From positions 1-34,002 of the IMG/VR virus record IMGVR_UViG_3300046747_000393: DNA of 34,002 nt. One strand, given 5' to 3'. Below are positions 1 to 34,002 of this stretch, one piece after another. This DNA is from a virus. Every line of letters starts with the position of its first letter. Position 1 is the stretch's first letter. The position numbers and the translations under genes were made by a program. Under the pieces are notes generated by a model. The model made no database searches. It was not told the origin of the DNA and saw only the letters and a program-made list of their open reading frames with translations.

Positions 1-1
1 C

Positions 2-466
2 ACCAGCGTCGCTGCGAATGACGTAACCGCGATGGGGCAGGCGGGTTGCGTCCAGGTCGGCATCGGCAATGGAAACCTATGCGGCGAATTGCTCCATGCC
101 GACATGACCAGCGGCGGGGCCGGCGCTGTCGGCGATCAGAAGTTTACCTGGTTCGTGCCGCCCACCCAAAGTTACCGCCTCACCAAGATCACGGCGAGAA
201 ACGCTACCGCCACCCTTGCGGCAGGTGCCGCGGCTGGCGGCGTTTACACCGCCGCTGCGAAGGGCGGCGCTGCTGTCGTCGCGGCCAGCCAGGTTTACAC
301 GGCGCTGACCGCCGCCGACGCCACGCGGAATCTCGACCTGACGTTGGTTTCCGGCGTCGGCGATCTTGGTGAATACAAGAATGCGCCGCTCTACTTCTCG
401 TTGACAACCCCGAACGTTGCGGCTGTGTTCATCGACTTATTCGCGTATTGCGACCTGGGCAATTAG
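2..466 (+). CDS. Partial virion-associated hypothetical protein (5' end outside window)
   Basis: The reading frame is open to the left edge, and the ATG at 32 is probably internal because in-frame codons from base 2 (TSVAANDVTA) read on without a stop. The visible part is about 154 residues, rich in Ala, Gly, Thr and Val, with alternating beta-type segments and a central Ala/Gly-rich stretch. It has no signal peptide or membrane segment in the visible part and ends cleanly in FAYCDLGN. I do not recognise a family. Composition and its place at the head of a run of fibre and decoration genes suggest a virion surface or decoration protein, which is inference. The next gene starts 27 bp downstream after a GAGGA-like ribosome site. 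Confidence 0.6.
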   Translation, partial: TSVAANDVTAMGQAGCVQVGIGNGNLCGELLHADMTSGGAGAVGDQKFTWFVPPTQSYRLTKITARNATATLAAGAAAGGVYTAAAKGGAAVVAASQVYTALTAADATRNLDLTLVSGVGDLGEYKNAPLYFSLTTPNVAAVFIDLFAYCDLGN

Positions 467-493
467 GCCACCCCTTCGGCGAGGATTAATTCA

Positions 494-1237
494 ATGAAGA
501 GGTTCCCGGTCGCCGCGGCCGCCTTTCTGCTTGGTATAGCGTTTGCCGCTCCGCTGTCCTTTGCGGCGGGCGTTAAGGTCACTGGATTTGCCCCCTACCA
601 GTCGTTCGAGGCATCCTCCGGCGCCTCCTACTCGGCCGACGCCAGCGGCAATATCTCCAACGTGACCGTCGGGCCCGATTTGCGCGACCTGCTGTCGATG
701 GGTGGCAGGACGCTCGACTCGACACTTGCCCCGTCCGCGAATGGGCTATACGCGACAGCACTGCCGCTGCTCCAGGCCCGAAACAGTGACGGCAGCGTCC
801 TCGCCGCTGCGGCCGCCTCCGGCAAGTTCGGGGTGACCGTGACGCTGGCCACCGCGACCTACTTGGTATCTCAGGCCGCGAATAGCTCGACCGTAAGCCC
901 TATCGCGCTGTTCGACGTCGTGCTGCCGCGCAACTATGTGGCCGGGCAGAACATCACCGTCACGGTCAACACCCAGTATGTGCTCGGCAGCGGCACAATA
1001 GGCACGCATACGATAAATGCCAACGCCTACCGGACCGCCAGCAACGGCACTCAGGGCGCGGACATGATCAACGTTTCGGCCGGTAGCGTGGGGGCCGCTG
1101 CTGCCGATGTGACGTTCACCATTGTCGGGACGAGTTTAACTCCGGGCGACCGAATGATCCTGCAATTGGCGATGGTGATCCAAGATACAGCTGGCTCCGC
1201 GATAACGGGCCAGATCAACAGCGTTCGGCTCAGCTAA
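494..1237 (+). CDS. Exported hypothetical protein, beta-rich, with Sec signal peptide
   Basis: The 247-aa product begins with a textbook signal peptide: a KR n-region, the hydrophobic core VAAAAFLLGIAFAAPLSFAA, and a likely cleavage after residue 25 (SFAA-GVKV). The mature part is Ser/Thr/Gly/Ala-rich, has almost no cysteine, and alternates short hydrophobic strands with polar turns, as in extracellular beta-sandwich or jelly-roll proteins. GAGGA lies 9-13 bases before the ATG. I know no family for it. The leader is nearly identical in DNA to that of the next gene (1242), so the two share a recently copied export module. Its place upstream of fibre genes suggests a surface-exposed or periplasmic partner of the phage fibres; no enzymatic motif is visible. 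Confidence 0.75.
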   Translation: MKRFPVAAAAFLLGIAFAAPLSFAAGVKVTGFAPYQSFEASSGASYSADASGNISNVTVGPDLRDLLSMGGRTLDSTLAPSANGLYATALPLLQARNSDGSVLAAAAASGKFGVTVTLATATYLVSQAANSSTVSPIALFDVVLPRNYVAGQNITVTVNTQYVLGSGTIGTHTINANAYRTASNGTQGADMINVSAGSVGAAAADVTFTIVGTSLTPGDRMILQLAMVIQDTAGSAITGQINSVRLS

Positions 1238-1241
1238 CGCG

Positions 1242-1628
1242 ATGAAGAGGTTCATGGTCGCCGCGGCCGCCTTTCTGTTTGGCATAGCGGCTTATGCGCA
1301 ACAAGGAAGTGTACCAATGCAAACACCTGACCGTCCAGTACCGACTCCGGGACCGCAACCTGATCGGCCGCCTTCACCAGGGCCGATCCATCCCCCTCTA
1401 CCGCCGTTTCCTCTACCGCCGTTTCCTACTCGTCCACCAGCCCCGCCTCAAGCACCAGATCCGGGGCGCCAGCCGTCTCCGGGGCCGACGCCGCCAGCGC
1501 CACCGATGCCAGCTCCTGATCGGCCGCCGCCGGCGCCGCCTATGCCTCATCCTGTACCCGACCCGATACCGCCTACGGATCCAGCGGGCGGCCCAGTAAT
1601 CGTAACGCCTCCCGGGACGCGTACGTAA
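1242..1628 (+). CDS. Exported proline-rich low-complexity protein
   Basis: The 128-aa product has a signal peptide (residues 1-19, ending AAYA before QQGS). The predicted mature chain of 109 residues contains 49 prolines (45%) in PxP, PPxPPFP and DRPxP runs, so it should be an extended polyproline-type, unstructured stalk with no globular domain. Similar proline-rich exported chains often span the periplasm or peptidoglycan in Gram-negative bacteria (general knowledge; no family assigned). A short DNA repeat encoding LPPFP occurs twice around 1399-1429. It starts 4 bp after the stop of the preceding gene with no clear Shine-Dalgarno, which suggests translational coupling. The first 48 bases match the leader of the 494 gene with 4 differences. 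Confidence 0.65.
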   Translation: MKRFMVAAAAFLFGIAAYAQQGSVPMQTPDRPVPTPGPQPDRPPSPGPIHPPLPPFPLPPFPTRPPAPPQAPDPGRQPSPGPTPPAPPMPAPDRPPPAPPMPHPVPDPIPPTDPAGGPVIVTPPGTRT

Positions 1629-1657
1629 AGCCCTAAAACGACGGAAAGTCCCGCCCC

Positions 1658-2245
1658 ATGGCATATGCAATGTTCGGCAAGCCCGGCCAGGTCTATGACC
1701 TAGGCGGGCGTAAATATGTCGCCGACACGACCGGCAAGATCGCCGACGTCAGCGACATGAACGACTGCAGCCGGCTGCGGGATGCCGGCTGCCTTGATAA
1801 GAATCCGATCATTGCAGCCAGCTCTGCCAACAATATCGGCGCCGTGCTTACCGTTGCTGGCCGTACTGGTGATGTGGTGCTGTCGCACTCGGATGTTTCA
1901 GATCTGGGGTCGGCAGCGCTCGTCGCTACCACTGCGTTTGATGCTGCTGGAGCTGCCACCACGGCGCAAGCCAACGCTATAGCAGGGGCTACCGCCATAA
2001 TCGCCGCTGCCGCCAGGCATGCGCTAATTGCCGGCGGAGCCGCGGGAAACCTCACCGTTGCCGGCATCAAGACAACGGACACGCTTAATATGGTCTTACA
2101 GTTTGTGGGAGCCGCCACAACGGTGACGACCGTTGCGGATCTCACCGGCGAATTTACAATTTCGGCGTCGAATACGATCAATAATACATCGGGCACGCCG
2201 AGCACTGGCGATAAATTGCTCGTGCTGTGGACCGCCACAACCTAG
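1658..2245 (+). CDS. Phage fibre/decoration-like protein
   Basis: The 195-aa protein has two visible parts. Residues 1-45 (MAYAMFGKPGQVYDLGG, then a segment with two cysteines) look like an attachment head. Residues around 63-82 contain VAGRTGDVVLSHSDVSDLG, close to the AGRTGDVxLxxxDVxxL motif that recurs in tail-fibre and head-fibre proteins of many phages. An Ala-rich stretch, likely helical or trimerising, follows, then a beta-rich C-terminus ending in GDKLLVLWTATT, a typical knob-like end of virion fibres. There is no signal peptide, unlike the two genes upstream. A fibre or capsid-decoration role is supported by the motif; which virion structure it sits on cannot be seen. Confidence 0.6.
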   Translation: MAYAMFGKPGQVYDLGGRKYVADTTGKIADVSDMNDCSRLRDAGCLDKNPIIAASSANNIGAVLTVAGRTGDVVLSHSDVSDLGSAALVATTAFDAAGAATTAQANAIAGATAIIAAAARHALIAGGAAGNLTVAGIKTTDTLNMVLQFVGAATTVTTVADLTGEFTISASNTINNTSGTPSTGDKLLVLWTATT

Positions 2246-2288
2246 GCCGCACCGCGCGATCGGGTTTTCACCAGAGGCCTATTAGATC

Positions 2289-2621
2289 ATGTCTTATAGC
2301 TTACGCAATGATTGGGTGCTTGGTCCCATTGCAATTATCATCAGGGATTTTGAGGGCAACGTCATCGATCCTCCTCCGGTGGACGTGATATTTTCGTCGA
2401 CTCTCAATATCCCCGGAGTGCTTGACGTGGTGGACAATGATGGGCTGCATTTCACCATGAACGCGCTGACGCGCACCGGAACCGTCGTAATCACACATCA
2501 CGATTCCTCAGGCCAGCTCGCGGATTACACCGATACCATCGTAATCGTCTCGGCGCCCGCGTCTGCTGGATCCGATTTTGCTGGCGCGCCACATTCTACG
2601 CAGGCCGTTCCTGCGCCTTGA
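2289..2621 (+). CDS. Small Ig-like-fold hypothetical protein
   Basis: The 110-aa product has the alternating strand pattern of a single bacterial Ig-like domain: residues 12-80 run through DVIFSS, GVLDVVD, GLHFTMNAL and GTVVITHHDSSG, followed by a disordered Ala/Pro/Ser tail of about 25 residues. This resembles Ig-like domains (Big-type) that decorate phage virions, but I cannot name the exact family. It lies between the fibre-like 1658 gene and the adaptor-like 2663 gene and probably belongs to the same adhesin or fibre assembly. No signal peptide, no cysteines and no catalytic motif are seen. Confidence 0.6.
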   Translation: MSYSLRNDWVLGPIAIIIRDFEGNVIDPPPVDVIFSSTLNIPGVLDVVDNDGLHFTMNALTRTGTVVITHHDSSGQLADYTDTIVIVSAPASAGSDFAGAPHSTQAVPAP

Positions 2622-2662
2622 TTTCTGTCAGCTGTCGTGCGTCGGTAATAAGAGGGATCTAG

Positions 2663-3328
2663 ATGTCCTTCCTTATAACTGAAGTCGGCTATTCGCTGAG
2701 CACGGAGACCGGCGATCCACTTGTATATGATGGACCGCCCAATGACATCGGCCCAGTCCTTGTTGCCGGGCCTGGATTCTCCGACCCCCTGAGGACCGAG
2801 CGCGGGAACTGCATTACTTGGCATTCTCGTGCGGTTGTCGTGCCGCGTGGCCACTCACTCATTACGGAATATGGTCAGCCCCTATTCGCGGGGGGTGGCG
2901 GCTCGGCCATTGCGTGGCAAGGTATTGGGCAATCCGTCACCCGGAAATATGTTCGGGTGGTGCCGCCCCTCGGATCGACGCCGCGACTTATCGATCTGCC
3001 TGCTGTGGGGCCGGATCAGTTACAAACCTGCGCTATTGATTACGGCAAACTCTTGCCGCCAGGGGTTACTCTTTCGGGCATTCCGGAATTGCGCGTGTCG
3101 CTTCATTTCGGGGTCGATGATCATCCGTCCTCCCGTATCAGTGCCGGGCCTGAAGTTGGGACTATAGCGCCTGACATAGGCGGGACCGGTCGTCCCAATG
3201 CGGCGATTTTATTCCAGGTCTATGGCGGATTACACGGCGTGACATACCTGATCGATTTTCGATGTGCCCGGAGTGACGGTGATGCAGCGGAAAATTGTGT
3301 CCGGTTGTCGTGCGTCGCGAGATCCTAA
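2663..3328 (+). CDS. Phage fiber-tail adaptor-like protein
   Basis: The 221-aa protein begins with two short related beta motifs (ITEVGYSLSTETGDPL near residue 5 and SLITEYGQPLFAGG near 64), linked by a Gly-rich segment. The C-terminal ~100 residues (IDYGKLLPPGVTLSG, then a strand-rich stretch, then FQVYGGLHGVTYLIDF and a final VRLSCVARS) fit the small Ig-like domain of phage fiber-tail adaptor proteins, whose pattern is DY...LxxGxTL...GGxxGxxYxI...D..xxVxV. Such domains connect fibres to the virion. A good GAGGGAT ribosome site precedes the ATG. Family placement rests on motif memory only; an adaptor between the neighbouring fibre and the virion is the most economical role given that the giant repeat fibre follows. 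Confidence 0.5.
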   Translation: MSFLITEVGYSLSTETGDPLVYDGPPNDIGPVLVAGPGFSDPLRTERGNCITWHSRAVVVPRGHSLITEYGQPLFAGGGGSAIAWQGIGQSVTRKYVRVVPPLGSTPRLIDLPAVGPDQLQTCAIDYGKLLPPGVTLSGIPELRVSLHFGVDDHPSSRISAGPEVGTIAPDIGGTGRPNAAILFQVYGGLHGVTYLIDFRCARSDGDAAENCVRLSCVARS

Positions 3329-3374
3329 CCACGCTACCCATATTTTTATTCGGACCCGTTAAGGGAGACCCTCC

Positions 3375-3404
3375 ATGGCGTTTGCAACCCTAAAAGTGGC
3401 CTGA
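3375..3404 (+). promoter_or_regulatory. Possible 9-codon leader ORF before the repeat fibre gene
   Basis: A strong AGGGAG ribosome site precedes an ATG at 3375 that encodes only MAFATLKVA before TGA at 3402. The fibre gene ATG lies 1 base further on at 3406 and has no good ribosome site of its own within the usual distance. Ribosomes terminating at 3404 could restart at 3406, so this may be a coupling leader. It could also be the remnant of a gene truncated when the fibre was acquired. Confidence 0.35.
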
Positions 3405-3405
3405 T

Positions 3406-6400
3406 ATGCCTTCTGATCGAGCTCACGATGAGCACTGGGACGAGCACGAGCGCCACACTCATACCCAGCCACCGCCAAAAACCATTATTCAGCTTGACCC
3501 GGGCTCTCCGCCCAGTGGCGCAGAGCAGATACCGGCGTGGCAAAATGGCACTACGATTCGCCTACCACTTAGCGTCGGGGCCAATCCTACTGCGGCGGTA
3601 TCCAGTACGGCCGTTAACGGCTCAGCGAATACCTTTATGCGCTCGGATGCCGCTCCTGCGCTTGGGCCAACGGCGGTAGCGCCGGGCAGTTATACCAACA
3701 CAAATCTCACCGTAGACGCGACTGGCCGTATTACGGCCGCCACGGACGGGACCGTAGCCGACGGGGCCAACCCCTCTGCGTTGGTGAGCGGTGTCGCGGC
3801 GAACGGCGTCGCGACCACCTTCATGCGCTCTGACGCCGCACCCGCGCTTGCGCCGACCGCGGTGACGCCAGGCAATTATACCCGCGCTAGCTTCACGGTG
3901 GACCAGCAGGGCAGGCTAACTGCCGCCTCGAGTGGAGCCGACGTAACTAGCGCCAACCCGACCGCTACCGTGAGTGGCGTGGCGGTACCCGGTGTCGCAG
4001 CCACCTTCATGCGCTCGGATGCCGCGCCGGCGCTTGCGCCGACCGCCGTTACCCCGGGCAGCTACAACAGCGCAAACATCACGGTCGATCAGCAGGGCAG
4101 GCTGATTTCCGCCACGAACGGCGCGGCGCCTGGGTTAAACCAGCTCATTGGGGACGCAACAGCGGGTCCAGGATCTGGGACGCAAACGCTGACCCTGGCC
4201 AACGTCAACGGCACTGTCGGGACCTATGCCGCGGTTACCATCAACAGTAAAGGCCTCGCCACAGGTGGGGCCAACCTTAGCGGTGACGTCTCGACTAGCG
4301 GCTCGTTCGCGACCTTGGCGACTACCGCCGTCTCGCCCGGATCTTATACAAACTCCAACATTACCGTCGATAGTAAAGGTCGCGTCATAGCGGCGGCCAC
4401 CGGTTCGTCCGCGACAGGGGCCAACCCGACGGCTACGGTCTCAGGCGTGGGGGTAAACGGCTCCGCCTCCACCTTCATGCGCTCCGATGCGGCTCCTCCC
4501 TTGGCGCCAACCTCAGTGACGCCCGGAACTTATACGGCGGCCAATATTACGGTCGATCAATTTGGCAGGCTGATCTCGGCCACGAACGGGGCCTTTCCGA
4601 CTGGGGCAGTGGGGGCCAATCCGACCGCTACGATATCGGGCTCGGTGATAAATGGCTCCGCCTCCACGTTTATGCGTTCGGATGCGGTGCCGGCTCTTTC
4701 AACGACTGGCGTTGGGGCTGGGTCGTATACCAATTCCAACATCACGGTCGACTCTAACGGTCGAATCACCGCCGCAGCAAACGGCACCGCTCCAAGTGGA
4801 GCGACTGGCGCCAACCCGTCGGCCTCAATATCCGGGGTAGGAGTAAACGGCTCCGCCAGCACCTTCATGCGTTCGGACGCGGCACCGCCTTTGGCCGCGA
4901 CCTCTGTCACGCCCGGCACATACACATCCGCAAACATCACGGTCGATCAACAAGGCCGGCTGACCTCTGCCGCTAATGGTGCCGGTGGCTCGCCCGCGAA
5001 TCCGACCGCGACCATAAGCGGAGCGGTGGTCAATGGTTCCGCTTCCACGTTTATGCGATCGGACGCGGCGCCGGCGCTAGCCGCCACCTCCGTTACTCCT
5101 GGCGTTTACACATCCGCAAACATCACCGTTGATCAGCAGGGTCGCCTGACCGCTGCGGCGAATGGCGCCGCTGCCTCGCCTTCAAATCCGACCGCTACGA
5201 TTGGCTCTGCCGCCATTAACGGCTCGGCATCGACATTCATGCGATCCGATGCGGCACCGGCGCTATCGACCACCTCCGTCAGCCCCGGCTCATACTCCAA
5301 TTCGAACATCACCGTCGACGCTAATGGTCGCATCACCGCGGCGGCGAACGGCACTGCCCCAGCCGGCGCTACCGGAGCGAACCCGAGCGCCACGATAAGT
5401 GGCGTTGCCGTGAATGGTTCCGCTTCCACCTATATGCGCTCCGACGCGGCACCCGCGCTCGCCGCGACCGCTGTCACCCCCGGCACATATACCGGCGCCA
5501 ACATTACGGTCGATCAACAAGGCAGACTTACCGCCGCATCTAACGGATCGTCCGTCGGGCTGAACCAGCTTACTGGCGACGCCACCGCCGGCCCCGGCAC
5601 AGGATCTCAAATACTCACCCTGGCGACCGTCAACGGGACAATCGGTATCTACGCCTCGGTCACCATCAACGGGAAGGGCCTTGTAACCGGGGGCGCCAAT
5701 CTAACCGGCGACGTCACCACTACCGGGTCGACCGCCACCTTGGCTAATACGGCCGTTTCTCCCGGCGTCTACACCAACACCAACATCACCGTCGACAGCA
5801 AGGGCCGCATCACTGCCGCGTCCAACGGCTCCGGCGGTGCCAGCGGGATTACCGGCCTGACAACCGGTCAAGTCGCAATTGCTGGCAGTTCCACCACGAT
5901 CTCTTCCAGCACGGCTACCGGGTTCACCGGATCAGGGATATTCATCCCCTCTACTAACCTTGGCCTTCTTTCTCCCACGGTGTTGCCGCTCGCCACTTCA
6001 CTGGCATTCGGCGCGGTCAAGGTCGATAATACGACGATCACCGCGTCGGCGGGGGTTATCAGCGGGGCCGCCGCCGCCAACCCAAGCGCGACGATAAGCG
6101 GATCTGCGGTCAACGGCACCGCGACTACCTTTATGCGCTCGGACGCCGCTCCGGCTCTCGCGTCGACAGCGGTCACACCCGGCACATATACCGCCGCGAA
6201 CATCACCGTCGATCAGCAGGGTCGTCTCACGGCCGCCGCCAGCGGCTCTCCGCCTGTAGATACCATCACGATCGGCATCACCGCCGCCGGGACCAATCAA
6301 GGCACGGCTACCGCGCTTACGACGCTTCAGAATTATGTCAACACCACTGTGGACGGCACCAAGGGGGTGCGGATCGCCGCGTCGTTGATGGTCGCTGGCA

Positions 6401-6567
6401 AGCACATTTTTGTAGCCAACGAAGACGCCACCCACAGCCTACCGTGCTTCCCCGACACTGGCCTCGTTATTGATAATCTATCGGCCAACGCCTCGGTCCT
6501 CATCCCCCCAAACACGTGCCAACACTTCCTAGTCAAAACCTCGACAGCGCTAAGGACCGTCCAATGA
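3406..6567 (+). CDS. Giant repetitive phage tail fibre protein
   Basis: The 1,053-aa protein starts with a His/Glu/Asp-rich head (residues 1-50), then carries ten diverged copies of a 55-65-residue unit: GANPTATxSGxxVNGSAST, FMRSDAAPALAxTxVTPG, YTxANITVDQQGRLTAAxNG. Two related modules starting GLNQLxGDATAGPG interrupt the array near 4132 and 5557. A segment near 5840-6060 contains LTTGQVAIAG and an LPLATSLAFGAVKVD motif also seen in the next gene. The C-terminal ~95 residues are non-repetitive and end in a likely knob with two cysteines. The NGSASTFMRSDAAPAL motif is common in phage tail-fibre proteins (family knowledge). No signal peptide is present. The long repeat array should form an extended trimeric shaft. 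Confidence 0.85.
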   Translation: MPSDRAHDEHWDEHERHTHTQPPPKTIIQLDPGSPPSGAEQIPAWQNGTTIRLPLSVGANPTAAVSSTAVNGSANTFMRSDAAPALGPTAVAPGSYTNTNLTVDATGRITAATDGTVADGANPSALVSGVAANGVATTFMRSDAAPALAPTAVTPGNYTRASFTVDQQGRLTAASSGADVTSANPTATVSGVAVPGVAATFMRSDAAPALAPTAVTPGSYNSANITVDQQGRLISATNGAAPGLNQLIGDATAGPGSGTQTLTLANVNGTVGTYAAVTINSKGLATGGANLSGDVSTSGSFATLATTAVSPGSYTNSNITVDSKGRVIAAATGSSATGANPTATVSGVGVNGSASTFMRSDAAPPLAPTSVTPGTYTAANITVDQFGRLISATNGAFPTGAVGANPTATISGSVINGSASTFMRSDAVPALSTTGVGAGSYTNSNITVDSNGRITAAANGTAPSGATGANPSASISGVGVNGSASTFMRSDAAPPLAATSVTPGTYTSANITVDQQGRLTSAANGAGGSPANPTATISGAVVNGSASTFMRSDAAPALAATSVTPGVYTSANITVDQQGRLTAAANGAAASPSNPTATIGSAAINGSASTFMRSDAAPALSTTSVSPGSYSNSNITVDANGRITAAANGTAPAGATGANPSATISGVAVNGSASTYMRSDAAPALAATAVTPGTYTGANITVDQQGRLTAASNGSSVGLNQLTGDATAGPGTGSQILTLATVNGTIGIYASVTINGKGLVTGGANLTGDVTTTGSTATLANTAVSPGVYTNTNITVDSKGRITAASNGSGGASGITGLTTGQVAIAGSSTTISSSTATGFTGSGIFIPSTNLGLLSPTVLPLATSLAFGAVKVDNTTITASAGVISGAAAANPSATISGSAVNGTATTFMRSDAAPALASTAVTPGTYTAANITVDQQGRLTAAASGSPPVDTITIGITAAGTNQGTATALTTLQNYVNTTVDGTKGVRIAASLMVAGKHIFVANEDATHSLPCFPDTGLVIDNLSANASVLIPPNTCQHFLVKTSTALRTVQ
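3580..6255 (+). repeat. Ten-copy in-gene repeat array of the tail fibre
   Basis: Units are anchored by the FMRSDAAP codons and by NITVDxxGRxxAA. Ten copies of the MRSDA anchor are present (one copy reads YMRSDA, another MRSDAVP). Copies differ at many synonymous positions, so the array is old at the DNA level although the protein motif is tightly kept. Copy boundaries still share stretches around ACCTTCATGCGCTC long enough to support recombination and copy-number change. Confidence 0.85.
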
Positions 6568-8276
6568 TCAGACTGACGCTGTCAGTTCTAATTTTGCTGC
6601 TCCTGGCGATCGCCGCGCACGCCCAAGTGCCAGCTGCGAGGCCGCCCACCCTGGGCGTCGGTCTTACTGACGGCTCAGGCTCTTGCAATACCGGCACCCA
6701 ACAAGCTGTCAACAATATCGCCCAACAGGGTTGTGTGCAAGGCTACACCGCCAATCACACCGTGTCTCTTAGCGACGGCGTTCTAAGCTACGCCGCCAAT
6801 GGCGGCTCTTCGATCACGTTTACCCTGGCTCGCGCGACCACCGGAGATGGCGCTCAAGGCGTAGGATATTGTTTCGCGGACTGGACGCATCACGGCTACA
6901 CGCTGGCGACCACGACATCGACGTTCACCGGCAGCGCCGGAGTGAGTGGCTCGTCGCAGGCATTTCCTGCCGACACGTTCATCTGCGCGCAGTCTGACGG
7001 CGCCGATCACTGGACGCTCGAGGTCGTTTGGGGCGACATGGCCAGAGGCGCCGGCGCCGGTGTCGCGAGCCTTGCTAGCGCAAGCTCGAACTTAGTGGTA
7101 ACCGGAACCGGCTCGGGGCCCTTCACGGGCACCGTCACGGTGGCCAACACCTCTCCGCTGCGCTCCCAGGCCGGCGGGTCCTTAGTCGCCGCCGATGGCG
7201 GGAAGATCGTCTACAACACGGGCGGAACCGGGCTCACTTTGCCGGTTCACACCACGACCGGTTTTGGCGCCGGATTCGGCACGACGGTTCTGACCGACGG
7301 CACGGCAGCGACACTAACGATCACCACGGATTCACTCAACGGCAACGCCACCGAGCCGTTGGGGATCAAACAAGGTGTGGGAATCGTCGGGGACGGCACT
7401 GGGGTCTACAAGGGGCTCCTCGGCATGCCCGAGCCGGTCGCCTCCAGCATGTTATTCGCGACATCAGGCCGGGTCCCGACCTGGAGCAGCACCGTTCCCA
7501 TGTCGCTGACCTGGTCCGCCGCTCAGACCTTTTCGGCGGTGCCGGTCTATTCTGGGCTGTCGTCGGGAAGCTGCACGAGCGGTGTGGCGCTCGATTCCGG
7601 TAACGCTCTAGTCAAGATCGCCTGTCCCGCGGGGTCTGGCCTTTCAGGTATGACGACGGGCCAGCTCGGGATTGCGGGCGGAGCCACCAGCATCACCTCC
7701 AGCGTGCCGTTCGGCCTGACCGGCAACAGCACGGTCGTCGAGACGACCTCGGGCGGGAAGCTCACCGCCAGCCTATTACCCGTTCCAACCGCATCAACCT
7801 TGGGGGGCGTCGAATCAAAGGATTGCTCCTCGGGCGGTCAATTTCTTCAAACGATTAACACTGATGGCACAGAGACGTGCGCAACGCCGGCCGGTGGTGG
7901 CGATGTGTCGGCGGCCGCCAACAACACCTTTAGTGGCGTCAACACGTTCGGTGAGGTTCACCTCCAGTCCGATCAGGTGACGTTAACAAGCAACAATTAT
8001 ACTGTCGTGGTCGGAGATTGCGGCAAAATCAAGGTCCTGCCCACGGGCACGACGCCGACGATCACGCTGCCAAATCTTAATACTTCATGCGCGGTCAACT
8101 TCATAGTAAGGGCGGCGGTTTCATATACCTTCAACATTACTGGCAGCGGCACGAAAGTAAATGTCTCCAGCAAATACGCGTCTACGGCGGCAGCTGGCGC
8201 GCACGTAACTGCGGTAATCACGCAGCCTAGCGGTACCGCGGCCGAGTGGACGTTGATCGGAGACCTCACGTTGTGA
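6564..8276 (+). CDS. Exported tail-fibre-like protein
   Basis: The start at 6564 overlaps the stop of the repeat fibre by ATGA and gives 570 aa; an upstream ATG at 6516 would place a polar extension in front of a clear signal peptide. The leader is MIRLTLSVLILLLLAIAAHA with likely cleavage before QVPAA. The mature chain is Gly/Ser/Thr-rich and beta-type. Near residues 370-420 it contains SGMTTGQLGIAGGATSITSS and later LLPVPTASTLGGVESKDC, the same fibre motifs as in the preceding protein. The C-terminus (GDCGKIKVLPTGTTPTITLP, then NFIVRAAVSYTFNITGSG) resembles terminal domains of phage fibre proteins. A fibre with a Sec signal peptide is unusual and is discussed in the findings. Confidence 0.75.
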   Translation: MIRLTLSVLILLLLAIAAHAQVPAARPPTLGVGLTDGSGSCNTGTQQAVNNIAQQGCVQGYTANHTVSLSDGVLSYAANGGSSITFTLARATTGDGAQGVGYCFADWTHHGYTLATTTSTFTGSAGVSGSSQAFPADTFICAQSDGADHWTLEVVWGDMARGAGAGVASLASASSNLVVTGTGSGPFTGTVTVANTSPLRSQAGGSLVAADGGKIVYNTGGTGLTLPVHTTTGFGAGFGTTVLTDGTAATLTITTDSLNGNATEPLGIKQGVGIVGDGTGVYKGLLGMPEPVASSMLFATSGRVPTWSSTVPMSLTWSAAQTFSAVPVYSGLSSGSCTSGVALDSGNALVKIACPAGSGLSGMTTGQLGIAGGATSITSSVPFGLTGNSTVVETTSGGKLTASLLPVPTASTLGGVESKDCSSGGQFLQTINTDGTETCATPAGGGDVSAAANNTFSGVNTFGEVHLQSDQVTLTSNNYTVVVGDCGKIKVLPTGTTPTITLPNLNTSCAVNFIVRAAVSYTFNITGSGTKVNVSSKYASTAAAGAHVTAVITQPSGTAAEWTLIGDLTL

Positions 8277-11185
8277 TGCGGCTCCTCCTTTGGGTCACCA
8301 TCGCGGCGCTCTGCTCGTCTGCCACAGATGCGCGTCCGGGACCCGGGCACGGTGGGGGTCGGCCGCCCTCTTCTGCGCAGACGATTGCGTCGATCACCCC
8401 GACCAGCTGCAGCTTCGTTGGCGGCACGACAAACGGTGTGGTCTGCTCGCTCTCGGTGACGATGAACCCGGCCTCCCCTTCGTTCTCCGGGACGCTGGCT
8501 TTGTGCACCGGGACCAACACGCCGGTAACCGGGTGCTCGGGCGCGAATAGCGGCGGCTTTCACCTCGCTGGCGCGACGCTCGAGCAAAGTACGGGTGGGT
8601 CGGGCACGGCCAACGGCTCTTATACCGACGTCACCGCCTATGCTTCCCAGGCCGGGCTCTCGACGATTTTCCAGCCTATGACGCTGACCGGCTCCGCGGC
8701 GGTCGCTTTCAACGAGGAGTTTGTCGGACCGTTTGCGAGCTGGTCGAACGTCAAGACCGCTTTTGGCGCGGTGGGCGACGGAACCACCGACGACACGGTC
8801 GCGATTCAGAATTGCCTCAACGCTCTCGGGGCCACGACCTGGACCTGCTATTTCCCGGCCGGGACCTACAAGATTTCTAAGACCGTGTCTTTGTTCAATA
8901 CGGTTTATGTCAACCTCATAGGGGAAGATCCGGCGACTACCACCATAGCTTGGTATGGTGACTCGACAACGACGGACGCGACCTTCACCGGGATCATCTC
9001 CTCTAATGTTCTTACGGTATCCTGTCCCTGCACTGGCGCTATAAGGGTAGGGCAGAAAATATCATGGTCCGGATCGCCGCCCGCTTACGTTAGTGCTTAT
9101 GGTACGGGTACGGGCGGGGCGGGGACATACTCTATTTACCAGGCTTATTCGAGCGCCGGGATCGCGGCCACCGCTAGTAGTCGGGCGATGACGACCACCG
9201 ACGAATCCATGGTGTACTTCAACGCCGCTTACTCCAAGGTAGACCGCCTTACCTTTGATGGAAGAAATAACGCCACGGTCCTCGTGAATGAAGACTGGAC
9301 AGGCTTTTCTGGCAGCAGCTTCGATGAGGGCATCCAATATGCTGACGACGTATTCAAGAACGCGACATTAGCGGGATTGCGGTGCGGGTGGGCTGAGGGG
9401 TGCGCGGATGTTGCCGTGCTGCGCAACAGCTTCACCAACGTCGGCACCGGCATCTTCCCATACAATCAAAACGCTCTCGATGTATGGGTGTGGTATTCGA
9501 CCTTCAGCAATAACGCTATAGGGATAGCTAATTACCTACCCACCCAGCCCATAGTTGGCGGATCGCAATTCCACGTCTACCAGAGCAACTTTTCAGCCTC
9601 GACCACGGCCGACATCTCTACGGCCAACCCCGGCGTTTTCAACATTCGAAATAACTTTTCCTCCGGATCTAAGCAATTCATCTGCTGCGGCGGTATTGCT
9701 GGTCAAGATGCCTTCGTCATTCAGGGCAATACGATTGTAAATACGACAAGCTCTCCCTCCGTTTCGATCTCCAGTGAGGGGCCGGATATCTTTATCGACA
9801 ATAAAATCCTCAGTGCCGGCGGAGCTACAGCGCCGGTCGCAGCCTTTTCGCACGCCGGCTTCTCGGGCGGTCAAGCGTTTTCGATGGGCAATCAGTTTAC
9901 GATATCGACCGCGACATGCACCGGCGCTGTACAAATGCTGTCGACGACCAGCACTACTTGTCACTCCATCGACGATACGATCGTCAGTTCGGGATCGATA
10001 AGCACCACGCCACCGTCCCTCCCAGGGACACCATCAAACCTCAGCCGTCTGACCTTCGAGGCAGCTCCATCGGGGTCTGGTTCTACGTGTTCTTATGCGT
10101 CTCCATGCTCCATCCAGACGGCGGTCACCAACGCGGCGGCTTCGGCGGACGCCAACCCGGTCGTTCACCTTCGTCCTGGCGACTACAGCATCGCGACGAC
10201 GATAACAGTTCCGGCGAGTCGGCGGATGCAGATCGTCGGCGATGGAGGGAAATCGCGTCTCATCAACGGCGGCGCCAATCCGATCTTGAAGCTGGCCGGG
10301 CCGAGCCTTGTGGTTCTACGTGAATTCCAGATCGAAGGATCGAACAACTCGGTTGATGGCATTGAAATAGATGCGGTGGATGCTTCCGGAAGCGGCGGGC
10401 GGGTCTTCATGGAGGGGGTGATCGCTGCTTGCAGCACGATCGGGATGAATATCGCCGGCATTGATTATACGAATGTCGAACTACACGACACGCAAAATCT
10501 GCCAGGCAGCGCAAGCGGCGGAATCGTCGTGACCGGTGGCGCGCACGGCGCGTCGGTCAATTCATATTTGCAATTCCAGGATTCTTGTGTGTCAGGGCCG
10601 GTGACGCTCGCCTACAAGGCCTCCGGGAGCGCTCACGTCAATGTGAATGGGACGTGGCAGGAATCTACTGGAGGCGCTGTTGCCAATGTGCCGGTAGACA
10701 TTACCGGAAGCGGTGTATTCAATTATGTCGGAGGTGTGTCGGGTTTTAACACCTCCGTTGCTAATACCGCGAACGTTCATGCGTTTACCGGCACCGCGGC
10801 ATTCGTCGCGCTAAACCCCGAGAACAATTGCGCGATTGTCGGCGGGACATGCGGTGCGTACGCCAATTACACGATTTCCGGTGCGTCCAACTCTAGCGCC
10901 AACGTCCTCGGTTTAGGCATCGTCGGCCTGTCGAATTCATTCTGGCACGACACGACGAGCCCCGCCGATACGATGGAGCTGCTACTGCCGAGTCAGTGGA
11001 TCACCAACCAGCTTGCCGAAGTCAACGACAGCCCTCCCGATCATACGTTCGTCGTCAACACGCTCAACCAGATGCGCACCAATCAGCCGGTTGTCCCGGC
11101 CGCGCTTGCTGCGGGACAGACGGACGTGAGGATCTACCGAGTGACCGTTACCAACTCGGCTAACGGCATCAAATTTGTACCTTAA
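8276..11185 (+). CDS. Exported tailspike-like protein with pectate-lyase-fold domain
   Basis: The ATG at 8276 overlaps the previous stop by one base and begins a signal-peptide-like leader (MRLLLWVTIAALCSSATDA). The 969-aa chain then has an Ig-like region (about 38-145), followed at about 158 by SNVKTAFGAVGDGTTDDTVA and FPAGTYKISKTV, the hallmark entry of pectate-lyase-3/rhamnogalacturonase-type right-handed beta-helices found in phage tailspikes. A second beta-helix-type section starts near residue 590 (TFEAAPSGSGSTCSYASPCS, LRPGDYSIATTI). The final ~130 residues are a non-helical end domain. Such spikes usually bind or cleave capsule, O-antigen or exopolysaccharide. Catalytic residues cannot be assigned by eye, so depolymerase activity is inference. 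Confidence 0.8.
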   Translation: MRLLLWVTIAALCSSATDARPGPGHGGGRPPSSAQTIASITPTSCSFVGGTTNGVVCSLSVTMNPASPSFSGTLALCTGTNTPVTGCSGANSGGFHLAGATLEQSTGGSGTANGSYTDVTAYASQAGLSTIFQPMTLTGSAAVAFNEEFVGPFASWSNVKTAFGAVGDGTTDDTVAIQNCLNALGATTWTCYFPAGTYKISKTVSLFNTVYVNLIGEDPATTTIAWYGDSTTTDATFTGIISSNVLTVSCPCTGAIRVGQKISWSGSPPAYVSAYGTGTGGAGTYSIYQAYSSAGIAATASSRAMTTTDESMVYFNAAYSKVDRLTFDGRNNATVLVNEDWTGFSGSSFDEGIQYADDVFKNATLAGLRCGWAEGCADVAVLRNSFTNVGTGIFPYNQNALDVWVWYSTFSNNAIGIANYLPTQPIVGGSQFHVYQSNFSASTTADISTANPGVFNIRNNFSSGSKQFICCGGIAGQDAFVIQGNTIVNTTSSPSVSISSEGPDIFIDNKILSAGGATAPVAAFSHAGFSGGQAFSMGNQFTISTATCTGAVQMLSTTSTTCHSIDDTIVSSGSISTTPPSLPGTPSNLSRLTFEAAPSGSGSTCSYASPCSIQTAVTNAAASADANPVVHLRPGDYSIATTITVPASRRMQIVGDGGKSRLINGGANPILKLAGPSLVVLREFQIEGSNNSVDGIEIDAVDASGSGGRVFMEGVIAACSTIGMNIAGIDYTNVELHDTQNLPGSASGGIVVTGGAHGASVNSYLQFQDSCVSGPVTLAYKASGSAHVNVNGTWQESTGGAVANVPVDITGSGVFNYVGGVSGFNTSVANTANVHAFTGTAAFVALNPENNCAIVGGTCGAYANYTISGASNSSANVLGLGIVGLSNSFWHDTTSPADTMELLLPSQWITNQLAEVNDSPPDHTFVVNTLNQMRTNQPVVPAALAAGQTDVRIYRVTVTNSANGIKFVP

Positions 11186-11195
11186 AGGGTAGGCA

Positions 11196-12014
11196 ATGGC
11201 TATAGCCTTCGTAAACGCAACCAATCTCAATGACAATAGCGGAACGACGACCTCCTTAACCGCCGCCTATACTATAGGTGGAGGGGCTGACCGTTTGTTG
11301 ATCGTTGCTGTTGGTGGCGACACGGCAAATGGCAATACAGCCACTCCGTCCGTTACCTATAACAGCGTGGCAATGCACCTAGCCGTGAAGAACGTCGGCA
11401 CGGGCTCGACAATACGCGTGGGTTACATGTTCTACCTGTTGGAGGCGGAATTGCCCGCGGCGGGAGCGCACAATGTCGTGGTCGATTTTGGTGCGTCTAC
11501 TCAATATATTTTGATTAAGGCGGCAGATTACACTGGCGTCGTGTCTTATGACGGGCAGACGAATACCGGCGTAAATGCGGGAGCCACGAACACCCTTGCA
11601 ACCACGCTCACGCCAGTCGCTGACAACTGTTGGGTGATCAATGTTTGCGTGAACGCGTCTGGCTTCTTCAATGGTATCACAAATGGTACCCTTAGAATAG
11701 CTGGTGGGTTCGGGTTTCCAGCGATACTCGACAGTAACGCGCCGATAACACCACCCAGCCTCTTCACCATGACGATAGATGCCGGTGCGCCGTCCTGGAT
11801 TTCCAACTCTTTGGCGTCGTTTTCGCCAACGAGCGGCGGAGGTGGGGGTGGGGGTGGCACCGGCGGCGGCCTCCTGCTATTCGGCGGCTCGGTCGGCTGG
11901 ACCCCGGCACTCCGCGCTCTGCCTCTTCTCGGCGCAGCGGCGTGGAAAGCCGGAGACGCTATTCGCCGCAATGCTACGCTAGGGCGGCGCAGGCTCTTGT
12001 CAGGCAAGTGGTGA
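11196..12014 (+). CDS. Hypothetical beta-rich protein with Gly-rich, hydrophobic, Arg-rich C-terminus
   Basis: The 272-aa protein has a globular beta-rich part (residues 1-205, starting MAIAFVNATNLNDNSGTTTS). It resembles the jelly-roll-type virion or secreted proteins often seen in phage fibre regions, but I cannot name the family. Residues ~208-225 are a run of glycines, followed by a hydrophobic stretch (LLLFGGSVGWTPALRALPLLG) and a basic tail (AIRRNATLGRRRLLSGKW). This three-part end looks like C-terminal sorting or anchoring signals of exported proteins, although no N-terminal signal is visible. It may alternatively be a flexible virion anchor. It lies 10 bp after the tailspike and ends 30 bp before the protease gene. 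Confidence 0.6.
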   Translation: MAIAFVNATNLNDNSGTTTSLTAAYTIGGGADRLLIVAVGGDTANGNTATPSVTYNSVAMHLAVKNVGTGSTIRVGYMFYLLEAELPAAGAHNVVVDFGASTQYILIKAADYTGVVSYDGQTNTGVNAGATNTLATTLTPVADNCWVINVCVNASGFFNGITNGTLRIAGGFGFPAILDSNAPITPPSLFTMTIDAGAPSWISNSLASFSPTSGGGGGGGGTGGGLLLFGGSVGWTPALRALPLLGAAAWKAGDAIRRNATLGRRRLLSGKW

Positions 12015-12044
12015 CGTTTTGCTCCTAGCAATTAGCACTGGATC

Positions 12045-14384
12045 GTGATCATGCGGCTTTACGGCGCTTTCACAAAGGCCGAAGTGCAATCAGACGGCAC
12101 TGTCCGTCTCGAAGGCATTGCTAGCAGCGAAACTGAAGATGACCAGGGCGAGACGGTCCAGGCCGCGGCGATGCGCGCAGCCATCCCCGAATACATGCGA
12201 TTCCCCGCGCTTCGCGAAATGCATCAACTTTCTGCCGCCGGGACGACGCTGGAGGCCGATGTTGGGCACGATGGCGTAACCCGGATTGTCGGGCACATCA
12301 TCGATCCCGTCGCGATCTCGAAAATAAAAAACCGGGTATATCGCGGCTTCAGCATTGGCGGTCAGGTTACCGGGCGCGACCCGGTCAACCGCAAAATTAT
12401 CACCGGTCTAAAGCTCAACGAGATTTCTTTGGTCGATCGACCCGCGAACCCCGAAGCGATTTTTGATGTCTGGAAAGCGGGCGGCGCAATTATTGAAGGA
12501 AACAACGATATGCCGGATGGCGGATTAGCCACGCTCGGCGATGTCCTCGCCGCGAAGGCGTCTGCTGGCGAGCCTGTGCAAATTTGGTCGTGCAGAAACG
12601 CCGAGCATCGCCACCTTGCGAAGGCGGATGCCGTCCGCTGCATCGAGGACGAAGCCGCGAAGGCGACGGCGGATCCTAGTGACAACCCCGCGATCATCGA
12701 AGACAGCCCGGCGGGCGAAGAGGGCGATGCCGCCCCACCCGCGTCGGCGGCTCAACCTGAGCCACAGAGTGCGCTCGACATGGCGCGGGCAGCGATCGAG
12801 CGCGGCGAGGCGGTGCTCGCGAGGGCGGGCGCCAATACCGAAGCGGCGGCGGTTGACGAACCGGCCGAAATTTCGGATTCGGTTGCCGCCGCGCCTGAGC
12901 AACCAGAGCCGACATCTGACCCGGTTTGTCAACCGGCGGAGAAGGCGACCGACGATACGCCCGCTGGCGACGATCCACCGAGCGCAGACGACAAGCCGTG
13001 GCGGCCGCCGCTGGCCAAGGGCTTGGCAAATGTTGGCCGCATCGCCAACCTCATTATTGAGCTCGATTGGGTCTGCGACGGCATGGAGCTCGAATCCGCG
13101 ATGGAGGGCGATAATAGCCCGCAGCCGGCTAGGCTGATGGCCATCATCGGTGAACTCTGCACGTTTTTGAATGCCTACGTTGCCGAAGAGACCGCCGAAT
13201 TCATTTCGGAGGAAGAATACGGCGGCGGTGACGACGATGAATACGTCGACGTCGGCGGAGGTGTCGCTCCTCTTACTATGTCGTCGATTATCTCCTCTTT
13301 GCGTAAAACCATTTCTGACCCTGATAAATTGGAGGCGCTGGTGAACGGCGTTATTACAAAAGGCGCGCTCCTTGAAGCCGCCGACCAAATCCACCTCGAT
13401 TATGCCGTCCACTACGCCCTAGAGGCGATGGAAATGGATGGCCTCACCAAGAGCGAATTGACCAGTTTCGCCGAGGTTTACAAAGTCCTTATCGACACTG
13501 GCGCTACGTCTGTCGCCGCACCCGCCGCCTCCGGCCCGCCGCGCAACGCGACGCAGGACACCAGCAGGAATGCTCGGGTAACACCGCTCCAGCCACCTGA
13601 TGGCGCGGTTCCGGCTACGCCGATGCCAAAGGCGTCGGACATCACCCGCTTGCACAACGCGATCGCCAAGGCGTCTGAATTGCCCGAGGATGGAACCGTT
13701 CAGGTCAACGCCGATCTGGCGATGAAGGCTGGGAGAAAGCCGCAACACATCATGGCCGGCATGATCCATGATTGTCTGAAGGCGCTCTCTAGCGGCACGA
13801 CCTGCGACGACGAAACCGAGGCGGGCAAGACGACCAAAAAAATCTCTGGCCGGACGATGGCCGCTATCCACAAGGCGCACGAGCACATCGGCAGAGTCCC
13901 TGGCGGAGAATGCCCGGGTGGCGAGCCGACCGAGGCCGGCGAAGAGGAGCGCCAGGGCGCATCTAGCTCGGCCGGCAAGACCATCGAAACGGACGATCTG
14001 GCGAAAGCCCAAATCGAGCGCGACGAAGCCCGCGCCCAGCTGGTCAAGTCCGAAGCAGAGAACACCGCTATGGCCAAGGCCTTGACGGCCATGACAACGA
14101 CGTTCGATCGCATGGCCAAGCAGATCGACGATATCTACCACCAGCCGGTGGCGCCGATAGGGATCGTGCGCACTGGCACGCCGACCACCAAGGCGGCTGA
14201 CAATGCCGCCCCCGACGACCCCACGGAGATCACCGACGCCCAAGCGGTCGCCTGGCTCGCCAAGAAATCGCCGGAACAGCAGACGCTCGCGATGATCAAG
14301 GCCTCCTATGCGACGCCGATGCCTTTGCCGGCCTCGGTTGTCGGGCATTCGCAAGCCGCCAGGGATCGCGTCCCGAACCGCTGA
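12045..14384 (+). CDS. Prohead protease fused to a long scaffold-like C-terminal region
   Basis: Residues 1-145 show the features of caudoviral prohead proteases: LEGIASSETEDDQGE, REMHQ with a likely catalytic His60, RVYRGFSIGGQV with the likely nucleophile Ser103, and LNEISLVDRPANP at 124-136. These enzymes cleave scaffold and capsid N-termini during head maturation. The remaining ~630 residues are acidic and Ala/Pro-rich. They contain a domain with AHEHIGRVPGGECPG (about 610-625) and a coiled coil near 648-698 (DLAKAQIERDEARAQLVKSE onward), as expected of a fused scaffold. At 779 aa it is far longer than a stand-alone protease (about 150-250 aa). The start is GTG 12045 or ATG 12051, which differ by two residues. 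The capsid gene follows after a terminator. Confidence 0.85.
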   Translation: MIMRLYGAFTKAEVQSDGTVRLEGIASSETEDDQGETVQAAAMRAAIPEYMRFPALREMHQLSAAGTTLEADVGHDGVTRIVGHIIDPVAISKIKNRVYRGFSIGGQVTGRDPVNRKIITGLKLNEISLVDRPANPEAIFDVWKAGGAIIEGNNDMPDGGLATLGDVLAAKASAGEPVQIWSCRNAEHRHLAKADAVRCIEDEAAKATADPSDNPAIIEDSPAGEEGDAAPPASAAQPEPQSALDMARAAIERGEAVLARAGANTEAAAVDEPAEISDSVAAAPEQPEPTSDPVCQPAEKATDDTPAGDDPPSADDKPWRPPLAKGLANVGRIANLIIELDWVCDGMELESAMEGDNSPQPARLMAIIGELCTFLNAYVAEETAEFISEEEYGGGDDDEYVDVGGGVAPLTMSSIISSLRKTISDPDKLEALVNGVITKGALLEAADQIHLDYAVHYALEAMEMDGLTKSELTSFAEVYKVLIDTGATSVAAPAASGPPRNATQDTSRNARVTPLQPPDGAVPATPMPKASDITRLHNAIAKASELPEDGTVQVNADLAMKAGRKPQHIMAGMIHDCLKALSSGTTCDDETEAGKTTKKISGRTMAAIHKAHEHIGRVPGGECPGGEPTEAGEEERQGASSSAGKTIETDDLAKAQIERDEARAQLVKSEAENTAMAKALTAMTTTFDRMAKQIDDIYHQPVAPIGIVRTGTPTTKAADNAAPDDPTEITDAQAVAWLAKKSPEQQTLAMIKASYATPMPLPASVVGHSQAARDRVPNR

Positions 14385-14411
14385 TATTTCAGCTCACACT
14401 AATTTCACTGA

Positions 14412-14432
14412 CCCGCCGCCGGCGGGTTTTTT
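14412..14432 (+). terminator. Intrinsic terminator between protease and capsid genes
   Basis: CCCGCC, loop GCC, GGCGGG (14412-14426) is followed at once by six Ts. This is a compact GC hairpin with a U-tract. It lies 28 bp after the protease stop and 31 bp before the capsid start, so the capsid gene may have its own promoter or depend on read-through or antitermination. Confidence 0.75.
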
Positions 14433-14462
14433 ATTGCCCCCCTGCTGGGAGGAATTTTCCCT

Positions 14463-15986
14463 ATGGATATCGTCACCCAAGAATCGCTGGACCTCATGAA
14501 GCAGGCCCTAGCGAAGCCTAATGAAGAGATCAGAAAGTCGATCTCAGTCTCCGGCACGGGCCTGGTCGCCTACGACCTGCAGGCACCGGCGAAGAACCTC
14601 TATCCTTTCATCACTCCGCTACGCAACGTGATCCCGCGCGTAGGCGGCGGCGTCGGCGCCATGACGAACTGGCGCCAGGTGTCGGCAATCATCGGCTCCG
14701 GCATCAAATCGATGGGCTGGGTCCCCGAAGGCCAGCGCTCCGGCAAAATGAGCTACACCACGTCCAACCAGAGCGCGTCCTACGTCACGCTCGGCGAAGA
14801 GGACTCGGCGACCTTCGAAGCGATTTCGGCTGGTCGCACCTTCGAAGACATCCAGGCGATGATGGCCTTCCGCCTCCTCCAGCAGATGATGATCAAGGAG
14901 GAGTTCGGCCTGCTCGGCGGCAATTTCACGATCGTCCTCGGCACCCCGGCCACCCCCACCCTGACGCACTCCGGAACCGGCGGAACATTGCCGGCGGCGA
15001 CCTATTCTGTAAAGGTCGTGGCGCTCACCCTGGAGGGTTATGCGGCCTCGAGCTTGACCGGCGGCGTCGCGGTCCAGGAGACCGTGGCCGCGCCGGACGG
15101 CAAGACTTATGTCGTCAACGGCGGATCCTCCGCCGCCAGCGCCGGCGCCACCGCCGCCGTGGCGTCCGCCGAAACGCTGTTCGCCAGCACCACCCCGATT
15201 CAGGGTGCCGTCGCCTATGCCTGGTACGTCTCAACCACCGTCGGCGCCGAGCGGCTCGAAGCGATCACCACGATCAACAGCTTAGCCATCAACACGCCGC
15301 TCCTCGGCACCGGCCAGCTCGTCACCGCAGTCACCGGCGATCATTCTGCCAATAACAACAGCCTCGCCGGCGGCACTGTCACCGCGTTCGACGGCATTCT
15401 CACCGCCGCCCTAAAGGCGGGCAGCAATGCCTACGTAAAGTCCCTAGCGCCCGGCGTCGCCGGCACTGGCACGACGCTGACGGCCTCGGGCCGCGGCTCG
15501 GTGACCGAAATCGACACGATGTTCCAGGTCATGTGGGACACCTACCGGCTCAGCCCCACTGTGCTCTATGTAAATTCACAGGAGCTCAAGAACATCACCA
15601 GCAAGGTGCTCAGCACCGCCTCCGCCCCGCTGCTCCGCTACGACAGCCCCGCAGACGGATCCGGCGGCGAGTACCAGATCACCGCATCAGGCGTCGTGCA
15701 ATACTACTACAACCCGTTCGCCATCAACGGTGGGCTGCGCATCCCCATCCGCATCCACCCGAACATGCCCCCCGGCACCATCGTCGGATGGGCCGAGAAC
15801 CTCCCGATCCAGTACCAGTCGAACGAGGTTCCTAACGTTGCGGAAGTAAAGACTCGAGTCGACTACTATCAATTAGATTGGCCTATTGTCACTCGCGAAA
15901 GACAAGTCGGCGTCTATGTTGAGGAAACCTTGGCTGTATATGCTCCCTTTGCTATGGGGGTAATATCTAATATCGCAAACGGCTGA
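14463..15986 (+). CDS. Major capsid protein with Ig-like insertion
   Basis: The 507-aa product follows the prohead protease and has a strong GGGAGGA ribosome site 9 bases upstream. Residues 1-155 (LYPFITPLRNVIPRV, NWRQVSAIIGSG, MGWVPEGQRSG, then the helical FEDIQAMMAFRLLQQMMIKE) and 300-507 (VKSLAPG, TMFQVMWDTYRLSPTVLYVN, LPIQYQSNEVPNVAEVKTRV, TRERQVGVYVEETLAVYAP) fit phage major capsid proteins of the HK97-fold type. Residues ~160-300 (TPTLTHSGTGGTLPAATYSV onward) are an Ig/fibronectin-like insertion likely displayed on the capsid surface. The last 53 codons have strikingly different codon use from the preceding ones (21 of 53 versus 48 of 53 G/C-ending). Confidence 0.85.
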   Translation: MDIVTQESLDLMKQALAKPNEEIRKSISVSGTGLVAYDLQAPAKNLYPFITPLRNVIPRVGGGVGAMTNWRQVSAIIGSGIKSMGWVPEGQRSGKMSYTTSNQSASYVTLGEEDSATFEAISAGRTFEDIQAMMAFRLLQQMMIKEEFGLLGGNFTIVLGTPATPTLTHSGTGGTLPAATYSVKVVALTLEGYAASSLTGGVAVQETVAAPDGKTYVVNGGSSAASAGATAAVASAETLFASTTPIQGAVAYAWYVSTTVGAERLEAITTINSLAINTPLLGTGQLVTAVTGDHSANNNSLAGGTVTAFDGILTAALKAGSNAYVKSLAPGVAGTGTTLTASGRGSVTEIDTMFQVMWDTYRLSPTVLYVNSQELKNITSKVLSTASAPLLRYDSPADGSGGEYQITASGVVQYYYNPFAINGGLRIPIRIHPNMPPGTIVGWAENLPIQYQSNEVPNVAEVKTRVDYYQLDWPIVTRERQVGVYVEETLAVYAPFAMGVISNIANG

Positions 15987-16011
15987 TATCATTGCTTTTT
16001 TGCCCGTTTGC
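15975..16011 (+). repeat. Inverted repeat spanning the capsid gene stop codon
   Basis: GCAAACGG at 15975-15982 pairs with CCGTTTGC at 16004-16011. The 21-base loop contains the TGA stop and a run of six Ts. It could be a weak terminator or an RNA-stability element at the end of the capsid message. Confidence 0.5.
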
Positions 16012-16028
16012 TCCTTATTGACATCTGC

Positions 16029-16109
16029 GCTCCGTTCAGTTAGGTAGGGCGGGTCGACAGCGGTGCAGCAACACCGACCGTCGACCCTAACCACCCAGCT
16101 GTACGGAGC
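16029..16109 (+). promoter_or_regulatory. Nested stem-loop sequestering the HNH gene ribosome binding site
   Basis: Three sets of perfectly complementary arms are nested. GCTCCGT 16029-16035 pairs with ACGGAGC 16103-16109, GGGTCGAC 16051-16058 with GTCGACCC 16080-16087, and CGGTG 16061-16065 with CACCG 16072-16076. CAG 16037-16039 can also pair with CTG 16099-16101. The GGAG ribosome site (16105-16108), 7 bases before the ATG at 16116, is inside the outer arm, so translation should be repressed when the whole structure is transcribed. A TTGACA at 16018-16023 lies just upstream, but no good -10 box follows it. Confidence 0.65.
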
Positions 16110-16115
16110 AGCAAG

Positions 16116-16634
16116 ATGGCTAACAAGATCCTATCACCCATTTCAAAACACGCCCAAAGACGGTTTTGGTCGAAGATTCGCAAACGGGGGGCTAACGAGT
16201 GTTGGCCCTGGTTCGGCGCCCTTACCGACAAAGGCTATGGTTGTTGCTATCCCTACGGCGCTGAGGGCGGACAATACCGCGCTCATCGCGTTTCCTTCTT
16301 TCTTATGACCGACATAGATCCTGGCGAGATGGGCGCGCTGCACTCATGTGACAGCCCGGCTTGTTGCAATCCCGCGCACGTGATCCCATCGACACAGAAG
16401 ATCAATCTGGCTAACATGCGGGCAAAAGCTCGGGACTATAAATTTCCGGTGATCTCCGGCGAGAAAGCTCCGCACGCCAAACTGTTAGACGCCGAAGTCG
16501 CAGCGATACGGCACTTGGCGGGCACGACTGACGAAACTGGATACTGGAGCGAGCGACGCTTGGCGGCGCGGTTCAAGATCGGAAATGCGCAAGTGCATCG
16601 CATCATTCACGAACAAAGCCGAGTCGCCCTATGA
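16116..16634 (+). CDS. Free-standing HNH homing endonuclease
   Basis: The 172-aa protein has the HNH_3 layout of phage homing endonucleases. ECWPWFGALTDKGYG (28-42) comes first, then AHRVSFF with His57, then ALHSCDSPACCNPAHVIPST (74-93) with the HxCD..C.NP.H metal and catalytic pattern, then NLANMRAKAR. The C-terminal 60 residues (GEKAPHAKLLDAEVAAIRHL, SERRLAARFKIGNAQVHRII) form a helix-turn-helix-type DNA-binding region as in NUMOD-bearing homing enzymes. It lies directly behind the major capsid gene and is not inside an intron that I can recognise. Such enzymes cut homologous alleles lacking the gene and spread by repair. Expression is probably restrained by the upstream stem-loop. The next gene overlaps by ATGA. 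Confidence 0.85.
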   Translation: MANKILSPISKHAQRRFWSKIRKRGANECWPWFGALTDKGYGCCYPYGAEGGQYRAHRVSFFLMTDIDPGEMGALHSCDSPACCNPAHVIPSTQKINLANMRAKARDYKFPVISGEKAPHAKLLDAEVAAIRHLAGTTDETGYWSERRLAARFKIGNAQVHRIIHEQSRVAL

Positions 16635-16891
16635 GTCGCCTCTATCCCGACGATCTTCAAGGTGAGGAACTCGTGGCGCGAGCGGACGATCTCGTCGAGA
16701 AGATTGAGCGCGATATAGTGGAGGGTGCGTATCCTCCGTGGACCGCATTGCCCGCTCTTGTTGATGTCGTAGTGGTTCAGCTTCTGGCTTCCGATGATCC
16801 AGAGGACAAGTTCCGGATTTTCCTTGCCGATCTTCTGGACCAGTTTCGTTCAGCCCTAACCATGCTGGACGATGAATCAGCCGCACCATGA
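16631..16891 (+). CDS. Small acidic hypothetical protein
   Basis: The 86-aa product overlaps the HNH stop by ATGA and is acidic and predicted largely helical (ELVARADDLVEKIERDIVEG, then ALVDVVVVQLLASDDPEDKF). Two amphipathic helices flank a hydrophobic helix that is too short and interrupted to be a confident membrane span. I recognise no family. Its coupling to the homing endonuclease suggests it moved together with that gene, or is an accessory late protein of the phage. Confidence 0.6.
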   Translation: MSRLYPDDLQGEELVARADDLVEKIERDIVEGAYPPWTALPALVDVVVVQLLASDDPEDKFRIFLADLLDQFRSALTMLDDESAAP

Positions 16892-17069
16892 CCGCCTTCT
16901 GCGCGGCCGTGCTCGCTACGCGCGCGGCGTAGCGCTAGCGCAAACCCATGCGGCAGCTTCGGGCTCGCCAAGGTCTCGCCGCTGCGGCGGCCACCAAGGC
17001 ACGCACCGCAACCGAGGCTGCCGCTCCGCCTTCTGCGAGGCCGTGCTCTCGACCCGAGCGTCGTGCTAG
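16892..17069 (+). repeat. Pair of diverged direct repeats in a gene-poor gap
   Basis: A ~45-bp element starting CCGCCTTCTGCG at 16892 recurs, diverged, from 17026 to 17069. In one frame they encode AFCAAVLATRAA and AFCEAVLSTRASC, each ending at a stop. An open frame at 16872-17069 crosses the gap, but its Arg/His-rich product is not convincingly protein-like. The gap looks like the remains of a duplicated short coding segment. Confidence 0.4.
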
Positions 17070-17078
17070 AATGACCCC

Positions 17079-17330
17079 ATGAGCACCCCGAAGCGCCCGT
17101 CAGAGATGGTCATCTACAACATGGATGGGCCTCTCCAAATGATCCAGCCGCGGCCGACAGCCGAGCAGCTGGTGGAATGGAACAAGTTAGTTTTCGCCGA
17201 CGAAGGCGAGCTCCTCGTGGAGGAGCCATACATCGTCGACGTGGCCACAGGCGCGCGCCTCGCTGGCCAAATCCCGGCGGATGTTTCGGTGGCGTTGGTA
17301 GTACTCCGTTCGCTGCGCCCCCCAGATTAA
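17079..17330 (+). CDS. Small hypothetical protein
   Basis: The 83-aa product (MSTPKRPSEMVIYNMDG onward) has a mixed alpha/beta pattern with a central acidic stretch (FADEGELLVEEPYIVDVATG) and a hydrophobic C-terminal helix (VSVALVVLRSLRP). It has no cysteines, no signal peptide and no family that I recognise. An intrinsic terminator follows 33 bp after its stop, making it the last gene of the segment that starts with the capsid and HNH genes. Confidence 0.55.
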   Translation: MSTPKRPSEMVIYNMDGPLQMIQPRPTAEQLVEWNKLVFADEGELLVEEPYIVDVATGARLAGQIPADVSVALVVLRSLRPPD

Positions 17331-17362
17331 CCGCATTGAGCCATTCATTCTCGTTCACCGAC

Positions 17363-17390
17363 AGCGGCCCTTTTGGGCCGCTTTTCATTT
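17363..17390 (+). terminator. Intrinsic terminator
   Basis: AGCGGCCC, loop TTTT, GGGCCGCT (17363-17382) is followed by TTTCATTT. The 8-bp stem is perfect. It ends the transcript carrying the small 17079 gene, 46 bp before the glycosyltransferase-like gene. Confidence 0.8.
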
Positions 17391-17435
17391 CCGGAGCAAA
17401 ATCGCGATCCGACTTTATAAAGGCCTCCCCTAACT

Positions 17436-18383
17436 ATGCGCGCTGATTTATTAGCGGTTTTTATTGCTTACACCAATCCGATGCGCTGGCGGTCGCGATT
17501 GCTGAATTATCTGCGCTGCGAAGAGGAATTGCTGGCTGCCGGCGTATGCCTCGTTACGGCTGAGTGCGCCTATCGCGACCGACCGTTCGAGCTTCTAGAC
17601 CGCGCCGGCGTCATCCGCGTCCGGGTGCGCGGGCAAGACGTGTTGTGGCTGAAGGAGAACCTGCTCGAGCTCGCCGCTCATGCCGCAGGCGATTGGCAAT
17701 ACGGCGCCACGCTCGACGGCGATACGCAGTTCCCCGATCGACGCTGGGCGAGTGAGACCGTGCATGCGCTGCAGCTACATCCCGTGGTTCAGATCTCTAG
17801 CGAAATGGTGTCGCTGGGGCCGCACGGTGAGCATGCCGGACACTCGGTCAGCATAGTCGAGATGCATCGGCGCCAACGGCTTTCCGACAGCCCGATCAAA
17901 CTCGGCCGCACTAAAGGCAATTCCGGTTCCGGCTGGGGCTATCCCGGCCTTGCCTGGGCGTACCGCCGATCGGCTTTCGACCGGCTTGGTGGCTTGCTCG
18001 ACAAATGCATCCTCGGTGGTGGCGATCATCATATGGCGTCGGGTCTGTTGGGCGTGCAGTTTGGGAGCGAGCACAACTACCATCTTAGCCCAGCCTATAA
18101 GGCTTATGTCGATACCTGGGGCGTGCGCGCCCAGCGCGTCGTTGAGGGTAATGTCGGGATCGTGCCTGGCCTCGTGCTGCATTATTGGCACGGTGCCTAC
18201 AAAAACCGCCGTTACAGTGAGCGGCCCGCAATCCTCCAGCAACACGAATACGATCCCGAGACTGACGTGCGCTACGACGCGACCGGTTTATTACAACTTG
18301 CTGGCAATAAGCCTCGCCTGCGAGATGACCTCTTACTTTATATGGCGGTGAGAAATGAAGATAGCGTCCAATTTGATACCTAG
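17436..18383 (+). CDS. Phage-encoded glycosyltransferase-like protein (GT-A type)
   Basis: The 315-aa protein reads like a GT-A-fold glycosyltransferase. LLAVFIAYTNPMRWRSR at the start resembles the nucleotide-binding entry strand, and a DxD metal motif is visible at residues 94-96 (ATLDGDTQF). GWGYPGLAWAYRRSAFDRLG (167-186) is followed by GGGDHHMA (194-201), matching the acceptor/catalytic GG(D/E)D-type segment of galactosyltransferase-like C-terminal domains. HYWHG lies at 249-253. The sugar donor and acceptor cannot be told. Phage glycosyltransferases may modify host surface glycans, phage DNA or virion proteins; its place among capsid and connector genes favours a virion protein (inference). 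It has no signal peptide or membrane segment. The next gene overlaps its end by 29 bp. Confidence 0.65.
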   Translation: MRADLLAVFIAYTNPMRWRSRLLNYLRCEEELLAAGVCLVTAECAYRDRPFELLDRAGVIRVRVRGQDVLWLKENLLELAAHAAGDWQYGATLDGDTQFPDRRWASETVHALQLHPVVQISSEMVSLGPHGEHAGHSVSIVEMHRRQRLSDSPIKLGRTKGNSGSGWGYPGLAWAYRRSAFDRLGGLLDKCILGGGDHHMASGLLGVQFGSEHNYHLSPAYKAYVDTWGVRAQRVVEGNVGIVPGLVLHYWHGAYKNRRYSERPAILQQHEYDPETDVRYDATGLLQLAGNKPRLRDDLLLYMAVRNEDSVQFDT

Positions 18384-18555
18384 CCGTTGGGTCAGCCTGA
18401 CACTACCGGGGGGCGCGCGCCCCCTTTGGACAAACGGCCGATTTGCCGTGCGTCGGGCCCAGGACGACAGCGCCACGATCGTCACCATGGCGGGCAAGGA
18501 GTTCTCTGTCGTAGAGGATGTCGAGGGCGTCAAGGCGCTGCTTTCTGGCATCTGA
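18355..18555 (+). CDS. Small hypothetical protein
   Basis: The 66-aa product overlaps the glycosyltransferase-like gene by 29 bp. Its C-terminal half (ATIVTMAGKEFSVVEDVEGV) recalls the strand-strand-helix core of small FlbD-like proteins, but the similarity is too slight to name it. The protein is basic in the first half and acidic in the second. The overlap and the well-spaced next gene (14 bp gap) suggest it is translated in the operon. No function is proposed. Confidence 0.5.
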   Translation: MKIASNLIPSRWVSLTLPGGARPLWTNGRFAVRRAQDDSATIVTMAGKEFSVVEDVEGVKALLSGI

Positions 18556-18569
18556 GAGGGAACGCAGCA

Positions 18570-19163
18570 ATGATCGACCTTATCACCCTGGTCGTACCGT
18601 TTGGCGCGGAGTCTGCGCCGATCTGCTCTTACGACCGCGGGTTCCAGGCGTACCTCGAGGATCCGCGGGCCGCCATCCCCCGCTGGCTGGTCGACGTTAC
18701 TCCGCGGGCGGCCCACGAATTTATGCATGGAGGATTTGCGTTGTACCAGCCACAGATGCGCCGCCGGCTATCGGGCGATATGGCCCAGCTGGTTCATGTC
18801 GACGGGCCAACATCCGTCAGTTTTGACGGGGAGATTTTTAAATCCGCAGAGACCGTCATGCCAAACGGCGCAGTCGCCCATGTGCTGTCGGTTCCGATTG
18901 AATCTGTTGCCGAATTCACGACCTCGCACCCGGGCTTCTCGGTCCCGTCCGCTGCCGAATACGAGGCGCCGCTGCGGAAAAAAGACGCGGTGGCCGAGCT
19001 GCATGCGGCCGCTGATGCTGTCGCCGGCTCGGACCACGACAGCAAGAAGAAGGTAGCCTCCCCTGCACCCCACGATGAGCTGGTAACAATCACCGCACAT
19101 GCGCCCGTCGAAATAGTGACCAAGGCCGAGAAGCCGCCGGCTAAGGCGGCGACGAAAACCTGA
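18570..19163 (+). CDS. Hypothetical protein with low-complexity Lys/Ala-rich tail
   Basis: The start at 18570 is preceded by GAGAGGG and gives 197 aa; a longer frame from 18387 overlaps the previous gene and lacks protein-like sequence. Residues 1-135 form a plausible alpha/beta domain (MIDLITLVVPFGAESAPICS, WLVDVTPRAAHEFMHGGFAL, SGDMAQLVHVDGPTSVSFDG). Residues 135-197 are a polar, Ala/Lys-rich tail (APLRKKDAVAELHAAADAV, ending PPAKAATKT). It lies just before the head-tail connector and may be a head-associated accessory protein. I recognise no family. Confidence 0.55.
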   Translation: MIDLITLVVPFGAESAPICSYDRGFQAYLEDPRAAIPRWLVDVTPRAAHEFMHGGFALYQPQMRRRLSGDMAQLVHVDGPTSVSFDGEIFKSAETVMPNGAVAHVLSVPIESVAEFTTSHPGFSVPSAAEYEAPLRKKDAVAELHAAADAVAGSDHDSKKKVASPAPHDELVTITAHAPVEIVTKAEKPPAKAATKT

Positions 19164-19173
19164 GCCCGCGGTC

Positions 19174-19365
19174 ATGCTTACCGCGCAGCAGTTCGCATCG
19201 CTCAGCTTTCTCGCCTGGGACTGCAACGGCGAGGTGCTCGCGCGCTCGCCGATCCGCGGCGACGCCAAGGTGCTGGTCGATCACGGGCTCGTGTTCGCCA
19301 AGGTCGGCGACGAGTGGACGACGCTTGTGCTCACCCCAAAGGGTCTGCGACAGCTCGCGTCTTGA
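19174..19365 (+). CDS. Small hypothetical protein, winged-helix-like C-terminus
   Basis: The 63-aa product starts 10 bp after the previous gene. Its second half (AKVLVDHGLVFAKVGDEW, TTLVLTPKGLRQLAS) resembles the recognition helix and wing of small winged-helix proteins (pattern LVxxGLV...LxLTxxGxxxL), but the N-terminal helix of such folds is short here. It could be a small DNA-binding protein or a head-tail accessory protein. The neighbouring connector gene starts 25 bp downstream after GAGGT. Confidence 0.5.
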   Translation: MLTAQQFASLSFLAWDCNGEVLARSPIRGDAKVLVDHGLVFAKVGDEWTTLVLTPKGLRQLAS

Positions 19366-19390
19366 GGATCAACGGGATCGAGGTCACTAA

Positions 19391-20020
19391 ATGCCGCAAT
19401 TTGCGAGCCTGGACGACCTCAAAGAATGGCTGACCCTCGGCCAGACCGCATTTCCGCCTACCGATGATCGGCTGTTGACGCGACTCTTGGTCCGCTGTAG
19501 CGCCATAATTGAAAGCTACTTAAATCGTCCACTAGGGCTGGCGACTTACGAAGAGACCATCGACGATTGGGGCGGCTGGCGCGGCGACCGCCGATTAGTG
19601 CTGTGCGTTACGCCGATTGTTTCCGTGGTGTCGCTGAACGTCGGGGGCATCGCGGTACCGCCGGCTCCAAATCCTCATGGCGGGGGCTATTTCATCTATC
19701 GGACCCACTTGACGCTGCAGGGATGGTGGTTCCCTAGCTGCGGGCCGATTGTCGTCCGGTACACTGGCGGCTATGCGGTCATCCCCGACGACATTGTCGA
19801 GGTGTGCCTCGAAATGGCCGCGCGTAAGTACAAGGAACGCGGTCGCATCGGCCAGCGATCGGCATCGATCGGCGGTGCCGAGACGGTCTCTTATGACACA
19901 CTCATGTTTGGCACGGCGCGGATCCAGAGCGACATTCAGGCGATGCTGAACTCGTACCGGCGGGTGTCCCAGGTCGCCATGCCGACCCTCATCCCTCCCC
20001 CCGAACAATGCTTACGATAG
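19391..20020 (+). CDS. Head-tail connector protein (gp6-like)
   Basis: The 209-aa protein has the signature of gp6/QLRG-type connectors: SLDDLKEWL, then a helical bundle segment RLLTRLLVRCSAIIESYLNR, a beta insertion (residues 55-120), YTGGYAVIPDDIVEVCLEMA and ARKYKERGRIGQRSASIGGA, ending in a helical tail. These proteins form the ring below the portal that closes the filled head and receives the tail. It lies in the expected position, ahead of an HK97 gp10-like gene that overlaps it by 13 bp. The 209-aa length is above the usual 100-200, owing to the beta insertion. Confidence 0.8.
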   Translation: MPQFASLDDLKEWLTLGQTAFPPTDDRLLTRLLVRCSAIIESYLNRPLGLATYEETIDDWGGWRGDRRLVLCVTPIVSVVSLNVGGIAVPPAPNPHGGGYFIYRTHLTLQGWWFPSCGPIVVRYTGGYAVIPDDIVEVCLEMAARKYKERGRIGQRSASIGGAETVSYDTLMFGTARIQSDIQAMLNSYRRVSQVAMPTLIPPPEQCLR

Positions 20021-20484
20021 ACCTCATCGGCGACCGCGAGCTCGTCGCCAAGCTCGACGCTACGCCATGGGCGTTACGCGGCGGCGTCGCGCGCACGATG
20101 ACGCGACTCTCGATAGAAACTGAACTCCTCGTCAAGCAGAAGCTGTCCGGCCAGGTGTTGAGGGTCAGAAGTGGCGCGTTGCGGGCGAGTATACGGGCTC
20201 GAGTCTCGGAGAGCATGTCGGCCATAACGGCCACGATCAGCAGCACCGGCGTCCGTTACGCTGCCATCCATGAATTTGGCGGGACGATCCACATCCCGGA
20301 GATCACGCCGCAGAAGGCGTCTGTCCTGGCATTCCAGATCGGCGGGCAGACGATCTTCGCCATGCGTGCCAAGGCCCATGACGTGCGCATTCCGCAGCGC
20401 AGCTTTATGGCCTCTGCGCTTAGAGAGATGCAGCCGCGAATCCGCTCCGAACTACAGGACGCCGTCAACAAGGCTCTGAAATGA
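20008..20484 (+). CDS. HK97 gp10-like head-tail joining/minor tail protein
   Basis: The 158-aa protein matches the HK97-gp10 family pattern: KLSGQVLRVRSGALRASIRA, VRYAAIHEFGGTIHIPE, a short insertion, DVRIPQRSFMASALREMQPR and a C-terminal helix. Members form a ring at the head-tail interface or neck of siphophages. It starts inside the connector gene and its end overlaps the following sedolisin gene by ATGA, so all three are translationally coupled. Length and motif order are normal for the family. Confidence 0.85.
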   Translation: MLTIDLIGDRELVAKLDATPWALRGGVARTMTRLSIETELLVKQKLSGQVLRVRSGALRASIRARVSESMSAITATISSTGVRYAAIHEFGGTIHIPEITPQKASVLAFQIGGQTIFAMRAKAHDVRIPQRSFMASALREMQPRIRSELQDAVNKALK

Positions 20485-21485
20485 TGAAACCTTACGTGAA
20501 GATGCCGGCGGTTCAGGCGATGAGCTGGTCGGTGCCGGGGCTGTGCGCCGCTTATGGGTGGCCGACCAGCTTACCCGGCGGCGGCGTGATCGGCATCGGC
20601 GAGCTCGGTGGCGGCTGGCTGGCTAGTGATATGGCCCAGTTCTTTAAATCTATCGGTCAACCGGCGCCTGCGATTCTTGACGTATCGGTAGATGGTGCCC
20701 AAAACCATCCGGGGCACTCGGGCGCCGATGTTGAGGTGGCTCTCGATATTCAGGTCGCTGCTGCCGCTTATTTCGTCGCCACCGGCAAGCCGGCGTCGAT
20801 CCGGGTGTATTGGGCCAATAATACCGCCGCTGCTATTCCTGACGCCACGCGAAAAGCCGCCGCCGACGGCTGCGATGTCATGAGTTGGTCGTGGGGTGCC
20901 GACGAGGCTGATTGGGGTACGTCCGCGGTATTGCTGATGGAAACAGCCGCTCTGTATGCCACACAGAAAGGGACGATTGTCCTGGCTGCGTCTGGTGACG
21001 GCGGATCAGCGGACGGCGCTCCGGGCTCGAATGTCGATTGTCCGGCCTCTTGCCCGCACGTCATCGGAGTAGGCGGCACCGCAAAGACTACTACCACTGA
21101 AACAGTCTGGCGCGGTTCTGGCGGCGGATACTCTAAGGTTTTCCCTATGCCGCTGTGGCAAGCGGGCGCGCCTCACGGTCCTGGCAGGATGGTGCCGGAT
21201 GTTGCGGCTAACGCCGATCCCCAGACGGGCTATCCGATATTCTCCGGTGGTCAATGGATGGTCGTCGGCGGTACGAGCGCTGCGGCACCTTTCTGGGGCG
21301 CGCTGATCGCCGCGAGCGGTACGAAGCTCGGTTTTATCACGCCGACACTTTTCCTTAATCATCTCGCGTTCACCGACATCACGCGCGGAGCTAACGGCCG
21401 GTACCGCGCTCGCCCCGGCCCCGACGCCTGCAGTGGCCTAGGCTCGCCGTTAGGCGCGAGAATAGCCAAGCTCCTGATGCCGTGA
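20481..21485 (+). CDS. Sedolisin-family (S53) serine-carboxyl peptidase without pro-domain
   Basis: The 334-aa protein carries the full set of sedolisin motifs. E85 and D89 lie in GADVEVALDIQVA (the E-x3-D spacing of the catalytic pair), D173 lies in AASGDGGS (oxyanion Asp), and the nucleophile S266 lies in GGTSAAAP. The calcium site is represented by D299-I300 in FTDITRGANG and by G313 and D315 before SGLGSP. MSWSWG at 134-139 matches the conserved S-x-S-W-G strand. Sedolisins are usually made with an N-terminal pro-domain of about 170-200 residues that blocks and folds the enzyme, and are usually secreted; here both pro-domain and signal peptide are absent. It is coupled to both neighbours, suggesting a head-tail or tail-associated virion protease. 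The target is unknown. Confidence 0.85.
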   Translation: MMKPYVKMPAVQAMSWSVPGLCAAYGWPTSLPGGGVIGIGELGGGWLASDMAQFFKSIGQPAPAILDVSVDGAQNHPGHSGADVEVALDIQVAAAAYFVATGKPASIRVYWANNTAAAIPDATRKAAADGCDVMSWSWGADEADWGTSAVLLMETAALYATQKGTIVLAASGDGGSADGAPGSNVDCPASCPHVIGVGGTAKTTTTETVWRGSGGGYSKVFPMPLWQAGAPHGPGRMVPDVAANADPQTGYPIFSGGQWMVVGGTSAAAPFWGALIAASGTKLGFITPTLFLNHLAFTDITRGANGRYRARPGPDACSGLGSPLGARIAKLLMP

Positions 21486-21922
21486 GCCTGGTCCGCGAGG
21501 ACGTCTACGCAGCGCTCTGGGCGGTCGCATCGGAGGCGGCCGACTTCGTCACAGCCGAGCGTCGATTGCGCCATTGGTCCGATGTGGCCCCGGCCGAGCA
21601 GCCAGCGCTATTCATGACCCAGACCAAAATGATGGCGCAGATTAGCCAGCAAACTAACCTGCCCGTGACGTGGATGCTGCACGCTGAATTCTACATCTAC
21701 GTGCACTCGACGGAACCGTACCTAGCGCCGGCGATGGTCCTTAATCCGCTGCTCGACTCCGTGGTCGAGGCGCTGTGCTACGATTTGGCCGGCAGCGCGC
21801 AGCAGCTCGGCATGCCCGAGCGGGTCCGTTGGGTCCGCATCAACGGCGAAATTCAGACCGCCGAGGGCGTTCTCGGAGATCAGGAACTCGCGATAATCCC
21901 GGTAGAAATTCTCTGCCTTTAA
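21482..21922 (+). CDS. Tail terminator/completion-like protein
   Basis: The 146-aa product starts at GTG and overlaps the sedolisin stop by GTGA. It begins with a helix (REDVYAALWAVASEA), passes through WSDVAPAEQPALFMTQT and WMLHAEFYIYVHS, and ends with NPLLDSVVEALCYDLAG and GELAI-type strands (LGDQELAIIPVEILCL). This helix plus four-strand pattern, and the position before the tail tube gene, fit the small proteins that cap siphophage tails. The call relies as much on gene order as on sequence. No catalytic motif is visible. Confidence 0.6.
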   Translation: MSLVREDVYAALWAVASEAADFVTAERRLRHWSDVAPAEQPALFMTQTKMMAQISQQTNLPVTWMLHAEFYIYVHSTEPYLAPAMVLNPLLDSVVEALCYDLAGSAQQLGMPERVRWVRINGEIQTAEGVLGDQELAIIPVEILCL

Positions 21923-21944
21923 GATTCGTGGGCCTAAAAAGAGA

Positions 21945-21987
21945 AGCGGCCCCTGGATCTAGCACATCCGAGGAGCCGCTGGCTTTT
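21945..21987 (+). terminator. Probable bidirectional terminator
   Basis: AGCGGC 21945-21950 pairs with GCCGCT 21975-21980, and inside it GGAT 21955-21958 pairs with ATCC 21966-21969. TTTT follows at 21984 on the + strand, while the minus strand reads TCTCTTTTT after the same stem. It lies just after the stop at 21922 and would also end minus-strand transcripts coming from the island. Confidence 0.5.
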
Positions 21988-22144
21988 CCGGTCCCGGTGC
22001 CGAGATGTAACCCCGGCCACCAAGGTGGAGTCGGACTAAGAGAAGGCCGCCGACTCGTGCGCTGAGCTCGATTGTGTATGGCACGATCCAGCGCTCCCAG
22101 TCAAGTGGCTTTCGACGATCTTTGTGCCCCTGAGGGAAAAGCAA
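21959..22144 (-). CDS. Possible small minus-strand membrane-type protein
   Basis: On the minus strand a frame from a TTG at 22144 encodes 61 residues, including LDWERWIVPYTIELSARVGG, LLLVRLHLGG and a polar tail (ISAPGPEKPAAPRMC). It looks like a single membrane-associated helix flanked by charged residues. A shorter version from an internal GTG, preceded by GGGAG at 9 bases, would give about 41 residues. It ends inside the bidirectional terminator. Evidence is composition, a possible ribosome site and position only, and it may be chance. Confidence 0.25.
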   Translation of the reverse strand: MLFPQGHKDRRKPLDWERWIVPYTIELSARVGGLLLVRLHLGGRGYISAPGPEKPAAPRMC

Positions 22145-22295
22145 ACGGCTCCGCAGCTTTCGTTAAAACCACGGAGCCGCTTAAACGCTCGGCCAGCTAA
22201 GTCGTTAAGTAAAGTATCGCACAACGCCCTGCCTCTTTCAAGGGCTGTCTCCCGCGAATCCCTCCCCCTTTTTGGTGCCTTTGAAAGGCTAAAGC

Positions 22296-22469
22296 ATGCC
22301 CGACGACAAGCCAGAGGCTCCGCACGGCGTTGTCTCGACCGACGACATCATAGAGAAGTGGTGGACCGACAATTTTCCTGGATCGAGAGTCGCCCTCTAC
22401 GTCGATATATGGAATCACGCGTACAGCGCCAAGGAGGAGCTAAAGAAGCTCCTGAGAAAGGGTAAATAA
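22296..22469 (+). CDS. 57-aa hypothetical protein upstream of the tail tube gene
   Basis: This short gene starts at ATG 22296 after GAAAGG and stops at TAA 22467-22469, one base before the tail tube ATG. The product begins MPDDKPEAPHGVVSTDDIIE, continues KWWTDNFPGSRVALYVDIWN and ends KEELKKLLRKGK. It looks like a real protein: acidic N-terminus, amphipathic middle, basic helical C-terminus. Tight spacing to the tube gene supports translation in the tail operon. I know no family. Small proteins at this position could be tail accessory proteins, which is inference. Confidence 0.6.
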   Translation: MPDDKPEAPHGVVSTDDIIEKWWTDNFPGSRVALYVDIWNHAYSAKEELKKLLRKGK

Positions 22470-22470
22470 C

Positions 22471-23259
22471 ATGCCGCAGGTAAGTTTTGGTCCGGGCGCG
22501 ATGTGGGCCGAGCGGGTCGACGTCGTCGGAAGCGGTATCGGCCCGCGCCAGTTCGGCATCCTAGACAGCGTGTCGATTTCCTTCTCCCACACGGTCAAGG
22601 AACTCTACGGGCAGGGCCAATATCCCGCCGTCGTGACTCGGGGACAAGGCAAGATCACCGGGAAGGCCAAGCTGGCGCGCATCAACATGCGGCTCTACAG
22701 CGACATTTTCTGGGGGCTGACCCCCTCGACCGGTCAGCTCGGCGTCAGCCAGGACGAAAATGCCACTGTGCCGGCGTCGCCAACCTACACCGTCACGGTC
22801 GCAAACAGTGCCTCTTATCTCGACGATCTCGGCGTCTGGTACGGCCCAGGGGCGAGCGCCGGAGACACGTTCAACCGGGTCACGACCCCGACTAACGCCG
22901 GAGAGTATTCGGTCAACCTCTCCACTGGCGTCTACACGTTTGCCGCACCCGACGCCAGTCTGCCCGTCAGAATCAGCTATAAGTACAATGTGACCTCTCC
23001 TGGTCTCAAGCTCACGATAACGAACCAGCCGCAGGGCTTCACGCCGGCATGGAAATGCACGGTGTACAACAAAACCTCGCCCTCCTGCCCTACGGCCGGC
23101 ACCCAGGCATTGCCTATTGCGCTGCAGCTCAACGCTTGCGTCTCTACCACGCTGACCTTCCCGTTCGCGCAGGACTCGTTCAGTCAGCAGGACTTCGATT
23201 TCAGCGCGTTCGCCGATTGCTCCGATATCGTCGGCATTCTCAGCGTGCTGAAACAATGA
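22471..23259 (+). CDS. Major tail tube protein
   Basis: The 262-aa protein sits directly before the tail chaperone pair and has the composition of a siphophage tube subunit. GILDSVSISFSHTVKELYGQ is the start of the tube fold, GKITGKAKLARINMRLYSDI forms the inner helix and strand, and a middle insertion (about 90-170, SYLDDLGVWYGPGASAGDTF, GEYSVNLSTGVYTFAA) is a small beta domain probably projecting from the tail. LKLTITNQPQGFTPAWKCTV leads into the closing strands, ending in DFSAFADCSDIVGILSVLKQ. A hexameric tube is the known role of the family. The next gene overlaps by ATGA. Confidence 0.8.
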   Translation: MPQVSFGPGAMWAERVDVVGSGIGPRQFGILDSVSISFSHTVKELYGQGQYPAVVTRGQGKITGKAKLARINMRLYSDIFWGLTPSTGQLGVSQDENATVPASPTYTVTVANSASYLDDLGVWYGPGASAGDTFNRVTTPTNAGEYSVNLSTGVYTFAAPDASLPVRISYKYNVTSPGLKLTITNQPQGFTPAWKCTVYNKTSPSCPTAGTQALPIALQLNACVSTTLTFPFAQDSFSQQDFDFSAFADCSDIVGILSVLKQ

Positions 23260-23609
23260 TTCCTGGCGTAAAAATTCAGATGGGCGGACAGGATTGGCTT
23301 GTGCCTGCCCTCACGCTCGGCCAGCTGCGCCGCCTCAGGGAAGAGAGAAAAAATCTCAATAGCGGTGACGAAGACAAGACGCTCTCGGCAGTCTGCACCA
23401 TCGTCGCGACCGCGCTTTCCCGCAATTACCCGGACATGACGGAGCAAAGGGTCGAGGAACTGATCGACCTCGAAAACCGCGACCGTGTGGTGGCGGCCGT
23501 CCTGGGCAACTCTGGCCTCAAGCCGGGGGAAGCGGAAGCGGTGACGAGACAGAATGGGCCGCTGTCTATGGCCTTCTCGCCACCGCCTGCGGATACAGCT
23601 ATCCAGTAA
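23256..23609 (+). CDS. Tail assembly chaperone, gpG-like
   Basis: The start at 23256 overlaps the tube stop by ATGA; an upstream in-frame ATG at 23049 lies inside the tube gene and is rejected. The 117-aa product is mostly helical (GVKIQMGGQDWLVPALTLGQ, LRRLREERKNLNSG, TIVATALSRNYPDMTEQRVE, ELIDLENRDRVVAAVLGNSG) and has the normal size and content of the G chaperone that binds the tape measure. After LKPG the 0-frame tail is short and probably irrelevant, because the -1 frame carries conserved-looking sequence from about 23528 onward. G and G-T products in a fixed ratio are the known mode in siphophages. Confidence 0.75.
   Translation: MIPGVKIQMGGQDWLVPALTLGQLRRLREERKNLNSGDEDKTLSAVCTIVATALSRNYPDMTEQRVEELIDLENRDRVVAAVLGNSGLKPGEAEAVTRQNGPLSMAFSPPPADTAIQ
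23525..23531 (+). other. Candidate -1 programmed frameshift site
   Basis: GGGGGAA is read in frame 0 as G-GGG-GAA. A slip by one base lets the P-site GGG tRNA re-pair perfectly and continues as GGA-AGC. The -1 frame is open from 23363 to 23872 and reads GSGSGDETEWAAVYGLLATA before reaching the ATG at 23618, so the downstream ORF is almost certainly fused to G by slippage. The other canonical heptamer, AAAAAAT at 23348-23354, leads straight to a TAG at 23360 and cannot serve. Confidence 0.6.
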
Positions 23610-23617
23610 TCGACGCC

Positions 23618-23872
23618 ATGACGGTGATGGAGTTCGAGGAGCTGTGCTCCTATTGGGTCGATCATCCACCGGTGCATATCCTCGTCGCCGCTTTCGTGGG
23701 TCACAAGCCGCAGAACGACCCTGTTCTGCCGACGCCAGAAGATCCACCCTGGCGCCATGCCATCGCCGGCGCGCAGCTGCTATCGGTGCCCGGCATGCAA
23801 GCGGGCGAGCCCGACCCTTACCCGACCCCGCTCTGGGATTTTGACGCGCTAATGCGGGAGACCCTGAATTGA
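23618..23872 (+). CDS. Tail assembly chaperone T region (frameshift extension of gpG)
   Basis: From its ATG the frame encodes 84 residues (MTVMEFEELCSYWVDHPPVH onward). The same frame upstream encodes ETEWAAVYGLLATACGYSYP followed by VIDAM, which is the usual start of T domains in alphaproteobacterial phages (W-x6-L-x4-GY-x5-I-x3-T-x4-E). It is in the -1 frame relative to gpG, so the real product is probably a G-T fusion of about 205 residues made by slippage near 23525-23531. Translation from 23618 alone would lack the conserved beginning. The T part recruits the tube subunit to the tape measure in known systems. Confidence 0.7.
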   Translation: MTVMEFEELCSYWVDHPPVHILVAAFVGHKPQNDPVLPTPEDPPWRHAIAGAQLLSVPGMQAGEPDPYPTPLWDFDALMRETLN

Positions 23873-24051
23873 TGGAACCAGGACCGGCATTCATTATGCT
23901 ACGTCTGACACCTTGGCTGTCGGACGATGAAGACGAAAAGTGGTGGCGGGCTGATCACGATGTCCCAGAAGGCTACATCTGGCAGGACGCGACCATAGGT
24001 ACGGGGGCAGGCTGGGTCAGACCGCGTGGCGGGAGACCGTCGCCCCGATGA
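23872..24051 (+). CDS. Small Trp-rich hypothetical protein
   Basis: The ATG at 23872 overlaps the previous stop by one base and gives 59 aa; a TTG at 23869 would add one residue. The product (MEPGPAFIMLRLTPWLSDDE onward) has five tryptophans, an acidic centre (SDDEDEKWWRADHDVPEG) and a basic, Gly/Arg-rich tail. I recognise no family. It is coupled at both ends (1-base overlap before, ATGA overlap after), so it is probably translated in the tail operon. Confidence 0.5.
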   Translation: MEPGPAFIMLRLTPWLSDDEDEKWWRADHDVPEGYIWQDATIGTGAGWVRPRGGRPSPR

Positions 24052-24152
24052 TCCACAATGGTCCCAGGTTCAGTCCCCTGGAGATCGCCGTCCTAACATT
24101 TTTCATTGCCGCGTCCCTTATGATGCCCGTTCTTGATTGGATATTCAGCTAG
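24048..24152 (+). CDS. 34-aa single-span membrane protein
   Basis: This tiny gene starts with an ATGA overlap at 24048 and stops at TAG 24150-24152, where the next gene's GTG begins. The product is MIHNGPRFSPLEIAVLTFFI, then AASLMMPVLDWIFS. Residues 11-29 form a clear membrane helix. Single-span micro-proteins of this size are common but rarely annotated in phages. It may be a holin-like or regulatory peptide, but nothing in the sequence shows which. GGGAG lies 12 bases upstream, rather far. Confidence 0.45.
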   Translation: MIHNGPRFSPLEIAVLTFFIAASLMMPVLDWIFS

Positions 24153-24712
24153 TGAGCTGCGGCTCCTGCACTCTGTGCTGCCGGCTTCTCGAGGTGCGTG
24201 AGCTCGACAAGCCCGCGGGGCACGCGTGCACGCATATCGACAAGCTGCGCGGCGGCTGCCGGATCTATGCTGAGCGCCCCGGCGCGTGCCGGAGCTTCGA
24301 TTGCCTATGGCTACTGTCGCAAGCGCGGCCGGGGCAACAGATGCCCCCCGAGCTCCGCCCCGACCGCGCGCACGTCGTCTTCGCGATGGACGCTACCGTG
24401 GTCCCGGCGGAGGACATCGACGACCAGAACCGCGAACTCTTTGCGTGGGTCGACCCTGCTCATCCGCGCGCCTGGCAGGCGTATTGGCCGAGCACCGCTA
24501 TCCGGTCGTTCCACCGCCGCGGCGGCACCGTGCATATCACCATCGGCGATCAGCAAATACTGATCCGCCCCGATGGCGAGATCATCGTCGGGTCCGAGGC
24601 CGAGCGCGCCCTAGCGGTGTCGTTCGTGCGCGCCATGATGGGCCCGGCCGGCGACTTTCCGGCTCCGACCTTTGATGCCGACGAACTGATAAACAGGACA
24701 ACCCTCAAATGA
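24152..24712 (+). CDS. CxxCxxCC cysteine-cluster protein (YkgJ-like)
   Basis: The GTG at 24152 overlaps the previous stop and begins (M)SCGSCTLCCRLLEV; a TTG at 24137 would add five residues. In the 186-aa product C3, C6, C9 and C10 form the N-terminal CxxCxxCC motif. C26 (GHACTHI), C36 (GGCRIYAERPGACRSFDC), C46 and C51 complete the eight-cysteine pattern of YkgJ/UPF0153-type zinc- or iron-chelating proteins. The C-terminal half (HRRGGTVHITIGDQQILIRP, DGEIIVGSEAERAL) is a small alpha/beta region. The biochemical role of this family is poorly known. Its place inside a tail operon, between chaperones and a tailspike, is unusual. Confidence 0.7.
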   Translation: MSCGSCTLCCRLLEVRELDKPAGHACTHIDKLRGGCRIYAERPGACRSFDCLWLLSQARPGQQMPPELRPDRAHVVFAMDATVVPAEDIDDQNRELFAWVDPAHPRAWQAYWPSTAIRSFHRRGGTVHITIGDQQILIRPDGEIIVGSEAERALAVSFVRAMMGPAGDFPAPTFDADELINRTTLK

Positions 24713-27700
24713 CATCAAAGCTCGCCGGCCTGCTGATCGCGGTTGCGCTCGCGTACGCCCCCGCCTTCCCCGCCTTCGCTACCCAGCGCACGGGTGCATG
24801 TGGCGACAAGTTCGTTGCGCCCGCCGTGAGCTCACTCGCCCTCGTCGGAGCGGATGATGGCACGCTGATCAGCCCCGCGAACGCCACGGGGCCGGCCGAC
24901 GGCTGGGCAGCCGCTAGCCTACCCGTTACACTACCTGTCGTGGCCTCGCTCAGCGGGAATCCGTGGACAGCATGCGGCACCAGCGAGAACAACAAGGCGG
25001 TGGTCTTTAACGCGCCGACTCTGACAGTCCCGGCCGCTCCAGTGCTCTCTCAGACGGTCGGGGGGTCGCTCGCCGCGCGGACCTATTTTGTGCAAGTGAC
25101 TTACACCAATATAACCGGCGAGACCACGGTCTCCGCAGAGGCGACGATCGCTGTCGGAGTCAACAACCGCCTCGTGGTCGCCGGCCCATCCAGTTCGGGC
25201 AACGCCACCGGCTGGAACCTCTATGTCGGCACCGCAACTAACAACAAGACGCTACAGAATAGCTCTCCTATGGTGCTCGGCGTCAACTTTACCGAGCCGC
25301 TCAGCGGTCTCTTCGCCGGCGCAACACCGCCAACAGCCAACAGCGCGGCCTCGGCCTATATCGTCGACGGCGGGCGCGTGCTACTGCGATACCTCGTCGG
25401 CGGAACCAATTACCAGACGGCCAGTCTATCTACCGACGGAGCCAACTATCGCGTGATTAGCGCCTCGCGCGAAACGCGGCTCCTCAATGGAGCGACCACC
25501 GGGTTTCCGTCTATCTATGAGTTTCCTGGTGGCCCAGGCTACCAAGCGACGCTCGCCGACAATGGTGCCGTCATTACCGGCGGAGCGACCAGCGCCGGGC
25601 TCCTTCTTACCCTTCCGCAGACCACGACTCTACCGGCCGGCTGGGCGATCTCTATCCTGCAGATGGCGAGCAAGCCTGTGACGGTACGTGTCAACTCCAC
25701 CAACGGAGGCAGCATCGGTGAGGCGCACGGCACTGTAGCTGCGCTCACGACGGCCTATAACAACCAGGTTATTTTGCTGCAGTTTGACGGCGCTGTTTTC
25801 CATGATTTCTCTCCCCCTCCCAGCGATGTTATTGACCCCAGGCTATACGGCGCGCAGTGCAGTTCCACCGTCGACATCGACGCCGCGCCCGCCATCAACG
25901 CCGCGGTGGCCGCGCTCCACTTGGGCGGCACGATCCAGCTGCCGAGTTGCACGTTATGGCTGGACACCCCTGTCTATCTCACCGATAACATCCAGCTCAC
26001 TGGCGTCGGCGGGTTCAATGCTCCGGGATATTTCAACCCTCGCTCGGCCATCGGGCTGACCGCTCCTGCATCTGGGTCGGTCCTGAACGTTACCGGATTA
26101 GTTGATCCGGCCGTACAGATAATGGGCACCGGAGACGAAATTTCGCACGTCAACTTTAACTACCCAAACCAAGTGCACCCCTCTGGAGCCAACCCTTACG
26201 TCCCCACAACTTACCCGTGGACGATTCAAGCGAACGGCACCGCTGGCGTGCAGTGGAACTCTGTAAATCTTAACAACCTCTCCTTTGCCGGCGCCACACA
26301 CTGCATCGACCTGGAGGGCATCTCGAATTATGCCAACGGGACATCGACCATTAGCTCGATGGTCGATCACATCTTTTTTAATCCGTGTATGAATGTCGGC
26401 ATCCGCCTAGCGAAATTCGATAATGACATTCTTGTCCACGATCTGCGCTACGACTTCTGGTGGGGGCTTGGCGACGTGCCATTCGGGCAGTACGTGAAGA
26501 CCCACAAGATAGATATGAACCTTTGCTACGTAGCTAACGCCCAGATCACAGACGTAAAGTTCACGTACTCGTGGCGGCCAATGCAAATTGAGCCCTGCAC
26601 GGTAGTCGGCGGCTTTGGCCACACGGCCGGAACCGACAACGTACAAATGTCAAACATTTCTTTCAATGAAACATGCACGGGGATTCATCTGGTCGGGACT
26701 GATGTCGAAACTACCGGGATGATGACCAACATCCTTGCCTTTGGAGACAGTGGCGCTGACAACTGTGCGGCGGCGACTGGGATTTTCAGCGGAGGAGATC
26801 CCGTTTTCTTCGATATGAATTCCTCTAGCGCGGATTGGGCATTTACGAACCTCAAGGTCGGCTTCGTGCAGTCGCTTGCCGCAGCCAAGACAGGCGCAAA
26901 CCTCACGTTTAATAACATTAACATGCAGGAATACTCTCATTACGCCGCTGGAGCCAACGCCTTCAAGATTGATGCTGGCGCGGCGGTGTATGTAAACGGT
27001 AACAACTATCAGGCGATGCGGCCAGGCGCTGGAGCCGGCGCGCTCGTTGGTCCGGGTCCGAGCGCCACACAGGGGCACTTTTCAGCAATCCAGCTCGGCG
27101 GAAATTCGGGCGCTTCTGGCGCCGCCCCCGATGGCGCGATCGTGTTAAGGGCTGGCGATGCTGTTCACAGCGGCTTAGTCCAGTTTTACTTTCCGACCAA
27201 TTCCTCAAGTGCTGGGTTTCTTGGTTACGCCAATACCTCCGACGCTGGCCTGCTTCTACAATCTGATCAGGGTCCGCTTCTTATCCATCCCAATACCGGA
27301 TTCGGCGGCCCAGGCAACACCAATTCAAATTCAGCGTTTATGAACATCAACTCAACTGACGGCAATTTGCTCATAAACATGAGGCGCAGCGTGGATCACG
27401 CTGGAGTCGACATAGCTACTGGCGATACTACTCATACGGGAGATATAGAATTCTTCTATCCGAACAACACCCGCGCCGGGTTTCTCGGCCACGGTCCAGC
27501 CTCACCTGACTCGAGCTTGGAGCTACAAACCGATCAAGGCCCGCTTCATATTCAGCCCAACACCGGGTTTGGTGGACCGGGCGGCTCCAGTTCGGGCTCG
27601 GCGAGAATGGACATCAATTCAGTTAATGGAAAGTTGCTGATCAACGTCAACGGCCTGCCGATATCTTGCTCGGGTCTGCCGACCGGGACGCTGTGGGACA

Positions 27701-27729
27701 ACGCCAACATCATTCAGGCCTGTCCGTGA
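24709..27729 (+). CDS. Exported tailspike with pectate-lyase-like beta-helix
   Basis: The 1,006-aa protein overlaps the upstream stop by ATGA. It starts with a strong signal peptide (MTSKLAGLLIAVALAYAPAF, PAFA, cleavage before TQRTG). Residues ~100-185 form a fibronectin-like domain (VLSQTVGGSLAARTYFVQVT, then GWNLYVGTATNNK). At about 372 the entry motif VIDPRLYGAQC leads to a pectate-lyase-type beta-helix (AINAAVAALHLGGTIQLPSC, then FNNITV-like rungs through residue ~770). The last 200 residues contain an ~85-residue module in two copies around QSDQGPLLIHPNTGFGGPG and QTDQGPLHIQPNTGFGGPG. Binding or cleavage of a surface glycan is the likely job (family inference). Its location between tail chaperone and tape measure and its export signal are both odd. 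Confidence 0.8.
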   Translation: MTSKLAGLLIAVALAYAPAFPAFATQRTGACGDKFVAPAVSSLALVGADDGTLISPANATGPADGWAAASLPVTLPVVASLSGNPWTACGTSENNKAVVFNAPTLTVPAAPVLSQTVGGSLAARTYFVQVTYTNITGETTVSAEATIAVGVNNRLVVAGPSSSGNATGWNLYVGTATNNKTLQNSSPMVLGVNFTEPLSGLFAGATPPTANSAASAYIVDGGRVLLRYLVGGTNYQTASLSTDGANYRVISASRETRLLNGATTGFPSIYEFPGGPGYQATLADNGAVITGGATSAGLLLTLPQTTTLPAGWAISILQMASKPVTVRVNSTNGGSIGEAHGTVAALTTAYNNQVILLQFDGAVFHDFSPPPSDVIDPRLYGAQCSSTVDIDAAPAINAAVAALHLGGTIQLPSCTLWLDTPVYLTDNIQLTGVGGFNAPGYFNPRSAIGLTAPASGSVLNVTGLVDPAVQIMGTGDEISHVNFNYPNQVHPSGANPYVPTTYPWTIQANGTAGVQWNSVNLNNLSFAGATHCIDLEGISNYANGTSTISSMVDHIFFNPCMNVGIRLAKFDNDILVHDLRYDFWWGLGDVPFGQYVKTHKIDMNLCYVANAQITDVKFTYSWRPMQIEPCTVVGGFGHTAGTDNVQMSNISFNETCTGIHLVGTDVETTGMMTNILAFGDSGADNCAAATGIFSGGDPVFFDMNSSSADWAFTNLKVGFVQSLAAAKTGANLTFNNINMQEYSHYAAGANAFKIDAGAAVYVNGNNYQAMRPGAGAGALVGPGPSATQGHFSAIQLGGNSGASGAAPDGAIVLRAGDAVHSGLVQFYFPTNSSSAGFLGYANTSDAGLLLQSDQGPLLIHPNTGFGGPGNTNSNSAFMNINSTDGNLLINMRRSVDHAGVDIATGDTTHTGDIEFFYPNNTRAGFLGHGPASPDSSLELQTDQGPLHIQPNTGFGGPGGSSSGSARMDINSVNGKLLINVNGLPISCSGLPTGTLWDNANIIQACP
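27136..27640 (+). repeat. Two-copy C-terminal module in the tailspike
   Basis: Copy 1 (from about 27136) and copy 2 (from about 27406) are about 270 bp apart. Both encode a GD..H(S/T)G segment, FxFPxNSx, AGFLG, QxDQGPLxIxPNTGFGGPG and then (N/D)INSxxGxLLINx. DNA identity is moderate with many synonymous changes, so the duplication is not recent. Confidence 0.7.
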
Positions 27730-27768
27730 TACACGATCGCTTCACCCTGAAATGACGAGCGCCTGATT

Positions 27769-29919
27769 GTGGCCGAAAACCAAGTCGACATCGTTTTTGG
27801 CGCGCAGGTAAGCGGGCTCATCGCTGGCGCGACGCAGGTCAAGGAGGAAATCGAGGGTATCCGCGGCACCGTCGACCAATTCGTCGGCGCGCTCGGAGGC
27901 ATCGCGGGAGCTCTGGCCGAGGCGTTCGCGGTAGAGAAGATCGCCGAGTTTGCTGAGAAAATGGCGGACCTCGGCAAGAAAACGTTGGACGCGGCTTTCG
28001 TCCTTGGTCAATCAGTCGAAGACTACACGCGCCTGTCTGGCGCTATGGCGTTGCTCGGCGTCGACGCCGACCGGGCGCAGCGCACTATGATATTCTTGAG
28101 CCATTCCCTACAGTCGGCGATGAGCGACGCGACGGGCAAAGCCGCCACTGGGTTCAAGAACCTCGGTATTTCCATGGCGGAAGTCCGGGCCAATTCTGAG
28201 AATATGACTCCGCTGCTTTCGTTAATAATTGAACACGTCGAGCAACTGGGTCTAAGCGCGCGGAACGCGGGCGCATTACGCGACGTGCTCGGTCGCGGGC
28301 TTATGGAGCTGGCGCCACTGCTGAGGGCTGGCACTGAAGAGTGGAAGGCGGCGTTGGAGGCGGCCGAACAATATAAAGATGCTCTGTCCAAGGCCGCGCC
28401 AGGCATGGACGAGACCAAGAAGCAAATCGACAAAATGCAGCTGTCTCTGAAGACCCTTTCTATCGAGGGCTTTAATTTATTCAAGAGTGATATCGACGCG
28501 GCCGTCAAAGAAATTAATAACTTTATCCAAGGCGCCATAAACCTGGTCCACTGGCTTGATAAGGTCTACAAGGGGTTTATAGACGCGGGCCATGCGGTTG
28601 AGGGGTTCATTCGTGAGCTAGGAGGCCTTGGGCCGTCAGCCTACGCCGAGATACCGGACAAACCGTTGCCCAAATCAGGCGGTGGCGGCCCAGGCACTGA
28701 TAAAGCCGGCGGCAAGAAGGGCGCGGGCAGCGACGAGCGCTTGTCGATGTACCGCGAAGAACTCCGCCAGCAGCTGCAGGACGAGCGCAATTTCCTCAGC
28801 GATAGCAAAAAGGAAGAGTTGGCGTTCTGGGAAGCCAAGCTGGCGATCGTCGGCACCGGATCCAAAGCGGATCTAAAGCTTCGTCGCGAGATCAATCAAC
28901 AGATATTCTCGCTGCAAAAGGAGCTCGCAAAAGAGCAGGAATCACTTTCTCTCCAAGAGCAGACATACAATCAAAGCGTCAATGATATATACCTAGAGCG
29001 CAAGAAGCAGCAGCTAGATACGGACCAAGCGCTGGGCCGCATCACTGAGCGTCAGAACTTGGAGGGCCAAAAACAGATAATCGAAGACAAGATGCTGGCC
29101 GACGAGGGGTACTACCATGCCAAAGAGGCTGCAGCGGAAGGCGATTTAAAGAAGCGCACCGAACTCGACCAACAGGAATATCTGGATCACGAGAAACTCG
29201 TGAACCAGAACCTGGAACTCGACAACAAGATCCTCGAGAGTTCCCACGCGACCTGGAAGGAGATCGGCAACTCGATCGCGTCAGCGGTCGACCGCAGCGT
29301 GCTCGGCGTCATCCAGGGCACGAATACGATCGCGCAAGCGTTTCGAGACCTGGGTCAGTCGATCCTATCGGAATTTCTGAATCTCGGGATCAAGAAAGCC
29401 ACAAGCTCGCTGTTCGACAGTTTGTACGACGGGCTCAAGAGCGGTAGCGGTTTGCTTGGCGGCATCGGGAAGTTATTTGGAGCTGGCGCCGAGGCCGCGG
29501 GCGGCGGCGGCCTGCTCGGCGGTTTAGGATCGCTGTTTGGCGGTGGCGCGGCTGGTGGCGGTTTCCTTAGCGGTCTTTCGTCATTGTTCGAGGCCGCCCC
29601 AGAGTTAGCCATACTGGCTTTCGCTGGTGGCGGCGTGGTGCCCTCTGCTCGCCGCGGATGGCAGGTGCCGTCTTTCGCGAACGGCGGCATCCCGGCGACG
29701 CTCCACGGCGGCGAGATGGTGCTGCCGAAGAATCTTTCCGAAGGCGTGCAGAACGCGATCAGCGGTGGCGGACTTGGGGGCAATGGTCTCACGATGAATT
29801 TCCACGGTCCGTCCGATGGCGCGTCGATCAAGCGCTGGGTCGGCGACACGCTGAGGCAGAACCCGAATTACGTCAGTGATCTGTTCCGCCGCAACGCGAT
29901 CACCCCACGCAATTCGTGA
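27769..29919 (+). CDS. Tape measure protein
   Basis: The 716-aa product begins at GTG. The N-terminal ~250 residues are helical with periodic Ala/Gly (VDIVFGAQVSGLIAGATQVK, then EIEGIRGTVDQFVGALGGIA), followed by long helical segments with heptad character (MYREELRQQLQDERNFLSDS, then LQKELAKEQESLSLQEQ). The C-terminus has Gly/Phe repeats (GLLGGLGSLFGGGAAGGGFL) and ends in FANGGIPATLHGGEMVLPKN, the usual end of tape measure proteins. Such proteins set tail length, and 716 residues at about 0.15 nm each imply a tail near 107 nm (inference). No peptidase or lysozyme motif is visible in it. Gene order (chaperones upstream, DUF2460 downstream) agrees. Confidence 0.85.
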   Translation: MAENQVDIVFGAQVSGLIAGATQVKEEIEGIRGTVDQFVGALGGIAGALAEAFAVEKIAEFAEKMADLGKKTLDAAFVLGQSVEDYTRLSGAMALLGVDADRAQRTMIFLSHSLQSAMSDATGKAATGFKNLGISMAEVRANSENMTPLLSLIIEHVEQLGLSARNAGALRDVLGRGLMELAPLLRAGTEEWKAALEAAEQYKDALSKAAPGMDETKKQIDKMQLSLKTLSIEGFNLFKSDIDAAVKEINNFIQGAINLVHWLDKVYKGFIDAGHAVEGFIRELGGLGPSAYAEIPDKPLPKSGGGGPGTDKAGGKKGAGSDERLSMYREELRQQLQDERNFLSDSKKEELAFWEAKLAIVGTGSKADLKLRREINQQIFSLQKELAKEQESLSLQEQTYNQSVNDIYLERKKQQLDTDQALGRITERQNLEGQKQIIEDKMLADEGYYHAKEAAAEGDLKKRTELDQQEYLDHEKLVNQNLELDNKILESSHATWKEIGNSIASAVDRSVLGVIQGTNTIAQAFRDLGQSILSEFLNLGIKKATSSLFDSLYDGLKSGSGLLGGIGKLFGAGAEAAGGGGLLGGLGSLFGGGAAGGGFLSGLSSLFEAAPELAILAFAGGGVVPSARRGWQVPSFANGGIPATLHGGEMVLPKNLSEGVQNAISGGGLGGNGLTMNFHGPSDGASIKRWVGDTLRQNPNYVSDLFRRNAITPRNS

Positions 29920-30521
29920 CCAATCTCGTGTACCCGACGCTCCCGGGTCTGACCTGGAGCGTCACCAAATCGCCGATCTGGAAAACGCGCGTGCAGACCT
30001 CGGTGCGCGGGCGCGAGCTGCGCATCAAGGATCAGATCTATCCCCGCTGGAAATTTCAGCAGGTCTACTCATTCTTGAGCGGTACGGCTCGCTGCACGCC
30101 GGGCTATACCGATATCCAGATCATGATGGACTTCTTCATGGATGTGCGGGGCTCATGGGACACCTGGCTATTCAATGATCCCACAGACAATTTCGTCGCG
30201 AACCAACCCCTCGGCCTTGGCAACGGTTCGCAGGTAGCGTTCCAGTTGGTCCGGGCGTTCGCCGGCGGTTTTGGAGAGCCGATTATCGCTCCAGTTTCTT
30301 GGGTGATTCGGTTCAACGGCGTTGTCCAGAGCGGCTTTACGGTCAACACCGGCAACGGCATAGTGACATTCGGCTCACCGCCGCCTAACGGCGTAGCGAT
30401 CACAGCCGACATTGGTTATTACTTCCGCTGTCGGTTTACGACCGACTCGCTGGATTTTGAGGAGTTCGCGAAGAACTGGTGGGAATTGAAGAAAATCGAG
30501 TTCGAATCGGTTCTTCTATAA
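29916..30521 (+). CDS. DUF2460 distal tail protein (GTA gp12-like)
   Basis: The 201-aa product starts at GTG, overlapping the tape measure stop by GTGA. It carries the family landmarks: YPTLPGLTWSVTKSPIWKTR at the start, RVQTSVRGRELRIKDQIYPR and WKFQQVYSFL, a middle YTDIQIMMDFFMDVRGSWDT with WLFNDPTDNFV, and a C-terminal ADIGYYFRCRFTTDSLDFEE with FAKNWWELKKIEFESV. DUF2460 proteins form the distal tail ring in the Rhodobacter gene transfer agent and related siphophages (family knowledge). Length and order are normal. Confidence 0.88.
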   Translation: MTNLVYPTLPGLTWSVTKSPIWKTRVQTSVRGRELRIKDQIYPRWKFQQVYSFLSGTARCTPGYTDIQIMMDFFMDVRGSWDTWLFNDPTDNFVANQPLGLGNGSQVAFQLVRAFAGGFGEPIIAPVSWVIRFNGVVQSGFTVNTGNGIVTFGSPPPNGVAITADIGYYFRCRFTTDSLDFEEFAKNWWELKKIEFESVLL

Positions 30522-30524
30522 ACC

Positions 30525-31481
30525 ATGAAACTCGGCTCCACGGCGCTCAAGGCGTATCTCGCGGCACAGGCGACGGACGCCGCGCTCCTCTACGCCGATC
30601 TGATGACCTGGAAGCTGACCGACGGATCATTCATCCGCATCTCAGGCTTCCAGGGCGCGCTGGCCCCGCCAGCAAACAGTTTCCAGCCGCCCGACGCCTT
30701 CGGCAAGGGCGCTTCGATAAACTACGGCGGGTCGACCACGCCGGTATCGTTCCCGCTTGGGCCGCCAGTGGCCCCCTTCACTTGGCATTGCAAGATAGGC
30801 ACTCAGCCCGACCAGAGCACGGTCGTACTCTACCCGCGACCGCCCGGGGACCCGGACACGCCGTCAGGCGACCTGGTCGGCGTCTACACCTGGCAGGCCG
30901 CGTGCCTAGCCCGGCTGTTCGACGGCGCGCTGTTCAGCGTTGACCGCCTCTTCATGCCGTCGCCCGGCGACTACTCGCTCGGCTCCTTCGTGCTCTATTT
31001 CGGCCGCGTCGCCGAGATCACGCCGAGCCGGTCCAAGATTTCGATGCAGGTGCCCAGCCTGCTCGTGCTCCTCAACGGCATGATGCCGCGGCGCATCTAC
31101 GGCGCGCCGTGCACGCACGTCTTCGGCGACGCGATGTGCCTGTTCGATCGGTCGACGCGCTCTTTCTCTTTTACATGCGCCGCCGGCTCCGATCAGAACA
31201 CCCTCACCGGCGCCACCAATCCCTCGCCGTTCGACCTGTACGATATCGGGTCTGTTATAGGCGTCACCGGCGCTAACGCCGGGTTGAAAAAAACCATCTC
31301 CACCGTGCGCGCCAACATTGTGAATCTAGTGGCGCCGTTCCTCTTCCCGGTCGTGGTTGGTGATCAGTTCCAGCTACTGCCTGGTTGTGACCACACCCTC
31401 CAGACATGCACGAGCACCTTCGCCAATGAGGTGCATTTCGGGGGATTCCCAAATATTCCACCGCCCGAATCCGCGGTGTAA
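30525..31481 (+). CDS. DUF2163 / BR0599-type tail hub protein (GTA gp13-like)
   Basis: The 318-aa protein starts 3 bp after the DUF2460 stop. It has an N-terminal DUF2163 segment (YADLMTWKLTDGSFIRISGF, then ALFSVDRLFMPSPGDYSL) and a BR0599-like C-terminus (RRIYGAPCTHVFGDAMCLFD, LPGCDHTLQTCTSTFANEVH, FGGFPNIPPPES). Cys196, Cys205, Cys288 and Cys295 match the four-cysteine layout of this domain, which is related to the iron-sulphur domain of lambda gpL. Such proteins form the hub at the tail tip. Cys218 is an extra cysteine. Confidence 0.88.
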   Translation: MKLGSTALKAYLAAQATDAALLYADLMTWKLTDGSFIRISGFQGALAPPANSFQPPDAFGKGASINYGGSTTPVSFPLGPPVAPFTWHCKIGTQPDQSTVVLYPRPPGDPDTPSGDLVGVYTWQAACLARLFDGALFSVDRLFMPSPGDYSLGSFVLYFGRVAEITPSRSKISMQVPSLLVLLNGMMPRRIYGAPCTHVFGDAMCLFDRSTRSFSFTCAAGSDQNTLTGATNPSPFDLYDIGSVIGVTGANAGLKKTISTVRANIVNLVAPFLFPVVVGDQFQLLPGCDHTLQTCTSTFANEVHFGGFPNIPPPESAV

Positions 31482-31876
31482 CTGGGGGCGATCCGCGGCT
31501 CGCTATTCATCCGGGAAGCGAGGGCGGAATCTGGATAGTGCGAGGGAGGCTCGCACCAGTTGGTAAGCTGCGACGCACAGCGCGATTCCTTGAGATGCAA
31601 AAACAGCGGTCATAAGCAAATCAAGATGACTATCGACCCAGCTTAACATGATTGCTCCCGCATACCCGGCTCGCCCCGAAGGCTGAGATGGCGAGCTGTG
31701 AGCTGGTCGCTACTCCAGCTACGGTCAGAAGCCCCGGAGACACCGCTCGCCTCCGCCATCGTCATGGCTTCGCCGCTCGTCAGCGGACAGGGGACCAGTC
31801 CATTTGCGCGGTGCGATTTCTTGCGCCGTCACAGCCCAGCCAACTGAATTATAACTCTCTCGTTGGGGACTGAGCA
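31482..31876 (+). other. 395-bp gap between tail hub and NlpC/P60 genes
   Basis: This gap breaks the otherwise tight DUF2163 - NlpC pairing. The + strand frame at 31652-31873 is not protein-like. On the minus strand a 48-aa membrane protein with a good ribosome site lies at 31503-31649, and minus-strand frames upstream of it (to about 31830) give short Arg/Ser-rich peptides of doubtful reality. The gap looks like an inserted minus-strand unit. Confidence 0.4.
31503..31649 (-). CDS. 48-aa minus-strand membrane protein
   Basis: Reading the minus strand, GGGAG, a 5-base spacer and ATG (first base 31649) open a 48-codon frame ending at TAG (31505-31503). The product is MLSWVDSHLDLLMTAVFASQ, then GIALCVAAYQLVRASLALSR, then FRPRFPDE. 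Residues ~10-36 form a membrane helix and the C-terminus is basic, so it resembles a small inner-membrane peptide or holin-like protein, though no family is recognised. It faces against the tail operon, as expected for an independently expressed insert gene. Confidence 0.45.
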   Translation of the reverse strand: MLSWVDSHLDLLMTAVFASQGIALCVAAYQLVRASLALSRFRPRFPDE

Positions 31877-32308
31877 ATCGAAAATCCAGGAGCGCGCCGC
31901 GCAGCGGTCATCGCCGAGGCTGAAACTTGGCTAAAGACTCCCTACCACCACGAAGGCCGACGCAAAGGGGCGGGTGTCGACTGTCTAATGCTGCTCGCGG
32001 AGGTCTATGAGCGCGTCGGACTCATTCCTCACATCTTGCCGCCACACTACCCGCCCGACTGGTTCAAGCATCGGTCGGCCGAGCTGTACCTCGCTGGATT
32101 GCTAGAGCATGGCAGAGAAGTTGAGTCCCCGCAGCCGGGCGATGCTGCGATCTTTCGCCTTAAGGGCGCCAGATGCTACGCACACGGGGCCATTGTCACG
32201 AACTGGCCGATGATGATCAACGCGCACTGGTCGAACGGCGTCGAGCGCTCGGATGGCCGCAACGGCGTATTTCGCGATCGGCCGGTCAAGTTTTTCGATC
32301 CCTTCTAG
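31877..32308 (+). CDS. NlpC/P60-family tail peptidase (GTA gp14-like), ATC start
   Basis: The frame has clear NlpC/P60 sequence: RRAAVIAEAETWLKTPYHHE, then GRRKGAGVDCLMLLAEVYER with catalytic Cys36, GDAAIFRL, CYAHGAIV with His103, and MMINAHW with His117. It follows DUF2163 as in gene transfer agent and related tails, where this enzyme cuts host peptidoglycan. Between the upstream in-frame stop (31871-31873) and the catalytic Cys there is no ATG, GTG or TTG; the first ATG (31988) would remove the Cys. The ATC at 31877, with GGGGA 7-12 bases before it, is the most likely start and gives 143 aa. A frameshift or sequence error is the alternative. Confidence 0.75.
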   Translation: MENPGARRAAVIAEAETWLKTPYHHEGRRKGAGVDCLMLLAEVYERVGLIPHILPPHYPPDWFKHRSAELYLAGLLEHGREVESPQPGDAAIFRLKGARCYAHGAIVTNWPMMINAHWSNGVERSDGRNGVFRDRPVKFFDPF

Positions 32309-32353
32309 GTTTTGATCCGTGGATAATTTAGTTCGTATTTTAGGATTGATATA

Positions 32354-33958
32354 TTGATAGTCGCTGGTCATCGCCTCAAATTAATCGTTTCTGCGCTTTC
32401 CATCTTCCTCGCGATCTTTCTAGGATATCCTAACCTTACGAGCGCAGAAGCTGCCTCTCTCTCCCCCGATGGGAGCATAATCTCGGGTGGCTCGGGCAGC
32501 TTGACTACGTCGGCTGGCTCGTGGGCGTTCAGTTGGGCGTATGGCTCTGGCGCCTGGGCTATGGTGTTGAATGGCAAAGTAGTCGGTGGCGGCGACACCC
32601 TAGAAGTGGCCAACGGCGGGAAGTTGTACGCTCGTGGCGGCGACCACGTTACGTGGTATCTGTGGGGCGGCGCTGGCTGGACCATAACTACTGCGCCGGC
32701 CGGGAGTAAAATATCTCCCGACGGGAGCATAATCACGGGTGGCACAGGCAGCCTGACTACGTCGGCGGGCACGTGGTCGTTTGGCGGGGTGTATGGCTCT
32801 GAATACGGCTCCATCTACTGGTCTATTTTGCTGAATGGCAAATTCGTCGGTGCCGGCGACATCCTCGAGGTCGCCAATGGCGGCAAGATGTACGCTCGCG
32901 GCGCTGATAGCATCTCCTGGTTTCTATGGAACGGGTCTGGCTGGACTCACTCTCCATCACCAAGCGGGAGCACAATCGACTCCGGAATCACCCTTAATTC
33001 CGCAGGCGATATCAACAACCGGAGAGCGGCGCTAATCAATAAAATCTTTCAATCCGCCACCTTACCCGGCACCCAAGCGGTTGTCACAACCAACGTCGCT
33101 AACCCATTCCCGACATTCACTAACATCGCCCGCGTGGACAAGTACGTCGCGGCCATGTCCAACGGCCAAACCAATGTATCCAACTTTTATACGGCCGGCC
33201 CGGTCAACAACAAACGGATGGTCGTTCTGAACCCTGGCCATCAGTTTACCTGTGACTGGCCGGCGTTCCATTCCGGCTATCGTATCCAACCTGTCCTGCA
33301 AGCGCTTCTTAAAAGCGGCTTCAGCGTTTTCGCCATGAATATGCCCAACTGTGGCGATGCCACCGCGCATGATCAGCTCTTCCAATCGTATGGTGACGTG
33401 GCGATGCGTTACTTTATTGAGCCGCTTGTGCAGGCGTTGAACTACATGGACAATCACTATACGTTTCTGAGCTACGATATGGCCGGCCTTTCCGGAGGCG
33501 GCTGGACCACGACCGTCGCCGCGGCCATTGACACTCGCATCAAATTCTCTGTACCGGTCTCCGGTAGTATGCCCGGCGTTGATTTCGTCCCTGGTGCCAG
33601 CAATGGTCGCTTCTACGGCGATGCGGAGCAACATTATGCTAACTACTTCGCTCTTGCCGGCTACCTGGACCATTACGTGCTGGATGCCTCTGGTGCTGGT
33701 CGGCAGAGCGTCCAGGTCTTGGATTACTATGACGACTGTTGCTTCGGACATGCGCAGTGGACTTACTCTGGTTTAAATTACCAGACTTATTATGGCGTTG
33801 ACTGGTTAACTTACCTGAGCAACTACTCGAACGCTCTCGCGAGCACCCAAGCCAAGATCGGAGATATGGACTATCAACTCGTCGTGGACAATGTCGCTGA
33901 TCAACATCAAATCTCGACTTACGCTCAATCGTTAATCATATCGCTCTTTTCTCGGTAG
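32354..33958 (+). CDS. Exported alpha/beta hydrolase with two tandem binding modules
   Basis: The 534-aa product starts at TTG 32354 with AGGA 8 bases upstream. It has a signal peptide (HRLKLIVSALSIFLAIFLGY, then PNLTSAEA). Two tandem ~75-80-residue modules follow (36-110 and 120-199), each SPDGSII.GG.GSLTTSAG, LNGK.VG.GD.LEVANGGK, YARG and a W-rich end. Similar modules attached to extracellular enzymes are thought to bind glycans. The C-terminal domain (about 240-534) is an alpha/beta hydrolase: VVLNPGH (290-296, oxyanion region), GLSGGG with Ser380, DYYDD (457-461) and DQHQIS with His518. It is probably a secreted esterase or deacetylase acting on a surface polymer; the substrate cannot be read. 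No other gene follows within the window. Confidence 0.75.
   Translation: MIVAGHRLKLIVSALSIFLAIFLGYPNLTSAEAASLSPDGSIISGGSGSLTTSAGSWAFSWAYGSGAWAMVLNGKVVGGGDTLEVANGGKLYARGGDHVTWYLWGGAGWTITTAPAGSKISPDGSIITGGTGSLTTSAGTWSFGGVYGSEYGSIYWSILLNGKFVGAGDILEVANGGKMYARGADSISWFLWNGSGWTHSPSPSGSTIDSGITLNSAGDINNRRAALINKIFQSATLPGTQAVVTTNVANPFPTFTNIARVDKYVAAMSNGQTNVSNFYTAGPVNNKRMVVLNPGHQFTCDWPAFHSGYRIQPVLQALLKSGFSVFAMNMPNCGDATAHDQLFQSYGDVAMRYFIEPLVQALNYMDNHYTFLSYDMAGLSGGGWTTTVAAAIDTRIKFSVPVSGSMPGVDFVPGASNGRFYGDAEQHYANYFALAGYLDHYVLDASGAGRQSVQVLDYYDDCCFGHAQWTYSGLNYQTYYGVDWLTYLSNYSNALASTQAKIGDMDYQLVVDNVADQHQISTYAQSLIISLFSR
32459..32950 (+). repeat. Tandem pair of binding modules in the hydrolase gene
   Basis: Copy 1 (32459-32683) and copy 2 (from about 32711) share LSPDGSII/ISPDGSII, GSLTTSAG, VLNGK/LLNGK, LEVANGGK and YARG. 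Copy 2 carries a short insertion (YGSEYGSI). DNA similarity is high around CTCCCCCGATGGGAGCATAA and CTCCCGACGGGAGCATAA, so the duplication is relatively recent. Confidence 0.7.
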
Positions 33959-33976
33959 CCCGATCGGTCTTTTTTT
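33952..33976 (+). terminator. Weak terminator-like signal after the hydrolase gene
   Basis: TCGG 33952-33955 can pair with CCGA 33960-33963 around the stop codon, and a run of seven Ts lies at 33970-33976. The stem is short, so only the U-tract is convincing. Confidence 0.3.
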
Positions 33977-34002
33977 CAAAATACTCGATAATTGTGTAGG
34001 GG

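Follow-up and report, generated by a model that had tools for sequence, protein, structure and literature searches.

A pro-domain-less kumamolisin-type peptidase gene between head-tail joining genes of a virus genome, and its viral and bacterial relatives

The peptidase gene and its surroundings

The stretch of DNA analysed here (the window) is a virus record of 34,002 bp, in which an open reading frame for an S53 peptidase (sedolisin) is enclosed by two genes of a head-tail operon. The features relevant to this locus are the following.

17436-18383, + strand: weakly glycosyltransferase-like protein (Glycos_transf_2, 0.0081, below cut-off)
19391-20020, + strand: gp6-like head-tail adaptor (PF05135, phrog_442)
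20008-20484, + strand: neck/tail-completion (gp10-like) gene, left of the insertion (Phage_tail_S PF05069, 2e-7; phrog_5, 7.6e-12)
20481-20484, + strand: ATGA start-stop overlap of S53 with the upstream gene (sequence)
20481-21485, + strand: pro-domain-less kumamolisin-type S53 peptidase, 334 aa, ATG start (phmmer, AlphaFold2, Foldseek)
20487-20501, + strand: K-P-Y-V-K, residues 3-7, matching the pro-kumamolisin linker PHFR (1t1e 170-173; motif)
20733-20747, + strand: catalytic Glu and Asp, E85-x3-D89 (identical in 125/125 homologues)
20997-20999, + strand: oxyanion-hole Asp D173 (identical in 125/125 homologues)
21276-21278, + strand: catalytic Ser S266 in GGTSAAAP (identical in 123/123 covering sequences)
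21375-21425, + strand: calcium-site residues D299-I300 ... G313-x-D315 (D299 in 109/123, D315 in 110)
21482-21485, + strand: GTGA stop-start overlap of S53 with the downstream gene (sequence)
21482-21922, + strand: phrog_8150 gene (function not annotated) in tail-terminator position, right of the insertion, directly after gp10 in relatives

A first-pass annotation of the sequence had placed the peptidase in a head-tail joining operon, overlapping both neighbours. The overlaps are present as described. The adaptor and the gp10-like gene have profile matches, whereas the label "tail terminator" for the gene at 21482 derives from gene order only. Because of the start-stop overlaps at both ends, a promoter and a terminator of its own are unlikely for the S53 gene. 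Its GC3 (0.66) is somewhat under that of its neighbours (0.72-0.78). The head maturation protease of the window is a separate gene (12051-14384, phrog_1028/80), and no lysis gene adjoins S53 in the window. The protein at 17436-18383 has an NPxRWxSR-like start and is 38% identical to a protein of Xanthomonas phage XaC1; its family recurs near S53 in L003, L011, L012, L014 and L020. Large fibre-like or cargo proteins of the window at 494, 6564, 8276 and 24709 start with Sec-type signal peptides, that at 8276 also having a pectate-lyase-like domain. Such signals are odd for virion proteins, and similar ones occur in other S53-bearing viral loci.

In a phmmer search against the PDB, residues 21-334 of the peptidase matched mature kumamolisin-As (1sio) with E=2.5e-58, and the sole Pfam hit was to the model of the neighbouring subtilases (PF00082, 1.5e-11). 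The AlphaFold2 model, based on 57 aligned homologues (mean pLDDT 94.0, pTM 0.94), has the subtilisin-like catalytic-domain fold; its best Foldseek matches were kumamolisins (TM 0.90, 42% identity) and pro-kumamolisin 1t1e (0.93). It consists of the catalytic domain and a short tail only, with no docking domain. E85, D89, D173 and S266 align with kumamolisin, so that the Ser-Glu-Asp triad and the oxyanion Asp are present, as is the calcium site (D299, I300, G313, D315), which most homologues keep. The homology search and, as regards the fold, the structure prediction proposed at the outset thus both bear out the earlier description of a complete S53 enzyme, as does the alignment of 125 homologues. 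The open reading frame is confirmed as a genuine sedolisin of the kumamolisin branch. Based on this homology, the model and the kept catalytic and calcium-site residues, the enzyme is very probably active, in agreement with the first-pass annotation.

A pro-domain and a secretion signal are usual in S53 sedolisins, but the former is not universal and the latter does not define the family. Pfam did not find Pro-kuma_activ (PF09286) in the window protein, and the same model recognises the real pro-domains of the homologues L041 and L116. The highest 10-residue hydropathy at the N-terminus is 0.97, compared to 2.5-3.6 in the signal-bearing proteins of the window, and a signal peptide is therefore regarded as absent. 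While both absences had been noted before, one correction is required, since a linker relict, M-K-P-Y-V-K, seems to be kept: the protein begins with M-M-K-P-Y-V-K. Upstream of the core, an (H/R/K)(P/S)Y(F/I/V)K-like peptide is found in 62 of 77 distinct pro-less sequences (1.8 expected after shuffling), and a [KR]P[HM]F[RQ]-like motif ends the pro-domain in all 31 pro-bearing homologues. In pro-kumamolisin (1t1e), PHFR occupies positions 170-173 and the mature enzyme starts at 189; the first self-cleavage takes place at His171-Phe172. The equivalence of PYFK and PHFR was drawn from motif and position and not from a statistical alignment; when a pro-less homologue was aligned with 1t1e by phmmer, the match began only downstream of the PYFK-like peptide. 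Since most pro-less forms keep a peptide corresponding to PHFR, the pro-domain appears to have been trimmed down to a linker relict and not wholly lost. The lack of a globular pro-domain is common to the whole pro-less S53 clade.

Distribution in viruses and bacteria

A viral scan with the gene downstream of S53 as query yielded 80 loci at 51-62% identity, which encode the tube (77 loci), the adaptor (73) and the capsid protein (63). Both gp10 and the terminator align in 62/80 loci, where the gap separating the two matches is mostly 9-215 bp. None of the 80 syntenic viral loci has S53 at the head-tail operon, and S53 is absent from the 30 whole records of syntenic relatives that were searched, where the window's own record served as positive control and was found by the S53 query. 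In a quick tree, the sister of the window gene is L009 (95 SH-aLRT), located in the kin phage G006 (93.7 kb). This phage shares with the window the capsid protein (70% identity), prohead protease, adaptor, gp10, terminator, tube and the 24152 gene. Its gp10 abuts the terminator, and its S53 gene lies 23 kb off (67283-68260), directly downstream of an Acb2/Tad1 hairpin (anti-CBASS-type) gene (L009:7759-7998). With the sister gene at another site, S53 was thus either retained in the lineage while its location changed or gained twice from related sources. Judged from gene order, the location within the head-tail operon is incidental, given the 80 syntenic relatives and the distant position in G006. 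S53 has the pattern of a moron: it is patchily present and separates two genes that are direct neighbours in relatives. In a search for the host by way of capsid homologues in sampled genomes of Acidobacteria and Alphaproteobacteria, no full-length match exceeded 44% identity.

IMG/VR scans detected 45 viral S53 loci, about 34 of them distinct, and about 25 distinct viral records, whose backbones are largely unrelated, contain relatives of the gene. In L007 it has late-gene neighbours, lying between tube-like and tail-assembly-chaperone-like genes, with the sheath upstream. Only G006 among 27 other S53 viral records tested has the capsid family of the window. With Pfam models for terminase and portal, matches above the cut-off were obtained in G006 (both) and the L017 record (portal) alone, so that several records are unproven as phages and some (L027, L033, L037) may not be phages.

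A holin gene (phrog_9284) lies directly downstream of S53 in L018 (3.5e-6) and, as a weak match (0.0035), in L025. In L024, a transglycosylase-like gene is directly upstream, then tail genes, and in L005 an endolysin-like gene follows S53 at 1.2 kb. The S53 reading frame of L005 (L005:7689-9026) includes a proline-rich linker and an N-terminal membrane domain of one or two segments, which may be holin-like. A lysis gene was identified beside S53 in only about four viral loci; others are located by fibre or glycosyltransferase-like genes. Glycosyltransferase-like genes within 5 kb were found in 9/25 pro-less viral loci and in 2/80 control loci (p=2.7e-5), a difference that is only suggestive as the controls represent one phage family with many short loci. 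No signal was detected in the pro-less viral S53 proteins except the membrane segment of the L005 group and a borderline call in L032. Every viral copy that spans the catalytic residues has them intact, and in the quick tree the viral copies cluster apart from the Acidobacteriaceae clade.

Three pro-less forms (L030, L032, L035) are extended at the C-terminus by about 220-260 residues and differ in their N-terminal motif (CTPKFR-like). A second phage S53 lineage (L038, L041, L042, L043, L044, L046; at about 7446-9143) lacks a signal peptide and has the pro-kumamolisin domain, as tested in L041. Its genes are flanked by tail-fibre-like genes for structural proteins in phages of low GC, one record containing a T4-type gp23, and it had no match in INPHARED.

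A profile scan of species genomes resulted in another 80 S53 loci, about half of which are pro-less and signal-less, mainly in Acidobacteriaceae; more distant homologues have a normal pro-domain. The six Acidobacteria loci examined are chromosomal, beside a ubiD-like gene and not in prophages. Peat or soil sources such as fen, bog and palsa are often given in the titles of the nearest bacterial homologues. The earlier statement that known sedolisins are secreted pre-pro-enzymes was thus too broad, and a phage-specific loss of the pro-domain was rejected because a bacterial pro-less clade exists.

There was no S53 match among the 50,697 phage records of INPHARED, no tailed-phage S53 among close structural matches in BFVD and no published account of a phage S53 in the literature searched, in line with the initial impression of an undescribed phage system. 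The enzyme family is already known; the phage-borne pro-less form is new.

Possible roles of the phage peptidase

We tentatively favour the view that S53 is a horizontally mobile accessory gene (moron) for a late-expressed, cytoplasmic kumamolisin-type protease, which probably would not become active until lysis had released it into acid surroundings; this has a little less than an even chance in our estimate. The best-supported part is the mobile, late-expressed accessory protease. Insertion and mobility are seen in the compared gene orders, as are the lysis-gene neighbours of some relatives. Inserted at the stop-start junction of the head-tail operon, S53 would be translated with the late structural genes. 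Having apparently lost the globular pro-domain and the signal but kept the final pro-linker peptide PYVK, like the larger pro-less clade, the protein would be produced late in infection, fold by itself and show little activity at cytoplasmic pH. At lysis, or in the envelope after holin action, it would then be exposed to acid surroundings, where it may digest envelope or debris proteins and thereby benefit the phage by aiding virion release or spread. Such acid switching at lysis is suggested by the activation of sedolisin zymogens at low pH (PMC6278154), by the build of a cytoplasmic protein, by the origin of many bacterial homologues from peat and soil and by the lysis-gene neighbours. On the other side, virions of the phage itself could be damaged if an acid protease were free.

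The main rival to an accessory protease is a virion-borne enzyme, packaged on or in the tail and cutting a host surface protein at entry after acid activation. The position of S53 among virion genes in the window and in L007 is consistent with this, as is the pro-domain-bearing lineage that low-GC phages, among them one with a T4-type gp23, carry in their fibre cluster; this second lineage is a better candidate for a virion-borne enzyme than the window gene. However, relatives with the same head-tail set lack S53, its place differs even in the kin phage, and the model contains no docking domain. For the window gene we thus consider this role rather unlikely.

Less probable still is an intracellular cargo protein acting on the host cell, for instance against a defence or regulatory protein. 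It would fit the anti-CBASS-type gene directly before S53 in G006 and the glycosyltransferase-like genes often found nearby (9/25 versus 2/80). Yet a defence-linked neighbour was recognised in no other locus read, and all S53 enzymes known to us work at acid pH, so that activity is not expected in a near-neutral cytoplasm.

If S53 were of no use to the phage, being either a host gene taken up recently and neutrally or the product of a chimeric assembly, this would explain why a single lineage carries S53 at this site and why its GC3 is somewhat lower, but such a view is hard to reconcile with the seamless overlaps at both ends, the intact catalytic residues, the sister gene kept in G006 and the separate clusters of viral copies, and we deem it very improbable. 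Finally, an assembly protease, as suggested in the first-pass annotation, would process a head or tail structural protein. This draws on the translational coupling to both neighbours but was rejected as highly improbable, as a prohead protease is already encoded in the window, relatives that lack S53 build the same module, the sister gene is 23 kb away and, contrary to a prohead protease, S53 has no conserved place before the capsid gene and is missing from relatives.

Returning to the mobile accessory protease, its repeated carriage on unrelated viral backbones, in some cases beside holin or muralytic genes, points to a selected and so far unrecognised role: proteolysis under acid conditions would contribute to the release or spread of phages in acid soils. 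It is possible, if somewhat doubtful, that phages of acid habitats use zymogen-free acid proteases more generally. These would show no activity at the neutral pH of the cytoplasm until the fall in pH on lysis activated them, and would serve alongside holin and endolysin in egress or spread, with the linker peptide that they retain, rather than a pro-domain, assisting their folding. Sedolisin pro-domains are regarded as necessary for folding and inhibition, and a clade keeping only the linker peptide offers a direct test of this need.

Comparison with known systems

The closest characterised enzymes are kumamolisin and kumamolisin-As (MEROPS S53; 1gt9, 1sio, pro-form 1t1e), with which the window protein shares the fold, the triad, the oxyanion Asp and the calcium site. 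In contrast to these, it is encoded by a phage gene and has neither signal nor globular pro-domain, only a linker-like peptide. The pro-less S53 proteins of Acidobacteriaceae (L047 of Occallatibacter savannae, L093 of Terracidiphilus gabretensis) show the same build and the PYFK motif at about 52-64% identity, but they are chromosomal, located next to ubiD-like genes and form a separate clade. Pro-less S53 domains also occur in Rhizobiales, where, unlike in the window, they are fused behind a Peptidase_S10 (carboxypeptidase) domain (L081, L082, L083, L086, L090, L091, L094; S10 confirmed by Pfam in L081 and L082); L082 has a PYFK-type motif, which L081 lacks by the strict pattern. Sedolisins of giant viruses (Barrevirus, Homavirus; BFVD) likewise represent a viral S53 fold (TM 0.91-0.93), but they are larger proteins and belong to viruses of eukaryotes.
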